Shown: piece by piece, positions 1 to 64,000 of the stretch
How positions within the stretch are numbered: position 1 is the first letter of the stretch
How the letters are laid out: each line of letters starts with the position of its first letter
Assembly (NCBI RefSeq): GCF_003053845.1
Contig: NZ_QAYG01000005.1
Span: forward strand, 124,001-188,000
Direction: 5' to 3'
DNA: 64,000 nucleotides
Origin: Breoghania corrubedonensis
GTDB taxonomy: Bacteria > Pseudomonadota > Alphaproteobacteria > Rhizobiales > Stappiaceae
Notes under the pieces: generated by a model
Database searches by the model: none
Seen by the model: only the letters and a program-made list of their open reading frames with translations
Told to the model about the DNA's origin: nothing
Program-made: the position numbers and the translations under genes

Positions 1-2
1 AC

Positions 3-83
3 GGCGAAGCGCCGGAAGGACCGGATGGCACGGGAGAGCCCGGAACGGATGACGCGCCCGGCGGCACGGAGCCGGAAGCCTGA
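3..83 (+). CDS. C-terminal tail of an unidentified protein, cut by the window edge
   Basis: Only the last 26 codons and a TGA stop are present. The visible tail is rich in Gly, Pro, Glu and Asp (it ends GGTEPEA) and looks like a low-complexity, probably disordered C-terminus. No function can be inferred. The frame was chosen because it gives an acidic tail that ends just before a strong rho-independent terminator starting 33 bases later. The other + frames give shorter or Arg-rich reading. Confidence 0.35.
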   Translation, partial: GEAPEGPDGTGEPGTDDAPGGTEPEA

Positions 84-115
84 TCGGGTTTGATCTTTTC
101 CCGAGTTGAACAAAA

Positions 116-152
116 ACAGGGCCGCCCGAACAATCGGGTGGCCCTGTTTGTT
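116..152 (+). terminator. Rho-independent terminator
   Basis: A 13-bp stem (ACAGGGCCGCCCG paired with CGGGTGGCCCTGT, one G-U pair) closes a six-base loop and is followed by TTGTTT. It lies 33 bases after the stop of the partial gene at the window start and would end that transcript. Confidence 0.85.
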
Positions 153-211
153 TCGTCAAGGCGGCAGGGAAGGGCCGTCAGACGGCACGTATCAGGCGCG
201 GATGTCTCGGA

Positions 212-568
212 TCAGCTGTTGGAAGGCTGGCGCTGCAGCACGGAAAGCTGGCGGCCGGTATCGCGGAACTCGACGGTCCGGCTTGGTGCAAGCCGCAGGT
301 CCTGGCGCTTCGACAGGGCCTTCAGGCAGCTCTCGTTCCAGTTGCCCCAGGCCTGACCGGCGCAGGCGTCTTCATAGCCGATCGCGTGCCGGTCACTCTT
401 CATTGGGCTGGCGGAGACGACGTCGCCCGCCCCGGCGGTGCCGAAACTGATGCCGAACAGCGCGAGAAAGAAAACAACCAGCGCGGCGGCGGTGGCGACC
501 GTCAACTCACGCGGGCGGATGCTGAACGGCAAACTCATGTGAAAGGTATCGTGCTCGGTATAGGCCAT
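212..568 (-). CDS. Small single-pass membrane or secreted protein, function unknown
   Basis: 118 aa, not recognised. The start at 568 (MAYTEHDT) was chosen because AGGGAAAAG lies just upstream. An in-frame start 18 codons earlier lacks a comparable site. Residues about 20-48 form a hydrophobic segment rich in Ala, Val, Leu and Phe, which could be a signal anchor or an uncleaved signal peptide. The rest is a short periplasmic domain of about 70 residues containing two Cys (in DACAGQAW and NESCLKAL) that could form a disulfide. The tail is polar. It stands alone, convergent with the terminator at its 3' side and divergent from the DUF192 gene. Confidence 0.6.
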   Translation of the reverse strand: MAYTEHDTFHMSLPFSIRPRELTVATAAALVVFFLALFGISFGTAGAGDVVSASPMKSDRHAIGYEDACAGQAWGNWNESCLKALSKRQDLRLAPSRTVEFRDTGRQLSVLQRQPSNS

Positions 569-949
569 GACGTCTTTTCCCTGCTGAGTGCGTGGCCGTT
601 TTCCGGCCTCCTTGGAGATCATAATGCCTTAGAGGTAACCGGAGCGCCGTGACGGGGGTCACACAAAAGCGCCAGGTTTCTGCCGAAAGCACGCCTCCTT
701 TGACAAATAAACGCCACAGCGTGCCCAAGCGTTCCCCGACACGGGGCGACGGGCGGTCCGAGCGGGCCCGGAAAACGTGGCGAAATGTCGGAAAGCGTAT
801 CTGGATCAATATTCTGGATGGATATGTTGAGCCCGATTTGAGGTGCTGGAGCGAGGCGCGACGGGCCGCAGCGACCTGACAGGATGGGCGACGGGGCCGG
901 GAATTCGTGGCATAAGACGATCCGTTCCGCGCGATAGAGGAGTTTGCCG
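569..949. other. Intergenic region between divergent genes (381 nt)
   Basis: No coding potential that I can support. It must hold the promoters for the two divergent neighbours. A TTGACA hexamer is visible at 700-705 but no convincing -10 box sits 16-18 nt downstream, so no promoter is called. Confidence 0.5.
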
Positions 950-1447
950 ATGTTCCGTCCTGCTGACCGGTTTTTCGCCCGGCGCACGTCTTGTTCTCTC
1001 GGCCTGCTGGTGGCGGGCGTGATGGCGCTCGTTCTCGCCCTGGGCGCGGCACAAGGCGTGCAGGCGGGGCAAACCGAACCGCTGACGCTGGTGACCAGCT
1101 CCGGCCGTCACGACTTCCGCGTGGAGGTCGTCGCGACGCCCGCCGATCGCGCGCGCGGCCTGATGTATCGAAAGTCCGTGCCCGATGGCACCGGCATGCT
1201 GTTCGATTTCCAGTACCAGCAACCGGTCTCCTTCTGGATGAAGAACACCTACGTGTCGCTCGACATGATATTCATTCGCGAGAACGGCGCCATCGCGCGC
1301 ATCGCTCAGGACACAACGCCCTTGTCGGAAAAGGTCGTGCCTTCCGGCGTGCCGGTGCGCTACGTGCTGGAAGTGGTTTCCGGCACGGCGAAGCGGCTGG
1401 GGATCCAGCCGGGCGACAAGGTCGAGGGCGCCGGCATCGGCGGCTGA
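950..1447 (+). CDS. DUF192 family secreted protein
   Basis: 165 aa. An N-terminal signal peptide of about 40 residues (Arg-rich start, then a long Leu/Val/Ala core ending near VQAGQ) is followed by a DUF192 domain. The domain is recognisable by the blocks ADRARGLMYR, GMLFDF, the FWMKNT motif and an IARIAQ-T-P-LSE segment. The family is widespread in bacteria and archaea. Its biochemical role is not established, though some members sit near polysaccharide or cold-shock genes. The ATG at 950 is preceded by GAGGAG at a good distance. A TTG two codons upstream is possible but less likely. The gene appears monocistronic and the protein periplasmic. Confidence 0.9.
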   Translation: MFRPADRFFARRTSCSLGLLVAGVMALVLALGAAQGVQAGQTEPLTLVTSSGRHDFRVEVVATPADRARGLMYRKSVPDGTGMLFDFQYQQPVSFWMKNTYVSLDMIFIRENGAIARIAQDTTPLSEKVVPSGVPVRYVLEVVSGTAKRLGIQPGDKVEGAGIGG

Positions 1448-1596
1448 CAGGGCTGCTAGCTGACTGGGCGGCTGAAAGGGGTGGTGGGTCCCGACGGATC
1501 CCTGTTCGACGGCATCCGCTCAGCCCGGCGCGCGGGGCCGTCTCCGTCGCGGGTATCGAAACGTCTGGGAGCGCGGAAACACGCCGCTTCGCCGCC

Positions 1597-4260
1597 TTAC
1601 GACGTCGCTTCCTTGAGGGCGGCCTTCTTTTCCAGCAATCTCATGATACGTGCGGTGACGTCACCGATCTGGTGCTTCGACTTGACCATCGTCAGGTCCA
1701 CCTCGGGATTGTCGACCGTCTCGTCGAGCGCGGTGAGAACGACGATGGCGGTCCGGTCCGGGGCGGGAATGGACTTGATGAGGGCGAGGCCATCCCCCTT
1801 GTGAAGCGCGATGTCGATGATCACGAGGTCGAACGAGCGTTCCCGCAGCTGGCGTCTGGCCTCCTCCAGCGTCGCGACATTGACCAGTTCGATATCATCT
1901 TCCACGGCGGTCCTGAGGACTTCGGCGAAATCGGCGTCGTCTTCGAGATGCAGTCCGATATGTCGGGGAGGTGCGCCGCGCGTATTTCGCTCGCGCCACT
2001 CGATGAGCGGGAACGTGACCCAGAATGTGGTGCCTTCGCCCATGGTGCTGTGGAAGCCGATCGTACCGCCCATGCCCTCCACGAGGCGCTTCGTGATGAT
2101 CAGGCCAAGCCCGGTGCCTGCGCGTTTCGCCGATGAGCCCGTGTTGGCCTGACTGAAGGGCGTGAAAATCTTGTCATGGAAGTCGCGCGGGATGCCTGCG
2201 CCGTGATCGGTGACGAACAGCCGCGCATCCATGCCGACCCGTTCCACGCCCACCTCGACACGTCCATTCTCCCGCGAGAACTTCGCCGCGTTCGAGATCA
2301 GGTTCGCCAGGACCTGTTGCAGTCTGTCCTGATCGACGGGACAGACGAGCGGCTCGCTGGCCATGACGGCTTTCAGCGTGACCTTGCGTTCCTGCGCAAA
2401 CGTCATGTTCATGTCCACCGACTTCCCGATCTCGTCATTCAGATCGCAGCGCGAAAGCTGGAAATTCACCTTCTCGGCCTGCAGCTTCTCGAAGTCGAGG
2501 ATGTCGTTGACGAGAAGGATCAGGCGCGAGGTGTTCTTCTGCGCCATGCTCAGCATTCTTTCGATCTTCTCGGGCCGGGGCTTGGCCATGATCTGATCCA
2601 TCAGCACCAGCGCGCCGCGAATGGACGTCAGCGGCGTTCTCAACTCGTGACTGACGGTTGCCACGAATTCCGTCCGCACCCGTTCGATCTCGCGCCGCTC
2701 GGAGATATCGCGGATCGCGCCGCTCAGCTTCGGCTTGCCTTCGAGGGTCAGGGCGCTGACGCTGATCTCGACGGGCACGCGGCCCCCCCGGGATGTTTTC
2801 ACCTCCAGCTCGCGCATCGTTCCCGGGTGGGCGGGATCTCGCAGGATCTCGCTGATGTCGCCGAATATCTGCGTGTATTGCGACATGTGTTCGGGAAGCA
2901 ATATTTCGACATGCTGGCCGATAACGTCTTGCGCCTCGTAGCCGAACAGCCGTTCACAACTCGGATTGAAGCCCTCGATGATACCGTCCTCGTTGATAAG
3001 GATGAGGCCGTCGGGAGCGTTGTTCACGATGACCTTGGCGCGCGCTTCGCTGTCGATCAGCGCCTGCGTGCGCTGCTGGAAGGACCGCGCAAGGTCGCCG
3101 ATCTCGTCATAGCGCGCCGTCGGCAGTTCGGCGATCAGCTCCTCATCGGAGGATTCGAGAATCATTCTGGTCAGGGAGCCCAGGGGATTTATGAGGCGTC
3201 GTGTCACCAGGACCGCGATCACGCCGAACAGAAACGCCGCGATGACACAGATGGTTATCATCCGGTCCCTGACGACGTTCGCGTAGCCGAGAAGAGCCTC
3301 CGCCGGCATTTGCGTCGCGAAACCGATCTGCGCCGAGTATTGGGAATATTTCCCTGAATCGCGCACGAAATAGGCGATCATGTCGCCGAATTGTATCAGT
3401 CCCTCGCGCTCCTGCGAGGAAAGGACCGCGGAAATGAGCGGCGTCGGGCGATGCGAGGGATCGGAACGCAATTGCAATGTGACGTGTCCGGCGGGCTCGC
3501 CGGGCGCGCGCTGGATGTAGTCCTCTTCGCCACCGTTCACCGCGATCATGAAACTGTGGTCCACCGTACCGCCCATGGCCCATCTGAGCATGGCTTCGTA
3601 ATCGGCGGTGATGACGATGAGGCCGAAACGCCGCCCGCCGGCGTCGTCCACCGGGATCATGCCGCGGACGACCAGCCGCTTCCTGAGTCTGCTGTCGTTG
3701 TCCTCGTATTCGTAGGAAACGTCGGAGAAGGAGACCTGGTTGGAGGGCTGGGCGATGCCGAACTTGAAATAGGGTTCTGCGGCCACTTGTGTGAGTGCCG
3801 TGTTCGGCCGCACGATGGTGCCGCGCCCGATACGTTCGACACGAACGAGTTCCTGTCCCTGATCGGGATAGCCGACGAAGCGGATCTTGAAGTATTCGGG
3901 ATTGCTCTGCAGGACGGCGCGGAATGTCGACTCGAGCCGGGCGCGCAACCGGTTCGTCGTCGACCCGTCGGAAGGGTCGGGACCCGCGCTTTGAAGGCTG
4001 CGGATGATCCCGTCGACCGCCGGGACGCCCGCGAGGGTTCGCAGATTTCTCGCCATCGCGGAATAGATGAGCTCGAAACGCTGGGTCATCAGCCGCGTTT
4101 CAGAGGCGATCGAGTCGACCGCCTGATCCCGTGTAATCTGCCGGATTTCCGAATAGACCAACAGCCCGAGGGTCGCGGTGCTGGCGACAACGCTGAAGCA
4201 GACCAGAAACATGATCCGGTAGGTCAGAGAACCGAAGCGGTAACCCAGTAGCCGTCTCAT
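1597..4260 (-). CDS. Hybrid sensor histidine kinase (dCache-like sensor, HAMP, PAS, HisKA, HATPase_c, receiver)
   Basis: 887 aa from the ATG at 4260; an upstream in-frame TTG at 4338 would add 26 residues with no good ribosome site. TM helices at about 15-37 and 335-354 flank a periplasmic sensor of roughly 290 residues that resembles a double-Cache domain. Then come HAMP (about 355-405), PAS (about 405-520), the phosphoacceptor helix (VSHELRTP, His about 538), the N box (NLISNAAKFS), DHGAGIP and GTGLGL ATP-lid motifs, and a C-terminal receiver with acidic pocket EDD near 773-775, phospho-Asp near 816 (IIDIAL) and a conserved Lys near 860. It therefore autophosphorylates and relays internally. 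No response regulator gene is adjacent, so its output is unknown. The ligand is also unknown; Cache sensors usually bind small metabolites. Confidence 0.9.
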   Translation of the reverse strand: MRRLLGYRFGSLTYRIMFLVCFSVVASTATLGLLVYSEIRQITRDQAVDSIASETRLMTQRFELIYSAMARNLRTLAGVPAVDGIIRSLQSAGPDPSDGSTTNRLRARLESTFRAVLQSNPEYFKIRFVGYPDQGQELVRVERIGRGTIVRPNTALTQVAAEPYFKFGIAQPSNQVSFSDVSYEYEDNDSRLRKRLVVRGMIPVDDAGGRRFGLIVITADYEAMLRWAMGGTVDHSFMIAVNGGEEDYIQRAPGEPAGHVTLQLRSDPSHRPTPLISAVLSSQEREGLIQFGDMIAYFVRDSGKYSQYSAQIGFATQMPAEALLGYANVVRDRMITICVIAAFLFGVIAVLVTRRLINPLGSLTRMILESSDEELIAELPTARYDEIGDLARSFQQRTQALIDSEARAKVIVNNAPDGLILINEDGIIEGFNPSCERLFGYEAQDVIGQHVEILLPEHMSQYTQIFGDISEILRDPAHPGTMRELEVKTSRGGRVPVEISVSALTLEGKPKLSGAIRDISERREIERVRTEFVATVSHELRTPLTSIRGALVLMDQIMAKPRPEKIERMLSMAQKNTSRLILLVNDILDFEKLQAEKVNFQLSRCDLNDEIGKSVDMNMTFAQERKVTLKAVMASEPLVCPVDQDRLQQVLANLISNAAKFSRENGRVEVGVERVGMDARLFVTDHGAGIPRDFHDKIFTPFSQANTGSSAKRAGTGLGLIITKRLVEGMGGTIGFHSTMGEGTTFWVTFPLIEWRERNTRGAPPRHIGLHLEDDADFAEVLRTAVEDDIELVNVATLEEARRQLRERSFDLVIIDIALHKGDGLALIKSIPAPDRTAIVVLTALDETVDNPEVDLTMVKSKHQIGDVTARIMRLLEKKAALKEATS

Positions 4261-4612
4261 TGTCTCGCCCGGATAAGGAGCTGAAACAGGAACAGCTCCG
4301 AATATGCGAAAGAATCGAACCACTAAGACATATATCAAATATACGATCTGAGTTGGTAATTATTCGTGCTGAAATCGCTATGGAAACTACTGAGACAAAG
4401 GTGCGTATTCGGTTGGATTGTTCAATTCATCCGTCTGTTTGACTGTCGGGACGCTCGATCGAAGCCGCGACAGCGACGGAAGGAGGGCACTCGCGCCGAT
4501 CGCTCCTTGTTGGGCGGGGGAGCGGCGCGCGACGCGGGAGGGTCTGGCGAGTGCGGATGGCGCGCGAATGGCACAGGCCTATCGGGAATTCAGCGCTATG
4601 AAATTGGATTTT
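4261..4612. other. Intergenic region upstream of the hybrid kinase (352 nt)
   Basis: No gene is supported. The first 150 nt next to the kinase start are clearly less GC-rich than the surroundings (for example around 4320-4440), as expected for a promoter region. No specific -35/-10 pair stands out. Confidence 0.4.
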
Positions 4613-4689
<77 letters not shown>

Positions 4690-4808
4690 GGTTTGGCGGC
4701 GCAGGAACCCTGCGCTTCCGGCAAAGGTGCCACATGTGTGCGGCAAAGTCTTGCGCCTGAGGGGCGCCGGCAGTTGGCGCCACCGGAGACGTCCGGCGGC
4801 ACGCAGGA

Positions 4809-5114
4809 TCAGTGCGTCCAGGGGGTGGCGCGGTCGAAACGGAAATTGTCGGCGTAGGCCATCGGCCGCGTCTTGCGCTCGTGCGCCTCGCTCACCCGGT
4901 AGGGAATGCCCTGCGCCTTGGCATAGGCGACCGCTTCCTCGCAGGTCTCGAAGAAAAGGCGGATCTGGCCCTTCATGTCGACCGACGACGTGTAGCCCAT
5001 CAGCGGCTCGATCTCGCGGGGGCTCTCCGGCTCGTAGTCGAGCGCCCAGCGCTTTGTCTTCGCCTTGCCGGACTGCATCGCCGTTTTGGCGGGACGATAG
5101 ATGCGTGCGACCAT
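4809..5114 (-). CDS. NADH-ubiquinone oxidoreductase accessory subunit, NDUFS4-like (ETC complex I subunit)
   Basis: 101 aa. It matches the small alphaproteobacterial homologues of the mitochondrial 18-kDa/NDUFS4 accessory subunit. Markers are the N-terminal VARIYRPAK-TAMQSG segment, the WALDYEP block, the MGYTSS-D motif and the C-terminal NFRFDR-TPWTH. In mitochondria this subunit stabilises the N-module of complex I at the cytosolic or matrix arm; in alphaproteobacteria it is a known accessory subunit. The start at 5114 is preceded by GGAG at a suitable distance; MMIGEESE at 5144 is the alternative. It lies between tRNA-Arg and tRNA-Pro on the same strand, away from the nuo operon, as is usual. 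Confidence 0.9.
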   Translation of the reverse strand: MVARIYRPAKTAMQSGKAKTKRWALDYEPESPREIEPLMGYTSSVDMKGQIRLFFETCEEAVAYAKAQGIPYRVSEAHERKTRPMAYADNFRFDRATPWTH

Positions 5115-5229
5115 GACCGTCTCCGATTCTTCGCCAATCATCATATGGTAGCCGCCGTTTCGAACGGCCGCCTCCGCAGTTCTCTTCCGGCAGAGGCCCG
5201 CATGATATCAGGCCTCTTTCGAAAGAAAA

Positions 5230-5306
5230 TGGTCGGGGCAGCAGGATTTGAACCTGCGACCCCCTGGTCCCAAACCAGGTGCGCTACCAGACTGCGCCAT
5301 GCCCCG
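5230..5306 (-). tRNA. tRNA-Pro (anticodon TGG)
   Basis: On the minus strand there is an acceptor stem CGGGGCA/TGCCCCG, a D arm with GGCGCAGTCTGGTAGCGC, an anticodon stem CCTGG/CCAGG around loop TTTGGGA, a T arm with GGTTCAAATCC, discriminator A and an encoded CCA (5230-5232). The anticodon TGG reads CCN proline codons. Confidence 0.97.
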
Positions 5307-5556
5307 AGCGGCGGATCGTGCGGCGGATCCGCGAGCGTTGGATACACGACAAAAGCCGGGCCCGGCAAGCGGATATCGAGGAGGCCGGTAATCGCGCACC
5401 GCGGACGGTGTCCGTGTCAAACTGCAATGCCGCGCGAAATGCGCCGTGCCATTTACTCCGGCGAAAGCATACCGAACTGTTACAGGCGCGCGAAGCGGCG
5501 CAACATGCTAGAATTTCGACCAATTTCGGGATACGGCGGTAACAAGGGGCAACAAT

Positions 5557-6675
5557 ATGCCGGTGGCGAAACTGGTGGAACTGGCGCGCGACCGCAGCGC
5601 CAAGGGCAGGACCGCGCTGGTCAAGGCGATTTCCGAGGTGTTTTTCCGGGAAACCCATATTCCAGGCGACATCGAGAAACGTCTGTTCGGCGACGTCGTC
5701 GCGAAGATTCTCGATCAGGTCGCGGATGAGATTCGCGCCGATATTGCGGACCAGATTGCACGCTCCGAACATGTCGACCGTGATCTCGTGCTGGCTTTGG
5801 CCAATGACGACGCCGTCGTGGCGACGCCCATTCTCCAGATGTCGCCGCTGCTGCGTGACGACGACCTTGCCGAAATCGCGCGTGTGCGCGGCGAAAGCCA
5901 CCGCATTGCGATTGCCGGGCGACCGGCGATCGGCGAGGCGGTGACGGACGTACTGGCGCAGGTCGGCGGCGCCGATGTGCTGCGCAAGATTGCCGGCAAT
6001 CGCGGTGCGCGGTTCTCCATGGCCGGCCTCGGCCATCTGCTCAACAGGGGCGGCGAGGACCCGCAGGTTCAAAAGGGCCTCGCCGAGCGCGGCCGCGACG
6101 AGAAGGAGTTCGGCCACCGTCTGCAATCCTCGCTGACCGACGAGTTGCGCGCGCGGCTTGGCGCCTTCGCCTCGCTTGTGGAAGAGGGACGCTTCGAGGA
6201 GGCAGTGCGCCGGGCCTCGGGGATGATCGAGGTGGGGATGAAGGAAAGCGCTCACCGTCAGCTTGAGCGCAACGCCCTTTACGACGCGGTGCGCGACGGC
6301 CGGCGGACACTCGATTCGGTCATCAGCGAACTGGCCATGGAAGACCGGCTCAGCGATGGCATCTGGTTGCTCGCGATGCTGCTGCGGCTCGACGAGACGA
6401 CGCTGAAGCGCTCGTTGTTGCACAGCGACATGTCTTCCGTCGTCGTGCTTTGCCGGGCGACCAGCATGGGCATGCAGGGCTTTTGCGCCTTCTGCCGGCT
6501 TATCTGCAAGCGCGTCGGCCGCCCCGAGAGCGAGGCGAACGCCTTGTCCGAGGATTTCGGCCGGACCCGGCAGGAAGATGCCCGACGCACCGTGCTGATG
6601 ATCCGCGAAGCCCAGCGTTCGCAGATCGCCTCAAAGGCCGCGTCCGCGCAATCCTCCGATACGGTCGCCGCCTGA
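5557..6675 (+). CDS. DUF2336 domain-containing protein
   Basis: 372 aa and almost entirely alpha-helical. It has HEAT-like charged and Leu-rich repeats over the first 230 residues, for example VFFRETHIPGDIEKRLFGDVV and the segments around ALANDDAVVATPIL. The architecture and length match DUF2336 proteins, which are common in Hyphomicrobiales and Rhodospirillales and have no assigned biochemical function. There is no signal peptide or membrane segment, so it is cytosolic. The ATG at 5557 follows AAGGGGC. The gene is monocistronic and is convergent with the phosphodiesterase, sharing a hairpin at its 3' end. Confidence 0.85.
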   Translation: MPVAKLVELARDRSAKGRTALVKAISEVFFRETHIPGDIEKRLFGDVVAKILDQVADEIRADIADQIARSEHVDRDLVLALANDDAVVATPILQMSPLLRDDDLAEIARVRGESHRIAIAGRPAIGEAVTDVLAQVGGADVLRKIAGNRGARFSMAGLGHLLNRGGEDPQVQKGLAERGRDEKEFGHRLQSSLTDELRARLGAFASLVEEGRFEEAVRRASGMIEVGMKESAHRQLERNALYDAVRDGRRTLDSVISELAMEDRLSDGIWLLAMLLRLDETTLKRSLLHSDMSSVVVLCRATSMGMQGFCAFCRLICKRVGRPESEANALSEDFGRTRQEDARRTVLMIREAQRSQIASKAASAQSSDTVAA

Positions 6676-6725
6676 GCCGCCCGGTTCGCGCGTTTGCCCG
6701 AAGTCCGCGCGCCGGCCCCGGGAAA

Positions 6726-6749
6726 AGGGATGGCCTTTCGGCCGTCCCT
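6726..6749 (-). terminator. Intrinsic terminator of the phosphodiesterase gene
   Basis: A 10-bp stem (AGGGATGGCC with GGCCGTCCCT, one G-U) closes a TTTC tetraloop. On the minus strand it is followed by a short U run (AAAA at 6723-6726 on the + strand). Its first base touches the stop codon of the minus-strand gene. It may also stop + strand transcripts from the DUF2336 gene. Confidence 0.7.
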
Positions 6750-7582
6750 CAGTAGCCCGGCCAGCTGACGCCTTCGCCCGCCCAGAACGGATACGGACCA
6801 TCGGCCTTTTCGATGTAGGCCGTGTGCGTCACCAGACCCGCCTCGGCACTCCAGTGATGGAGGTAATAGGCCGGCGGCTCGAAGTTGAACTGCGCCGGGG
6901 CGTCCTCATCGAAGGCCAGGACGACCTGGTGCGCGACGCCCGGGGCGATCGTGACGATCCGCCCCCCGCACGAGGCGACGATGCCGCGATGGTCGTGGCC
7001 GCAGATGATTCTCTCTACCTGCGAATGCTTGCGCACGATGTCGGCCAGGGCCGCGCCGTCGCGCAGATTGATCGCGTCCATGTGGCGGATGCCGGTGAGG
7101 ACGGGGGGATGGTGAACCGCGATGAGCGTGGGAACCTCGGGCTCCGCGCCGAGCGTTTCGTCGAGCCAGGCGCATTGATCCGCACCGAGCGCCCCGTGCC
7201 CGGCCCCGGGAATGGAGGAATCCAGGGCGATCAGGCGCACGTCGCCGATGCGGGAGGCATAGCGGATGCGATCCGCCGGCCCCTGGTCGAGGCCCGGGTA
7301 GCCGGGAAACGTCGCCTTCAGGTGCGCCGAATCGTCATGGTTGCCGGAAAGCAGATAGACCGGCATCGGCAGGCGCGACAGGATTTCCCGGGCAACGGTG
7401 TATTCGCGCGGATCGCCCTGGTCGGCGATGTCGCCGGTCACGATGACGGCGTCGGGGGCGGGATCGAGCGCCATCAATGCCTGCACGGCCCGTTCGGCGA
7501 GCTTGTTCGTTTCGCTCACCCGGTAGCAGGCGAGACCACGCGGCTTCAGGTGCAGGTCGGAGATCTGGGCAATCAGGGTCAT
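6749..7582 (-). CDS. Calcineurin-like metallophosphoesterase, CpdA/cyclic-nucleotide phosphodiesterase family
   Basis: 277 aa. All five family motifs are present: ISDLHL (Asp9, His11), GDIAD (Asp51), GNHDD (Asn81-His82-Asp83), HHPP and GHDHR. They build the dinuclear metal site. Family members hydrolyse cyclic nucleotides, or phosphodiester bonds more broadly. The position of HL after the first Asp and the GHDH ending fit the class III (CpdA-type) group, but the substrate cannot be fixed from sequence. The start at 7582 (MTLIAQISDL) places the first motif at the usual distance from the N-terminus; a start 12 codons upstream is possible. The protein is cytosolic, with no operon partner. Confidence 0.88.
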   Translation of the reverse strand: MTLIAQISDLHLKPRGLACYRVSETNKLAERAVQALMALDPAPDAVIVTGDIADQGDPREYTVAREILSRLPMPVYLLSGNHDDSAHLKATFPGYPGLDQGPADRIRYASRIGDVRLIALDSSIPGAGHGALGADQCAWLDETLGAEPEVPTLIAVHHPPVLTGIRHMDAINLRDGAALADIVRKHSQVERIICGHDHRGIVASCGGRIVTIAPGVAHQVVLAFDEDAPAQFNFEPPAYYLHHWSAEAGLVTHTAYIEKADGPYPFWAGEGVSWPGY

Positions 7583-7883
7583 CTCGGTCTCTATCTTGGT
7601 CGAAAGAAGGTCCGGCATGCGCGGCGCGAAAGGCGTGCACAGAGGAGGCTGGGGCGGGAAGGCGGCACGTCATCATCGAGTTTGCATCATTCGCGGCGAT
7701 GCGCCACCCGGTTAGGCCTCTCGCGTGACGGATGAATGACAGCTCGGCCGGGGAAAAACGGAAGTCGCGCACGGCGCAAGGGGGAGGGCCGGTGAAGCTC
7801 GGAATCGACCTTTGCCGCATCATCCTGTAGGAGAAACGCGTTCCGCCGCCATTGGCGGGCGACCTTTCATCCGGAGCCGGATT
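7583..7883. other. Intergenic region between divergent genes (301 nt)
   Basis: No gene is supported. The region separates the phosphodiesterase from the divergently transcribed glycolipid operon and should carry both promoters. A GGAG ribosome site at 7873-7876 belongs to the TTG start at 7884. Confidence 0.4.
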
Positions 7884-9854
7884 TTGAGCGATCCCGAAGA
7901 GCCCCGCCGCAGCGCGGACACGGCCAGCAGCGAAACGAAGCCTGGGCAGGGCGCACCTGAGGGCGCACCCGGGGGCGCGCATGCGCCCGCACCCGAACCG
8001 GGACAGGAAAGCGCGCCCGGATCCGGTCCTGACGCCGAAGCCGTTGCGGTCACGGACGCCGGCGCGGATATCGCGTCCGAATCCGATGCCGAACCTGACC
8101 CCGAATCTGGCCGCGAATCTGATCCGGGCGCCGCGCCGATGCCGGCCAACGACGACGCCGATGCGCCCGGCGCACCGCCGCCTTCCGCCGTTCCGCCGCG
8201 CTGGTTGCGCATCTTCGGCCATTCCGGCATCGCGCAGATCCTGCTCGTGATTGTCACGCTCGCCGCCTTCGTGCCGGGCTTCTGGAGCGTGCCGCCGCTC
8301 GATCGCGACGAACCGCGCTTCGCCCAGGCCTCCAGGCAGATGCTGGAGACGGGCAACTATTCCGACATCCGCTTCCAGGAAGAGACCCGCTACAAGAAGC
8401 CGGTCGGCATCTACTGGCTTCAGGTCGCCGCCGCCAAGGTGACCGGCTATGGCGCCGATGCGCCAATCTGGGTCTACCGGCTGCCGTCGATCGCCGGCGC
8501 CATTCTGGCGGCGCTCCTGACCTTCTGGGCCGCGCGCGCCTTCACCGGGCCGCCGCAGGCTTTTCTGGCAGCGCTTTTCGTCGCGCTGGCGCTCGTCGTC
8601 GGTGTGGAGGCACGTCTTGCCAAGACCGACGCGATGCTGTTTGCGACCATCGTCGCGAGCCAGGGGGCGCTGGCGCGGATGTGGCTGTCGGGCAAGGCGA
8701 AGCAGCCGCTGCGCCTCGTTCTCACCTTCTGGATCGCGCTGGGGCTCGGCATCCTGATCAAGGGGCCGGTCGCGCCGATGGTGGTGGGACTGACGATCGC
8801 GGCGCTTGTGACGATGAACCGGCGCGGGCGCTGGCTGGCATCGCTGCGCCCGCTTCTCGGGCTTGGTATTCTCGTCGTTCTGGTCGCGCCGTGGTTCATC
8901 GCCATCGGCATCGCCACAAAGGGGGCCTTCTTTCAGGAGGCGCTGGGCCGCGACCTGATCGGCAAGCTGGGACAGGGACAGGAGAGCCATGGCGCGCCGC
9001 CCCTGACCCATCTCGCCGTCATGTTCGGCACGTTCTGGCCGATGCCGGCCTTTCTGCTGGCGGCGATCGCGTCAGCCATCCGCAATCGCCGTGCCGCGAT
9101 CGTTCAGTTCTGCGTCGCCTGGGTGGTGCCGAGCTGGATCGTCTTCGAACTGGTCGCCACCAAGCTGCCGCACTACACGATGCCGCTTCTGCCGGGCCTC
9201 GCCATCCTGACGGCCTTTGGCCTGGTGACGACGGCGGATGCCGCGCCGCGCAAATGGCTCGTGTGGATCATGGCGCTCGTGCTGGCGATCGTGCCGGTAG
9301 TGTTCGCGGTGGCCTCCATCGCCGGGCCGCTCATGCTTTCGGTGAGCCCGTCGCCTCCGGGCGTGGTGCTGTGCGTCTTTGCCGCGGTGGTTGCCATCTA
9401 CGCCGTCCGCAAGCTGATTGCGGGGCCGGTGATCAATGCGGTGCCGCGCGTCGTCCTGACGGCACTTCTGCTTTATGCGGGCGTGTGGGGCTTCGTCATG
9501 CCGTCGCTGAGCCCGATCTGGGTAAGCCCGCGCCTGGCGGAGGCCGCGGATGGGGCATCGGGCTGCGCGAAGGCCGAGATTTTCTCCGTCGGCTTCAATG
9601 AGCCGAGCTTCATCTTCCTGACGGCGACCGACACCCGGCTTGGCAGCGCGCAGGAGGCGGCGACATGGATCTCCGGCGCGGGCGCGTTGCCCGATTGCCG
9701 GGTCGTTGCGGTGGAAAGCCGGTATGAAGGCGATTTCCTGGCCAAGGCGAAAGCGCTAGGGGTGGCGCTCGCCTTGTCGTCTCGGGTAGAGGGGGTGAAC
9801 ATCAACGGCGGTCGCAAGCTGGATATCGCCGTTTACAAGCGGACGAACCAGTGA
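7884..9854 (+). CDS. GT39/ArnT-like lipid-linked sugar transferase with a long acidic N-terminal tail
   Basis: 656 aa from a TTG start at 7884, chosen because GGAG lies 7 bases upstream and no ATG precedes the fold. The first roughly 105 residues are disordered and rich in Asp, Glu, Pro, Ala and Ser. Then comes a polytopic membrane protein of about 11-12 helices with the ArnT/PMT hallmark DRDEPRFAQASRQM in the first large periplasmic loop, followed by RYKKPVGIYWLQ. These enzymes move a sugar from a polyprenyl phosphate carrier to lipid A, LPS core or another acceptor on the periplasmic side of the inner membrane. The gene opens a four-gene unit that also encodes a PAP2 phosphatase, a DPM-like synthase and a LAB_N protein. 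This supports a role in lipid A or LPS decoration. The sugar is unknown. Confidence 0.88.
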   Translation: MSDPEEPRRSADTASSETKPGQGAPEGAPGGAHAPAPEPGQESAPGSGPDAEAVAVTDAGADIASESDAEPDPESGRESDPGAAPMPANDDADAPGAPPPSAVPPRWLRIFGHSGIAQILLVIVTLAAFVPGFWSVPPLDRDEPRFAQASRQMLETGNYSDIRFQEETRYKKPVGIYWLQVAAAKVTGYGADAPIWVYRLPSIAGAILAALLTFWAARAFTGPPQAFLAALFVALALVVGVEARLAKTDAMLFATIVASQGALARMWLSGKAKQPLRLVLTFWIALGLGILIKGPVAPMVVGLTIAALVTMNRRGRWLASLRPLLGLGILVVLVAPWFIAIGIATKGAFFQEALGRDLIGKLGQGQESHGAPPLTHLAVMFGTFWPMPAFLLAAIASAIRNRRAAIVQFCVAWVVPSWIVFELVATKLPHYTMPLLPGLAILTAFGLVTTADAAPRKWLVWIMALVLAIVPVVFAVASIAGPLMLSVSPSPPGVVLCVFAAVVAIYAVRKLIAGPVINAVPRVVLTALLLYAGVWGFVMPSLSPIWVSPRLAEAADGASGCAKAEIFSVGFNEPSFIFLTATDTRLGSAQEAATWISGAGALPDCRVVAVESRYEGDFLAKAKALGVALALSSRVEGVNINGGRKLDIAVYKRTNQ

Positions 9855-10822
9855 ACGACAAGAAACAGGACGGCAGTTTTGGCCGGATCACCGACGGCGA
9901 GACGATGACAGGGCTGCGGGCACGGCTTTCGCGTGCCGGCCGGCGCATGCGCGCCAACGCGAAACTGCTGAAGGCCAACCTTCGGCGGCGGCATCCGCGT
10001 GCGGCCCGTGCGCACGATCCGTTGCCCCCCGGCCACAGGCCGCAGGACCTGCTCGCCATCCTGTTGCTGAGCGTCGGCATCGCCGTGATCGCGCTGGACC
10101 GGGCCTCCTATCCCTGGATCCATTCGCTGCCGCGCGATTACACCGAGTTCTTCCGCACCATCACCGATATCGGCAAGTCGCACTGGATGCTTTGGACGAC
10201 GGGGCTTTTCCTTGTCCTCACCATGGCTCTGGACTGGCGTCACGTCGCCTGGCGCACGCGCGCCTCGCTGACGCTGATCTGGACCTATTGCGCCTTCATC
10301 TTCTTCTCGATCGCCGCAAGCGGGGTGATCGCGCTGGTCCTGAAATGGTGCCTCGGCCGGCCTCGGCCAAAGCTGTTCGAGACCGTGGGGCCCCTCGGCT
10401 TCGACTTCCTCGCCTTCAACATCTCCTACACGAGCTTCCCGTCAGGCCACGCGACCTCGGTCGCCGCGCTTGCCGCTTCGCTGTGTCTGATCTTCCCCGC
10501 CTGGCTCTGGCTGATCGCGGTGTGCGGCTTCTGGCTGATCTTCTCGCGCATCATGGTCGGCGCGCATTATCCTTCGGACGTGATCGCCGGCACGCTGCTT
10601 GGTGTGTCCGTCACGCTGTGGACGGCGCGCTACATGGCCGTCCGCCACCTTGGTTTCGCCATCGTGCCGGGCAAGGGAATACGCCCGATCGCCGGCGGCC
10701 GAACCCTTGCCCGGGCATTTTCAACCCTTGGCCGCTCCCTCGTTCATGCGCGCCTCTTCGGAGGCGAACGGCTTGAACCCGTCCGGCCGAACGACAACGA
10801 GACACAATCCGATGACCGATAA
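9851..10822 (+). CDS. PAP2-family membrane lipid phosphatase
   Basis: 323 aa with a GTG start that overlaps the previous stop (GTGA), so translation is probably coupled. A basic N-terminal segment of about 60 residues precedes about six membrane helices. The three phosphatase motifs are intact: K-x6-RP (KWCLGRPRPK), the SFPSGHATS motif and SRIMVGAHYPSD. Members remove phosphate from lipid A or from polyprenyl diphosphates on the periplasmic face (LpxE/LpxF/UppP-like). In this operon it could dephosphorylate lipid A before sugar addition or recycle the polyprenyl carrier. I cannot choose between these from sequence. Confidence 0.9.
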   Translation: MNDKKQDGSFGRITDGETMTGLRARLSRAGRRMRANAKLLKANLRRRHPRAARAHDPLPPGHRPQDLLAILLLSVGIAVIALDRASYPWIHSLPRDYTEFFRTITDIGKSHWMLWTTGLFLVLTMALDWRHVAWRTRASLTLIWTYCAFIFFSIAASGVIALVLKWCLGRPRPKLFETVGPLGFDFLAFNISYTSFPSGHATSVAALAASLCLIFPAWLWLIAVCGFWLIFSRIMVGAHYPSDVIAGTLLGVSVTLWTARYMAVRHLGFAIVPGKGIRPIAGGRTLARAFSTLGRSLVHARLFGGERLEPVRPNDNETQSDDR

Positions 10823-11621
10823 AGCGATGCCCGCATCGGCTCCCGAATTGGCCGGCGAGACGTCCTCGCGGCAAGCTTGCGGCCTTGATGCCCCCGCCGT
10901 TACGGTCGTCATCCCGGCAAAGGACGAGATCGGCAACCTGCCGGGCCTGATCCAGGAAATCAGCACCGCTCTTTCGGGCCGCACCTTCGAGGTGATCGCC
11001 ATTGACGACGGCTCGTCGGACGGCACCGACCGGATGCTGGCCGAGATGCGCGCCACATCGCCGTGGCTGCGCCCGGTGCGCCATGCCTTCGCCTGCGGCC
11101 AGAGCTGCGCGGTGCGCACGGGCCTGCTGCATGCGCGCGGCGATATCGTCGTGACCATCGACGGCGACGGCCAGAACGACCCGGCCTACATCCCCGCGCT
11201 GGTCGACGCGCTCGATGCCGCCGGGCCGGCCGTGGCGCTTGCCGCCGGCCAGCGGGTGGGGCGCAAGGCCTCCGCCTTCAAGCGGTTCGCCTCGAAGTTC
11301 GCCAACAGGCTGCGCGGCGCGATCTTGAAGGACAACACCCGGGATTCGGGGTGCGGGCTGAAGGCGGTTCGCCGCGAGGTGTTCCTGCGGCTTCCCTATT
11401 TCGACAGCTGGCACCGCTTTCTGCCGGCGCTGGTGATGCGCGAGGGCTACGGCATCGTTCATGTCGACGTCGTCGACCGCGAACGCCGTCACGGCGCCTC
11501 GAAATACGGCGTGTTCGACCGCGCGCTGATCGGCATTCTGGACCTTTTCGGCGTGTGGTGGCTGCGCCGGCGCCGCAAGGCGGTGCCCATCGTTTCGGAG
11601 ATTGCGCAAGATGGTGAGTGA
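10812..11621 (+). CDS. DPM-like family 2 glycosyltransferase (polyprenyl-phosphate sugar synthase)
   Basis: 269 aa, starting at ATG 10812 and overlapping the PAP2 gene by 11 bases. The GT-A fold is shown by VVIPAKDE, DDGSSDGT (about 65-72), TIDGDGQNDP (the metal-binding DxD region) and the DSGCGLKA segment near the acceptor loop, ending with RRHGASKYG. It has no C-terminal membrane pair, unlike ArnC or GtrB, so it is probably peripheral. It should transfer a sugar from a nucleotide donor to polyprenyl phosphate on the cytosolic side, making the donor for the GT39 protein encoded two genes upstream. The rhizobial galacturonosyl carrier synthase is one known parallel. Confidence 0.88.
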   Translation: MTDKAMPASAPELAGETSSRQACGLDAPAVTVVIPAKDEIGNLPGLIQEISTALSGRTFEVIAIDDGSSDGTDRMLAEMRATSPWLRPVRHAFACGQSCAVRTGLLHARGDIVVTIDGDGQNDPAYIPALVDALDAAGPAVALAAGQRVGRKASAFKRFASKFANRLRGAILKDNTRDSGCGLKAVRREVFLRLPYFDSWHRFLPALVMREGYGIVHVDVVDRERRHGASKYGVFDRALIGILDLFGVWWLRRRRKAVPIVSEIAQDGE

Positions 11622-11949
11622 GGGATGGCTCGACGGCCTGGCGCAGTGGGCGCATCAGGTCTTCGTTCTGCAGTTCGATGTGTGGGTGCTTCTGGGCTTC
11701 ATCGCCCAGGCGATGTTCATGATGCGCTTCGTGGTGCAGTGGATCGCGTCCGAACGCGTCGGTCGCTCGATCGTGCCGGTGGCCTTCTGGTTCTTCTCGG
11801 TGGCCGGCGGCTTCCTGCTGCTGGTCTATTCGCTGATCCGCAAGGACCCGGTCTTCATCGCCGGTCAGGCGCTGGGCCTGATCATCTATTTCCGCAACAT
11901 CTACTTCATCTTCCGCGAAAAGAAGGAAGCGCTGCCGCCGCAAGAGTGA
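11611..11949 (+). CDS. Lipid-A-disaccharide synthase N-terminal domain (LAB_N) membrane protein
   Basis: 112 aa, starting at ATG 11611 inside the end of the GT2 gene (11-base overlap). Three hydrophobic helices and the blocks QAMFMMRFVVQWIASER and SIVPVAFWFFS identify the small stand-alone LAB_N family. Despite its name it is not the LpxB catalytic domain. Such proteins resemble small lipid-linked sugar flippase or helper subunits and often sit beside DPM-like transferases. It may help move the polyprenyl-linked sugar across the membrane, which is an inference from context. Confidence 0.85.
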   Translation: MVSEGWLDGLAQWAHQVFVLQFDVWVLLGFIAQAMFMMRFVVQWIASERVGRSIVPVAFWFFSVAGGFLLLVYSLIRKDPVFIAGQALGLIIYFRNIYFIFREKKEALPPQE

Positions 11950-12149
11950 GCGCCCCGCGTTCGTTGCAGGGGTGCGCAGGACTTGCCGCGTCCGCCCCCT
12001 CTGCCATGGGGAGAGGGCCGGGGTGAGGGGTGTTGAATGCGCCGCATCCACGAGACGTCGCGCCCCATGCGATCCATCCGCGCGATCTCCCGTTCAGAGG
12101 GAGGTGAACAAAGGCGGATGAGCCCGATGGCCTTGCCGTCGAAGTCTCT

Positions 12150-12569
12150 CTAGTGGATTTCCACGTCGCGGGCGTGGTAGCTGCCGTCTTCGAGGACGTC
12201 GAAGAACTCGTCGATCTGCGGGTGGCGGACCGGTTCGCCGGTGTCGTCGCAGACCAGGTTCTGCTCCGAGACATAGGCGATGTACTCGCTCTCCTCGTTT
12301 TCCGCGAGGAGATGGTAGAACGGCTGGTCCTTGCGCGGGCGGATGTCTTCCGGGATCGCATCGTACCAGTCGTCGGTATTGTCGAATGTCGGGTCGACGT
12401 CGAAGATCACGCCACGAAACGGGTAGACCCGGTGGCGCACGACCTGGCCGATCCTGTATTTGGCCGATCGGATCCTCTCAATCAAATCGTTGTCTCCGCG
12501 CGTGATGAAACGCCCGCCAGCGGCCTCTCCGGAGGCCGCCAGCCGGTCTGGAATGTCTCTGGTCTTCAT
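12150..12569 (-). CDS. hspQ: Heat shock protein HspQ (hemimethylated-DNA-binding/YccV family)
   Basis: 139 aa. The core IGQVVRHRVYPFRGVIFDVDP, the QPFYHLLAENEE block and YVSEQNL match HspQ. In enterobacteria HspQ adjusts Lon proteolysis and DnaA stability, with an alternative activity on hemimethylated DNA. Here the core is preceded by about 40 residues that are absent from E. coli HspQ (about 105 aa). An in-frame TTG at 12485, preceded by CGGAG, would give a protein of more usual length. The heat-shock-like promoter just upstream would leave almost no leader for the ATG at 12569, so the start is uncertain. It lies 72 bases downstream of the malyl-CoA lyase gene on the same strand. Confidence 0.92.
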   Translation of the reverse strand: MKTRDIPDRLAASGEAAGGRFITRGDNDLIERIRSAKYRIGQVVRHRVYPFRGVIFDVDPTFDNTDDWYDAIPEDIRPRKDQPFYHLLAENEESEYIAYVSEQNLVCDDTGEPVRHPQIDEFFDVLEDGSYHARDVEIH

Positions 12570-12579
12570 TGGGCGCCTT

Positions 12580-12608
12580 ACAAGGCACGCTTGCGGTTGA
12601 GTGTCAAG
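12580..12608 (-). promoter_or_regulatory. Candidate RpoH (sigma-32) promoter of hspQ
   Basis: On the minus strand, CTTGAC (12603-12608) and CCTTGT (12580-12585) are separated by exactly 17 bases. This is close to the alphaproteobacterial heat-shock pattern of CTTGAA/C followed by a CCATAT-like box. Position and gene function agree, but the -10 box matches only partly. Confidence 0.35.
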
Positions 12609-12641
12609 TGACAGTCATCGCAAGCGGCCCGGCTCAACGCC

Positions 12642-13682
12642 TCAAAATCCGTAACGTTCCGCCATTTCAGCGTCCTTGTCGGCGACGCGCCGGGCGAGAT
12701 CGACGATCACCTTCGCCTGTTTCCAGGTCGCGTCGTCCTGCATCTTGCCGTCGATCATCACCGCGCCGGTGCCGTCGGGCATCGCCTTGAGGATCTTCCT
12801 CGCGAAGGCGACCTCGTCGGGGTCGGGCGAAAAGACCCGCTTGGCGATCTCGATCTGCGAGGGGTGCAGCGACCACGCGCCGACACAGCCCATCAGGAAG
12901 GCGTTGCGGAACTGCGCCTCGCAGGCCGCGGTATCGGAGAAATCGCCGAAGGGGCCGTAGAAGGCGCGGATACCGGCCGACATGCAGGCATCCACCATCT
13001 TGGCGACGGTGTAGTGCCAAAGATCCTGCTGGAACGCCGCGCGCGGCGCATCGCCATGCGGATCGGCAAGCACCGCGTAATCGGGATGGCCGCCGCCGAC
13101 GCGCGTCGTCTTCATGCCGCGCGAGGCGGCGAGGTCGGCGGGCCCCAGGCTCATGCCGTGCATGCGCGGCGAGGCGGTGGCGATCGCCTCCACGTTCTTC
13201 ACGCCCTCGGCCGTCTCCAGGATCGCGTGGATGAGGATCGGTTTGGTGATGCCGTTCCTTGCTTCAAGCTGGGCCAGAAGCTGGTCGAGATAGTGGATGT
13301 CCCACTGACCCTCGACCTTCGGCAGCATGACGACGTCGAGCTTGTCGCCGGCCGCCGGCACGATCTGCATGATGTCGTCCAGAAACCACGGGCTGTTGAG
13401 GCAGTTGACCCGCGTCCACAGACCGGTGGCACCGAAATCGTTCGCCTTCGCCATCTCGATGAAGCCGTCGCGCGCCGCCGTCTTGGCGTCTGCGGGAATG
13501 GCGTCCTCCAGATTGCCGAGCACCACATCCACCCTGGAGATGAGATCCGGCACCTTGGCGCGCATCTTCTCCACGTGTGGCGGTACGAAATGGATCATCC
13601 GTTCCAGCGTGACGGGCAGCTCGCGATAGGGCGCGGGCGCTCCGATGGCGAGCGGCTGGTAGAAGGCGCGCGGTGTCTTCAT
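12642..13682 (-). CDS. L-malyl-CoA/beta-methylmalyl-CoA lyase (HpcH/HpaI family)
   Basis: 346 aa. The sequence matches the Mcl1 group of CitE-like lyases: [12 protein letters not shown] (acidic metal ligand), [32 protein letters not shown] and [19 protein letters not shown], with the C-terminal half typical of Rhodobacter and Methylobacterium enzymes. The reaction cleaves malyl-CoA to acetyl-CoA and glyoxylate, or methylmalyl-CoA to propionyl-CoA and glyoxylate. It acts in the ethylmalonyl-CoA or serine cycle. The start at 13682 follows GGGAGG; a 44-codon upstream extension is not supported. A CitE-like homologue with another substrate cannot be fully excluded. Confidence 0.88.
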
Positions 13683-14023
13683 ACGATTGGTTCCTCCCTC
13701 AAATTCCCCGAGTTTGCCGTATCGTATAGCGCTTTTTGTGCAGGGCACAAATGCGGCGAAAGGCGAGGGGAGGAAGATGGTGGCTGGCGGGTGGCCCATT
13801 GCGGAAACGGGCACGCTTGCGGCGCTGCGCCGCAGTCGGTCCCTGGTCGGATGTTCCTGCTTGCTCTCGTCATCCAGCCCCCGAGCCGGGGTCCATCCCG
13901 TGATCTGTCAACACGATTGAAGAGTGATCCGTATGCCGGCTTGTCCTCCCGCTTGCCGAAACATCACGGCATGGATTGCCGGGGCCGGTGCCGGCAATGA
14001 TGGGGAGTGTGTGAGGCAACCCG
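13683..14023. other. Intergenic region upstream of the malyl-CoA lyase gene (341 nt)
   Basis: No gene is supported. The end near 13683-13760 should hold the lyase promoter. A palindrome at 13975-13998 belongs to a short repeat class described separately. The rest shows nothing recognisable. Confidence 0.4.
13975..13998. repeat. Short ATTGCCGG/CCGGCAAT palindromic repeat, copy 1
   Basis: The inverted arms ATTGCCGG and CCGGCAAT surround GGCCGGTG and are preceded by CATGG. The same design (CAATGG, ATTGCCCGG, spacer, CCGGGCAAT) recurs at 53851-53874. It resembles dispersed intergenic palindromes of rhizobial genomes. It lies downstream of the minus-strand acyltransferase gene and may help end or stabilise its mRNA. 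Confidence 0.5.
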
Positions 14024-14956
14024 TCACTGGGACGCTGGCTTCCGCTTCTTCTTCGGCATCACCCATTTGCGGTGGATCCACATCCATTGCTCGGGATGCT
14101 CGCGGATCCAGCTCTCGAAGACGGCATGGATGCGGGCCGTGCCTTCCTGGATATCGGCCTGCCGATCGCCCTCGCGCGGAAGCTCCAGCACGCGCGCCTC
14201 GAAATGGAAATGCGCGCCGTCCCTGCGAATCGTGCGGCAGATGATCAGCGGCACGCCATAGGTGCGCGCGACCATGACGGGGAACGGATTGGCCGTCGCC
14301 GGGTGGCCGAAGAAGGGCACCGTCACGCCACGCACGTCGCGAAGATCGGCCAGAAAGGCGATCGCGCCGCCGCTGCGGACATGCTGGATCAGCCGGCGCG
14401 CGGTGCTGTGGCTCTTGGCGTGCAGTCCGCCGGGAAAATAGCGCTGCCGCATATCCGTCAGATAGGCATCGGCATAGGGGTTTTTCAGCGCCTGATAGAC
14501 GCCGGCGGTATCAAGGCCGACATAACGCGCCGGTTCCGCGATGATTTCCCAGTTCCCGGTGTGGAGCGAGACGACGACGGCCGCTCCGCCGTTTTTCTCC
14601 ACGAAGGCGCGCGCGTCCTCCACGTCGAACGTGTAGCGCGAGGGCTGGGCATGGAGGCGGTCGAGCTGGAAGGTCTCCGCCGCGATCCGGCCGAGATTTT
14701 CCCACATAGCGCGTGCCAGCCTTTCGCGCTCGGCCGGCGGCATGTCGGGATAGGCGAGGGCGATATGCTCCAGCGCATGGGCGTGGCGTTTCGTTTTCGG
14801 CGCGATCAGCCGCCAGGCCTTGCCCATTGCCCGCGAGGCCATGTCCACGGGCATCAGGCGGATCAGCCCCGCGACCAGCCGCAACACGACGTATTCGCCC
14901 GCATAACGCAGTTTCATGAGGGGGGAGAGATTATGCCGGGCCATGTCGTCTTTCAT
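14024..14956 (-). CDS. Lipid A biosynthesis acyltransferase, LpxL/HtrB family
   Basis: 310 aa. It has an N-terminal hydrophobic anchor, then the lysophospholipid-acyltransferase-type catalytic motif HTGNWE (His132 to Glu137), an FLADLRD block in place of the usual DQ(D) segment, and VPFFGHPATA with GVPLI. LpxL-family enzymes transfer a secondary acyl chain from acyl-ACP to the Kdo2-lipid IVA precursor at the inner membrane. Which acyl position or chain it uses is not visible; the very-long-chain enzyme LpxXL is usually part of an acpXL cluster, absent here. The start at 14956 is used; an ATG four codons later is equally plausible. The tail is Lys-rich (PKKKRK). Confidence 0.88.
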   Translation of the reverse strand: MKDDMARHNLSPLMKLRYAGEYVVLRLVAGLIRLMPVDMASRAMGKAWRLIAPKTKRHAHALEHIALAYPDMPPAERERLARAMWENLGRIAAETFQLDRLHAQPSRYTFDVEDARAFVEKNGGAAVVVSLHTGNWEIIAEPARYVGLDTAGVYQALKNPYADAYLTDMRQRYFPGGLHAKSHSTARRLIQHVRSGGAIAFLADLRDVRGVTVPFFGHPATANPFPVMVARTYGVPLIICRTIRRDGAHFHFEARVLELPREGDRQADIQEGTARIHAVFESWIREHPEQWMWIHRKWVMPKKKRKPASQ

Positions 14957-15010
14957 GCGGCCCGTTCTCGTGCGGGCCTGTCGTTCAATTGACCTAACGG
15001 AATGAAACCG

Positions 15011-15127
15011 CTAGAGCATATTACGATCAGATTGAATCAAACTGATCGACACGAATATGCTCAAGGCATTGATCTTGAGCGGTTTCTTGTCGCTCAGGCG
15101 GTTCCGCCCGAGCGGAGAGCGCTCTAG
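15011..15127. repeat. Structured intergenic repeat, full copy 1 (117 nt)
   Basis: The element is bounded by CTAGAGC (15011-15017) and GCTCTAG (15121-15127). Inside are an 8-bp outer stem (AGCATATT/AATATGCT) around an 11-bp hairpin at 15024-15048 with loop AAT and one A-A mismatch, a 6-bp hairpin CTCAAG/CTTGAG with an 8-nt loop (15060-15079), and a 10-base-arm hairpin at 15092-15113. A second full copy is at 45124-45239 and a truncated one at 52045-52090. It lies between divergent lpxL-like and AEC transporter genes. Confidence 0.85.
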
Positions 15128-15220
15128 GCAATTCTGGATACCCCGAGCCGGCCAGACGACGCAACCGGCACCGCCCCAACCCGGCTCCTGTCCCCGCCGC
15201 GCCACCGGACCGATCCACGC

Positions 15221-16171
15221 ATGCAGGACGTCATATCCCTCGCCTTGCCGTTCTTCGGCTTGATCTTTCTCGGCTATTTTTCCGGCAAGATCCGCTCCAT
15301 TCCCGCCGCCGGTCTCGACTGGATGAACTTCTTCATCCTCTATCTGGCCTTGCCGGCGCTGTTCTTCCAGCTTCTGGCAAAGACGCCGATTCAGGAACTG
15401 GCCAATCTGGCCTTTGTCGCCACCACCACCTTTTCCACCTATTGCGCCTTCGCGCTGGCCTTCTGCTTCGGCATCGTCAAGACCGGCCGCATCGGCGAGG
15501 CGACCATCCAGGGCATGGCCGGCGCCTATTCCAACATCGGATATATGGGGCCGGGCATCACGCTTGCCACGCTGGGGGCGGCGGCGGCGGTGCCCACGGC
15601 GTTGATCTTCTGTTTCGACAACATCCTGCTGTTCACCCTGCTGCCGCTGCTGATGGCGCTGGGCGGCACGGAGAAGGTCGGATTTCGCAAGGCGGCCTTC
15701 GGCGTGATGCGCCAGATCGCGACGCATCCCTTCATCGTGGCGACCGTGCTCGGCGTCGCGGCGGCGGCGATCCAGTTCAAGCCGCCGGCGGCGCTGGACA
15801 CGCTCCTGACCTTCCTGCGCTCGGCCGCCGCGCCCTGCGCCCTGTTCGCGCTCGGCGTCACCGTCGCGATCCGACCGCTGGGGCGCATTCCGGGCGAATT
15901 GCCGGTACTGCTCTTCATCAAGCTGATCGCGCACCCGATTCTCGTTCTCGTTCTGCTGAACTGGATCGGCGGGATAAGCCCGCTGTGGAAGGCGACCGCC
16001 GTGCTGATGGCCTGCCTGCCGCCGGCCGCCAACGTCTTCGTCATGGCGACGGCCTACCAGACCTACGTGCAGCGCGCCTCCGCCATCGTTTTGCTGGGAA
16101 CGCTCGCCTCGGTGGTCACCGTGACGGGCTTTCTCTACGCGATCACCAACAACCTGCTGCCGGGCTTGTGA
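15221..16171 (+). CDS. AEC (auxin efflux carrier) family transporter
   Basis: 316 aa with about ten membrane helices arranged as two inverted five-helix halves. FLGYFSGKIR near the N-terminus and YSNIGYMGPG (the crossover motif of helix 4/5) identify the AEC family, and LPPAANVFVMATAYQ marks the matching motif in the second half. Bacterial members export or exchange small organic acids such as malate or malonate. The substrate here is unknown. No partner gene is present. The start at ATG 15221 lacks a strong ribosome site; no better start exists. Confidence 0.88.
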   Translation: MQDVISLALPFFGLIFLGYFSGKIRSIPAAGLDWMNFFILYLALPALFFQLLAKTPIQELANLAFVATTTFSTYCAFALAFCFGIVKTGRIGEATIQGMAGAYSNIGYMGPGITLATLGAAAAVPTALIFCFDNILLFTLLPLLMALGGTEKVGFRKAAFGVMRQIATHPFIVATVLGVAAAAIQFKPPAALDTLLTFLRSAAAPCALFALGVTVAIRPLGRIPGELPVLLFIKLIAHPILVLVLLNWIGGISPLWKATAVLMACLPPAANVFVMATAYQTYVQRASAIVLLGTLASVVTVTGFLYAITNNLLPGL

Positions 16172-16279
16172 GGAGAATGGCTCTTTCGGTTGTCCATCCC
16201 GCGAAGCCGGAGAAGACAAGGGCAGGGCGGAGCGCCCGGCAGGGACCCGACAGGATCGCTATTCCCGTTCAGGCCCCCT

Positions 16280-16477
16280 TCAGCGGCGATACATCCACCA
16301 GATGATCGCGCCGGCCGGGACCGTCCACAGAAGTCCGGCGACAAGATAGTAGGCGATGCGGGTCAGCTCCGAGGCGTTCTGCATCGTCATGTCGCCGATA
16401 ACGGCGGCGACGAAGGCGTAGACGACCACGAAGACGACCAGCACGATTGTGCCGAAGAGACGTTTGAGCGGCGGCAT
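16280..16477 (-). CDS. DUF2842 small membrane protein
   Basis: 65 aa with two hydrophobic segments: residues about 7-29 (Val/Phe-rich) and 40-61, ending in WWMYRR. Length and pattern match DUF2842, a small alphaproteobacterial inner-membrane family with no assigned role. The start at 16477 follows AAGGACC. It is convergent with the AEC transporter and divergent from ctaA. Confidence 0.8.
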   Translation of the reverse strand: MPPLKRLFGTIVLVVFVVVYAFVAAVIGDMTMQNASELTRIAYYLVAGLLWTVPAGAIIWWMYRR

Positions 16478-16701
16478 GAAAGGTCCTTGGCACGGGGCGG
16501 CAAACAGCGGGCGGGCTCGACATGAACCGTCCGGGACCCTGTTTAGCTGCCGTCAGGGGCGAAAGTCGAGGGGACGTTGGGCGGAGGCGGCATCTGACCG
16601 GGGAATGCGGCCCGTCATCCCCGTCTTGCCCCGCGGCGCGGTTCGGGCTAGGTCGAATTGCCCGGATACGAGGGCCGGGGGGAGAGGGAAAGCAAGAACC
16701 G

Positions 16702-17787
16702 ATGAACGCCGAAACCACGTTGAACGGAACCCTGGAGACGTCATCGGCCGTGCGCGGTCGCAAGGGTGTGCGGCTGTGGCTCTATGCCATCGTCTTGCTG
16801 GTCTTCGCCATGGTGATGCTGGGCGGGGCGACGCGGCTCACCGATTCCGGCCTCTCCATCACCGAATGGAAGCCCATACACGGCGTCATCCCGCCGCTCA
16901 GCCAGTCCGACTGGGACGAGGAATTCGCCAAGTACAAGCTCTCGCCCCAATATGAGCGCGTCAACAAGGGCATGAGCCTCGGCGAATTCAAGAACATCTT
17001 CTGGTGGGAATGGGCGCACCGGTTCCTCGGTCGCTTCGTCGGGTTCGTCTTCTTCGTGCCGCTGGTGTTCTTCTGGGCAACCCGTCGTATCGAACCGTGG
17101 CTGAAGCCGCGCCTTGTCGTGCTGTTCGCCATGGGCGGTTTTCAGGGCGCGATTGGCTGGTGGATGGTCGCCTCCGGCCTCGTCGACCGCGTCGATGTCA
17201 GCCAGTACCGGCTCGCGGTTCACCTGACGTTCGCCTGCGGAATTCTTTCCTATGCGCTCTGGCTCGCGCAGCGCCTGTCGCCGGCCGACGCGGAGGTTGC
17301 CGCCCACGCGCCCCCCTCGGGACGCCGCCGGGCGTTCCTGCTGGTCGGGCTCGGATTCCTTCAGATTTTCCTGGGCGGACTGGTGGCGGGACTGCACGCG
17401 GGGCTGACCTACAACACCTGGCCGCTGATGGATGGCGACCTCGTGCCCTCCGGTCTGCTGATGATGCACCCGGGCTGGGTGAATTTCTTCGAGAACATCA
17501 CCACCGTGCAGTTCCAGCACCGCTGCGGCGCCTACCTGCTGCTCGCGGTCGCGCTGTGGCACTGGTGGGCCATGCGCGGCAGCGCCGCCTCGCGACGGCT
17601 CAAATGGGGCGCCGCGCATGCGGTCTGGGCGATCCTCATACAGGCCATGCTCGGCATCACGACGCTGCTGCTGGTGGTGCCCTTCTGGTTCGCGCTCGCC
17701 CATCAGGCGCTCGCCGTTCTGGTCCTGATGTCGCTCGTTGTCCACGCCGCGCGGTTTTTCCCCGCCAACACGGCCCGCGGGATCTGA
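16702..17787 (+). CDS. ctaA: Heme A synthase CtaA
   Basis: 361 aa with eight membrane helices in two four-helix halves. Key markers are GGATRLTDSGLSITEWKPI at the N-terminus, the first haem ligand region (WWEWAHRFLGR), HLTFACG, the AGLHAGLTYNTWP loop, and the second pair, VQFQHRCGAYLL and FALAHQALA. It oxidises the C8 methyl of haem O to a formyl group to make haem A for aa3-type cytochrome oxidase. Length and motifs fit the alphaproteobacterial type 2 enzyme. The ATG at 16702 was chosen because family alignment begins about there. An in-frame start at 16522 would add a non-homologous, Arg- and Gly-rich 60 residues. Confidence 0.95.
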   Translation: MNAETTLNGTLETSSAVRGRKGVRLWLYAIVLLVFAMVMLGGATRLTDSGLSITEWKPIHGVIPPLSQSDWDEEFAKYKLSPQYERVNKGMSLGEFKNIFWWEWAHRFLGRFVGFVFFVPLVFFWATRRIEPWLKPRLVVLFAMGGFQGAIGWWMVASGLVDRVDVSQYRLAVHLTFACGILSYALWLAQRLSPADAEVAAHAPPSGRRRAFLLVGLGFLQIFLGGLVAGLHAGLTYNTWPLMDGDLVPSGLLMMHPGWVNFFENITTVQFQHRCGAYLLLAVALWHWWAMRGSAASRRLKWGAAHAVWAILIQAMLGITTLLLVVPFWFALAHQALAVLVLMSLVVHAARFFPANTARGI

Positions 17788-17940
17788 CGGATCGGCCGCA
17801 TGCCATATTTCGAATTTGTTCGAGAACCGGACGGCCGCGGCGGATATTCCGTCGCGGCTCCCGGCATTCTTAACAGTATTTTTATCTGAGCCTCCGTAGA
17901 AGTCCGGATATTTCAAACGCTGGTTTGGGAGGCCCGCAAC

Positions 17941-19290
17941 GTGCTGAGAACAACAACAACCGATACCCTGGACATCGAGAACCGGTTGTCCTTCGCCTCC
18001 TTTTCGGCGCAAGACCGCCTGGCGCTGACGCAGGTCTGGCCGCAGGTCGAGGCGAAGATGCCGGGTGTGCTTGACCGGTTCTACGAGCATCTGGGGCAGT
18101 TCGACAAAACCCGCTCCATGGTCGGGCGGGACACGAGCGGGCTGAAGTCGGCGCAGATGCGGCACTGGAAACTGTTGTTCAACGCCCCCTTCGCGCAGGA
18201 ACACGTCGCCAGTATCGTGCGCATCGGGCGGGCACACTACGGCATCGGCATGGAGCCGCGCTGGTACATTGCCGGCTATCAGCGGATCATGGTGGAACTG
18301 CTGTCGATCGTCGGCCGCTCCGGGTTTCTGCGCGCCAACCGTTCGGTGATGGCCAACCGGGCGATCATGCGTGCGATCATGCTCGATCTCGATCTGTCGC
18401 TCGCCGTCTACGAGCAGATGAACGCCGAGGCCCGTCAGGACCGCATGCGCCGGCGCGAGGAAGCAATCCATGTATTGGAGGGGGCGACGGAAACCTCGCT
18501 GTCGCGCATTGGCGACGTGATGCAGGCGATGCGGGAGATGGCGGGGACGCTCGGCCACGTGGCCACCGAGACCAAGACCATGGCCGACGGCGTGGGCAGC
18601 GAACTGGAACGCGCCAGCGAGGGGGTTTCGGCGAGTGCGCAGGCCTCCGACGATCTCACCCGGGCGGTCGCCTCGATCCGCGATCAGTCCGACAAGGCGA
18701 CGCACCTTGCCGGCGACAGTCACGAGCGGGCGACGGCGACGCGCGCCACGGTGCACGACCTCGCCGATGCCGCCGACCGTATCGGTTCCGTGCTCTCGCT
18801 GATCAGCGATATCGCCGGCCAGACCAGCCTGCTGGCATTGAATGCCACCATCGAGGCGGCGCGCGCCGGGGAAGCTGGCCGGGGGTTTGCGGTCGTCGCG
18901 GTGGAGGTGAAGAAGCTCGCCGAGCAGACCTCGAGCGCCACGGAAGAAATCGCCGCCCAGATCGAGGCGATCCAGAAGTCGACGGCGCGCACGGTCGACG
19001 AGATCGAGGGCATCGTCACGTCCACTACCGAGATTACCGGCATTTCAGGCGAGATCGGCACGTCGATCGCCGGCAACATGCTGGCGATAGGCGATATTTC
19101 GGCGAACATGCAGACAACGGCGGCCGCCACCCAACGTGTCGCGGGCAATCTCGGCGAGCTGCGCAACGTCGCGGGCGAGACGCTTGCGGCAAGTGAGGGC
19201 GTCGGCGGTTCGGTCGACACGGTCGGCGGTGAGCTTGAGGCGCTGCGCAAGGAAATCGGCGCGTTCTTCGACCGCATCCGGGCGGCGTGA
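17941..19290 (+). CDS. Globin-coupled methyl-accepting chemotaxis protein (HemAT-like aerotaxis sensor)
   Basis: 449 aa with a GTG start and no membrane helix, so it is a soluble receptor. Residues about 1-170 form a protoglobin/sensor-globin domain. The haem-proximal His is His99 in [20 protein letters not shown], the F-helix pattern of HemAT-type sensors. A long coiled coil follows, with the conserved signalling hairpin ([24 protein letters not shown], about 298-320). It should bind O2 through haem and signal to CheA/CheW, linking oxygen to swimming; a flagellar cluster lies 31 kb away. It has no C-terminal pentapeptide for CheR/CheB tethering. No chemotaxis gene is adjacent. Confidence 0.93.
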
Positions 19291-19444
19291 GCGTGGGGGC
19301 GGGCTTCCCTGTTCGCGCGTCATTGCACGCTCCGATCGCTCCTGTCCGGTTTGGATCAGCGAGTGGGGTGCGAATGCTTGATCGGTCTTGGAAAACTTGA
19401 TCCAAAGCCACCGTGGACACGGATGACGCTGGAGAGTTCCGTGA

Positions 19445-19609
19445 ATGAAGCACGATATGAAACCGGACCGCAGCGGCTGCGACCGGGCAAATGACAGGGG
19501 GCGAGAGCTGATTGTGGAGCTCTGTCGCCAAACCCCGCCGGCGATGGTCCTGTTCCATGCCGGCATGCGGACGGTGAGCCCGCACGCCGTCTCGTATTTC
19601 GCGCAGTGA
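19445..19609 (+). CDS. Possible small protein (54 aa), function unknown
   Basis: An ATG at 19445 with GGAGAG 13 bases upstream opens a 54-codon frame that ends at 19609. The sequence is basic at the start (MKHDMKPDRSG), has one possible helix (RELIVELCRQTPPAMVL) and no membrane segment. No family is recognised. It sits in the only 323-nt gap here and is convergent with metY. It could be chance in this high-GC DNA. The rest of 19291-19613 shows nothing else. Confidence 0.22.
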   Translation: MKHDMKPDRSGCDRANDRGRELIVELCRQTPPAMVLFHAGMRTVSPHAVSYFAQ

Positions 19610-19613
19610 CGGT

Positions 19614-20894
19614 TCAGGCGGTCAGCGCCTGATCGATATCGGCGATGATGTCGTCCACGTCTTCCAGGCCGATTGACAGGCGCACCACCTCGGGGCCGGC
19701 GCCGGCGGCGACCTTCTGCTCGTCGGAGAGCTGGCGGTGGGTGGTGGAGGCGGGGTGGATCACCAGCGAGCGGGTGTCGCCGATATTGGCGAGATGCGAC
19801 AGCAGCTGGAGGTTGGAGACGAATTTCACGCCCGCGTCATAGCCGTCCTTGATGCCGAAGGTCAGCACCGCGCCGGCGCCCTTGGGCGCGTATTTCTTCA
19901 TCAGTTCGTGGCTGGGGCTGCTCTCCAGACCCGCATAAGAGACCCACGACACCTGCGGGTGCTTCTCGAGCCAGCTGGCGACGGCCAGCGCGTTGTCGCA
20001 ATGGCGCTGCATGCGCAGCGGCAGGGTCTCGATACCCGTCAGGATCATGAACGAGTTGAACGGCGAGAGCACCGGGCCAAGATCGCGCAGCGACAGCGCC
20101 CGCATGGCGATGGCGAAGGCGAAGTTGCCGAAGGTCTCGTGCAGCACCATGCCGTTGTACTCGGGCCGCGGCTTGGAGAGCATCGGGTAGCGATCATCGG
20201 CCGACCAGTCGAACGAGCCGCCGTCAACGATCACGCCACCCATGGAATTGCCGTGGCCGCCCATGAACTTGGTCAGCGAATGGACGACAATGTCGGCGCC
20301 GTGCTCGATCGGCCGGCACAGGTAGGGCGAGGCGAGCGTGTTGTCGACGATGAGCGGCACCCGCGCCTTCCTGGCGATAGCCGCGATGGCCGCGATGTCG
20401 GTGACGATACCGCCGGGATTGGCGATCGATTCGATGAAGATCGCCTTGGTCTTGGGCGAGAGCGCCTTCTCGAATGACGAGATGTCGTCCGGATCTGCCC
20501 ATTTCACGTTCCAGCCGAAATTCTCGAAGGAATGGCCAAACTGGTTGATGGAGCCGCCGTAAAGCTTTGTGGACGCGACGAACTCATCGCCCGGCTGCAT
20601 CAGGCCATGAAAGACCATCAGCTGCGCCGCGTGGCCGGAGGCGACCGCCAAAGCCGCCGTGCCGCCTTCCAGCGCGGCGACGCGCTCTTCCAGCACGGCC
20701 GTCGTGGGGTTGGTGATGCGGGTGTAGATGTTGCCAAAGGCCTGCAGGCCGAACAGCGAGGCCGCATGGTCGGCATCGTCGAACACGTAGGACGTCGTCT
20801 GGTAGATCGGTGTTGCGCGCGCGCCGGTCGCCGGATCGGGCTGGGCGCCGGCATGGATGGAGAGCGTGGAAAATCCCGGAGTCCTGTCGGTCAT
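19614..20894 (-). CDS. metY: O-acetylhomoserine aminocarboxypropyltransferase (sulfhydrylase)
   Basis: 426 aa. It belongs to the fold-type I PLP enzymes of Cys/Met metabolism: YVFDDADHAASLF, the NIYTRITNPTT signature, ALEGGTAALAVASG, IFIESIANPGG, and the PLP-binding Lys in VHSLTKFMGGHGNS. The internal insertion typical of O-acetylhomoserine sulfhydrylases (about 430 aa rather than about 390 for MetB/MetZ) argues for MetY. It makes homocysteine, or methionine, from O-acetylhomoserine and sulfide or methanethiol. The start at 20894 follows AAGGAAA. The CoA-binding gene lies 189 bases upstream on the same strand. No SAM-II element could be recognised in that spacer. Confidence 0.92.
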   Translation of the reverse strand: MTDRTPGFSTLSIHAGAQPDPATGARATPIYQTTSYVFDDADHAASLFGLQAFGNIYTRITNPTTAVLEERVAALEGGTAALAVASGHAAQLMVFHGLMQPGDEFVASTKLYGGSINQFGHSFENFGWNVKWADPDDISSFEKALSPKTKAIFIESIANPGGIVTDIAAIAAIARKARVPLIVDNTLASPYLCRPIEHGADIVVHSLTKFMGGHGNSMGGVIVDGGSFDWSADDRYPMLSKPRPEYNGMVLHETFGNFAFAIAMRALSLRDLGPVLSPFNSFMILTGIETLPLRMQRHCDNALAVASWLEKHPQVSWVSYAGLESSPSHELMKKYAPKGAGAVLTFGIKDGYDAGVKFVSNLQLLSHLANIGDTRSLVIHPASTTHRQLSDEQKVAAGAGPEVVRLSIGLEDVDDIIADIDQALTA

Positions 20895-21083
20895 GAAAGG
20901 TCGTTTTCCTTGTCGTTGTTCCCGCCGCGCCCGGTCTGCCCGGTCGTTCTTGCGGATCGTTGAATGTCAATCGGCGACAAAAATGCCGCTTCCTCGCCCC
21001 GAAAGCAAAGCACGCCATTCCCAATGGCCGCGAAAGGCGGCAAAGCGTTACCTCATTGGCTGCCGGATTGGCTTCCAAAGCCG

Positions 21084-21602
21084 CTACTTGCGCAGGCCCC
21101 GATGCTGGAAACCGCCGCGCATCGCCGGCCGCTTGGACGAGATCGTGCGCGAATTGACGCCCGTCCAGCCGATCTCGCCGGAAAGCCGTCCGTATTCGAT
21201 CTTGGGACAGCGGTTCATGATGACCTGCATGCCGGCTTCCTCCGCCCGCATCGCCGCCGCCTCGTGGACGACGCCGAGCTGCGTCCAGATCACCTTTGGA
21301 AGCGGGGCGAGGCCCAATGCCTCCTCGACAATGGCCGGAACAGCCTCCGAGGCGCGGAAGATGTCGACCATGTCCACCGGCCCGGGAACCTCGCCGAGGC
21401 TTGCGAAACACGGGCGGCCGAGGATCTCCTTGCCGGCCTGTCCGGGATTGACCGGAAAGACCGTGTAGCCTTTGTCGATCAGGTACTTGAGAACGAAGAA
21501 GCTCGGCCGGACCGGATTGGCGCTGGCCCCGACGATGGCGATGGTCTTGACCTCGTCGAGGATGGCGCGGATCGTTGCATCGGAATATTGATCGTGGAAC
21601 AC
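21084..21602 (-). CDS. CoA-binding domain protein (YccU-like)
   Basis: 172 aa from a GTG at 21602 (MFHDQYSD). A Rossmann-like CoA-binding fold is visible from TIAIVGASANPVRPSFFVLKYL onward, with VFPVNPGQAGKEILGRP, VDIFRASE and VIWTQLGVVHEAAA. These are conserved in the stand-alone CoA-binding (succinyl-CoA-synthetase-like) family. The role is unknown. The C-terminal 30 residues are basic and probably disordered. The start is uncertain: the frame continues to 21668 through a stretch with no family match, and the GTG has only a weak AGG site. It is divergent from marC. Confidence 0.85.
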   Translation of the reverse strand: MFHDQYSDATIRAILDEVKTIAIVGASANPVRPSFFVLKYLIDKGYTVFPVNPGQAGKEILGRPCFASLGEVPGPVDMVDIFRASEAVPAIVEEALGLAPLPKVIWTQLGVVHEAAAMRAEEAGMQVIMNRCPKIEYGRLSGEIGWTGVNSRTISSKRPAMRGGFQHRGLRK

Positions 21603-21688
21603 GTATGGACCTGAAGGTTGCTTAACATGAGCGCCGGCAACGCTATTGGCTTTGGCAAGCCGGAGCAAGCCACGGCTTTGCGGAGAGA

Positions 21689-22345
21689 GTGTTGGAGAGT
21701 TTCCTGGGGCACGCCGTTTCGGTCTTCGCCGCCTTTTTCGCGATCATGAACCCGGTCGCGAACACGCCCGTGTTCCTGTCGCTCACCTCGGGCGACGACG
21801 AGGACGTCCGCCATCTCGTCGCCTTCCGCGCTCTGGCGCTGGCATTCGCCATCGTCGTTGTCTTCGCGGTGGCGGGGAACCTGATCTTTCAGGTCTTCGG
21901 CATCACCCTGCCGGCCTTCCGCATCACCGGCGGACTGCTGGTGTTTCTCGTCGGCTATCACATGGTGCAGGGCGATGCCTCGCGCGTGCAGCAGCCTTCG
22001 AGCGAGGACAAGAAGGCGAGCCGGGAGGCGGAACTCGATGTCGCCATAGCGCCACTCGCGGTGCCGATCCTGGCAGGCCCCGGCACCATCGCGACCGCCG
22101 TCAGCTTCGCATCGGGACGCGGTGTCAGCGAACTGATGACGACGATCGCGGCCTTCTTCGTGCTGTGCGTGGTCAGCTACGGCTTTTTCCTGTTCGGCAA
22201 CCGCTTCGTCACCTATCTGGGCGCGAACGGCATCAAGATCATCACCCGGTTGATGGGGCTGATCCTGGCGGTCATCGGCACACAGATGGTGATTTCCGGC
22301 GTCAGCGGCGCTGTGGCACTGATGCAGAGCGGGCAGGCGAGTTAG
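21689..22345 (+). CDS. MarC-family integral membrane protein
   Basis: 218 aa with six predicted helices. FFAIMNPVANTPVFLSLT near the N-terminus and APLAVPILAGPGTIAT in the middle are the paired, inverted-repeat motifs of MarC/UPF0056. The ending RLMGLILAVIGTQM is also typical. The family was once linked to multiple antibiotic resistance, but that link was withdrawn and the substrate is unknown. GTG start with GGAGAG upstream. Residues between helices 3 and 4 form a charged cytoplasmic loop (SSEDKKASREAEL). Confidence 0.9.
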   Translation: MLESFLGHAVSVFAAFFAIMNPVANTPVFLSLTSGDDEDVRHLVAFRALALAFAIVVVFAVAGNLIFQVFGITLPAFRITGGLLVFLVGYHMVQGDASRVQQPSSEDKKASREAELDVAIAPLAVPILAGPGTIATAVSFASGRGVSELMTTIAAFFVLCVVSYGFFLFGNRFVTYLGANGIKIITRLMGLILAVIGTQMVISGVSGAVALMQSGQAS

Positions 22346-22418
22346 GCGAGCGGGGTTGTCGGGAGAACGAGAACGGGAAGGCCGCAAGGCCCGCTTGGCC
22401 TGCTGGAGCGCAGCCCCG

Positions 22419-23237
22419 TTACCGCCCCTCCCACTCTGGTGCGCGCTTTTCGAGGAACGCGCCGATGCCTTCCTCCGCGTCGCGGGCGAGCATGTTCTCC
22501 ACCATCACGTCGGCGCAGTAGCGGTAGGCGTCCTCAAGCGACAGTTCCGCCTGCCGGTAGAACGCCTCCTTGCCGATCTTCAGTGTCAGCGGCGATTTCG
22601 ACGCGATCATCTCGGCGTATTTCATCACGACCGTATCGAGATATTCCGACGGCACGATGCGGTTGATCAGGCCGAATTCGCGCGCCGTCGAGGCATCGAT
22701 GCTCTCGCCGGTGAGCAGCATCTCCATCGCCTGCTTGCGGTTGACATTGCGCGCCAGCGCCACCATCGGCGTGGAGCAGAAAAGCCCGATATTGACCCCC
22801 GGCGTGCAGAAGGTCGCCCGGTCGGTGGCGATCGCCAGATCGCAGGAGGCGACGAGCTGGCAGCCGGCCGCCGTCGCCACGCCGGCGACCCCCGCAATCA
22901 CCGGCTTGGGCAGCGTCACGATCTGCTGCATCAGCGCGGAGCAGCGGCCCAGGATGTCCTGGAAATAGGCGCGCCCGCGATCCCTGTCGGCGCGATGGAC
23001 GGTCATTTCCTTCAGGTCGTGGCCGGCGCAGAAGACCTTTCCGGGCGCAGCGTCGATGACGATGACCCGAACCGCGTCGTCGTCGGTGGCCTTCGACAGC
23101 GCGGAGGAGAGCGCGGCCATCATCGCTTCCGACAGCGCGTTCATGCGCTCCGGCTTGTTCAGCGTCAGGCGCAGGATCCCGCTTTCGAGCGAGGATTTGA
23201 GCGGGCTGCTCGGCAGCGTGGTCGCGGCATCGGCCAT
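22419..23237 (-). CDS. Enoyl-CoA hydratase/isomerase family protein, ECHDC3-like, lacking both canonical catalytic glutamates
   Basis: 272 aa with a full crotonase fold: RLTLNKPERMNALS, FCAGHDLKEM (first oxyanion-hole segment), KPVIAGVAGVATAAGCQLVASCDLAIA (second segment) and the C-terminal trimerisation helices. Classical enoyl-CoA hydratases have Glu in the GGCELA segment and again about 20 residues later (GQPE). Here these positions read GCQLVA and CTPGVN. So it is not a standard hydratase. The HDLKE motif and overall pattern match the ECHDC3-like group, whose activity is unclear. The start at 23237 follows GGAGGTG. It is divergent from the hotdog thioesterase. Confidence 0.85.
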   Translation of the reverse strand: MADAATTLPSSPLKSSLESGILRLTLNKPERMNALSEAMMAALSSALSKATDDDAVRVIVIDAAPGKVFCAGHDLKEMTVHRADRDRGRAYFQDILGRCSALMQQIVTLPKPVIAGVAGVATAAGCQLVASCDLAIATDRATFCTPGVNIGLFCSTPMVALARNVNRKQAMEMLLTGESIDASTAREFGLINRIVPSEYLDTVVMKYAEMIASKSPLTLKIGKEAFYRQAELSLEDAYRYCADVMVENMLARDAEEGIGAFLEKRAPEWEGR

Positions 23238-23368
23238 GGGCACCTCCATCGTGTTTCGCGCGTTATAACGCAAATCACGTCCCGTCGTCTCTCAAGGCGC
23301 TTGCGAAATCGGTCGAGATTGTCTCCCATGACGCATAGGTAAAGATGCCAATCTCACTGGGAGGAGCG

Positions 23369-23794
23369 ATGGGCACCGTGATGAACCGCGAGGAGGTCTC
23401 CGGCTTCCTCGACCGCGAGTTTCCCGAAATCAACCACGACGGACCGGCCTATTCGGTTGAATCGGTGCGTGAAAACGAAGTGGTGATCCGCCTGAACGCG
23501 CATGATCGCCACCTCAGGCCCGGGGGCACCGTGTCCGGCCCGGCGATGATGGCGCTGGCGGATCTCGCCGCCTATGTGGTGATTCTCGCCCATATCGGAC
23601 CGGTGGCGCTGGCGGTGACGACCAACCTCAACATCAACTTCCTGAAGAAGCCGGCGCCCGGCGATCTGCTGGGCACCTGCCGTCTGCTGAAGCTCGGCAA
23701 ACGGCTGGCCGTGACGGAATGCGCGATCACCAGCGAGGAAAGCGACGAGATCGTGGCTCACGCCACAGCGACCTACTCGATCCCGCCAAGGTGA
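23369..23794 (+). CDS. PaaI-type hotdog-fold thioesterase
   Basis: 141 aa. Single hotdog domain: the RPGGTVSGPAMMALADLAAYV helix carries the family's (N/D/H)-x-x-G-x-x-x-G-x-x-x-x-x-x-D pattern with Asp as the likely nucleophile-activating residue. VTTNLNINFLKKPAPGDLLG follows. The family hydrolyses acyl- or aryl-CoA esters. The ATG at 23369 is used because GGGAGGAGC sits directly upstream; an ATG at 23345 has none. The enoyl-CoA hydratase-like gene is divergent, suggesting shared acyl-CoA metabolism. Confidence 0.88.
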   Translation: MGTVMNREEVSGFLDREFPEINHDGPAYSVESVRENEVVIRLNAHDRHLRPGGTVSGPAMMALADLAAYVVILAHIGPVALAVTTNLNINFLKKPAPGDLLGTCRLLKLGKRLAVTECAITSEESDEIVAHATATYSIPPR

Positions 23795-23873
23795 GGGGGC
23801 CGCGTGGCGGCCGAACGGGACCGGCGCAGAAGGGGAGCAAGCGGCCCGTCCTTCGAGACGGACCTTTCGGCCC

Positions 23874-25073
23874 TCATGCCGATCTGGCGCGTCCCCGAAA
23901 CGAGGGGGCGACGCCCTCGCGCATCAGGAGCCGGCGCAAGGGGCCGACCCGTCCGGCGAGATAGAGCCCGAGGCCGCGCACCATCTGAATGGGAAGGAAG
24001 TCGGCCAGAAGCGTGCGGTTGAGCGTATCGACACCGAAGATGCGGGTGTCGATGTCGCCGCGCCGCGCCGCCGCGTAGGCCGACAGGGCGGCGCCGCCGC
24101 CGATATCCTGGCCGTTGGAGCGGGCGCGCTCGCAGGCGTCGCCAAGATCCGCCACATCGCGCAGCGACAGGTTGAGCCCCTGCGCGCCGATCGGCGGAAA
24201 GACATGCGCGGTTTCGCCGACGAGCGCGATCCGGTTGGCCGCCACCGTCTTCGCCTTCATGCCCGACAGCGGGAAGACCTGCCGGCCGCTTTCAAGCGTC
24301 ATCGGCCCCAGGATCGATTTGGCGTGCCGTTCGACCTCGCGCGCGAAGGCCGCATCGTCCAGCGCCTGCATCGCCACGATCTCCTTCGGCTCACCCACCC
24401 AGACGAGGCTCGACCGGTTGCCCTTCAGCGGCACCAGCGTGAAGGGGCCGTGAGGGGTATGGAATTCGGTGGATGTGTCGTCGTGCGGGCGCTGGTGCGA
24501 AAGATTGGCGACGAGCGCGGATTGGGGATAGCTCCAGCGCTGTACCGCGATGCCGGCCGCGTCGCGGGCCCGCGACGAGCGGCCGTCGCTGGCGACCAGA
24601 AGCTGAACGCGAAGCGGTGTCGCGCGGCCTTCGATATCGATTTCCACGCCATCGTCGCCGGGCCGGATCGCGTCTGCGAGCGCCTCGATGCGCGTCACGG
24701 AGGAGGCTGCCAGGGCCTTTTCGAGTACTGAATTAAGATCGTTGTTCAACACATTGTAACCGAATGCGTCGAGATCGATTTCCGCACTGTCGAAAAGGGT
24801 TTCGGGCGCACGCACGAGGCGGCCCGTGTCGTCGATGAGCCGCATCTGGCGCAAGGGGGCGGCCAGCGGCGCGATATCCTCCCATATGCCGAGATCGCCA
24901 AGGATGGCGACGGAGGCATCGAGCAGCGCGGTGGTGCGCGGATCGGCTTTCGCCCGGGGGCCGACGAGAACGGTGGAGAAACCCCGACGGGAGAGCAGGA
25001 GCGCGGCGATCATGCCTGATGGGCCGGACCCGACCACGGCGATCTCCGTCCTGTCCGCTGTCGCCTGGTTCAT
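23874..25073 (-). CDS. UbiH/UbiF/COQ6-family FAD-dependent monooxygenase
   Basis: 399 aa. N-terminal FAD-binding GSGPSG (about 15-20), the DGRSSRARDAAGI segment (DG motif), and RIALVGETAHVFPPIGAQGLNLSLRDV. In the last, the usual GDAAH is GETAH, but the HxxxPxxxQGxN part is intact. Family members hydroxylate the aromatic ring of ubiquinone precursors. Which position this paralogue acts on cannot be told from sequence. The start at 25073 has AGGAAGG about nine bases upstream; an ATG three codons earlier is possible. The gene is monocistronic and convergent with the thioesterase. Confidence 0.9.
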   Translation of the reverse strand: MNQATADRTEIAVVGSGPSGMIAALLLSRRGFSTVLVGPRAKADPRTTALLDASVAILGDLGIWEDIAPLAAPLRQMRLIDDTGRLVRAPETLFDSAEIDLDAFGYNVLNNDLNSVLEKALAASSVTRIEALADAIRPGDDGVEIDIEGRATPLRVQLLVASDGRSSRARDAAGIAVQRWSYPQSALVANLSHQRPHDDTSTEFHTPHGPFTLVPLKGNRSSLVWVGEPKEIVAMQALDDAAFAREVERHAKSILGPMTLESGRQVFPLSGMKAKTVAANRIALVGETAHVFPPIGAQGLNLSLRDVADLGDACERARSNGQDIGGGAALSAYAAARRGDIDTRIFGVDTLNRTLLADFLPIQMVRGLGLYLAGRVGPLRRLLMREGVAPSFRGRARSA

Positions 25074-25082
25074 GTTCTCCAT

Positions 25083-25554
25083 CCTTCCTGACGTCGCGGG
25101 AGAGGTGCCCGAAGGCGCCCCGCGAGGTCCGTTTCGTTTCGAAGCTTGTGTGTGGGGAAGGCTTAGGCCAGCCGTCGGGTTCCGGCAAGAGCGTGATCAT
25201 GCGAGGGGTCAGCGCGCGCGACTCACCCGCGGGCCGCCAGACCGTGCGCCCTGCGTCATTCTGCGACACGGTAAACGACTGTTGCGCGGTTTTGCCCAAT
25301 TTTTCCGGGCGGGCCGGCTGGAATGGGCGGCTTTGCGACAAGTTTTGATCGACGGCGGCGCCCAGCAATGCGAAGACATTATCCGGAGTGCCTTTGCAGG
25401 CGAAGCCGATCTGGATCAAACGATCTTTCACGTCAAGAGAGTATGGCTTCGACAGCCTATTGGTTCAAAAAGGCTGGAATGAAAGCCCGGTTGCCGTTAG
25501 GAGGCAGTCTGCTGCAACGGCGCAACCAACGCGTATCCCCGGAAAGCAAGTGAA
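25083..25554. other. Intergenic region between the UbiH-family gene and pcs (472 nt)
   Basis: No gene with a recognisable product. A 36-codon frame (ATG 25443, TGA 25551-25553) ends one base before the pcs start codon and could be a leader peptide that couples translation to pcs, but its own ribosome site is weak. The remaining sequence should hold the two divergent promoters. Confidence 0.4.
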
Positions 25555-26298
25555 ATGGCGACGCAGCCGCGCGAAGAAACCGCTACCGGAGGCAGGTCCA
25601 CCTGGCTGGCCTTCGCAGTTCATATCCTTACCGCGTCCGGTGCGTTGTGGGCTCTGCTCGCCATGGTCGCCGCGGCCGATGGCGACTGGCCGATGATGTT
25701 TGCCTGGCTTGGCGTCGCGCTCGTCGTCGATGGCATCGACGGACCGCTGGCGCGCGCGGCCAACGTCACCGAGAGGCTGCCGACCTGGTCGGGCGCCGCG
25801 CTCGATTTCGTCATCGATTATGCGACCTACGTGTTGTTGCCGGCTTTCGCCATCGCCACGGCCGGGCTGATGAGCACGCCGTACAATCTGATCGCCGCCG
25901 GTCTGGTGGTCGTCTCCGGCGCGCTCTATTTCGCCTATGACGGTATGAAGCTACCCGACAACTGTTTCCGCGGCTTCCCCGTGACGTGGAACATGCTGGT
26001 CTTCGTGATCTTCGCGTTTCCCGTTCTCCAGGCGTATTCTCTGGTGATCGTCCTCGTCTTCGTCGCGCTCACCTTCGCGCCCGTGCGCTTCGTCCATCCC
26101 GTCCGGGTCAAGCGGTGGCGGCCGCTGACGCTTCTCGTCGCCGTCGTCTGGCTGGCCTCGGCCTTCGTGGCGGCCAGCAACAATATGCAGGCCAATGGGC
26201 TGGCCGGTATTGGACTTGCCGCCTCCAGTATCTATCTGCTGGTGATCGGCGCGCTGTTTCAGCTCAACGACAAGATGCGGGCACGCCATACGGAGTGA
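25555..26298 (+). CDS. pcs: Phosphatidylcholine synthase (CDP-diacylglycerol-choline O-phosphatidyltransferase)
   Basis: 247 aa with eight membrane helices. The CDP-alcohol phosphatidyltransferase motif is present in the modified Pcs form: DGIDGPLAR followed by W-SGAALDFVIDY. The length and the downstream block DGMKLPDNCFRGFPVTWNM are diagnostic for bacterial Pcs rather than Pgs or Pss. It joins choline directly to CDP-diacylglycerol to make phosphatidylcholine at the inner membrane. The pathway is characteristic of rhizobia, Brucella and relatives that live with eukaryotes or take up choline. The TerC gene starts three bases after its stop. Confidence 0.94.
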   Translation: MATQPREETATGGRSTWLAFAVHILTASGALWALLAMVAAADGDWPMMFAWLGVALVVDGIDGPLARAANVTERLPTWSGAALDFVIDYATYVLLPAFAIATAGLMSTPYNLIAAGLVVVSGALYFAYDGMKLPDNCFRGFPVTWNMLVFVIFAFPVLQAYSLVIVLVFVALTFAPVRFVHPVRVKRWRPLTLLVAVVWLASAFVAASNNMQANGLAGIGLAASSIYLLVIGALFQLNDKMRARHTE

Positions 26299-26301
26299 TG
26301 A

Positions 26302-27045
26302 ATGTTCGAGTGGGTGACTGAACCGGCCGGCTGGGCCAGCCTTATCACCCTGACGGTCATGGAGATCGTCCTCGGCATCGACAATATCATCTTCGTTTCG
26401 CTGATCGTCGGCCGGCTCGAAGGGGCCTCCGCCGACAGGGCACGCGGCATCGGTCTGATGCTGGCCTTCGTTTTCCGTGTCGTGCTGCTGTCTCTGCTGG
26501 CGTGGATCATCACGTTGCAGCGACCGCTTTTCGATCTGTTCGATGTCGCTTTCTCGTGGCGCGACCTGATCCTGCTGGCCGGCGGCCTTTTTCTGATCGT
26601 CAAGGCGACGCGGGAGATCCACGACACCATCGAGCAGGGCGAGGACGACGAAGAGGGCGCGCGACAGGCCCGTCCGGCCGCGTCGTTCATGTCCATCATC
26701 GTTCAGATCGCGATCATCGACATGGTCTTCTCCATCGACTCGATCATCACCGCGATCGGCATGGCCGAGCATCTGTCGATCATGATCGCCGCCGTCGTCG
26801 TTGCCCTGGTCATCATGTATGTGGCGTCCGGCCCGATCGCCGGTTTCATTCGGCGCCACCCCACGACCAAGATGCTGGCGCTGGCCTTCCTGCTGCTCAT
26901 CGGCGTGGCGCTCGTCGCCGACGGCTTGAGCTTTCACATCCCGCGCGGCTACATCTACTTCTCCATGGCGTTCGCGGCCGCGGTCGAGGTCTTCAATGTC
27001 ATGGCCGCAAAGCGCCGCCGCGAACGCCGCGAGGCGGTGCGCTGA
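26302..27045 (+). CDS. TerC-family integral membrane protein (YkoY/YoaE type)
   Basis: 247 aa with seven helices. LTVMEIVLGIDNIIFVSLIV and IAIIDMVFSIDSIITAIGM are the two inverted membrane motifs with the buried Glu/Asp residues of the TerC family. SFHIPRGYIYFSMAFA is the conserved last helix. Members of this group are implicated in metal homeostasis, in particular Mn2+ export during protein secretion, although the name comes from tellurite resistance. It follows pcs by three bases and is probably cotranscribed. A charged cytoplasmic loop (EQGEDDEEGARQ) is present. Confidence 0.92.
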   Translation: MFEWVTEPAGWASLITLTVMEIVLGIDNIIFVSLIVGRLEGASADRARGIGLMLAFVFRVVLLSLLAWIITLQRPLFDLFDVAFSWRDLILLAGGLFLIVKATREIHDTIEQGEDDEEGARQARPAASFMSIIVQIAIIDMVFSIDSIITAIGMAEHLSIMIAAVVVALVIMYVASGPIAGFIRRHPTTKMLALAFLLLIGVALVADGLSFHIPRGYIYFSMAFAAAVEVFNVMAAKRRRERREAVR

Positions 27046-27098
27046 TCCCGTTTGGCGCGGGGCACTCCGACAACGGCGAAACCAAAAGGGAGCTTGAG

Positions 27099-28076
27099 AT
27101 GGTTCGAGCCATTCGCGTGCATGAAACCGGCGGACCGGAAGTGATGCGGTTCGAAGAGGTGGAGATCGGCGAGCCGGGAGCCGGGGAGGCCCGCGTGCGG
27201 CACGAGGCGATCGGCCTGAACTTCATCGACACCTATTTCCGCTCAGGCCTCTATCCCGCCCCCGCCGGCCTGCCGATGACGCCTGGCAACGAGGGCGCCG
27301 GCACGGTCGTCGCCGTGGGGCCGGATGTCACCGAGGTCAAGGTGGGCGACCGCGTCGCCTATGTCGGGCCGCTGGGCTCCTATGCGGAGGAACGGCTCGT
27401 GCCGGCCGACCGTCTGGTGAAGCTTCCCGGCGAAATCGACAGTCGAACGGCGGCCGGCATGATGCTGAAGGGCATGACGGCGAGCTATCTGCTGAAGGAC
27501 ACGTTCAAGGTCGGTCCGGGCACCACCCTGCTGTTCCATGCCGCGGCCGGCGGTGTCGGGCTGATCGCCGGACAGTGGGCGAAGCACCTGGGGGCCACCG
27601 TCATCGGCACGGTCGGCTCGCCGGAAAAGGCGGAGCTGGCGCGAGCCCACGGCTACGAGCATGTTATCGATTACACGAAGGAGAACTTCGTGGAGCGGGT
27701 GGCCGAGATCACCGGCGGCGCGAAGTGCGATGTCGTCTACGATTCGGTCGGCAACGATACCTATCCCGGTTCGCTCGACTGCCTGAAGCCGCTCGGCATG
27801 TGGGTGTCCTTCGGCCAGTCGTCGGGCCCGATCAGGGATTTCAACCTGGCGCTGCTGGGCCAGAAGGGCTCACTCTTCGCCACCCGGCCGACGCTCTTCA
27901 CCTACGTCGCCCAAAGGGCCGACCTGGAGCGCACCGCCAACGATCTGTTCGACGTGGTGGCGAGCGGTGCGGTGAAGATCCAGGTCAACCAGACCTACGC
28001 GCTTGCCGATGCCGTGAAGGCCCACCAGGACCTTGAAGGCCGCCGCACGACGGGCACGACGGTGCTGCTGCCCTGA
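27099..28076 (+). CDS. NADPH:quinone oxidoreductase (zeta-crystallin-like, MDR superfamily)
   Basis: 325 aa. The zinc-free MDR fold with the QOR signature: ETGGPEVMRFEEVE, GLNFIDTYFRSGLYP, GNEGAGTVVAVG, LLFHAAAGGVGLIAGQWAKHLGATVIGTV (the NADPH-binding AAGGVG) and YDSVGNDTYPGSL. It lacks the cysteines that bind zinc. Members reduce quinones by one electron at NADPH expense. The start at ATG 27099 has AGGGAG upstream and lies 53 bases after the TerC stop, so it may be third in the pcs-terC unit. Confidence 0.92.
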   Translation: MVRAIRVHETGGPEVMRFEEVEIGEPGAGEARVRHEAIGLNFIDTYFRSGLYPAPAGLPMTPGNEGAGTVVAVGPDVTEVKVGDRVAYVGPLGSYAEERLVPADRLVKLPGEIDSRTAAGMMLKGMTASYLLKDTFKVGPGTTLLFHAAAGGVGLIAGQWAKHLGATVIGTVGSPEKAELARAHGYEHVIDYTKENFVERVAEITGGAKCDVVYDSVGNDTYPGSLDCLKPLGMWVSFGQSSGPIRDFNLALLGQKGSLFATRPTLFTYVAQRADLERTANDLFDVVASGAVKIQVNQTYALADAVKAHQDLEGRRTTGTTVLLP

Positions 28077-28529
28077 GACATGCCGTGAGGCGTGGACCGA
28101 TGGGGCGGGCTGCGGCGATATCCGGGGGTTGGCGTTGCGCTTTTGCGGGCGCCGTCAGCCTCTTATCCACAAGACGTTCCTTCCCGACGACGTCCTCGTC
28201 CGCGCGCACCATATGCCGCATTTCCTCCGCTGATCCCGGCAGGCGATGATAATGGCGGTTTTGTGCGGTCTTTCGGGACGTGCGTTTGCCGTCGCCGAAA
28301 GCCGGGCGAATCCGGCCCTTCGCAGCCTCCGGCGTTTTCCCGATCCGGGCTTGCTCTCGCGCCGGCGATGATTTTCGATCATGGATGAGTCCGCTGTGGC
28401 ATCGGTACGGTGGAGGGCGATGCCGTTTTGGCATCGCCGGGTGCTGAATTAAGTTCTTTTGTGAGCCTCTATGGTGATGCACACTCGTGGTGCATGCCCA
28501 ATGAATGGTCGTTATCAAGAGGAGCCGTG
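28077..28529. other. Intergenic region upstream of the purine catabolism locus (453 nt)
   Basis: No gene is supported. It contains one perfect DnaA-box sequence TTATCCACA (28163-28171), which on its own means little. A perfect 9-bp hairpin at 28416-28438 and a 6-bp hairpin (ATGCAC 28477-28482 with GTGCAT 28490-28495) lie in the last 120 bases before uraH, where the promoter and any operator for the purine operon should be. Confidence 0.4.
28416..28438. promoter_or_regulatory. Perfect palindrome upstream of uraH (possible operator or leader hairpin)
   Basis: GGCGATGCC and GGCATCGCC are exact reverse complements around GTTTT. The palindrome lies 92 bases before the uraH start. No poly-T follows, so it is unlikely to be a terminator. 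It could be an operator for a purine-responsive regulator or an mRNA leader hairpin. No regulator gene is adjacent. Confidence 0.35.
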
Positions 28530-28877
28530 ATGGGCCGCCTGACCACCCATGTTCTCGACACCGCCGCGGGCAAACCGGCGGCCGGATTGCATATCGAGCT
28601 ATGGTGCCTGGATGGCGAACCGGTGCGGCTGACGGCTCTTTCGACCAATGCCGACGGACGCGCCGACGCGCCGCTTCTGGAAGGAGCGGACTTTCGCGTC
28701 GGAACCTATGAATTGCGTTTCTTTGCCGGCGATTACCTGCGCAAGACGCAGGAGCTGCCCGAGACGGCCTTTCTCGACATGATCCCGATCCGCTTCGGGG
28801 TCTCCGATTCCGGCCAGCACTATCATGTGCCATTGTTGCTGTCGGCCTACGGTTATTCGACCTATCGCGGGAGTTGA
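28530..28877 (+). CDS. uraH: 5-hydroxyisourate hydrolase (HIUase, transthyretin-related)
   Basis: 115 aa. The fold is that of transthyretin-related protein. [17 protein letters not shown] carries the N-terminal catalytic His7. The C-terminus ends in YRGS, the diagnostic tetrapeptide of HIUases, and HYHVPLLLS precedes it. It hydrolyses 5-hydroxyisourate, the direct product of urate oxidation, to OHCU. The start at 28530 follows GAGGAG. xdhA starts five bases after its stop, so it heads the xdhABC unit. The urate oxidase (PuuD) and OHCU decarboxylase of the same pathway are encoded 12-13 kb downstream. Confidence 0.96.
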
Positions 28878-28882
28878 GTTGC

Positions 28883-30361
28883 ATGCGTGAAGCGATCCGC
28901 TTCCTGCGCGGGGATCAGATCATCGAGCTGTTCGACGTGGCGCCCACCGAGACGCTGCTCGACTATCTGCGCCTGCGCGAACGCAAGGTCGGCACCAAGG
29001 AGGGCTGCAACGAAGGCGATTGCGGCGCCTGCACGGTGGCGCTCGGCCGGCTTGTCGACGGACGGCTGGTCTATGAGCCGGTCAATGCCTGCATCCAGTT
29101 GCTGGGCCAGGTGGATGGCTGCGAGGTCGTCACCATCGAGGATCTGGCCGAAGGCGGCGCGTTGCATCCCGTGCAGGAGGCGCTGGCGCGCCATCACGGT
29201 TCGCAATGCGGCTTCTGCACCCCCGGCATCGCCATGAGCCTGTTCACGCTCTACCACCAGCCCGCGGCGGCACCAGACCGCAAGGCGGTGAACGAGGCGC
29301 TGGCGGGCAACCTGTGCCGCTGCACGGGGTATCGGCCGATCGCCGACGCCGCGCTGGAGGTCTGCTTCGCCGAGCCCGACGACAAGTTTTCCCGTCAGGC
29401 CGACACGATCGTCGAGATCCTGTCGGGCCTGCGGGATGGCGACGAGATCTTCATCGGCGACGAGAGGTCGTTCTTCGCATCGCCCGCAAGCATTGACTCA
29501 CTGGCCGATCTCTACGCCCGCCACCCGGATGCGACGCTTGTCGCCGGGGCGACCGATGTCGGACTGTGGATCACCAAGCAGCTTCGCGAATTGCCGAAGA
29601 TCATCTGGCTCGGCCGGGTGGCCTTCCTCGACCGGGTGGAACCGATCGAGGAAGGGCTGATCATTGGCGCGACGGCCTCGCTGTCGCGGGTCGAGCCGGA
29701 AATCGCCCGTCTCGATCCCGATCTCGGCGCGGTCTGGTCGCGCATCGGGTCAAAGCAGGTGCGGGCCTCGGGTACGGTCGGCGGCAATATCGCCAATGGT
29801 TCGCCGATTGGCGACACGCCGCCGATGCTGATCGCGCTTGGCGCCACGCTGGAGCTGCGCAAGGGCGATACGGCCCGCACGCTGCCACTTGAGGATTACT
29901 TCATCGACTACGGCCGGCAGGATCGCGGCGAGGCGGAGTTCGTCACCGGCCTGTTCGTGCCGGCGCCCGGCCCCAACGACGTCTTCCGCGCCTACAAGCT
30001 CTCGAAACGCTTCGACCAGGATATCTCGGCCGTCATGGCGGCCTTTCTGTTTACGGTCGAGGACGGCCGGATCATCCATGCGCGCATCGCCTTTGGCGGC
30101 ATGGCCGCGACGCCCCGGCGCGCACGCCGTGCGGAAGCCGCCCTTGGCGGCGCTGTTCTCGCCGAACCCGGCACCTGGGGGCGCGCGCTGAAGGCCATCG
30201 AACGCGACTTCGCGCCGATCTCCGACATGCGGGCCAGCGCGGAATACCGCGCCAAGGCCGCCCGCTCGCTCTTCGCCAAGGCGCTGGTGGAGGCGGCCGG
30301 GATGCCGTCTGAGCGCACCCGGGTGCAGGGACACAGGGAGGCGGCGGAAATCCTTGTCTGA
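28883..30361 (+). CDS. xdhA: Xanthine dehydrogenase small subunit (2Fe-2S and FAD domains)
   Basis: 492 aa. An N-terminal plant-type ferredoxin domain with cluster ligands Cys42, Cys47, Cys50 and Cys70 (GCNEGDCGAC..NAC) is followed by a second 2Fe-2S domain (SQCGFCTPGI and CRCTGYRP). Residues about 190-490 form the FAD-binding domain (ATLVAGATDVGLW, SGTVGGNIANGSPIGDT). It passes electrons from the molybdenum centre in XdhB to NAD+. The ATG at 28883 has GGGAG upstream. The next gene begins one base after the stop. Confidence 0.96.
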   Translation: MREAIRFLRGDQIIELFDVAPTETLLDYLRLRERKVGTKEGCNEGDCGACTVALGRLVDGRLVYEPVNACIQLLGQVDGCEVVTIEDLAEGGALHPVQEALARHHGSQCGFCTPGIAMSLFTLYHQPAAAPDRKAVNEALAGNLCRCTGYRPIADAALEVCFAEPDDKFSRQADTIVEILSGLRDGDEIFIGDERSFFASPASIDSLADLYARHPDATLVAGATDVGLWITKQLRELPKIIWLGRVAFLDRVEPIEEGLIIGATASLSRVEPEIARLDPDLGAVWSRIGSKQVRASGTVGGNIANGSPIGDTPPMLIALGATLELRKGDTARTLPLEDYFIDYGRQDRGEAEFVTGLFVPAPGPNDVFRAYKLSKRFDQDISAVMAAFLFTVEDGRIIHARIAFGGMAATPRRARRAEAALGGAVLAEPGTWGRALKAIERDFAPISDMRASAEYRAKAARSLFAKALVEAAGMPSERTRVQGHREAAEILV

Positions 30362-30362
30362 T

Positions 30363-32684
30363 ATGGCTGAAACGCCGACAACTCCCTACGCCACGGTTCG
30401 TCGCGCGCTGAAACATGACAGCGGCGAAAAGCACGTCAGCGGCACAGCCGTATATGTCGATGACGTGCCCGAGCCGGAGGGCACGCTGCACATGGCGCCG
30501 GGCTGGTGCCGCGGTGCCGCGCGCGGACGGATCGTTGCACTGGACCTCGATGCCGTCAGGGCGGCGCCCGGCGTCGTCGCGGTGCTGACGGCCGAGGACA
30601 TTCCCGGCGACAACGACTGTTCGCCCTCCATCGGCGGCGACCCCATCCTGGCGGACGGGGAGATCATGTTCTGGGGGCAGGTGGTCTTCGCCGTCGTCGC
30701 GCGCAGCCGCGCCGAGGCGCGCCGCGCCGCCCGGCTCGCCCGCATAAAGGTCGAGGAAGACGCACCCACGATCAGCGTCGATGCTGCGCTGGTGGAAGAT
30801 GCGACCGTGCTGCCGGACTACCAGTTCCGCAACGGGCAGCCGGAGGCGGCGCTCGATACCTCCAACCGGCGGCTTTCCGGTGTCATGCGCATCGGCGGGC
30901 AGGAACATTTCTATCTGGAGGGCCAGATCTCGATGGCCGTGCCGGGTGAGGATGGAGACATGTTCGTCCATTGCTCGACCCAGCACCCGAGCGAGGTACA
31001 GCATATCGTCGCCAAGGCGCTGGATGTGATCGAAGCGGGCGTGACGATCGAGGTGCGCCGCATGGGCGGGGCCTTCGGCGGCAAGGAGAGCCAGGCCAAC
31101 CAGTGGGCGGCGCTCGCAGCCCTTGGCGCGCGCGTGACAGGCAAGGCCTGCAAGCTGCGGCTCGACCGTGACGACGACATGATCATGACCGGCAAACGGC
31201 ATGATTTCCGCATCGACTATTCGGTGGGCTTCGAGACCGACGGCGCGATCAAGGCGGTCGACATGGCGTTTGCCGCGCGTTGCGGCTGTTCGGCGGACCT
31301 GTCGCTGGGCGTTGTCGACCGCACGATGTTCCACGCCGATTCCAGCTATTACTATCCCGACGCGCTGATCACCTCGCGCCGCATGCGCACGCATACCGTC
31401 TCCAACACGGCGTTTCGCGGTTTCGGCGGCCCGCAGGGCATGCTGGCGGCCGAACGGCTGATCGACGCCATCGCCATCACGCTCGGGCTCGATCCGCTCG
31501 ACGTGCGCAAGCGCAATTTCTATGCGCAAGGCGCCGATATCACGCCCTACGGCATGCGCGTGGAGGAATTCGCGACCCAGCACGCTATCGTCACCGAGCT
31601 TGAGCAGACCTGCGATTACCGGGCGCGGCGCGAAGAGATCCGCGCCTTCAATGCCGCCAATCACATCCTGAAGAAGGGGCTGGCGCTGACGCCGGTGAAG
31701 TTCGGCATCGCCTTCACCCTGCCGCACCTGAACCAGGCCGGCGCGCTGGTTCATCTCTACCAGGACGGCTCGGTTCATCTGAACCACGGCGGCACGGAGA
31801 TGGGGCAGGGGCTCAACATCAAGGTCGCGCAGGTGGTGGCGGAGGAATTCGCCATTGCGCTGGACAAGGTGAAGATCACCGCGACGCACACCGGCAAGGT
31901 GCCCAATACCGGGCCGACGGCGGCCTCCTCCGGTTCCGATCTCAACGCCATGGCGGCGCGTCGGGCGGCGGAGACGATCAAGGAGCGGCTCGTCGGCTTC
32001 GCCTCCGACAAGTACGGCGTGCCGATCGACAAGATCGTGTTCCGCGACGGGCATGTGCTGATCGGCAACGAGCCGATCCTGCTCGGCCAGCTTGCCAAGG
32101 CGGCCATTTCGAGCCGCGTGCAACTTTCCGCGACCGGCTATTACGCAACGCCGAAGATCACCTGGAACCGCCAGACGGCGACCGGCCGGCCGTTCCTCTA
32201 TTTCGCCTTTGGCGCGGCGTGTTCGGAAGTCATCATCGACACGATGACCGGCGAAATGCGGGTGACCCGTGTCGACGTGCTGCACGATGTCGGAAAGTCG
32301 CTCAATCCGGCCATCGACATCGGCCAGATCGAAGGCGGCTTCGTGCAAGGCATGGGCTGGCTGACAACCGAGGAACTGGTGTGGGACGACAGGGGCCGCC
32401 TGACCACCCATGCGCCTTCAACCTACAAGATCCCGACAGCTTCGGACGTTCCTGAAGACTTCCGTGTATCCCTATACAATTCCCTGGGAAATCCCGAGCC
32501 GACGATCTACCGTTCCAAGGCGGTTGGCGAGCCTCCGGTGATGCTGGCGAATTCCGTCTTCTGCGCCATCGTCGATGCGGTGGCGAGCTTGAGGCCCGGC
32601 GTTATTCCGCCGCTCGATGCGCCCGCGACGCCGGAGGCGATCCTCGCCGCCGTCGATGCGGTGAAAGCCGCGAGGGTGCCATGA
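30363..32684 (+). CDS. xdhB: Xanthine dehydrogenase molybdopterin-binding subunit
   Basis: 773 aa, full length. Molybdopterin contacts are visible in GGAFGGKESQ, TAFRGFGGPQG, GGTEMGQGLNIKVAQVV and the C-terminal KAVGEPPVML, whose Glu is the general base that activates the Mo-OH. The N-terminal DSGEKHVSGTAVYVDD is typical of XdhB. It hydroxylates hypoxanthine and xanthine to urate in the cytosol. Spacing and order xdhA-xdhB-xdhC are as in most proteobacteria. Confidence 0.97.
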   Translation: MAETPTTPYATVRRALKHDSGEKHVSGTAVYVDDVPEPEGTLHMAPGWCRGAARGRIVALDLDAVRAAPGVVAVLTAEDIPGDNDCSPSIGGDPILADGEIMFWGQVVFAVVARSRAEARRAARLARIKVEEDAPTISVDAALVEDATVLPDYQFRNGQPEAALDTSNRRLSGVMRIGGQEHFYLEGQISMAVPGEDGDMFVHCSTQHPSEVQHIVAKALDVIEAGVTIEVRRMGGAFGGKESQANQWAALAALGARVTGKACKLRLDRDDDMIMTGKRHDFRIDYSVGFETDGAIKAVDMAFAARCGCSADLSLGVVDRTMFHADSSYYYPDALITSRRMRTHTVSNTAFRGFGGPQGMLAAERLIDAIAITLGLDPLDVRKRNFYAQGADITPYGMRVEEFATQHAIVTELEQTCDYRARREEIRAFNAANHILKKGLALTPVKFGIAFTLPHLNQAGALVHLYQDGSVHLNHGGTEMGQGLNIKVAQVVAEEFAIALDKVKITATHTGKVPNTGPTAASSGSDLNAMAARRAAETIKERLVGFASDKYGVPIDKIVFRDGHVLIGNEPILLGQLAKAAISSRVQLSATGYYATPKITWNRQTATGRPFLYFAFGAACSEVIIDTMTGEMRVTRVDVLHDVGKSLNPAIDIGQIEGGFVQGMGWLTTEELVWDDRGRLTTHAPSTYKIPTASDVPEDFRVSLYNSLGNPEPTIYRSKAVGEPPVMLANSVFCAIVDAVASLRPGVIPPLDAPATPEAILAAVDAVKAARVP

Positions 32685-33718
32685 GGCGCGGTCAGGGGGG
32701 GAACGGGATCTGGGCCGAGGTGGCGCAGGCGCTCGAGAGCGAGGGCGCCGCCGCGCTGGTGACGGTGATCCGTGTCGAGGGATCCGCCCCACGGGAGGCC
32801 GGTGCGCGGCTCGTGGCGCGGCCGTCCGGCGCGTTTCGCGGCACAATCGGCGGCGGTGAGCTGGAATTTCAGGCAATCGCGGCGGCGCGCAAGGCGCTTG
32901 AGGCGGCGGACGGGGCCCGGCTGCCCCAGACCGTGCGGCGCAATTTCGCGCTTGGCCCCGAACTCGGCCAATGCTGCGGCGGGCGAACAGACCTGCTGAT
33001 CGAGCGCTTTACCCCCGAACGGGCGGAGACGGTACGTGCGCTGGCCGAACGCGAGGCACTGGGACCGTTCGCGACCCGCGCCATCCTCGGCGAAGGCACG
33101 GTTCTGGAGCGTGTCATTCTGGATGAGGCCGATGTCGCGGCGATGCCGGCGGCAGCGCTCGGCGAGGGCGGGGTGCTGGTGGAACGGTTCGGGCAGGCGC
33201 GGGTGCCGCTTTATCTTTTCGGTGCGGGCCATGTCGGCCGGGCGATGGTGCTGGCGCTGGCGCCGCTGCCCTTCGACGTCACCTGGATCGACCCGCGCGC
33301 CGATGCCTTTCCCGCGGCCGTGCCGGGCAATGTCGTCTGCCGGCATGTCCCGGAGCCCGCGAGCGTGCTCGATCACGCGCCGGACGGGGCCTGCGTGCTG
33401 ATCATGAGCTATTCGCACGCCATCGATCTGGAAATCACGCAAGCCGCGATCGCGGCGGGGCGTTTTGCCTATGTGGGACTGATCGGCAGCCAGACGAAGC
33501 GCGCGCGCTTTGAACGGCACATGCGCAAGGTGGGGATATCGCAGGATCTGATTTCTGAACTTGTGTGCCCCATCGGCATAAGCGGTATCACATCGCGCGA
33601 GCCGGCGGCGATTGCGGTCGCCACCGTCGCGGAACTGCTGGTGCTGCGCGACAGCGCCGCCGTTGGCACGAAACCTGCCACGGGCAAGGCGGGCAATTCG
33701 GTACGCGCGGTATCGTGA
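32681..33718 (+). CDS. xdhC: XdhC, molybdenum cofactor chaperone/maturation factor for xanthine dehydrogenase
   Basis: 345 aa; its ATG overlaps the xdhB stop (ATGA). The N-terminal XdhC/CoxI domain is shown by GSAPREAGARL and GTIGGGELEFQ, with a Cys pair in GQCCGGRTDLL that is typical of Moco-sulfurating XdhC. The C-terminal Rossmann domain has LFGAGHVGRAMVLAL and the IGSQTKRARF motif. XdhC binds Moco, helps it receive the terminal sulfur, and inserts it into XdhB. The last 20 residues are low complexity. Confidence 0.95.
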   Translation: MRRGQGGNGIWAEVAQALESEGAAALVTVIRVEGSAPREAGARLVARPSGAFRGTIGGGELEFQAIAAARKALEAADGARLPQTVRRNFALGPELGQCCGGRTDLLIERFTPERAETVRALAEREALGPFATRAILGEGTVLERVILDEADVAAMPAAALGEGGVLVERFGQARVPLYLFGAGHVGRAMVLALAPLPFDVTWIDPRADAFPAAVPGNVVCRHVPEPASVLDHAPDGACVLIMSYSHAIDLEITQAAIAAGRFAYVGLIGSQTKRARFERHMRKVGISQDLISELVCPIGISGITSREPAAIAVATVAELLVLRDSAAVGTKPATGKAGNSVRAVS

Positions 33719-33840
33719 CCGATGGAAAAACGGAAGAGGCCGGAGCATCACTGAGCCGGCGTAGCGACAGATAACGGGTTGGACGGGGACGGGCCGGCGA
33801 GAGCCGCCCGAATGACGGGTATGAGGCGGGGGTTTCGAGG

Positions 33841-35457
33841 ATGAGCGACGCTGGGCCGACGATGACGCCCTCGGGTGCCGGGGAGAACGCGGGTGCCGCG
33901 CTTCTGGTCGCGCGCGGGATCACCAAGCGCTTCGGCGATCTGCTCGCCAACGATCATATCGATTTCGCCATCCGGGCCGGCGAGATCCATGCGCTTCTGG
34001 GCGAAAATGGCGCCGGCAAGTCGACGCTGGTGAAGATTCTTTACGGCGCGCTGGAGCCGAACGAGGGCGAGATCGTGTGGGACGGCAAGCCCATTGCGAT
34101 TTCCAGCCCGGCCGCGGCCCGCGCGCTCGGCATCGGCATGGTATTCCAGCATTTCTCGTTGTTCGAGGCGCTGACGGTGGCGGAGAATATCGCGCTGGCG
34201 CTCAACGATGCGCCATCGATGAAGGCGCTGTGCGATCGGATCGAGACCGTCTCGCGCGATTACGGGCTGCCGCTCGATCCCGGTTCCCGCGTCGCCGATC
34301 TCTCCGTCGGCCAGCGCCAGCGCATCGAGATCGTGCGCTGTCTCCTCCAGCATCCGCGCCTGATCATCATGGACGAGCCGACCTCGGTTCTGACGCCGCA
34401 GGAATCGGACGGGCTTTTCAAGACGCTGGAGCGTCTGGCGCGCGAAGGCTGCGCGATCCTCTACATCTCGCACCGGCTGGAGGAGGTGAAGCGGCTGTGC
34501 CGGGCGGCGACGATCCTGCGCCATGGCAAGGTCGTGGGTTCGTGCGATCCGCGAGAGGAAACCGCCGGCTCGCTCGCCTCGATGATGGTGGGGGCCGACG
34601 TCAAGCAGGTGAAGGCCGACGGTGCGTCCGCAACCGGGCCTGTGCGTCTTGCCCTCAACGACCTGACCATGCCGGCCGAAAGCCCGTTCTCGGTGCCGCC
34701 GCAACATGTGGGGCTGGCGGTGCGCGCCGGCGAGGTGGTGGCGATCGCAGGCATCGCCGGCAACGGCCAGAGCGAGCTTTTCGACGCCATTTCCGGCGAG
34801 ACGATCGCGCGCCAGGCGGATGCGGTGGAGATCGACGGCAAGCCGTCGGGCCGGATGGGGATCACCCAGCGCCGGCGCGCAGGCGCGGCCTTCGTGCCGG
34901 AGGAACGGCTCGGCCACGGCGCTGTGCCGGGGCTGGCGCTCGCCGACAACATCCTGCTCACCCGCCATTCCACCGGCGACGGGCTCGTCAACCTCACCCT
35001 GCTGGCACGCGGCGCGGCCCGCGCCATGGAGCGGCGCATCAAGGGCGCCTTCGATGTGCGCATGAGCCGGGAGAACCCCGAGGCCCGCTCGCTTTCGGGC
35101 GGCAACCTGCAGAAATTCGTCATGGGCCGCGAACTCGACCGCTCGCCGGGCGTGCTCGTCGTCAACCAGCCGACATGGGGCGTGGATGCGGGCGCCGCGG
35201 CGCTGATCCGCCAGTCATTGATCGATCTGGCACGCTCGGGTTCCGCCGTGCTCGTCATCTCGCAGGATCTCGACGAGATCTTCGAGATCGCCGACCGGAT
35301 CGCGGTCATTTCGCGCGGGCAACTGTCGGAACCCGAACCGGCGGCAGAGATGACGCGCGAGCGCATCGGCCTGCTGATGGGCGGCGCCGGCGAGAAATAC
35401 GCCGGCGGCGGCACGGACGCGGCAAAGACCGCAGGGGAACAGATCGATGCGGCTTGA
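33841..35457 (+). CDS. ABC importer ATP-binding protein with two nucleotide-binding domains (BMP-type purine/nucleoside system)
   Basis: 538 aa. The first domain is intact: Walker [10 protein letters not shown], the Q loop FQHFSLFE, signature LSVGQRQR and Walker B LIIMDEPT. The second has a degenerate Walker A (GIAGNGQSE, no Gly-Lys-Ser/Thr) but keeps the signature SLSGGNLQK. This asymmetric design is standard for sugar/nucleoside (CUT2-like and BMP) importers. It energises import through the two permeases encoded next. Context between xdhC and the xanthine permease argues for purine or nucleoside substrates. A poorly conserved N-terminal tail of about 25 residues is present. Confidence 0.92.
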
Positions 35458-36571
35458 GCTGAAGAAGCGTCCCGAACATTCGAAGGCGATGGCCATCGCC
35501 TCGCCGCTGATCGCCATCGCGCTGACGGTTGCCTTCGGCGCGATCCTGTTCGCGGTGCTGGGCTACGACCCGCTGAAGGCGCTCTATTCCTATTTCATCG
35601 AGCCGCTGACGGAAGCCTGGTCGCTGGAGGAACTCGCCTCCAAGGCCACGCCGCTGGTACTGATCGCGGTCGGCCTTTCGGTGGCGTTCCTGTCCAACAC
35701 CTGGAACATCGGCGCGGAAGGCCAGTACACGATGGGCGCCATCTTCGGCTCCATCATCCCGGTTTATTTCTGGCAGTGGGACGGCTGGATGGTGCTGCCG
35801 GCGATGATGATCATGGGCATGATCGGCGGCGCGCTTTATGGCGCGATCCCGGCCTTTCTGAAGACCCGCTTCGGCACCAACGAGATCCTGACCTCGCTGA
35901 TGCTGGTCTATGTCGCCGGCTTCTTCCTCGACTGGCTGGTGCGCGGCCCCTGGCGCGATCCCGGCGGCTACAATTTCCCCGAAACCCGCGATTTCTCAGA
36001 GGCCGCCATCCTGCCGCCGATGTTCGGCAACGGCGCGATGCACTGGGGAGCGGTCTTCGCGCTCGTCGCCGTCGTCGTCGTCGCCTTCCTGCTCGGCGGC
36101 ACACTCAAGGGCTTCGAGGTCAAGGTGCTGGGGCAGGCGGAGCGCGCGGGGGCGTTTGCCGGCTTTTCGCGGAAAAAGATGGTCTATTTCGGCTTCCTGC
36201 TGTCGGGTGCCTTTTCGGGGCTCGCGGGTATCGCCACGGTGTCGGGCACGGTGCAGCAGCTCCAGCCCTCGATCTCGCCGGGCTACGGCTTCACCGCGAT
36301 CATCGTCGCGTTTCTGGGAAGGCTCAATCCGGTCGGCATCCTCATCGCCGGGCTGATGCTGGCGCTGACCTATCTCGGCGGCGAGTCCGCGCAGGTGACC
36401 ATGGGCATCTCCGACAAGGTCGTGCGGGTGTTCCAGGGCATGCTGCTGTTCTTCGTGCTCGCCTGCGACACGCTGATCCTCTACCGGATCAGCCTCGTTT
36501 CGGGGCGCAGTTCCGCCGGCAAGGATGACGCGCCGCGCGAAAACCTCGTTCCGGCGGAGGAAGCGGTATGA
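35447..36571 (+). CDS. ABC importer permease 1 (BMP-type purine/nucleoside system)
   Basis: 374 aa with about ten membrane helices. It overlaps the ATPase gene by 11 bases. The blocks [54 protein letters not shown] and [17 protein letters not shown] match BPL_transp_2 permeases of the nucleoside/simple-sugar class. It pairs with permease 2 as a heterodimer in the inner membrane. Confidence 0.92.
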
Positions 36572-37488
36572 CCATGTTCGAGGCCATCCTGCTGACCGTG
36601 ATCACCGCCTCCACGCCGCTGCTGCTCGCCGCCATCGGCGAACTGGTGGTGGAGCGCTCCGGCGTCCTCAATCTCGGCGTGGAAGGCATGATGGTGATGG
36701 GCGCCGTCATGGGCTTTGCGGGCGCGCAATGGACCGGCAATCCTTACGCGGGCATCGTCTGCGCGGTGCTGGCGGGCATGTTCATGGCGCTGATCTTCGC
36801 CTTCGTCACCCAGACACTGGTCGCCAACCAGGTCGCCTCGGGCCTTGCGCTGACGCTGCTGGGGCTGGGGCTTTCCGGCATGCTGGGCGAGGCCTTCGTC
36901 GGCCAGCCGGGCATCAAGCTGCCGGCGCTCGACATTCCCGGGATTTCCGACATTCCGTTCATCGGGCCGGTCTTTTTCGGTCAGGACCTGCTGGTCTATC
37001 TCTCCTTCGCGCTTGTCGTCGCGGTGACGTGGTTTCTGTTCGTCTCGCGCACGGGGTTGAAGCTGCGCGCCATCGGCGACAACCACGTCTCCGCCCATGC
37101 GCTCGGCATTCCCGTTGTCCGCTACCGCTATCTGGCGATCCTGTTCGGCGGTGCGTGCTCGGGGCTGGCGGGCGCCTATCTCAGCCTCGCCTACACGCCG
37201 CAATGGGTGGAGAACATGACCGCCGGGCGCGGCTGGATCGCGCTGGCGCTGGTCGTCTTCGGCTCCTGGCGGCCGTGGCGGGTGGTCGTCGGGGCCTATC
37301 TCTTCGGCGCGGTCTGGATCTCGCAGCTGCACCTGCAGGCGCTGGGCAGCGGCATCCCCTCGCAGTTTCTCTCGTCGCTGCCCTACATCGCGACGATCGT
37401 CGTCCTTGTCCTGATTTCCAGCAACCGCCGGCTGTCGCTGATCAACACGCCGGCGGCGCTCGGAAAGCCCTTCGTGCCGGAGCGTTAG
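36568..37488 (+). CDS. ABC importer permease 2 (BMP-type purine/nucleoside system)
   Basis: 306 aa. The start overlaps the permease 1 stop (ATGA); a second ATG two codons later is possible. VVERSGVLNLGVEGMMVMGAV, NQVASGLALTLLGLGLSG and RAIGDNHVSAHALGIPV are characteristic of the shorter permease of this transporter class. It forms the translocation channel with permease 1. Confidence 0.92.
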   Translation: MTMFEAILLTVITASTPLLLAAIGELVVERSGVLNLGVEGMMVMGAVMGFAGAQWTGNPYAGIVCAVLAGMFMALIFAFVTQTLVANQVASGLALTLLGLGLSGMLGEAFVGQPGIKLPALDIPGISDIPFIGPVFFGQDLLVYLSFALVVAVTWFLFVSRTGLKLRAIGDNHVSAHALGIPVVRYRYLAILFGGACSGLAGAYLSLAYTPQWVENMTAGRGWIALALVVFGSWRPWRVVVGAYLFGAVWISQLHLQALGSGIPSQFLSSLPYIATIVVLVLISSNRRLSLINTPAALGKPFVPER

Positions 37489-37555
37489 CGAGAAAGTCCC
37501 GGCACGGGCGAATGCGCACCCCAAACTCCAAAGGGAACCCAAAGGAACCATTGCC

Positions 37556-38620
37556 ATGAAGACAAAACTCTTTGCCGCAGCCGCACTGGCCCTCGGCCTT
37601 GCGACCGGCGCCGCCCAGGCGGAGCCGTTGAAGATCGGCTTCATCTACATCGGCCCGACCGGCGATTTCGGCTGGTCCTACCAGCACGACCAGGGCCGCA
37701 AGGCCATCGAGAAGGCGCTGGGCGACCAGGTCGAGACCACCTATCTGGAAAGCGTTCCGGAAGGCCCGGACGCCGAGCGCTCCATCGAGCGTCTGGCGCG
37801 CGCCGGCAACAAGCTGATCTTCACGACCTCGTTCGGCTACATGGACCCGACGCTGAAGGTCGCCAAGAAGTTCCCGGATGTGAAATTCGAGCACGCCACC
37901 GGCTACAAGCGCGCCGACAACGTCTCCACCTATTCCTCGCGCTTCTATGAAGGGCGCTACGTGATCGGCCAGATCGCGGCGAAGATGTCGAAGACCGGCA
38001 CCGCCGGCTACATCGCCTCCGTGCCGATCCCGGAAGTGGTGCGCGGCATCAACGCCTTCATGCTGGGTGCGCAGTCGATCAACCCGGACTTCAAGGTCAA
38101 GGTGATCTGGGTGAACTCGTGGTTCGATCCGGGCAAGGAAGCCGATGCGGCCAAGGCGCTGATCGACCAGGGCGTCGACATCATCGCCCAGCACACCGAT
38201 AGCCCGGCCGCCACGCAGGTCGCCGAGGAACGCGGCATCCACAGCTTCGGCCAGGCCTCCGACATGATCAAGTTCGGACCGAAGGCGCAGCTCACCGCGA
38301 TCGTCGACAACTGGAGCGACTATTACATCTCCCGCGCCAAGGCGGTGATCGACGGGACCTGGAAGTCGGAAGACACCTGGGGCGGCTTCGACAAGGAGAT
38401 GGTCCATCTGGCGCCCTTCACCAACATGCCGGACGACGTGAAGGCGATGGCGGAAGAAACCGAAGCCAAGATCAAGTCGGGCGAGCTGCATCCCTTCACC
38501 GGCCCGATCATGAAGCAGGATGGCTCCGAGTGGCTGAAGGACGGCGAAGTCGCCGACGACGGCACGCTGCTCGGCATGAACTTCTACATCAAGGGAATCG
38601 ACGACAAGCTGCCGCAGTAA
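37556..38620 (+). CDS. BMP-family (basic membrane protein/PnrA-like) periplasmic substrate-binding protein
   Basis: 354 aa with a Sec signal peptide (residues 1-22, MKTKLFAAA..AAQA). The mature part opens with LKIGFIYIGPTGDFGWSYQHD, the strongly conserved BMP start, followed by TTSFGYMDPTLKVAKKFPDV and DGTLLGMNFYIKGIDDKLP at the end. PnrA of Treponema binds purine nucleosides and relatives occur in purine-degradation loci. It delivers substrate to the two permeases. It is the last gene of the importer, 67 bases after permease 2, and should be expressed at a higher level. There is no lipobox. Confidence 0.93.
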   Translation: MKTKLFAAAALALGLATGAAQAEPLKIGFIYIGPTGDFGWSYQHDQGRKAIEKALGDQVETTYLESVPEGPDAERSIERLARAGNKLIFTTSFGYMDPTLKVAKKFPDVKFEHATGYKRADNVSTYSSRFYEGRYVIGQIAAKMSKTGTAGYIASVPIPEVVRGINAFMLGAQSINPDFKVKVIWVNSWFDPGKEADAAKALIDQGVDIIAQHTDSPAATQVAEERGIHSFGQASDMIKFGPKAQLTAIVDNWSDYYISRAKAVIDGTWKSEDTWGGFDKEMVHLAPFTNMPDDVKAMAEETEAKIKSGELHPFTGPIMKQDGSEWLKDGEVADDGTLLGMNFYIKGIDDKLPQ

Positions 38621-38639
38621 GGCGGGGTCGAACGCCGTT

Positions 38640-38671
38640 TTCTCCCGCATGACGAGGGATCTGCGGGAGAA
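38640..38671. terminator. Hairpin after the BMP gene, possible terminator or mRNA-stabilising stem
   Basis: A perfect 10-bp stem (TTCTCCCGCA with TGCGGGAGAA) with a 12-nt loop starts 20 bases after the stop codon. It is preceded by a short T run but not followed by one. It could end transcription inefficiently or protect the 3' end of the binding-protein mRNA. Confidence 0.4.
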
Positions 38672-38681
38672 GGAACATCCC

Positions 38682-38972
38682 GGCCGGACCACGGCCCGGC
38701 CGGGGCAGAGCGTTTTGTTTTTTCGGGAAAACGGTGGCCTGCGTCCCTCTCCCCCCTTGTGGGGGAGATGTCACCCGAAGGGTGACAGAGGGGGGTAGGC
38801 GGCAGGCTCGGAGCAAGCGGCTTCACCCCCCTCTGTCGGCTTTCGCCGACATCTCCCCCGCAAGGGGGGAGAGGGGAACAAGCGGCAACCGCTCGGGATC
38901 TGTCGGAGCCGTCCCGACCAGCATCATGCTCTGAGCGACCGCGGCCGTATCGGCCGTGAGACCGAATACCTT
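38682..38972. repeat. Direct repeat unit 1 containing a large cruciform (period 291)
   Basis: The unit begins GGCCGGACCACGGCCCGG and is repeated from 38973. Its centre is a very large inverted repeat. A 28-nt arm at 38745-38772 matches the reverse complement of 38848-38875 at 27 of 28 positions. A 13-nt arm at 38784-38796 is an exact reverse complement of 38825-38837. Smaller hairpins such as TCACCCGAAGGGTGA lie within. The sequence class is like dispersed intergenic mosaic elements of rhizobial genomes. Confidence 0.85.
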
Positions 38973-39197
38973 GGCCGGACCACGGCCCGGCCGGGGAAGG
39001 AGCATTTGGCTTTTCGGGAAAATTCGCCGCTTGCACCTCTCTCCCCCCTTGTGGGGGAGATGTCACCCGCAGGGTGACAGAGGGGGGTAAGGCGGCAGGC
39101 TCGGAGCAAGCGGCTTCACCCCCTCTGTCGGCTTTCGCCGACATCTCCCCCGCAAGGGGGGAGAGGGGAACAAGCGGCGACCGCTCGGAGCCGTCCT
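38973..39197. repeat. Direct repeat unit 2 containing a large cruciform (partial copy)
   Basis: It repeats unit 1 from the same GGCCGGACCACGGCCCGG start through both cruciform arms and the CAAGCGGC-ACCGCTCG segment, with scattered substitutions and single-base indels. It then lacks the last part of unit 1. Together the two units fill most of the 673-nt gap between the BMP gene and the xanthine permease. No gene is supported in this gap. The permease promoter should lie in the final 100 bases (39198-39293). Confidence 0.8.
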
Positions 39198-39293
39198 GAC
39201 ACCCTTGCTCGCAACGGATACGGGAACTGAGATCCGATACGCCGGCAAAAGATCGGCGAGGGATCAGGTCACATCTTCCATGGGGGACTATTC

Positions 39294-40640
39294 ATGTCTG
39301 AGGCTCAGCATCTCGGGGCAACGCCCGAGCAATTGCGCGATCCCGACTGGACGCCGTCGATCGAAAAGGCGGTGCCGCTCGGCATCCAGCACGTGCTGGC
39401 GATGTTCGTCAGCAATTTCACGCCATCCATTATCGTCTCGCTTGCCGCCGGCTATGCCTTCGGCTCGCCCGACATGGTCTATCTGGTTCAGATGGCGATG
39501 GTCTTTTCCGGCGTCGCCACGCTTATCCAGACCGTCAGCATCGGCCCTGTCGGCGCGCGCCTGCCGGTGGTGCAGGGCACCAGCTTCGCCTTCATTCCGG
39601 TGATGATCCCGGTGGTGAAGACCGCCGGAATGGCGGCGCTTTTCGGCGGCGTGGTCATCGGCGGCATCTTCCATTTCCTGATCGGCACGGTCATCGGCCG
39701 CTTCCGCAACGCGCTGCCGCCGCTCGTCACCGGTATCGTCGTCATCTCAATCGGTCTCGCGCTGATCCCGGTCGGCATCCAGTATGCCGCCGGCGGCGTG
39801 CCGCTGATGGGCAAGCCCGAATTCGGCACCCTGCAACACTGGGGGCTCGCCATCGTCGTCATCCTGGTCACCCTGGCCGCGAAGTTCTTCGGCAAGGGAA
39901 TGGTATCGACCGCCGGCGTGCTGATCGGCCTTCTGGCCGGCTATCTGGTGGCGCTGGCTTTCGGCATGGTGTCGTTTGCCCGTGTCGGCGGGGCCGAATG
40001 GTTTGCGCTGCCGCAGCCGTTTTCCTATGGCTTCGAGTTCAACATCGCGGCCGTTATCGGCATGTGCCTGATGGCGATCGTCTCGGCGATCGAGACCGTC
40101 GGCGACATTTCCGGCATCACCAAGGGCGGGGCGGGGCGCGAGGCGACAGATCGCGAGATCGGCGGCGGCACCATGGCCGATGGTCTTGGCACCGCGATCG
40201 CCGGCGTTTTCGGCGGTCTGCCGAACACCTCGTTCTCGCAGAATGTCGGGCTCGTCTCGATGACGGGCGTGATGAGCCGGCATGTGGTCACCTACGGCGC
40301 GATCTTCCTGATCGTCGCCGGTCTCGTGCCGAAAGTGGGCGCGGTGATTTCCACCATGCCCATCGCGGTGCTGGGCGGCGGCGTCATCGTCATGTTCGGC
40401 ATGGTGGTGTCGGCCGGCATCAACATGCTGTCCGACGTCCACTGGAACCGGCGCAACATGCTGATCCTGGCGATTTCGCTGTCGGTGGGTCTGGGCCTGC
40501 AGGCGGTGCCGGAATCGCTTCAGCATCTGCCGGCGACGCTCAAGGTTCTGCTGACCTCCGGTCTGCTGCCTGCAACGACGCTGGCCGTCGTCCTCAACCT
40601 CGTCCTTCCCGCCGAAGCGACGGATGCAAAGGCCGCCTGA
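39294..40640 (+). CDS. NCS2-family xanthine/urate:cation symporter
   Basis: 448 aa with about 14 helices. The NCS2 signature is intact: NTSFSQNVGLVSMTG (Gln-Asn-x-Gly-x4-Thr-Gly). The TM3 motif VQGTSFAFIPVM and the TM8 region FNIAAVIGMCLMAIVSAIETVGD are also present. The sequence resembles the xanthine/urate-selective (UacT/XanQ, PbuX-like) cluster more than uracil permeases. Placement directly before PuuD suggests urate or xanthine uptake. The start at 39294 follows GGGGGA. Confidence 0.92.
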   Translation: MSEAQHLGATPEQLRDPDWTPSIEKAVPLGIQHVLAMFVSNFTPSIIVSLAAGYAFGSPDMVYLVQMAMVFSGVATLIQTVSIGPVGARLPVVQGTSFAFIPVMIPVVKTAGMAALFGGVVIGGIFHFLIGTVIGRFRNALPPLVTGIVVISIGLALIPVGIQYAAGGVPLMGKPEFGTLQHWGLAIVVILVTLAAKFFGKGMVSTAGVLIGLLAGYLVALAFGMVSFARVGGAEWFALPQPFSYGFEFNIAAVIGMCLMAIVSAIETVGDISGITKGGAGREATDREIGGGTMADGLGTAIAGVFGGLPNTSFSQNVGLVSMTGVMSRHVVTYGAIFLIVAGLVPKVGAVISTMPIAVLGGGVIVMFGMVVSAGINMLSDVHWNRRNMLILAISLSVGLGLQAVPESLQHLPATLKVLLTSGLLPATTLAVVLNLVLPAEATDAKAA

Positions 40641-40655
40641 GGCCACGCGAACCGG

Positions 40656-40682
40656 CCGGCCCGGCGCGCGATGCCGGGCCGG
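40656..40682. terminator. GC-rich hairpin after the permease gene
   Basis: A perfect 10-bp stem (CCGGCCCGGC with GCCGGGCCGG) closes a 7-nt loop 15 bases after the stop codon. No T run follows, so it may be a weak terminator, or an mRNA-protecting stem between permease and puuD messages. Confidence 0.4.
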
Positions 40683-40768
40683 TCACGCATCAACCGATGA
40701 GCCGCCGACCGCGACGGGCGCCCGCGCCCGCTTCCAGATACTGCGGCCTTAAAAAGAAGAATCTTCCC

Positions 40769-41950
40769 ATGAGTGCCTTTATCGCCGATTGGCTCAATCT
40801 TCTCCTGCGCTGGGCGCACATGATCGTCGGCATCGGCTGGATCGGCACGTCCTTCTACTTCATCGCGCTCGATCTGGCGTTGAAGAAGCGGGAGGCGATG
40901 CCCGAAGGGGTGATGGGAACCGCCTGGGAGGTGCATGGCGGCGGCTTCTATCACGTTGAGAAATACGCGGTCGCGCCCAAGCAGCTGCCCGATGATCTCC
41001 TCTGGTACAAGTGGGAGGCGTATCTGACCTGGGTGACCGGCTTCGGCCTCCTGATGGTGCAATACTATTTCAAGGCGTCGAGCTACCTGATCGATCCGGG
41101 CGTGCTGGTGATGACGCCCGGCGAGGCGATCCTCATTTCCATCGCATCGCTTGCCGGCGGCTGGCTCGTCTACGATGCGTTGTGCAAGTCGCCGATCGGG
41201 CGCAACACGCCGCTTCTGGCGGCTTGCGTCTTCGCGCTGATCCTGGCGGCCGCCTACGGTTACACGCATGTCTTTTCCGGGCGCGGCGCGCTCATCCATG
41301 TCGGCGCCTTCATCGGCACGATCATGGCGGTGAACGTCTTCGGCGTGATCATCCCCAACCAGAAGAAGATCGCGGGCGCGCTGATGGCCGGCCGCGATCC
41401 CGATCCTGCGCTGGGCGCGAAGGGCAAGCAGCGCTCGGTCCACAACAACTACCTGACGCTGCCCGTTCTGGTGATGATGGTGTCGAACCATTATCCGATG
41501 CTCACAAACCATCCCCATTCGTGGCTGCTGGTGGCGCTGATCATCATCATCGGCGCGATGGTGCGCCATTTCCTCAACCGGCACGAGGCGGGTGATCCGC
41601 TCGCCAAGATCGTGTGGACGCTGCCGATCGCCGCCATCGGCCTTTTTGCCGCCATCGTCATGACGGCACCTAAAAGCATCGACGCCAGTGGCGCGGCGGT
41701 CTCCGATCGGGCGGTGCTGGCGCTGACCCACAAGCACTGCATCGCCTGCCATTCCGCCACGCCGACGAACGAACTGTTTGCAGAACCGCCCAATGGTGTG
41801 CAACTGGAGACCATTGATGAGCTGCACCGCTGGTCGGAGCAGATCCTGGCAATGGCCGTGCATTCGGACGCCATGCCGCTTGGCAACGAGACGGGCATGA
41901 CCGAGGAAGAGCGCAAGGAGCTGGGGGCATGGATCGCCCAGCAGCAATAG
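40769..41950 (+). CDS. puuD: PuuD-type membrane urate oxidase with a C-terminal cytochrome c domain
   Basis: 393 aa. Eight membrane helices make up the urate hydroxylase domain (WLNLLLRWAHMIVGIGWIGTSFYFIALD, EVHGGGFYHVEKY). The C-terminal 85 residues form a periplasmic c-type cytochrome domain with the haem motif CIACH near residue 324. It is unrelated to soluble uricase: urate is oxidised to 5-hydroxyisourate and electrons pass to the respiratory chain rather than producing H2O2. The start at ATG 40769 was chosen because the family begins with this helix. An open frame extends upstream but antisense-like, across the previous gene. uraH, which takes its product, is 12 kb upstream. Confidence 0.95.
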   Translation: MSAFIADWLNLLLRWAHMIVGIGWIGTSFYFIALDLALKKREAMPEGVMGTAWEVHGGGFYHVEKYAVAPKQLPDDLLWYKWEAYLTWVTGFGLLMVQYYFKASSYLIDPGVLVMTPGEAILISIASLAGGWLVYDALCKSPIGRNTPLLAACVFALILAAAYGYTHVFSGRGALIHVGAFIGTIMAVNVFGVIIPNQKKIAGALMAGRDPDPALGAKGKQRSVHNNYLTLPVLVMMVSNHYPMLTNHPHSWLLVALIIIIGAMVRHFLNRHEAGDPLAKIVWTLPIAAIGLFAAIVMTAPKSIDASGAAVSDRAVLALTHKHCIACHSATPTNELFAEPPNGVQLETIDELHRWSEQILAMAVHSDAMPLGNETGMTEEERKELGAWIAQQQ

Positions 41951-42010
41951 ACCAGTGCCGAAAGACCAGCACGGACAGCTGGCGCCAACAGGTTCGGACG
42001 AAACCAGACG

Positions 42011-43870
42011 ATGTCAGAAAGACCCGTGTTTCCGGTCGAACTCGCCGCGGTCAATGCGATGACCGCGGACGATTTCGTCCGTCATTTCGCCGATGTGGCG
42101 GAGCATTCGCCCTGGGTGGCTGAGGCGGCCGCGGAACTTCGCCCCTTCGCCGATGTTCCAAGCATGGTCGCGGGCTTCGAGGCTGCCATGCGCTCCGTCT
42201 CGCGCGACCGCAAGCTTGCCCTGATCCGCGCCCACCCCGATCTCGCCGGCAAGGCGGCCAACGCGGGAAAGGTGGCCGACGATTCCCGCCGCGAGCAGGC
42301 CGGCGCCGGTCTCGACACGTTGAGCGAGGACGAATTCGCCCGCTTCGAGCGTCTGAACGAGGCCTACAAGGTGCGCTTCGATTTTCCCTTCATCCTGGCG
42401 GTGAAGGGGGCGACGAAGTACCAGATCCTCAGCGCGTTCGAGGAACGCATCCGCAACGATCCCGAAACCGAATTCGCAACCGCGCTCACCCAGATCGCGC
42501 GCATTCTGCGTTTCCGCATCGAAGACCGCGTAACTGTGCACGGCCTTGGGGAAAAAACCGGGAAAGGACCGGGAGAGACAGCGGGCGGGTCTGTGGAGAA
42601 GCTTGGGGACAAGGCTGTGGATGGCCGGTTCGGTGTGCGGGCACAAGAGATGATCGAGGCGCTCGCGCGCCACACCAGTGACGAAGGCAAGCTCACCCGC
42701 CTCTATCTCTCGCGCGAACACAGGGCGGCGGCCGATGACGTGGCCGCGTGGATGCGGCAGGCGGGCTTGCAGGTGTCTGAGGACAACCTGGGGACGGTGC
42801 GTGGATATCTGTCGCCAAACGTGGCCGGCCGTTGCCGTGTGCTGCTGATAGGCTCGCACATCGACACGGTGCGCGACGGCGGCCGCTACGATGGAAATCT
42901 CGGCGTCGTCGCCGGCATCCTGGCAACCCACGGATTGGCCGAGCGCGGTGTGGAACGTCCCTTCGGCATCGAGGTGCTGGCCTTCGGCGACGAGGAGGGC
43001 GTGCGGTTTCCCACCACGTTGCTGTCGTCCTCGGCTGCCGCCGGTCAACTCGACTGGCGGGCCCTTCAGGCCGCGGACGCCGACGGCATCACCGTGCGCG
43101 AGGCGCTGACACGGTTCGGCTGCGATCCCGACCTCGCGGGTAGTGCCGCCTACGACCCGAAGGAAGTGTTGGGCTATCTCGAGGTTCATATCGAGCAGGG
43201 GCCTGTTCTGGAGAAGGAAAACCTTCCCGTCGGCATCGTCACCGCGATCGCGGGCGCGAGCCGGTTCCGAATCACGATTCGCGGGGAGGCTGGCCATGCC
43301 GGCACCGTTCCGATGGCGCTGCGCCACGATGCGCTGGCGGCCGCGAGCGAGCTTGTTCTCGCCGTCGAGGACATTGCCCGCGCAGGCGTGCGCGACAATC
43401 TGGTCGCGACTGTCGGCGAGATCTATGCGCATCCCGGCGCCGTCAACGTCATCCCCGGCGAGGTGCGCATGCCGCTCGACGTGCGCGCGGCGAACGATGC
43501 GGCGCGACAGGCCGCGATCGACACGATCCGGGCGCGGGCGCGGGCGATCGGCGCGCGCCGCGGCTGCGTCATCGGCATCGAACGTTTCCACGATGCCGAG
43601 ACGGCCCCTTGCGCACCCCACCTTCAAACTGCCATGGAACAGGCCATAACCGACATCGGCGTGAAACCGCTCAGGCTGATGTCGGGAGCAGGCCACGACG
43701 GCCAGGCGATGGTGAAACTGACCGATATCGGCATGATTTTCGTGCGCTGCCGGGCCGGGATAAGCCACAATCCGCTGGAACATGCCTCTGTCGAGGACAT
43801 GGGCACGGCCGTCGAGGTTCTCGTGCGAACGATAGAAAAGCTGGCGCAGCAGGAGAGGAACGTCCGATGA
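42011..43870 (+). CDS. Fusion of OHCU decarboxylase (UraD) and allantoate amidohydrolase (AllC)
   Basis: 619 aa. Residues 1-175 are a complete UraD: RPFADVPSMVAGFEAAM, the catalytic His75 in RAHPDLAGK, and FPFILAVKG. After a Gly-, Lys- and Glu-rich linker (about 176-212), residues about 213-610 form an M20-type Zn amidohydrolase of the allantoate/carbamoylase class, with GSHIDTV, DGNLGVVAG, FGDEEGVRFP, LEVHIEQGPVLE and SGAGHDGQAM. UraD converts OHCU to S-allantoin. AllC hydrolyses allantoate to ureidoglycine or ureidoglycolate, CO2 and ammonia. The two domains are not consecutive in the pathway: allantoinase lies between them and is not in this window. The next gene overlaps the stop (ATGA). 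Confidence 0.93.
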   Translation: MSERPVFPVELAAVNAMTADDFVRHFADVAEHSPWVAEAAAELRPFADVPSMVAGFEAAMRSVSRDRKLALIRAHPDLAGKAANAGKVADDSRREQAGAGLDTLSEDEFARFERLNEAYKVRFDFPFILAVKGATKYQILSAFEERIRNDPETEFATALTQIARILRFRIEDRVTVHGLGEKTGKGPGETAGGSVEKLGDKAVDGRFGVRAQEMIEALARHTSDEGKLTRLYLSREHRAAADDVAAWMRQAGLQVSEDNLGTVRGYLSPNVAGRCRVLLIGSHIDTVRDGGRYDGNLGVVAGILATHGLAERGVERPFGIEVLAFGDEEGVRFPTTLLSSSAAAGQLDWRALQAADADGITVREALTRFGCDPDLAGSAAYDPKEVLGYLEVHIEQGPVLEKENLPVGIVTAIAGASRFRITIRGEAGHAGTVPMALRHDALAAASELVLAVEDIARAGVRDNLVATVGEIYAHPGAVNVIPGEVRMPLDVRAANDAARQAAIDTIRARARAIGARRGCVIGIERFHDAETAPCAPHLQTAMEQAITDIGVKPLRLMSGAGHDGQAMVKLTDIGMIFVRCRAGISHNPLEHASVEDMGTAVEVLVRTIEKLAQQERNVR

Positions 43871-45081
43871 AAGCCGCGATCGAGGCCCGATGGGCCGAGG
43901 AAGTGGAATTCTTGAAGGAACTTGTGAAGGTACCGTCGGACAATCCGCCGGGGGATTGCGAGGCCCATGCCGAGCGCACCGCGGAACTTCTTCAGGAACT
44001 GGGTTTCAAGGTCGAGCAGCACCCTGTGCCGGAACCCTTCGTGCGTCAGAACGGCATGCGTTCGGTGACCAACCTGATCGTGCGCCAGGTTTTCGGTGCC
44101 GGAACGGGCCCGACCATCGCGCTCAACGCGCATGGCGACGTGGTGCCTCCGGGCGACGGCTGGACGACGGATCCTTACGGCGCGGAGGAACACAACGGCG
44201 CGGTCTACGGGCGTGGCGTCGCCGTCTCCAAATCGGATTTCGCCACCTATGCCTTCGCCCTGCTGGCGTTGATCGCGGAGCCGGACGGGCTTAACGGCGC
44301 TGTGGAGCTGCATTTCACCTATGACGAGGAGGCGGGCGGCTTCGTCGGGCCGAAATGGCTGCTGGGGCAGGAGCTGACAAAGCCCGATTATGCGATTTCC
44401 GCCGGCTTTTCGTACGCCATCACCACCGCGCATAACGGTTGCCTGCATGTGGAAGTGCTCGTGCGCGGCCGTCAGGCGCATGCGGGCATGCCGGAAACAG
44501 GCGCGGATGCGCTGGAGGCTTCGGTGCCGATCCTCGCCGCGCTCTATGACGAACGCCACCGCCTCGCGGGCGTACACAGCGCGCAGAAGGGCATCGATAC
44601 GCCGAAGCTCACGATCGGCCTCATCAATGGCGGCATCAACACCAACGTCGTTCCCGATCGCATCACCTTCCGTGTCGATCGCCGCCTGATCCCGGAGGAA
44701 AATGGCGCTGCCGTGGAGGAAGGGTTGCGCGAGCTGATCATGGCCGCGGCACCCTCGACGGACGGTATCGAGGTGGAATGCCGGCGGATCATGCTGGCCG
44801 AACCGCTGCGCCCGGGCGACGGCACCGACGTGCTGGTCAAGGCGATTGCCATTCCCGCCGAAGCCATTCTGGGTGAACCGATCGGTGTTACGGGTATCCC
44901 GCTCTACACCGACGCCCGCCATTATGCCGAGGCCGGAATTCCGACCGTGCTTTACGGAGCGGGGCCGCGCTCCATCCTGAAGGCAAACGCCCACGGCGCC
45001 GACGAGCATCTGTATCTCGGCGACCTGAAGGCGGCGACGGAAATCGTCGCACTGGCGCTGAAGGATCTTCTTTCCGAATAG
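43867..45081 (+). CDS. M20-family metallohydrolase (ArgE/DapE-like), probable purine-catabolic amidohydrolase
   Basis: 404 aa. Zinc ligands are visible in NAHGDVVPPGDGW (His, then Asp in KSD), the DEEAGGF segment carrying the catalytic Glu and metal Glu, and the final His in NAHGADEH. The dimerisation lid has AHAGMPETG. The gene overlaps the uraD-allC fusion, so translation is coupled. By context it may act after AllC, for example on ureidoglycolate or an N-carbamoyl intermediate. Sequence motifs alone only place it in the ArgE/DapE/ACY1 group. Specificity is undetermined. Confidence 0.85.
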   Translation: MKAAIEARWAEEVEFLKELVKVPSDNPPGDCEAHAERTAELLQELGFKVEQHPVPEPFVRQNGMRSVTNLIVRQVFGAGTGPTIALNAHGDVVPPGDGWTTDPYGAEEHNGAVYGRGVAVSKSDFATYAFALLALIAEPDGLNGAVELHFTYDEEAGGFVGPKWLLGQELTKPDYAISAGFSYAITTAHNGCLHVEVLVRGRQAHAGMPETGADALEASVPILAALYDERHRLAGVHSAQKGIDTPKLTIGLINGGINTNVVPDRITFRVDRRLIPEENGAAVEEGLRELIMAAAPSTDGIEVECRRIMLAEPLRPGDGTDVLVKAIAIPAEAILGEPIGVTGIPLYTDARHYAEAGIPTVLYGAGPRSILKANAHGADEHLYLGDLKAATEIVALALKDLLSE

Positions 45082-45123
45082 CGGCAACACGTGAGCGTTC
45101 TGCGATTGCGGCCGGCCCGCGCG

Positions 45124-45239
45124 CTAGAGCATATTCCGATCGGATCGAATCGATCCGGTCGATAAGAATATGCTCCAGCAAGCTATCTGGAGCGGCTTCT
45201 TGTCGATCAAACGGTTGGTTTGTTCGGAAAGCGCGCTAG
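45124..45239. repeat. Structured intergenic repeat, full copy 2 (116 nt)
   Basis: Same architecture as 15011-15127. CTAGAGC and GCGCGCTAG bound the element. An AGCATATT/AATATGCT outer stem encloses a perfect 11-bp hairpin (45137-45161, loop AAT). The 6-bp CTCCAG/CTGGAG hairpin follows with the same 8-nt loop (45173-45192), then a weaker hairpin at 45205-45225. The CTAG at the right end (45236-45239) contains the stop codon of the minus-strand DUF3775 gene. Confidence 0.85.
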
Positions 45240-45637
45240 GCGTCTGATCGTGGCATGCCCAGGATCGCGGTCGCCTGTTCCAGATAGTCGCCCAGAGCGG
45301 GCATGGCGGCCAGATAGGCGGCTGTGGCCCGCGTCCAGGCGCGTTTGGCATCGAGCGCGAAGTCTTCCCACTCCGCCGCAGCCGCTTCCTCGCGGCCGAA
45401 CCACGCCAGAGCCAGCAGATCTTGCTGAATGCGCTGATCAAAGGCCTCTATGTGGTGGAGCAGGGCATCGTCGCGCGGCGCCGCACCGCGTGTTTCGGTC
45501 CTGTTCGCCGAAGATCCGCCGAGCGGGACTTCACTACCCATACTCGTCAACCGGGTAACGGGCTGCGAGCGCCGGGCGAGTGCGATGACGTCGTTCAGCT
45601 TTCGGTTGCTGATCGATAGTCGCCGTTGCCTGGTCAT
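45236..45637 (-). CDS. DUF3775 family protein
   Basis: 133 aa. The C-terminal half (LALAWFGREEAAAAEWEDFALDAKRAWTRATAAYLAAMPALGDYLEQATAILG) has the pattern of DUF3775, a small alphaproteobacterial family with no known function. The N-terminal 60 residues (SISNRKLNDVIALARR) are variable. It is helical and soluble. The start at 45637 has GAGG ten bases upstream. Its TAG stop is read from the CTAG terminus of the adjacent structured repeat, so the repeat may have set the present C-terminus. Confidence 0.8.
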   Translation of the reverse strand: MTRQRRLSISNRKLNDVIALARRSQPVTRLTSMGSEVPLGGSSANRTETRGAAPRDDALLHHIEAFDQRIQQDLLALAWFGREEAAAAEWEDFALDAKRAWTRATAAYLAAMPALGDYLEQATAILGMPRSDA

Positions 45638-46129
45638 CGCGACCGTCCTCATTCGCGGCCCATCTCCTGCCTACGTGAAAAGTATAAATATGTATCCCTA
45701 TCTTCCGGAAACGGGAGACTGGAAGGGGAAAGCCTGACCAACACGTGGCGACGTGCAGATGCGAGCAAGTAAGCGGTGCGAGAAATCACTAGGATTGATA
45801 GATCATTTTGATATGAGAATCAATCTGTCTTCCGTAAAAAATGGGAGTGAAGTGAAATACATATAGGTAGCATTACGTAAATTATGAATAGCTTGTGAAT
45901 GCTGGCGCGTTGCCTGTGGATATGGGGCGTGGTTTTGCACAGGTGCCGGATCGGCAAAAAAATTTCTCGATGGCAAATTACCTCTTGCAATCGAAAGCAA
46001 ATGGAGCGATTTCAGTCCCGCCCAAATTCGCACGTGCCCGTGGTCGTCCACACTGAACAAGGGCCGTCGCAGCGGGGAGGGGCTTCCCACCGCCTGCGGC
46101 ACACCGGACGGCTTAAAGCAACGACGTAA
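45638..46129. other. AT-richer intergenic region upstream of the odc leader
   Basis: From about 45660 to 46010 the DNA is distinctly AT-rich compared with all flanking genes. A nested inverted repeat is visible: GATTGAT (45793-45799) with ATCAATC (45819-45825), enclosing ATCA/TGAT. CCTGTG and CACAGG form another near 45910-45945. No coding frame is supported. The odc promoter is probably near 46040-46120. Whether a small RNA lies here cannot be decided from one sequence. Confidence 0.4.
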
Positions 46130-46375
46130 GAGGGCTTTTTTGGTCTCTTCCGGGTTTTCCAACGCCCGGGGTCACTGAAGAGGCACTTATTACCTCCTTG
46201 CCGGCCGTGCGGAAGGGTCTTCCCCCTTTCCAAGCCAAGGCATCACACGCGGGACGGCTTTTCGGTTTTGACCGATGGCTCGACCGACCGCGCGATGAAC
46301 TGCAGCGATTGCCGGCGTCTCCACAGCGCGGGCAAGGCGAAGTCACATCCGCAACCCTGCGACGTGATACGTAAA
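46130..46375 (+). ncRNA. Structured 5' leader of odc, fits the alphaproteobacterial speF RNA element
   Basis: The long leader before ornithine decarboxylase has several clear stems. CTCTTC (46145-46150) pairs with GAAGAG (46177-46182) around a nested CCGGG/CCCGG pair (46150-46169). A GGAAGGG/CCCTTTCC stem follows near 46210-46235, and a CGGT/ACCG stem near 46263-46275. The speF motif (Corbino and colleagues) is known upstream of ornithine decarboxylase genes in Alphaproteobacteria. Location, size and gene match. A GGGCTTTTTT tract sits just upstream (46127-46139). Boundaries are approximate and the consensus was not checked. Confidence 0.6.
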
Positions 46376-46393
46376 ATGGATTGGGGAACAGCC

Positions 46394-47524
46394 ATGACCC
46401 AACGCATCCGCGACTTCCTGCGTACCCGACGAGACGACGGCCCGTGCCTCGTCGTCGACCTCGATGTCATCCGCCAGAACTACGAGACCTTCGCCCGCGC
46501 TCTGCCGGACACGAATGTCTATTATGCGGTGAAGGCGAACCCGGCACCGGAAGTGCTGAACCTGCTGGCGCGTGCCGGCTCGTCCTTCGATTGCGCCTCC
46601 GTCGGCGAAATCGAGATGGTTCTGGCCACCGGCGCCACCGCGAACCGCATCTCCTACGGCAACACCATCAAGAAGGAACGCGACATCGAGCGCGCCTATC
46701 AGCTTGGTGTGCGCCTCTTCGCCGTCGATTGCGAGGCCGAGGTGGAGAAGATCGCCCGCGTTGCGCCGGGCGCCAAGGTTTTCTGCCGCATCCTGTGCGA
46801 TGGCGCGGGCGCGGACTGGCCGCTGTCGCGCAAGTTCGGCTGCGAGCCGGCGATGGCGCCGAAGGTGCTGGAGCTCGCCCATCGCTCCGGCCTGCGCGCT
46901 TATGGCGTGTCCTTCCATGTCGGTTCCCAGCAGTCCAATGTCGATGCCTGGGACGGCGCTCTCGCCTCCGCCGCCGCGATCTTCCGCGAAATGGCGGCGC
47001 GCGGCATTCATCTCTCCATGGTCAACATGGGCGGCGGGTTCCCGACCGACTACCTGAAGAAGATGCCGGGCGTCGCCAGCTACGGCGAAGCGATCTTCCA
47101 GGCGCTGTCGCGCCACTTCGGCAACCGCTTGCCGGAAACGATCATCGAGCCCGGTCGTGGCATGGTCGGCAATGCCGGCATGATCGAGGCCGAGGTCGTG
47201 TTGATCTCGAAGAAGTCCGACGAGGATACCCTTCGCTGGGTCTATCTCGATATCGGCAAGTTCCATGGCCTTGCCGAGACCATGGACGAGGCGATCCGCT
47301 ATCCGATCCGCACGCCGAAGGACGGCGACGACACCGCGCCGTGTGTGCTCGCAGGCCCCACCTGCGACAGCGTCGACGTGCTCTACGAGAAGGTGCCCTA
47401 CGAGTTGCCCGTGTCGCTGTCGATCGGCGACAAGGTGCTGATCGAGGCCTGCGGCGCCTATACGACCACCTATTCGTCGGTCGGCTTCAACGGCTTCGCG
47501 CCGCTCGCCGCCTACGTCATCTGA
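46394..47524 (+). CDS. Ornithine decarboxylase (PLP-dependent, alanine-racemase fold, group IV)
   Basis: 376 aa. PLP Lys is in YYAVKANPAPE (Lys48). Further markers are FDCASVGEIEMVL, ISYGNTIKKE, FHVGSQQSN, MGGGFPTDY, the EPGRGMVGNAG phosphate-binding loop, GPTCDSVDVLYE (the active-site Cys) and IEACGAYTTTYS. It converts ornithine to putrescine; some family members also take lysine. The start at 46394 has GGGGA upstream. An in-frame ATG at 46376 would add six residues. The leader is a candidate speF RNA, so polyamine-responsive control is likely. A GNAT gene and homospermidine synthase follow on the same strand. Confidence 0.94.
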   Translation: MTQRIRDFLRTRRDDGPCLVVDLDVIRQNYETFARALPDTNVYYAVKANPAPEVLNLLARAGSSFDCASVGEIEMVLATGATANRISYGNTIKKERDIERAYQLGVRLFAVDCEAEVEKIARVAPGAKVFCRILCDGAGADWPLSRKFGCEPAMAPKVLELAHRSGLRAYGVSFHVGSQQSNVDAWDGALASAAAIFREMAARGIHLSMVNMGGGFPTDYLKKMPGVASYGEAIFQALSRHFGNRLPETIIEPGRGMVGNAGMIEAEVVLISKKSDEDTLRWVYLDIGKFHGLAETMDEAIRYPIRTPKDGDDTAPCVLAGPTCDSVDVLYEKVPYELPVSLSIGDKVLIEACGAYTTTYSSVGFNGFAPLAAYVI

Positions 47525-47544
47525 CCGGTTGAGGGACTGGCGCG

Positions 47545-48108
47545 ATGATCGATGTCGTTGACGAGGCGCCGTGGCATGCCGCGGCGCGCGAAGACCTGCT
47601 CGACCGCGTGTTCGGGCCCTCGCGGTTCGAAAAGCCGTCCGAGCGTTTGCGTGAAGGCCGTCTTCCCGAGATCGCGCTGTCCGCGATAGAGGAGGGCGAA
47701 CTTGTCGGCACCGTGCGCTTGTGGCGTGCGGTGACCGGCGATGGCCGGGCCGTTCTGCTGCTTGGTCCTCTCGCGGTCTCGCCCGTGCTTCAGGGGGCGG
47801 GGCTTGGCGGGCGGCTGATGCGGGCCGCGTTGAACAAGGCGGCGGTCGGCGGGCATGAGGCGGTGATCCTGGTCGGCGATCCGGCCTACTATGCCCGCTT
47901 CGGCTTCACCGCAGCCCATACCGGCGCTCTGTCGATGCCCGGTGCCTACGATCAGCACCGCCTTCTGGCCCACGAGCTTGCGACCGGCGCCCTGGACGGA
48001 GCCTCCGGCACCCTTCGCGCTGCCGCTCCGCTTGCCACGCAGCATTTCGCGGCTGTCGAGGGGGCGAAAGTCGGTGCCATTCTCAAACCCTGGCCGCCGG
48101 TGCGCTGA
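47545..48108 (+). CDS. GNAT-family N-acetyltransferase
   Basis: 187 aa. The acetyl-CoA motif A is visible as LLGPLAVSPVLQGAGLGGRLMRAAL, with VILVGDPAYYARFGF after it (motif B and the YYARFGF segment of the YhbS-like subgroup). The N-terminal part is typical and the last 30 residues are Ala-rich. Substrate unknown. It lies 20 bases downstream of odc and upstream of hss, so it is probably cotranscribed with odc. A polyamine or polyamine-precursor acetyltransferase would fit context but is not shown by sequence. Confidence 0.88.
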   Translation: MIDVVDEAPWHAAAREDLLDRVFGPSRFEKPSERLREGRLPEIALSAIEEGELVGTVRLWRAVTGDGRAVLLLGPLAVSPVLQGAGLGGRLMRAALNKAAVGGHEAVILVGDPAYYARFGFTAAHTGALSMPGAYDQHRLLAHELATGALDGASGTLRAAAPLATQHFAAVEGAKVGAILKPWPPVR

Positions 48109-48358
48109 GCACCGGCGTAACGGGTCGCGCGGAGGGACATCGTTTGGGCGATTGTCCCGTCCGCCGGATGTGCGCCATTCGGCGGCAGACCGGGCTTGCC
48201 GGTTGACAGCCTCGACAAGGCTTGCCTAAGCCTATTCGGCAACTGCGGGAAACCGCACTCCTTGTCGGCTCGCGAATACCGCGACCTGTGGCCGACCTTC
48301 CGATCGCGAGCCGGATGAGGCCCCGCGATTCCTTTTCCGAACGAAACGGAGGACAACG

Positions 48359-49789
48359 ATGGCCGACTGGCCAGTTCACGCCACGATAACCGGCCCGATC
48401 GTCATGATCGGCCTCGGCTCCATCGGTTCCGGCACGTTGCCCCTGATCGAGCGACACTTCAATTTCGACAAGACCCGCTTCACCGTCATCTCGCCCGACA
48501 CCGCGCATCGCGCGCTGGTGGACGAGCGCGGCTACCGCTACGACGAGACGACGCTGACCCCGCAAAACTATCGCGACGTCCTGAAGCCGCTGCTCAGCGA
48601 GGGTGAGGGGCAGGCATTCTGCGTCAACCTGTCCTGCGATACCTCCTCGCTCGACATCATGAAGCTGTGCCGCGAGATCGGCGCGCTCTACATCGACACG
48701 GTGACGGAGCCGTGGCTGGGTTTCTACTTCAACACCGAGGCCGACAACGCGAAGCGCACGAACTATGCGCTGCGCGAAGCGGTGCGTGGGGAAAAGCGGA
48801 ACAACCCCGGCGGCACGACGGCGGTTTCGTGCTGCGGCGCCAATCCGGGCATGGTTTCGTGGTTCGTCAAGCAGGGGCTGATCGACATCGCCCGCGACAC
48901 CGGCCTTGAGACCGAGGTGCCGACAACGCGCGAGGGCTGGGCGGCGCTGATGCGCGATCTGGGGGTCAAGGGCGTCCACATCGCCGAGCGCGACACGCAG
49001 CTCGCCGATACGCCCAAGCCGCTCGATGAGTTCTGGAACACATGGTCCGTCGACGGCTTCATCGCGGAAGGGTTCCAGCCTTCGGAGCTCGGCTGGGGAA
49101 CGCATGAGAAATGGATCCCGAAAAACGCGTCCGGCTTCGACACCGGCTGCCAGGCGGCGATCTTCCTGGAGCAACCCGGCGCCGATACCCGCGTGCGCAC
49201 CTGGTGCCCGACACCGGGCGCGCAATACGGATTTCTCGTCACGCATAACGAGTCGATCTCGATCGCCGACTATTACACGGTGCGCGAGAACGGGAAGGCG
49301 GTCTACCGTCCGACCTGTCACTACGCCTACCATCCGGCCAATTGCGCGGTGCTTTCGCTGCACGAACTGTTTGGGCGCGCCGGCAAGATCCAGGAGACGT
49401 TCCATCTTCTGGAAGAGGACGAAATCGTTTCCGGCTGCGATGAGTTGGGCGTGCTGATCTACGGCCACGCGAAGAATGCCTACTGGTATGGCTCCCAGCT
49501 TTCCATAGAGGAAACCCGCGAGATCGCGCCCTACCAGAACGCCACCGGCCTGCAGGTGACCTCCGCCGTCATCGCCGGCATGGTCTGGGCGCTGGAAAAC
49601 CCGCAAGCGGGCATCGTGGAGACCGACGAGATGGACTTCCAGCGGTGTCTGGAGATCCAGAAGCCCTATCTGGGACCAGTAAAGGGTTACTACACCGACT
49701 GGACTCCGCTCGATGATCGTCCGGGGCTCTTTCCCGAAGACCTCGACACCAGCGATCCCTGGCAGTTCCGCAACATTCTGGTGCGCTAG
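48359..49789 (+). CDS. hss: Homospermidine synthase
   Basis: 476 aa. An N-terminal NAD-binding Rossmann segment (IVMIGLGSIGSGTLPLIERHF) is followed by FCVNLSCDTSSLDIMKLCRE, YIDTVTEPW and CCGANPGMVSWFVKQGL, all diagnostic of bacterial Hss. It makes sym-homospermidine from two putrescine molecules using NAD+ as prosthetic group. Homospermidine is a major polyamine of many Hyphomicrobiales. The start at 48359 follows ACGGAGGA. It lies 250 bases after the GNAT gene, so it probably has its own promoter. A terminator follows the stop. Confidence 0.96.
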   Translation: MADWPVHATITGPIVMIGLGSIGSGTLPLIERHFNFDKTRFTVISPDTAHRALVDERGYRYDETTLTPQNYRDVLKPLLSEGEGQAFCVNLSCDTSSLDIMKLCREIGALYIDTVTEPWLGFYFNTEADNAKRTNYALREAVRGEKRNNPGGTTAVSCCGANPGMVSWFVKQGLIDIARDTGLETEVPTTREGWAALMRDLGVKGVHIAERDTQLADTPKPLDEFWNTWSVDGFIAEGFQPSELGWGTHEKWIPKNASGFDTGCQAAIFLEQPGADTRVRTWCPTPGAQYGFLVTHNESISIADYYTVRENGKAVYRPTCHYAYHPANCAVLSLHELFGRAGKIQETFHLLEEDEIVSGCDELGVLIYGHAKNAYWYGSQLSIEETREIAPYQNATGLQVTSAVIAGMVWALENPQAGIVETDEMDFQRCLEIQKPYLGPVKGYYTDWTPLDDRPGLFPEDLDTSDPWQFRNILVR

Positions 49790-49824
49790 GCCGGCTGGTC
49801 GCTGATCGCAGAAACGCATGAATG

Positions 49825-49854
49825 GGCCGCGTCCGACAAGGGCGCGGCCTTTTT
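49825..49854 (+). terminator. Rho-independent terminator of hss
   Basis: The stem GGCCGCG/CGCGGCC (7 bp) with an 11-nt loop is followed by TTTTT. It lies 35 bases after the hss stop codon. Confidence 0.85.
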
Positions 49855-50030
49855 CGTTTGGGCGGGATGCGAAAGTGCGCCGGTGAGACAGGGGGACGAT
49901 GGCTGCCGTGCGGCGCGGGGTCACGGGCCGATCCCGCCCGTCTTCCTCCGCCTTTCCGCATCCGGCCAGCCTCGGACAAGCTTGGGCACCTAAAACCGGG
50001 TTCCGACATTGGGAATACCGGAGAGTGTCC

Positions 50031-50411
50031 GTGGAACCTGTCTATCTCTTTTCTCTCGCCTCGCAGCGCAACGAGTGGCTTTCGGTCCGCCAGGCCGCGA
50101 TTTCGGAGAATATCGCCAACGCCAACACCCCCGGATACGGGGCGAAGGACGTGACGCCGTTCACCGCCGTCTTCGATGACATGGCGATGCCGATGATCGC
50201 GACCCATGACGGCCACATGGGCGGCGCGGCAGCGACCAGTGAAAGCACCGAAGTGAAAAAGGGCGAGACCTGGCAGGTCAGCTATTCGGGCAACTCCGTC
50301 TCCCTTGAACAGGAAATGGTCAAGGCGACGGAGGTCGGCGAGATGCACGCGCTGACGACCTCCATCCTGAAGTCGTTCCATCAGATGATCCTCACGTCGG
50401 TGAAGGGATAA
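50031..50411 (+). CDS. flgB: Flagellar basal-body rod protein FlgB
   Basis: 126 aa. The rod-family N-terminus is shown by the block AAISENIANANTPGYGAKD, typical of FlgB. The C-terminal EMHALTTSILKSFHQMILTS is the matching helix. FlgB forms the proximal rod of the basal body with FlgC and FlgF and is exported by the flagellar type III apparatus. GTG start with GGAG seven bases upstream; another GTG two codons earlier is possible. It heads flgBC-fliE. Confidence 0.95.
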   Translation: MEPVYLFSLASQRNEWLSVRQAAISENIANANTPGYGAKDVTPFTAVFDDMAMPMIATHDGHMGGAAATSESTEVKKGETWQVSYSGNSVSLEQEMVKATEVGEMHALTTSILKSFHQMILTSVKG

Positions 50412-50416
50412 GGGCC

Positions 50417-50836
50417 ATGGCAGATCCACTCAGCGCATCGATGACGATCGCGGCTTCCGGGCTTCATGCCCAGTCGCAGCGCATGCGCGTTGTTTCCGAA
50501 AACATCGCCAACGCGGATTCGACCGGCAAGACCGCCGGCTCCGATCCCTACCGGCGCAAGACCGTGACCTTCGAGAACGAGTTCAACCGCGTGGAGAACG
50601 CCGATCTCGTCAGGGTCAAGGACGTGGGCAAGGACGATTCCCCGTTCCGCGTCGAGTACGAGCCCGGCAATCCGGCCGCCGACGTCGACGGCTACGTCAA
50701 GAAACCGAACGTCAACATCCTGATCGAGATGGCGGACATGCGCGAAACCAGTCGGTCCTATGAGGCCAACCTGAAGATGGTGACGCAGACCCGCTCCATG
50801 CTGATGCGCACAATCGACCTTCTGAGGAATTCGTGA
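50417..50836 (+). CDS. flgC: Flagellar basal-body rod protein FlgC
   Basis: 139 aa. ASGLHAQSQRMRVVSENIANADSTGKTAGSDPYRRK is the FlgC signature, and the YEANLKMVTQTRSMLMRTIDLL C-terminal helix completes it. It is a proximal rod subunit. It starts five bases after flgB and its stop shares a base with the fliE start. Confidence 0.96.
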   Translation: MADPLSASMTIAASGLHAQSQRMRVVSENIANADSTGKTAGSDPYRRKTVTFENEFNRVENADLVRVKDVGKDDSPFRVEYEPGNPAADVDGYVKKPNVNILIEMADMRETSRSYEANLKMVTQTRSMLMRTIDLLRNS

Positions 50837-51171
50837 TGATCAACGCAATCGACGCCCTGCGCACCGTTTCCGACGGCGCCTCGACGAGCAAGGTTTCCCA
50901 AACCGTCTACGGCCAACCGGTCGGCGGCGCGCAGAGCGTGCAGGAAGCTTCGCAAGTCAGCTTCTCCGATGCGCTCGCCAACGTTTCCATGGAAGCTGTG
51001 CAGACCCTGAAGGACGGCGAGGCCGCCGCGATCTCCGGTGTATCGGGAAAGGCCTCCGCCCAGCAGGTGGTCGAGGCCGTGATGTCGGCGCAGACGACGC
51101 TGCAGACCGCCATCGCCATCCGCGACAAGGTCGTCTCGGCATACCAGGAAGTCTCCCGCATGGCGATCTGA
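50836..51171 (+). CDS. fliE: Flagellar hook-basal body protein FliE
   Basis: 111 aa. The C-terminal helices (QVVEAVMSAQTTLQTAIAIRDKVVSAYQEVSRMAI) match FliE, the adaptor between the MS ring and rod. The N-terminus is variable and partly disordered. The start ATG at 50836 overlaps the flgC stop as TGATG; GTG at 50833 is also possible. Confidence 0.95.
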   Translation: MINAIDALRTVSDGASTSKVSQTVYGQPVGGAQSVQEASQVSFSDALANVSMEAVQTLKDGEAAAISGVSGKASAQQVVEAVMSAQTTLQTAIAIRDKVVSAYQEVSRMAI

Positions 51172-51259
51172 CGCGTCGCGTCGAAGCCCTCCGATTTCCC
51201 GAATTCAATGCCCGCAAGTCCCTGATGGAACGCGGGCGCCTGCCATCAGGAGTTGAAGC

Positions 51260-52048
51260 ATGAAAGCGCTTGCGATCGCGGCGACGGGCATGAGCGCCCA
51301 GCAGACCAACCTCGAGGTCATCGCCAACAATATCGCCAACATGAACACGACCGCCTTCAAGCGGGCGCGTGCCGAATTCACGGACCTGCTCTATCAGGCA
51401 GACCGCCTGCAGGGCGTGCCGAACCGGGGTGGCGAGGATGTGGTTCCCGAAGGCGCGAGGCTCGGCCTTGGCGTGCGCACGGCCGCCATTCGCAAGCTGC
51501 ACGAACAGGGCAGCCTGACCAACACCGACAATCCGCTCGACGTGGCGCTCGATGGCCGCGGCTGGTTCCAGATCACCGGGCCGGATGGCGAGACGCTCTA
51601 CACCCGGGCAGGCTCCTTCAACAAGAACGACGAAGGCCAGTTGGTGACGCTCGACGGCTACACTGTGGAGCCGGCCATCGTCTTTCCGCCCGAGACGATC
51701 GAGGTGACCATCAACGAATCCGGTCAGATCTACGCCAAGGTCGACGGCGAGGTGAAGCCGCGCGAACTGGGCCAGCTTTCGCTCGCGACCTTCGCCAATG
51801 ATGCCGGACTGGAACCTGTCGGCGGCAATCTCTTTCGCGAGACACCGGCTTCGGGAACGCCGGTCGACGGGGTCGGCGGCGATCCCGGCTTCGGCATCGT
51901 GCGCCAGAACTATCTGGAAAGCTCCAACGTCGATCCGGTCAAGGAAATCACCGAGTTGATCACAGCCCAGCGCGGCTACGAAATGAACTCCAAGGTGATC
52001 CAGGCCGCCGACGAGATGGCCGGCACCGTCACCAACGGCATCCGCTAG
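51260..52048 (+). CDS. flgG: Flagellar distal rod protein FlgG
   Basis: 262 aa. N-terminal [34 protein letters not shown] and C-terminal [36 protein letters not shown] are the two halves of the FlgG rod helix pair; [13 protein letters not shown] is the D1 domain. Length is normal. The TAG stop is formed by the CTAG that begins the truncated copy of the structured repeat at 52045. Confidence 0.97.
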
Positions 52049-52090
52049 AGCCCGTTTCGATCGGACTGAACCGGTCCGGTCGACAACCAG
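52045..52090. repeat. Structured intergenic repeat, truncated copy 3
   Basis: CTAGAGC (52045-52051) leads into an 11-bp hairpin at 52058-52082 (CGATCGGACTG with CGGTCCGGTCG, loop AAC, two G-U pairs), followed by GACAACCAGACGC. The outer stem and the two later hairpins of the full copies are missing. The CTAG provides the flgG stop codon. Confidence 0.75.
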
Positions 52091-52154
52091 ACGCACCGCG
52101 GCGGCGCCTGGGGCCAACGGTCAAGCGTCAAGGGTCAAGCACAGGGGATCGGTA

Positions 52155-52655
52155 ATGTTCGCCACGAAGGCAACGACAACGCGGAACGGCAAGCTCGACG
52201 TTCTCTCGCGGGCCCTGGCACTGGCGCTCGCCGCATTCGCGGCGGGTACGGGTGCCGCTTCGGCCGGCATCGATCTGCCGGTCCCGCGCGCCACGATCCA
52301 CCCGGGCGATGCGATCGAGCCGTCGATGATCGTCGAACGGCGGTTTCCGGATGCGACGATCCAGCGCTTCGCCGTCGTGGTCAACCGCGCCGATCTCGCC
52401 GGCATGGAGGCCCGACGCACATTGCTGCCGGGCCAGCCGATCCCGCTCAATGCCGTGGCGGTTCCCGAACTCGTCAAGCGAGGACAACCGACGCGGCTCG
52501 TCTTCCACGACGGCGGGCTCATCATCGTGGCGCAGGTCGAAGCGGTGCAGAGCGGCGCTGTGGGGGATGTCATCAAGGTCCGCAACCTCGATAGCGGACT
52601 GACCGTCTTCGGCACCGTTCAGTCCGACGGCACCGTCCTGATAGGAAACGAGTGA
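52155..52655 (+). CDS. flgA: Flagellar P-ring assembly chaperone FlgA
   Basis: 166 aa. A signal peptide (residues about 1-38, ending near GAASAG) precedes a SAF domain: RATIHPGDAIEPSMI, ARRTLLPGQPIPLNAVAVP and the C-terminal GAVGDVIKVRNLDSGLTVFGTV, a typical FlgA ending. FlgA is periplasmic and helps FlgI polymerise into the P ring. It directly overlaps flgI. There are 106 bases between the flgG stop and this start, partly occupied by the repeat. Confidence 0.93.
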   Translation: MFATKATTTRNGKLDVLSRALALALAAFAAGTGAASAGIDLPVPRATIHPGDAIEPSMIVERRFPDATIQRFAVVVNRADLAGMEARRTLLPGQPIPLNAVAVPELVKRGQPTRLVFHDGGLIIVAQVEAVQSGAVGDVIKVRNLDSGLTVFGTVQSDGTVLIGNE

Positions 52656-53755
52656 TGCGTCTTCTGCTTTGCCTCCTTCTCGGCCTGACCCTTGCCGGTC
52701 CCGCCCACTCCATGGCGCGCATCAAGGATATCGCGAGCCTTCAGGGCGTGCGCGAGAACCAGCTCGTCGGCTACGGTCTCGTCATTGGCCTCAACGGGTC
52801 CGGCGACAGCATGCGCAACGCGCCGTTCACCGAGCAGTCGCTGCAATCGATGCTCGACAGCATGGGCGTCAATGTCCGCAACGCGCGGCTGAGGACGCGA
52901 AACGTCGCCGCCGTCGTCGTCACGGCGGATCTCCCCGCCTTCATCGGCAAGGGGGGCAGGGTGGATGTCTCCGTCTCCTCGCTGGGCGATGCGACCTCGC
53001 TGAAGGGCGGCACGCTGATCGCGACGCCGCTGATGGCGGCGGACGGGGCCGTCTACGCGCTGGCGCAGGGGCCGCTCGCCGTTTCCGGGTTTTCCGCCGC
53101 TGGCGATGCCGAAAGCCTGGCCGACGGGACGCCGACGGCCGGCCGCATTCCCAACGGCGCCGTGATCGAGCGGGAAATCGGCGACAGCTTCGCCGACATC
53201 CCCGCGCTGGTTCTGGAGCTCAACAACCCCGATTTTCGCACCGCCGTTCGTATGGCCGACGCCATCAACACCTATACCCGCGAGCGTTACGGCGTTCGCG
53301 TGGCGCGCGAGCGCGACTACCGCTCGGTTGTCCTGCGCATGCCCAAGCGCGTCGGCGTGACGCGCTTCATCGCCGAGATCGAGGGCCTTCTCGTGCAGCC
53401 CGACCAGCCCGCCCGCGTCGTCATCGACGAGCGCACCGGAACGGTCGTCATCGGCCGCAACGTGCAGATCTCGACCGTCGCCGTGACGCACGGCAACCTG
53501 ACGGTCCGTGTGGTGGAAACGCCCCAGGTGTCCCAGCCCGCACCTTTCGCCAGACGGGGGCAGACGGCCGTCGTGCCGCGCACCTTCATCGATGCCAACG
53601 AACAGGGCGGACGAATGGCCATTGTCGGCGGCTCCGACCTGCAGACGCTGGTGCGCGGTCTCAACCGCATCGGGCTGAAGCCCACCGGCATCATCGCGAT
53701 CCTCCAGGCGATCAAGACCGCGGGCGCCTTGCAGGCGGAACTGGTGATCCAGTAG
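52655..53755 (+). CDS. flgI: Flagellar P-ring protein FlgI
   Basis: 366 aa with a signal peptide (residues 1-20). RIKDIASLQGVRENQLVGYGLVIGLNGSGDS is the FlgI hallmark; VDVSVSSLGDATSLKGGTLI and the C-terminal GSDLQTLVRGLNRIGLKPTGIIAILQAIKTAGALQAELVIQ complete the match. It forms the P ring around the rod in the peptidoglycan. ATG overlaps the flgA stop as TGATG. Confidence 0.97.
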   Translation: MRLLLCLLLGLTLAGPAHSMARIKDIASLQGVRENQLVGYGLVIGLNGSGDSMRNAPFTEQSLQSMLDSMGVNVRNARLRTRNVAAVVVTADLPAFIGKGGRVDVSVSSLGDATSLKGGTLIATPLMAADGAVYALAQGPLAVSGFSAAGDAESLADGTPTAGRIPNGAVIEREIGDSFADIPALVLELNNPDFRTAVRMADAINTYTRERYGVRVARERDYRSVVLRMPKRVGVTRFIAEIEGLLVQPDQPARVVIDERTGTVVIGRNVQISTVAVTHGNLTVRVVETPQVSQPAPFARRGQTAVVPRTFIDANEQGGRMAIVGGSDLQTLVRGLNRIGLKPTGIIAILQAIKTAGALQAELVIQ

Positions 53756-54118
53756 GGGGAGCGCGGGCGGGTCCCTGCCGCTCTATCGTCATCAACCGGC
53801 GAAATCCGGGTGATCGATGCCACGCTCGCCTATGTCGGACACGGCAATGGATTGCCCGGACCGTGCCGGGCAATGACGGTGGAGGGTGCTGCGCACGTGG
53901 CAGGCATAGAGTGCTCGTCCGCGTGGAGCATTGCTGGCGCGTGGAGCATTGCCGGCATGCCGCTTCCCGAGCGTTTCTGAAATCCTCCGCTTTTCTCCAC
54001 CCCAGCCTCGCACAAGCCAGACCCTCCATGCTGCGAACCGTCCGCTGCAATGCGGGCGGTACGGCGCCGGGATGAGCCCGGCTCCGGTTCCTGAAGCGAA
54101 TGGAGAGACGGTGCGTCG
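53756..54118. other. Intergenic region between flgI and motE (363 nt)
   Basis: No gene is supported. It contains the short palindrome at 53851-53874 and a local doublet of GTGGAGCATTGC at 53922-53933 and 53940-53951. The break suggests a separate promoter for motE-flgH-fliL-fliP, but no motif is clear. Confidence 0.4.
53851..53874. repeat. Short ATTGCCCGG/CCGGGCAAT palindromic repeat, copy 2
   Basis: The arms ATTGCCCGG and CCGGGCAAT flank ACCGTG; CAATGG precedes and GACGG follows. It is the same design as the palindrome at 13975-13998. It lies 95 bases after flgI and may be a dispersed element or a transcript-end hairpin (no T run). Confidence 0.5.
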
Positions 54119-54691
54119 ATGACTTTCATTTCCGCGATCCGCCCGGGGCGCAGATGGGCCCCCGTGCTGTTGGCCACGCTGTTTGCGGCGTCCGCCGCCG
54201 GCGCCGCCGAACAGTCCCCTCCCGCGCCAGGCGCCGGTGCGGCCGCGCACAGCGATGCGCCCGCTGCCGACACACAAGCCGCAACCCAGGAGAGCGATGT
54301 GGCCGCCTATTGCCGCAATACCGCAGATGCGACCGCCGAAGCCCGGATCGCCTGGCAGACCTGGAAGCTTCTGGCCCTGCAGGATTCCCTGCGACAGCAG
54401 ATAGATGCGCTGGAGAGGAAGCGCGCGCAGTTCCAGGAATGGGTGGAAAAGCGCAACAAGATCCTCGCCGCCGTCGAGGACCATGTTGTCTCTATCTATG
54501 GCAAGATGCGACCCGATGCGGCCGCGGAGCAGCTCGCGACCCTCGACGAGGAGATCGCGGTCGCGGTGCTTTCACGGCTGAAGCCGCGCGATGCCAGCGC
54601 CATTCTCAACGAGATGGAGCCCGCACGCGCCGCTCAGCTCGCGCAGTCCATGGCAAGCCTCACCAATGCGAAACTGGGTGAGGGCTCGTGA
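54119..54691 (+). CDS. motE: MotE-family flagellar motility chaperone (MgtE N-terminal-like)
   Basis: 190 aa. A signal peptide (about 1-29) precedes an Ala/Pro-rich linker, a helical segment (about 70-125, coiled coil) and a helical MgtE_N-like domain (YGKMRPDAAAEQLATLDEEIAVAVLSRLKPRDASAILNEM). In Sinorhizobium, MotE is the periplasmic chaperone of MotC and is needed for motility. Position between flgI and flgH is the same as in rhizobia. The start at ATG 54119 was used. Confidence 0.9.
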   Translation: MTFISAIRPGRRWAPVLLATLFAASAAGAAEQSPPAPGAGAAAHSDAPAADTQAATQESDVAAYCRNTADATAEARIAWQTWKLLALQDSLRQQIDALERKRAQFQEWVEKRNKILAAVEDHVVSIYGKMRPDAAAEQLATLDEEIAVAVLSRLKPRDASAILNEMEPARAAQLAQSMASLTNAKLGEGS

Positions 54692-55422
54692 TGCGCACCC
54701 GCTCCGTTTTTCGCGGCCCAGGCGTTCCGGTCGCGCTTGTGCTTTCCACGCTCCTTCTGGGCGGTTGCGCCGGCCAGCTGAAGGATCTCGGACGCGAACC
54801 GCGCATGTCGGCGGTCGGCGAGGGGCTTCGGCCCGTGCGCACGACCATCCCGACCGAGACGTTCGCGCCAATGACGCGCAAGGACTACAATTCCCTGTGG
54901 GTTGCGGATCGCAACGATTTCTTCCGCGATCCCCGCGCCCGCAAGGTCGGTGACGTGCTGACCGTCAAGATCGCCATCGACGACAAGGCCGAACTCGACA
55001 ACACCTCGGACCGGGCCAAGAGCTCGTCCACCGACGTGAAGCTCGGCGGCTCCTACAACACCACCAGCGATTCCGGTTCCGGAGACATTTCCGGCGGTAC
55101 GACGAGCGGATCGTCTTCCACGGGGCAAGGGTCGATCGACCGCTCCGAGGAAATCGTGCTCAAGGTCGCCGCGGTCGTCACCGAGCGTCTGCCAAACGGC
55201 AACATGCTGATTTCCGGCTCCCAGGAGGTGCGCGTCAACTACGAGATGCGGATCCTGCACGTGGCCGGCATCGTGCGCCCGCGCGACATCGCCGGCGACA
55301 ACACGATCGAATACGACAAGATCGCGGAGGCCCGGATCTCCTACGGCGGACGCGGGCGCATCAGCGAGGTCCAGCAGCCGGGCTGGGGCCAGCAGCTGTT
55401 TGACATCGTCAACCCGTTCTAG
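54691..55422 (+). CDS. flgH: Flagellar L-ring protein FlgH
   Basis: 243 aa with a lipoprotein signal (LLLGGC, lipidated Cys26). SLWVADRNDFFRDPRARKVGDVLTVKIAIDDKAEL and GNMLISGSQEVRVNYEMRILHVAGIVRPRDI match FlgH. It forms the L ring in the outer membrane. The start overlaps the motE stop as TGATG. Confidence 0.96.
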   Translation: MRTRSVFRGPGVPVALVLSTLLLGGCAGQLKDLGREPRMSAVGEGLRPVRTTIPTETFAPMTRKDYNSLWVADRNDFFRDPRARKVGDVLTVKIAIDDKAELDNTSDRAKSSSTDVKLGGSYNTTSDSGSGDISGGTTSGSSSTGQGSIDRSEEIVLKVAAVVTERLPNGNMLISGSQEVRVNYEMRILHVAGIVRPRDIAGDNTIEYDKIAEARISYGGRGRISEVQQPGWGQQLFDIVNPF

Positions 55423-55433
55423 GAGCCCGGCCC

Positions 55434-55940
55434 ATGTCCGAAACTTTCTTTGAACCCGCGCCCGCCGCGCGCACAAGCGGAGCAGGTCGCGCGGGCACCT
55501 TCCTGGGGTTTGTGCTGCTGACGGCGCTGGCGGCGGGAGCCGGCGGCCTGATCGGCTTGCAGATGGTGGAAACGGTGCGCGACTCCGTCGCCCTGAATGC
55601 CTCCCAGTCCGCGCGCAAGACGAGCTTCTCGCCCATCTACGTGTCAAACGCACAGCTTCGAACGCTGATGCCGATGGTGACGAACCTCGCCGCCCCGCGC
55701 GACACGTGGATCCGTCTCCAGGCCTCGGTGATCCTGAAGGACGAGGCGAACGAGGAGGCGAGCCTTCTGGTCAGCCGGATAGAGCAGGACGTTCTCGCCT
55801 ATCTGAGAACCATCACCCTGTCGCAGATCGAGGGCGCGGGTGGTCTCCAGCACCTGCGCGAGGATCTGAACGAGCGGGCGAAAATTCGCTCCAAGGGGCT
55901 GGTCCGCGAACTCATCCTTGAATCGCTGGTGGTCCAATGA
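55434..55940 (+). CDS. fliL: Flagellar basal body-associated protein FliL
   Basis: 168 aa with a single N-terminal membrane helix (about 26-47), then a periplasmic domain containing LMPMVTNLAAPRDTWIRLQASVIL and a C-terminal RDDLNERAKI-like region (LREDLNERAKIRSKGLVRELILESLVVQ). FliL supports stator function near MotAB. It starts 11 bases after flgH and overlaps fliP. Confidence 0.9.
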   Translation: MSETFFEPAPAARTSGAGRAGTFLGFVLLTALAAGAGGLIGLQMVETVRDSVALNASQSARKTSFSPIYVSNAQLRTLMPMVTNLAAPRDTWIRLQASVILKDEANEEASLLVSRIEQDVLAYLRTITLSQIEGAGGLQHLREDLNERAKIRSKGLVRELILESLVVQ

Positions 55941-56680
55941 AGCGACTGGTTCTTGCCACAATGATTGTGGCCCTCACCGCGACGGCAGCCGCCGCGCAGG
56001 TTCCCGATCTTTCCAGCCTGATCCCCGAAGGCGATGGCAGCGCGGCGGGGCGGATCATCCAGATCGCGGCGCTGCTGACGGTGCTGTCCGTCGCTCCCGG
56101 CATCCTGATCATGGTGACGAGCTTCACCCGCTTTGCCGTGGCGCTGTCGTTCCTGCGCTCGGGGCTCGGCCTTCAGACGACGCCGGCAAACCTCATCCTG
56201 ATCTCGCTGGCGTTGTTCATGACCTTCTACGTCATGGCACCGACCTTCGACAAAGCCTGGAATGACGGCGTCGAGCCCTTGATGCAGAACAAGATCACGG
56301 AACAGGAAGCCTACACGAAGATCACGCAGCCGTTCCGCGAGTTCATGCTCACGCAGGTGCGCGAACGCGATCTTGTGCTCTTCGACGATCTTGCGGCCAA
56401 TCGCGTGACGAAGAAGCCGGCGGCGAGCCCGGAGGAGGTGGAGCTTCGCGTTCTCATTCCCGCCTTCATGATTTCAGAACTCAGACGCGGCTTCGAGATC
56501 GGCTTCCTGATCGTGCTGCCGTTCCTGGTGATCGACATGATCGTGGCGACCATCACCATGTCGATGGGCATGATGATGCTGCCGCCGACCGTGATCTCCC
56601 TGCCGTTCAAGGCCTTGTTCTTCATCTTGATCGATGGATGGAACCTTCTGGTCGGGAATCTGGTACGATCTTTTTTCTGA
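55937..56680 (+). CDS. fliP: Flagellar type III export protein FliP
   Basis: 247 aa. Cleavable signal peptide (about 1-22), then four membrane helices. APGILIMVTSFTRFAVALSFLRSGLGLQTTP and FEIGFLIVLPFLVIDMIVATITMSMGMMMLPP are the invariant FliP blocks. It forms the core of the export gate with FliQ and FliR, which are not in the window. It ends this transcription unit; the flagellin gene follows 168 bases later. Confidence 0.97.
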   Translation: MKRLVLATMIVALTATAAAAQVPDLSSLIPEGDGSAAGRIIQIAALLTVLSVAPGILIMVTSFTRFAVALSFLRSGLGLQTTPANLILISLALFMTFYVMAPTFDKAWNDGVEPLMQNKITEQEAYTKITQPFREFMLTQVRERDLVLFDDLAANRVTKKPAASPEEVELRVLIPAFMISELRRGFEIGFLIVLPFLVIDMIVATITMSMGMMMLPPTVISLPFKALFFILIDGWNLLVGNLVRSFF

Positions 56681-56848
56681 CACGCAATCGGGCCGCGCAA
56701 GGTTCGCGCAAGCTCCGCGTGTCAGTCTCCTAAGCACGGCAGGTTGGATCCACGAACCAACCACAGGTCCGAAGGCATGATGCCGCCCTGCCGTACCGGC
56801 GCGAACCCGGTATGTCCCATCCAATCTTTTCTTTGAAAGGGACATGAA

Positions 56849-57757
56849 ATGTCTAGCTTGATGACCAACGCTTCGGCGATGACCGCACTGCAGACCCTGA
56901 GCTCCACCAACAAGTCTCTCGATGAAGTTCAGAACCGCATCGCGACCGGCTATCGCGTGTCGACTGCCGAGGACAATGCGGCCTACTGGTCCATCGCGAC
57001 GACCATGCGCTCCGACAATCTGGCTCTCTCCGCGGTGGAAGACGCTCTCGGCCTCGGCGCCGCGACGATGGACACCATGTACACGGCCATGGAAAGCACG
57101 GTCGACATCGTCGATCAGATCAAGTCGAAGCTCGTCGCGGCCAGCGAGCCGGGACTGGATCGTGCGAAGATCCAGAAGGAAATCAGCGCTCTGCAGGACA
57201 ACCTGCGCTCGATCGCCGACTCCGCGGTCTTCAACAACGAGAACTGGCTGTCGGTCGACTCCGGTGACGCGGCCTACAATGCCACGAAGGAAGTGGTCGC
57301 CTCGTTCAGCCGCAACAGCGGCGTGATCACGATCGAGAAGATCAAGGTCGATATCACCGAGACCGAGCTTTACGATGATGCGGACCAGTCCGGCATCCTC
57401 GACAAGGCCCAGGCCAACGGTAACGCCGTCGCCACCATTGACATCTCCGCCCTGACCGACTCCGCCGCCGATCTGACGACGCTGGAAGGCATGGTGAAGG
57501 ACGTCGATGACGCTCTTGCGCAGATCACCGACGCGGCCACCGCGCTCGGCGCCGCCAAGAGCCGTGTCGAAATGCAGCGGGACTTCGTGTCCTCGCTGAC
57601 GGATGCCCTCGATCGTGGTGTCGGCCAGCTGGTCGATGCCGACATGAACGAAGAGTCCACCCGTCTGCAGGCCCTTCAGGTCCAGCAGCAGCTCGGCATT
57701 CAGGCGCTGTCGATCGCCAACTCGTCCAGCCAGAACATCCTCTCGCTGTTCAAGTAA
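56849..57757 (+). CDS. Flagellin
   Basis: 302 aa. N-terminal D0/D1 (SSLMTNASAMTALQTLSSTNKSLDEVQNRIATGYRVSTAEDNAAYWSIATTMRSD) and C-terminal D1/D0 (LGAAKSRVEMQRDFVSSLTDALDRGVGQLVDADMNEESTRLQALQVQQQLGIQALSIANSSSQNILSLFK) are conserved, with a short central domain. The size matches the small rhizobial flagellins. It is the filament subunit, exported by FlhA-dependent type III secretion. Only one flagellin gene is in the window, whereas many rhizobia have several in tandem. A terminator follows. Confidence 0.97.
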   Translation: MSSLMTNASAMTALQTLSSTNKSLDEVQNRIATGYRVSTAEDNAAYWSIATTMRSDNLALSAVEDALGLGAATMDTMYTAMESTVDIVDQIKSKLVAASEPGLDRAKIQKEISALQDNLRSIADSAVFNNENWLSVDSGDAAYNATKEVVASFSRNSGVITIEKIKVDITETELYDDADQSGILDKAQANGNAVATIDISALTDSAADLTTLEGMVKDVDDALAQITDAATALGAAKSRVEMQRDFVSSLTDALDRGVGQLVDADMNEESTRLQALQVQQQLGIQALSIANSSSQNILSLFK

Positions 57758-57788
57758 GAACACCGGGACCGTTCTACGGTCGAATACG

Positions 57789-57822
57789 GGCCGCGCCTCC
57801 TCCGGGGGGCGCGGCCTTTTTT
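57789..57822 (+). terminator. Rho-independent terminator of the flagellin gene
   Basis: A 9-bp stem (GGCCGCGCC with GGCGCGGCC) is followed by TTTTTT, 31 bases after the flagellin stop. It separates flagellin from fliF. Confidence 0.92.
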
Positions 57823-57921
57823 GTCCGAGAACCATCCTGGCGCACCACGCGCAATGTCCGCGCAAGCTTGGTCTTCCATAGTCTGGGCAACCGATAATCC
57901 GACCGTTGACAGGGGTGCTCG

Positions 57922-59577
57922 ATGCCAGGTCGCGAACACGCTGAAAAGCTCTGGTCCAATCTTCTTGAATTGGGACCGAAACGGCTCATTGCCCTGGCGT
58001 TGATAGGGCTTGCGACGATGATGACCGTCGGCTTCGGCGCCTACTATCTGAGCCGACCGGAAATGGTCATGCTCTATACCGGGCTCGAGGGCGAGGACGT
58101 CAGCCGCATCGGCGCCGCCCTCCAGGACGCCGGCATTCCCTACGACATCAATGCCGAAGGAACCGCCGTTCTCGTCAATCATTCCGCAACCGCGCGCGCC
58201 CGCATGCTGCTCGCCGAACGCGGTCTGCCGCGCGGGGCGGAAGCCGGCTATGAACTCTTCGACCAGATCGGCTCGCTGGGGCTCACCTCCTTCATGCAGG
58301 AGGTCACCCGGGTCAGGGCGCTGGAAGGCGAGATCGCCCGCACGATCCAGCTCATGAGCGGGGTCAGGGCGGCGCGGGTTCATATCGTCATGCCGGAGAA
58401 GGGATCTTTCCGCCGGGACCAGCAACCGCCATCCGCCTCCGTCGTGATCCGCATGGATTCCGCGGACGAGGTGAAGACGGCGGAGGCCATCCGCCACCTG
58501 GTCGCCGCCGCGGTGCCCGGAATGACGGCCGACAAGGTCACGGTTCTTGATACCCACGGCACGATGCTTGCCACCGGCAAGGATCCCGCCAATGCCTCGG
58601 CCGGCATGATGGCCTCGCTCGAGGAAGCGGTGAACGCCCGCATCCAGGAGAACATCCGCACCACGCTGACGCCCTATCTCGGCCTCGACAACTTTGAAGT
58701 GAGCGTCACGGCGAGCCTCAATACCGACCGCAAGCACACCAACGAAGTGATCTACGATCCGGACTCGCGCACCGAGCGCTCCGTCCGCACCGTGCGCGAG
58801 GAGGAAACCTCGCAAAACGCAAGCTCCGAGCCACCCACCACGGTGGAACAGAACCTGCCCAACGAGAATGTCACGGCCAATGCCGGCGACCGCTCGAACG
58901 AGGAAAACAACCGGCGCGAGGAAACGGTCAACTACGAGATCTCGTCGAAGACGATCGAGACCGCCCGCGACGGCTATCGTGTCGACCGACTGTCGATCGC
59001 TGTGCTGGTCGACAAGGCCCGCATGATGAAGACGCTCGGCGAGGACGCCGGGGAAGAGGCGGTCGATGCGCAGCTGGCCGATATCAAGCAGATCGTGGCC
59101 TCGGCCGCCGGCATCGACGCAAAGCGCGGCGACAGCGTCACCGTCTCCATGGTCGACTTCATCGCGAACGGCCGGGATCTGGAGCCGGTGCCGCCGATCT
59201 CGCTGGTGGAACTGTTCGTGCGCCAGTCGGGCAATGTCATCAACGCGCTGACGATCCTGATCGTCGCCGGCATGCTGGTCTGGTTCGGGCTGCGTCCCGC
59301 GCTGGCCGCCCTGGTGCCGGCCAAGGCCCCGCCGGCCCAGATCAGCGAATTCGAGGCGTTGCCCGGCAGCGCCGAGGCTCAGGCCGCGCTGGAAGGCGGC
59401 GAGGGCGAGGCCGCCCTGCGCCTGGCTCCGCCCGATCACAGCCTGCTGATCCAGGATCTGACCCGCAAGATCAACCAGTCCCCGCTCAAGAAACTCGAGC
59501 CTCTGCTCGATCTTGATGAGGACCAGGCGGCGGCGATCCTGAAACAGTGGATGTATGAGACGGAGGTCGTGCGATGA
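57922..59577 (+). CDS. fliF: Flagellar MS-ring protein FliF
   Basis: 551 aa with two membrane helices (about 21-43 and 436-456). RPEMVMLYTGLEGEDVSRIGAALQDAGIPYDI, RARMLLAERGLPRGAEAGYELFD, VRAARVHIVMPEKGSFRRD and the C-terminal FliG-binding LLDLDEDQAAAILKQWMYE are conserved. It assembles the MS ring at the inner membrane. In S. meliloti fliF lies next to visN/visR at the far end of the cluster; here it is next to a FliH-like gene and motB. The stop overlaps the following gene (ATGA). Confidence 0.96.
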   Translation: MPGREHAEKLWSNLLELGPKRLIALALIGLATMMTVGFGAYYLSRPEMVMLYTGLEGEDVSRIGAALQDAGIPYDINAEGTAVLVNHSATARARMLLAERGLPRGAEAGYELFDQIGSLGLTSFMQEVTRVRALEGEIARTIQLMSGVRAARVHIVMPEKGSFRRDQQPPSASVVIRMDSADEVKTAEAIRHLVAAAVPGMTADKVTVLDTHGTMLATGKDPANASAGMMASLEEAVNARIQENIRTTLTPYLGLDNFEVSVTASLNTDRKHTNEVIYDPDSRTERSVRTVREEETSQNASSEPPTTVEQNLPNENVTANAGDRSNEENNRREETVNYEISSKTIETARDGYRVDRLSIAVLVDKARMMKTLGEDAGEEAVDAQLADIKQIVASAAGIDAKRGDSVTVSMVDFIANGRDLEPVPPISLVELFVRQSGNVINALTILIVAGMLVWFGLRPALAALVPAKAPPAQISEFEALPGSAEAQAALEGGEGEAALRLAPPDHSLLIQDLTRKINQSPLKKLEPLLDLDEDQAAAILKQWMYETEVVR

Positions 59578-60209
59578 GTGATTCCATCGCCGCCCGGTTG
59601 CCGGATCTCTCCGCCGCCGCCTTCGCCCAGTTGCGCGCCGATGCCGCCAATCTGGTGCCCGTGGAGCCCGACAGCGCATATCTCGATCCTCAGAGCCTGT
59701 CGCGCAAGCTTTCGGCCGAATTTGCCCGCGGCGAGGAAGCGGGGCGCGAGGAGGCTGCCCGAAACTACGAGGAGAAGCTGCTTGCCGAGAAGCAGCGCCT
59801 TCGCGAAGAAGCGGATGCGGCACGCATGCGGTTCGAGGAGGACCTCGGCGAACGGCTTGCGTCCTCCATCGTCAAGGGCCTGCAGGATCTGGAAATGCGG
59901 GTGACCGACGCGGTCGCTCATCTGATCTCGCCCTTTCTGGAAGAGGCCGCGACCGCCCATGTGGTGGAGGCCTTTGCCGACAACCTGAAGGACCTGCTCG
60001 GCTCGCACGACCGCACGAGCCTTGTCGTGCGCGGCCCCGACCGGCTGCTGCGCCGGCTTGAGGCGTGCCTGGGCGATGAGGGCGCGGGGATCCGTCTTGA
60101 ACCGGTGGACGGCATCGAGATCTTCGTCTCCATCAATGACACCACCATCGAAACACAACTGGGCGCATGGCTGCGCCGCCTGGAAGACGCGCGCGAGGAC
60201 AAGGCATGA
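59574..60209 (+). CDS. FliH-like flagellar assembly protein (rhizobial type)
   Basis: 211 aa, starting at an overlapping ATGA. Residues about 40-100 form a strongly charged coiled coil (FARGEEAGREEAARNYEEKLLAEKQRLREEADAARMRFEEDL), followed by a mixed alpha/beta domain with RRLEACLGDEGAGIRLEPVDGIEIFVSIND. The coiled coil plus E2-like C-terminal region is the FliH/HrpE layout. FliH regulates the FliI ATPase. No close family is recognised, so the assignment rests on architecture and on its place between fliF and motB. It is soluble, with no signal peptide. Confidence 0.5.
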   Translation: MSDSIAARLPDLSAAAFAQLRADAANLVPVEPDSAYLDPQSLSRKLSAEFARGEEAGREEAARNYEEKLLAEKQRLREEADAARMRFEEDLGERLASSIVKGLQDLEMRVTDAVAHLISPFLEEAATAHVVEAFADNLKDLLGSHDRTSLVVRGPDRLLRRLEACLGDEGAGIRLEPVDGIEIFVSINDTTIETQLGAWLRRLEDAREDKA

Positions 60210-61618
60210 CGCAGAGCGCCCCCACGGAGCTGGTGATCGTTCGACGCCGGCCGCCGCTGTTCGCCGAAGCCCCCAAGGGCGGGGTGTGGAAGATCGCCTA
60301 TGCCGACTTCATGACGGCGATGATGGCGTTCTTTCTTGTCATGTGGCTGATCAACGTCACGGACGACAACGTCAAGAAGGGCGTCGCGCAGTATTTCAAT
60401 CCGGTCAATCTGGCCGCGACCTCGCCGAACCGGCGTGGCCTCAACGATCCTGACAAGGACGGGGTGACCAACGAGGACGGCAAGGACCAGCCGTTGGGAG
60501 ACGCCGGCACCGACATGGACTTCGACACGCCCAGCGCGCAGACCTCGCGCGGTGCGGGAACGGGTGAAGTCAAGCCGGGGGGCGAGTTCGCGCAGTCGTT
60601 TGCAGAAGAGACGCTGTTCGCGGACCCTTACGCCGTTCTGGAGAAACTCGCCAACGCGGTTCCCGGCACGGTCGTGGCGCAAGGAAGCGCGCCGGAAAAG
60701 GCGGGTTTCGGTATCAAGACCGAAAAGGGCGCCAAGGGTGGCGATGCCTATCGCGATCCCTTCGATCCGCTTTACTGGCAATTCACCCCCCAGGGAGAGG
60801 GAAGCGCCGCGAAGCCCGGTGTGCGGCAGGTTGCGCTCGCCAATCCGGGCGCTGAACGGAGTCCCACGACGGCCGGGGCGGGGACCGCCGTGCTGACCGA
60901 GACAAGCGAGAGCGCGCCGACACCGCCCGCCAAGCCGGCACCCGGCGACGGCCTGCGGTTCGCAGCCAAGGATGTGGCGGTTGCCGGAGCACCCGGCCCC
61001 GGTGGTGCCGATACGCTGAAAGGCTCGGGACCGCGTCCCGGAGCGGGTGCCGAAACGGCCGTATCGGCTGGGGGCGTGAAAGCCGCTTCGGGCATGGATG
61101 CGGCACGCTCCGCCGGCAACGCCGGCCCGGCTTCGGGAAAGAACGGCGTCGACGAGACCGAGAGGCGTCTGCGCTCGCAGCTCGCGGCCATTGCCTCCGG
61201 TCCGATGGGCGACGTCGCGGCCCGCGTGAGCGTGGAACGCAGCGACGACGGGCTGCTGATCAGCCTGACGGATGCGAAGAATTTCGGCATGTTCGCCATC
61301 GGCTCGGCCGAACCGCGCCCGCAACTCGTCAAGTTGATGGAAGAGATCGGCAAGACCCTTGCCGCCTCCAAGGGCGACGTCATCATTCGCGGCCATACCG
61401 ATGCCCGGCCGTTCCACTCCAGGACCTATGATAACTGGCGGCTTTCGACGGCGAGAGCCCATATCGCCTACTACATGCTGATGCGCGGCGGCTTCGATGC
61501 CGGGCGCGTGGAGCGCGTGGAAGGTTATGCGGACCGTCATCTGAAGGTGCCGAAAGATCCCTATGCGGCGGCCAACCGGCGCATCGAGATTCTGCTCAAG
61601 GAGGGGGGCAAGGCATGA
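60206..61618 (+). CDS. motB: Flagellar motor stator protein MotB
   Basis: 470 aa; ATG overlaps the previous stop. The single helix with the proton-channel Asp34 is VWKIAYADFMTAMMAFFLVMWLIN. A long Pro/Gly/Ala-rich periplasmic linker (about 95-310) precedes the OmpA-like peptidoglycan-binding domain (IGKTLAASKGDVIIRGHTDARPFHSRTYDNWRLSTARAHIAYYML). It is much longer than E. coli MotB because of the linker, as in rhizobia. It needs MotA, which is not in the window, as partner. The start at 60206 gives the usual N-terminus. Confidence 0.95.
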   Translation: MTQSAPTELVIVRRRPPLFAEAPKGGVWKIAYADFMTAMMAFFLVMWLINVTDDNVKKGVAQYFNPVNLAATSPNRRGLNDPDKDGVTNEDGKDQPLGDAGTDMDFDTPSAQTSRGAGTGEVKPGGEFAQSFAEETLFADPYAVLEKLANAVPGTVVAQGSAPEKAGFGIKTEKGAKGGDAYRDPFDPLYWQFTPQGEGSAAKPGVRQVALANPGAERSPTTAGAGTAVLTETSESAPTPPAKPAPGDGLRFAAKDVAVAGAPGPGGADTLKGSGPRPGAGAETAVSAGGVKAASGMDAARSAGNAGPASGKNGVDETERRLRSQLAAIASGPMGDVAARVSVERSDDGLLISLTDAKNFGMFAIGSAEPRPQLVKLMEEIGKTLAASKGDVIIRGHTDARPFHSRTYDNWRLSTARAHIAYYMLMRGGFDAGRVERVEGYADRHLKVPKDPYAAANRRIEILLKEGGKA

Positions 61619-62847
61619 GACGCCTCCACGTCCCGCGCGCGACGCCGGCACGAACACCGCTTGTTGCGCTCATCGCATTCTGGCTGCTGGCGGCGTTCGG
61701 CTATTGTGCCGCGTCGGCCTCCGAGGAGGCGGCTCCGGCTCCCTTCGAGATGGTCCGCTCGCTGCAAGCTCTTCAGGGGCAGGTGGCTCATGGCAACAGC
61801 CAGGCCCATACCGCGCAGCGGGTTCTCCTGAAATCGATGCGCGCCGCGTTCGAAGCGGCAGATCCCGAGGTCTGGCAGGACCCACGCAACGCGCGCGCCG
61901 CCGTCGTCTACCTGCTTTCCGGCGGCCATCCGGCGGTGATGGTCAAACTTCTCGGCTACGATCCGAAACCGGCGGTCGATGAACGTCTGATGCGCGGCGC
62001 GCTCGCCTATATCGAGGGACGGGCGGACGAGGCCCGCACGTTGTTTGAGGATTTCGATCCGCTTTCGCTCGAACCGGGGCTCGGCGGCCAGGTCGCGCTG
62101 GTGCGCGCGGCATTGCTGGTCCACGACGATCCGGCCGAAGCGATCCGCATGCTTGATGTCGCGCGCCTGCTGATGCCGGGAACGCTGGTGGAAGAGGCGG
62201 CATTGCGCCGCGAGGTCTTCCTCGTCGGAAAGCTCGGCGATCTGGAGAAGTTCCAGTCGTTGTCGCTGAACTATCTCCGGCGTTACCGGGGGTCCGTTTA
62301 TGGCGGGGATTTCCGCCGTCGCTTCGCCGCCGCGCTGGACTCGCTGGGCTTCGCCGACAGCGCCACCCGGTTTGCGCTTCTGGAGAGCCTGCTCGCCGAG
62401 TTCGATATCGACAGCCGGCGTACGCTCTACATCGCGCTTGCCCACCATGCGCTCGTCAAGGGACAGCTCGAGATCGTGCGCAAGGCGACCGACATCGCGA
62501 CCCCGCTTGCCATGGCCGGCACCGACGAGGCTCTGCGGCTGAAGCTCTATCGGGCCGGCGCCCTGATCGGCAAGGACGACGTCAAGGAGGCGCTTTCGCT
62601 GTTGTGGTCGATTGACCGCAAGCGTCTCGACCCCGAAGAAACCGAGCTGCTCGACGCGATCTTCGCGCGCATCAATCAGGTGCGATACTGGCCCGATCCC
62701 CCAAAGGGAACGAACGGGTCCCTCAGCCCGGTCACAGTGACGGCGACACCGGACGCCCCCTCATGGGAAACGCCGCTGATGAAGCGCGCCGGTTCGGATA
62801 TCGATGACGCGAAGGCCGACCTCGAAAAAGCTACCCGGAGACCTTGA
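61615..62847 (+). CDS. motC: Periplasmic motility protein MotC
   Basis: 410 aa with a signal peptide (about 1-35; WLLAAFGYCAASASEE). The mature part is helical with TPR-like repeats (AAVVYLLSGGHPAVMVKLL, LMRGALAYIEGRADEARTLFEDFDPLSLEPGLGGQVALVRAALL). It matches rhizobial MotC, which binds the MotB periplasmic domain and is needed for torque. ATG overlaps the motB stop. A basic and Asp-rich C-terminus follows. Confidence 0.92.
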   Translation: MRRLHVPRATPARTPLVALIAFWLLAAFGYCAASASEEAAPAPFEMVRSLQALQGQVAHGNSQAHTAQRVLLKSMRAAFEAADPEVWQDPRNARAAVVYLLSGGHPAVMVKLLGYDPKPAVDERLMRGALAYIEGRADEARTLFEDFDPLSLEPGLGGQVALVRAALLVHDDPAEAIRMLDVARLLMPGTLVEEAALRREVFLVGKLGDLEKFQSLSLNYLRRYRGSVYGGDFRRRFAAALDSLGFADSATRFALLESLLAEFDIDSRRTLYIALAHHALVKGQLEIVRKATDIATPLAMAGTDEALRLKLYRAGALIGKDDVKEALSLLWSIDRKRLDPEETELLDAIFARINQVRYWPDPPKGTNGSLSPVTVTATPDAPSWETPLMKRAGSDIDDAKADLEKATRRP

Positions 62848-62849
62848 AC

Positions 62850-64000
62850 ATGCAACTTCCCCAGAGCCTCGCGAAGCCGGCCGGTTCGGCAACGGCCGGT
62901 GTCGATGCCAAGTCCTCCGGATCACGCACCACCGAGGACACAGCCGACGGCGGCTTCACCGCGATGATGCGCCTCCTGAAGAAGGGCGGTTCGGACGAAG
63001 GTGCGAAGAGTGGAGGAGCGACGGACGATGCCGTCTCGCACGACGCGAAGGCCGGTGAGGACACAGCCCGGACCGCAACCACCTCGGCTCTGGCCCGGTT
63101 CCTTGGCATGAAGGGCCCGAAAGACGGCGGCGAAGGATCGGCTTCCGGCACCGCTGGCGAGGACCCCGATGCCACGCCGGCGGATGTTTCCGGCGACGGC
63201 GCGGACAAGGCCGCAGGCAAGACGGAAAACACGGTGCCTGGGACCATGTCGGGCGCTGTCGACCTTGCGACGCGGCTTGCGGCCGCCATCCAGGGCAAGG
63301 ACGGCGGGCCCTCGGCGCACGGGGCCGGATCGGCGATTTCCGAGCGACTGGCGCAGGCGCAGTCCTCGCAGGCGAGCGAAGCCGGAAAGACACAGGACGG
63401 CGACACACTCTTTTCGCGCTTCGCGGTGAAGCCCGAGGCGGTGGGCGCGGGCGATGCGAAGGCGTCGCTCAAGGCCTCCACACGGATCACCGCCGACAGC
63501 ATCGAAGTGGTTCGCCAGGAGACCCATTTCGCCCCCTCCATGCGCATCCCGCCGATCCAGCAGGTCGGCGAGGCGATGACGAAGGCGCTCGCGAACACGC
63601 AGGCGACGCAGGGAAACCCCTCGACTTTCATCGACACCAACACGGCGCTCGGCCAGTCATCCGGCCCGACGGTGAAGATCCTGGAGATCAAGCTTCAGCC
63701 GGAAGAGCTCGGCACGGTGCGCGTCACCATGCGCATGGTCGACGACACCTTGCAGGTGGACGTGCGTTCGGCGAACCCGCAGACCGTCGAACTGCTGCAA
63801 AAGGACAAGCACCTGCTTGACCGATTGCTGCATTCGGCGGGCTACAAGGCGGACCACGTCTCCATTCAGGCGATGGACGGTGATCGTTCGCCCTTCCAGA
63901 TCGGGTCGACGGCCAATGCGCAGAACAACGCGCAGGGCTCGTTGCTGGCAGGCGGGCGCGGTGACGGTCAGCCCGGCGGCGCGGCGTCGAACGGGGAGGG
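62850..64000 (+). CDS. fliK: Flagellar hook-length control protein FliK (MotD), truncated by the window end
   Basis: 383 codons are visible and the frame is open at the window end. ATG at 62850 is two bases after the motC stop. The first roughly 230 residues are low complexity, rich in Gly, Ala, Asp and Ser. Residues about 270-345 (PTVKILEIKLQPEELGTVRVTMRM, DVRSANPQTVELLQKDKHLLDRLLHSAGYKADHVSIQ) form the FliK C-terminal domain that switches export specificity at the FlhB gate. In rhizobia this gene was first named motD. The tail continues past the window. Confidence 0.92.
   Translation, partial: MQLPQSLAKPAGSATAGVDAKSSGSRTTEDTADGGFTAMMRLLKKGGSDEGAKSGGATDDAVSHDAKAGEDTARTATTSALARFLGMKGPKDGGEGSASGTAGEDPDATPADVSGDGADKAAGKTENTVPGTMSGAVDLATRLAAAIQGKDGGPSAHGAGSAISERLAQAQSSQASEAGKTQDGDTLFSRFAVKPEAVGAGDAKASLKASTRITADSIEVVRQETHFAPSMRIPPIQQVGEAMTKALANTQATQGNPSTFIDTNTALGQSSGPTVKILEIKLQPEELGTVRVTMRMVDDTLQVDVRSANPQTVELLQKDKHLLDRLLHSAGYKADHVSIQAMDGDRSPFQIGSTANAQNNAQGSLLAGGRGDGQPGGAASNGE

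Follow-up and report, generated by a model that had tools for sequence, protein, structure and literature searches.

The odc gene and its leader

The window analyzed here, a 64,000-nucleotide stretch of the Breoghania corrubedonensis genome, contains an ornithine decarboxylase gene, odc, that is followed by genes for a GNAT acetyltransferase and a homospermidine synthase and preceded by a long RNA leader (Table 1). Two Rfam families, ar45 and speF, match this leader above their gathering scores in covariance-model searches with cmscan. The first-pass annotation had proposed a speF-type leader of family RF00518 before odc and named cmscan as the way to check it; that search returned a significant match. 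A structured leader does lie upstream of odc, whose product is a PLP-dependent decarboxylase with lysine and ornithine decarboxylases as its nearest solved structures, and the leader's position 5' of a COG0019-type ornithine decarboxylase gene is the gene context expected of RF00518. The locus is an ordinary new member of the known families speF and ar45.

Table 1. Features of the odc leader and its surroundings, in window positions.
Feature	Position	Strand	Details
Leader promoter (predicted)	45984-46013	+	-35 CTTGCA (45984-45989), 18-nt spacer, -10 GATTTC (46008-46013)
ar45 (RF02347), here read as the 5' half of the odc leader	46020-46139	+	cmscan 48.1 bits, cut-off 40
State 1 helices	46020-46135	+	GCCC (46020-46023) with GGGC (46132-46135); UCG:CGA; UGC:GCA; 46043-46049 with 46106-46112
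Long-range helix	46029-46211	+	CGCACG (46029-46034) with CGUGCG (46206-46211); 55-65 of 65 sequences canonical per pair
State 2 bridging helices	46118-46201	+	GCAAcGAcGUAAG (46118-46130) with 46189-46201; GCUUUUUUGGU (46134-46144) with ACUGAAGAGGC (46174-46184); P1 hairpin (46150-46169) on top
U6 tract	46136-46141	+	directly 3' of GGGC; conserved in most families
speF leader (RF00518, Rfam limits)	46148-46271	+	cmscan 49 bits, cut-off 37, E 4.3e-9 (64 kb)
H3 hairpin	46315-46329	+	GCGU-CUCCACA-GCGC, UCCA in loop; 4-bp stem here; 65 nt before odc start codon
odc ribosome binding site	46383-46387	+	GGGGA (sequence)
odc, PLP-dependent ornithine/lysine decarboxylase	46394-47524	+	Pfam PF02784 and PF00278
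GNAT acetyltransferase	47545-48108	+	Pfam
Homospermidine synthase	48359-49789	+	phmmer E 3.6e-236 against solved homospermidine synthases

The span first assigned to the element, 46130-46375, cuts it: the conserved 5' end and the promoter lie at 45984-46023, and the true start falls about 110 nt further 5', taking in Rfam's ar45. An additional GGGCTTTTTT tract had been singled out 5' of the first stem. This tract is present at 46132-46141 and deeply conserved, but it is no separate feature: it is the 3' end of ar45, where it closes the ar45 fold and also takes part in an 11-bp helix with ACUGAAGAGGC of speF.

The clustering of odc with the GNAT and homospermidine synthase genes makes homospermidine a natural candidate ligand. 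The cluster (46394-49789) recurs in part of the relatives sampled: among 20 leader-carrying genomes, a GNAT gene lies within about 5 kb of odc in 16 and a homospermidine synthase gene in 12. Elsewhere in the window, cmscan finds two tRNA genes on the minus strand (4616-4689 and 5233-5306), unrelated to the leader.

A reading frame beginning at a TTG (46268-46393) runs in phase into odc, giving an ORF of 46268-47524. The first-pass annotation had noted this frame and raised the possibility of translational control; the frame exists, but it is not conserved among relatives. In-phase frames upstream of odc have a median of 48 codons, compared with 44.5 and 31 in the other frames, and the speF-to-odc distances divide over the three frames as 33, 35 and 35, which is the chance expectation. 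With frame openness and distances both as expected by chance, translational control through this frame is without comparative support, and we reject an in-phase extension of odc. It is likewise highly improbable that a leader peptide within the element senses ornithine or arginine, as enterobacterial ORF34/SpeFL does. An SD-like AAGAGG does precede an invariant UUG (46198-46200), and further UUG starts recur; the recurring starts, however, are only UUGs buried in invariant RNA blocks, the ORF lengths scatter from 11 to 98 codons, and the frames are broken by one-base indels. Among the relatives compared, we found no conserved translated ORF of the ORF34/SpeFL type in the leader.

Constant association of ar45 and speF

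Models of the two families (RF00518 and RF02347) were run against 297 genomes of the order, and about 150 genomes entered the comparison. Among the matches listed, ar45 and speF lie on the same contig and strand, 6-12 nt apart, in all 123 genomes that match both, and the gap is exactly 8 nt in 96 of these 123. The four genomes that match ar45 alone all carry odc downstream, and no ar45 was found away from odc among the genomes checked. The surroundings of the leader were read in 105 genomes of the order, and odc adjoins it in 104; the one exception is a weak match in genome G033 (L115).

A covariance model of the joint ar45-speF core, R1, matches 147 of the 297 genomes of the order, with one match each, and 17 of 385 genomes across the class; since many of the matching genomes belong to its training set, these counts measure reach within the clade and not independence. 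Two Rfam speF matches are weak, the second one in genome G265 (G265:C30:408282-408384, 27.8 bits) and that at L115 (G033:C3:166817-166907, 26.6 bits). Both are absent from the R1 results, L115 has no ornithine decarboxylase gene beside it, and both are probably false positives.

Upstream of ar45, a promoter-like pair resembling CTTGat / TATmTC stands at a fixed distance of 6-7 nt from the 5' GCCC in 72 of 73 relatives, with a mean match of 8.8 out of 12 positions in relatives versus 6.5 in shuffles; the window's own copy matches the relatives' pattern weakly. A scan for E. coli-type promoters and terminators listed no plus-strand site. Because the pair stands at a fixed distance from the conserved 5' GCCC, transcription of the leader most likely starts at about 46019 (46018-46020), judging from sequence conservation. 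Together, the constant 6-12 nt spacing and the single conserved promoter before ar45 lead us to read ar45 and speF as one leader of about 370 nt, and suggest that ar45 forms the odc leader's first half and is no separate small RNA.

The prevailing view in the literature is a different one. In published work, ar45 is described as independently expressed, possibly trans-acting and Hfq-bound (PMC7717549). On such an account, ar45 would be a trans-acting sRNA with its own terminator, speF would be a separate neighboring leader, and transcription of odc would come from a second promoter or from read-through. Sinorhizobium meliloti ar45 co-precipitates with Hfq, and Bartonella ar45 (Bbar45) runs as a separate band, a discrete transcript, with speF on a transcript of more than 700 nt (PMC7717549); in Methylosinus, ar45 was mapped as its own unit (PMC12403871). 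A 325-nt RNA labeled speF has been reported in Mesorhizobium (PMC5596092), and it is long enough to span both ar45 and speF. Against two independent RNAs stand the constant spacing, the confinement of ar45 to odc among the genomes checked and the covarying helices, described below, that join the two families, and we therefore think this account unlikely. A trans role may nonetheless be carried by ar45 on top of its role as a leader.

Competing folds of the ar45 3' strand

Rfam folds ar45 on itself, ending in a GCCC:GGGC stem followed by the U6 tract; RNAalifold on a joint alignment instead pairs the ar45 3' strand and the U tract with speF. Both arrangements are conserved. In the self-closed, terminator-like fold (state 1), the GCCC:GGGC pairing is invariant, canonical in 65 of 65 sequences, and when the column pairs of the region are ranked unguided, 46048-46107 covaries best. 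The distant leader L146 replaces GCCC:GGGC with a compensatory terminator-like stem, CCGUC:GACGG. Because the GCCC:GGGC stem is only 4 bp long, does not vary within the order and encloses more than 100 nt, it would make a weak intrinsic terminator. GGGC-U6 paired with GCCC is predicted in 90 of 90 RNAs truncated at this point, with a stem of 4 bp and internal loops, and a simple terminator scan limited to loops of 3-8 nt lists none at U6.

Within the U tract, three positions keep a U facing G in 55, 59 and 68 of the 70 sequences aligned, and C would pair better there; we take this as a sign that U itself is favored, as a terminator would require. Some families carry CCUUUCUGG in place of U6. 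Near its GCAACGACG, the distant leader L147 (genome G332) has lost the U tract (GGGCUCCCUGUCC) and is still predicted to fold into a comparable bridged hairpin, making it a natural leader without the stop signal.

In the bridged fold (state 2), the 11-nt GCUUUUUUGGU pairs end to end with ACUGAAGAGGC, and GCAAcGAcGUA, the strand represented by GCAAcGAcGUAAG in the window, pairs with UACnUCnUUGC. Across 70 sequences, five of them from outside the order, pairing reaches 98.0% in the first helix and 96.4% in the second, compared with 39-56% when the whole structure is slid by 1-3 columns. The second-best covarying pair, 46127-46192, crosses the border between the two families (UA 33, GC 21, GU 4, AU 1). 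Mapped on an ODC protein tree, the 5' side of this pair changes 7 times, the 3' side 8 times and the pair jointly 8 times, so that the two sides change together; an independent-pairs test on the same tree was not significant, having too few supported contrasts. Inspection by eye adds two cases of matched loss: in three loci of the genus g65 (L082, L099, L104), U6 becomes U5 as GAAG becomes GAG, with one U and the opposite A lost, and in two loci of another genus, g46 (L054, L051), GG becomes G as ACUG becomes AUG, with one G and the opposite C lost. L146 has C-G in place of U-A in its bridging helix.

Around these helices, CGCACG near the 5' end can form a long-range helix with CGUGCG, in which 46032-46208 shows one double change and three changes to or from G-U, and which a single lineage from outside the order (L127, L141, L145) does not keep intact. 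The Rfam speF stem GGCA:UGCC (46183-46186 with 46199-46202) shares strands with the bridging helices. As judged from these conserved pairings, the 3' strand of ar45 has two mutually exclusive partners: its own 5' end, or the speF strands.

Folding predictions for 90 relatives agree with such a switch. In RNA ending at the U tract, GCCC:GGGC has a median predicted probability of 0.997, and this falls to about 1e-5 once speF is added, with the two bridging helices then above 0.5 in 82 and 89 relatives; the predicted fold switches upon speF addition in 90 of 90 genomes. With shuffled downstream tails, GCCC:GGGC stays above 0.5 in 35 of 124 cases, versus 0 of 31 with the real downstream sequence; since the shuffled tails keep the stem at only this rate, its loss in the longer RNA is only partly specific.

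Further downstream, the leader contains an additional hairpin, H3. A hairpin of at least 5 bp with UCCA in its loop occurs in 81 of 102 leaders, compared with a mean of 6.9 and a maximum of 16 in shuffles, and its stems vary widely in sequence across relatives while keeping their pairing. The same UCCA letters stand in the loop of the P1 hairpin (UCCAA, 46158-46162), and their presence in both loops might mark a repeated protein site. We also considered whether the H3 loop (UCUCCA) might pair with the ribosome binding site of odc, and make no such claim: the two are complementary, but variant loops retain UCCA only, and by eye we saw no co-change between the loop and the ribosome binding site.

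These features allow a post-transcriptional account, in which a protein or RNase would recognize a site made up of the bridged fold and the UCCA-loop hairpins and so govern how odc is translated or how stable its RNA is, with ar45 as a fragment left by 5' processing. In its favor, the bridged fold is predicted to be far more stable in full-length RNA, H3 lies close to the odc start codon, UCCA is repeated in the two loops, the odc ribosome binding site is predicted to be paired in the full leader (a fold computed for the window only), and no ligand was found by Corbino et al. 2005 (PMC1273637). It leaves unexplained, however, why U is kept opposite G and why a GCCC:GGGC stem stands just before the U tract. 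We hold it to be possible but rather unlikely.

Attenuation as a model for odc control

We favor, with moderate confidence, a model in which ar45 and speF form a single cis-acting odc leader that controls the gene by transcription attenuation and refolds in the process. Sequence comparison shows that the two make up one unit behind one promoter, and it shows the pairs of either state and the additional hairpin; on this basis we propose the following course of events. RNA polymerase would start at about 46019, and the RNA 5' end (GCCC..UCG..UGC) would pair with GCAACGACG..GGGC, immediately followed by the U6 tract. With state 1 in place, some polymerases would stop at 46136-46141 and release an ar45 RNA of about 120 nt. 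Once polymerase had passed U6, speF would take over the strand through GCUUUUUUGGU:ACUGAAGAGGC and GCAAcGAcGUA:UACnUCnUUGC, the freed 5' end could pair with CGUGCG, and the refolded, stable leader, with a UCCA-loop hairpin near the start codon, would allow odc to be expressed. The transcripts published for ar45 and speF in Bartonella, Methylosinus and Mesorhizobium fit such attenuation. Its weak points are the 4-bp GCCC:GGGC stem and the U tracts that are variant (CCUUUCUGG families) or lost (L147).

In this organism, termination at the U tract would presumably be regulated. The bridging partner cannot itself prevent termination, because it is transcribed after the U tract; since it is made only past the stop point, a factor or ligand must decide earlier. 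The signal may be a product of the odc-homospermidine synthase pathway, such as homospermidine, or a protein. In published assays, speF RNA bound none of six metabolites (ornithine, lysine, diaminopimelate, putrescine, cadaverine and spermidine), and homospermidine, the product of the linked synthase, was not among them (PMC1273637). A more specific proposal, that ar45-speF is an attenuator for homospermidine or a related product, which binds only the nascent RNA before the U tract, strikes us as decidedly unlikely to be correct. If it were, ar45 would be a released stop product and no sRNA gene, and a leader that has been an orphan for 20 years would turn out to be a polyamine riboswitch.

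The RNA in the window is the same as that described with the same gene by Corbino et al. 2005 (PMC1273637), who reported that conservation begins at a putative start site and takes in a stem with one large insertion, followed by an 80-nt bulged stem-loop; this corresponds to the bridged fold here. Because that description already held the extended element and the bulged stem-loop, the bridged fold is no discovery of ours. The present Rfam speF model, unlike the extended leader, covers the 3' part only. A competing terminator is not mentioned in the speF section of the 2005 paper, in contrast to our two-state reading, and its authors could assign no structure to the region ahead of the start codon, in which we locate H3. 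Family RF02347 likewise matches the window above its cut-off, with the same U tract and self-fold; it is described as an sRNA family, whereas in our comparison it always makes up the leader's 5' half, with a 3' strand that alternatively pairs with speF. What appears to be new is the joint two-state reading: the clash between the bridged fold and the ar45 stem, the constant joining of ar45 and speF in one unit, the covariation across their border, and H3. In the literature consulted, which leaves aside del Val et al. 2012, cited in PMC7717549 as the source of ar45, we found no paper that states any of these.

The Salmonella speF leader with ORF34 (PMC6386406) offers a parallel. It too lies upstream of an ornithine decarboxylase gene and has alternative structures and premature termination, as proposed here, with a premature product of about 157 nt. 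Termination in Salmonella needs a translated ORF and Rho, whereas in the leader studied here we found no conserved ORF, and its proposed stop is a stem followed by a U tract. The Clostridioides difficile RNA called 'speF' is possibly a different RNA, in the judgment of the reviewers of that report (PMC11477304).

If ar45 and speF are one attenuator, the earlier binding assay, which used RNA from -400 to +3 (PMC1273637), would have examined a state already beyond the stop point. Throughout the Alphaproteobacteria with ar45, its description as an sRNA would then have to be revised.

How speF works has, to our knowledge, not been explained since 2005. Read as a single attenuator, two unexplained RNA families would become one testable system.
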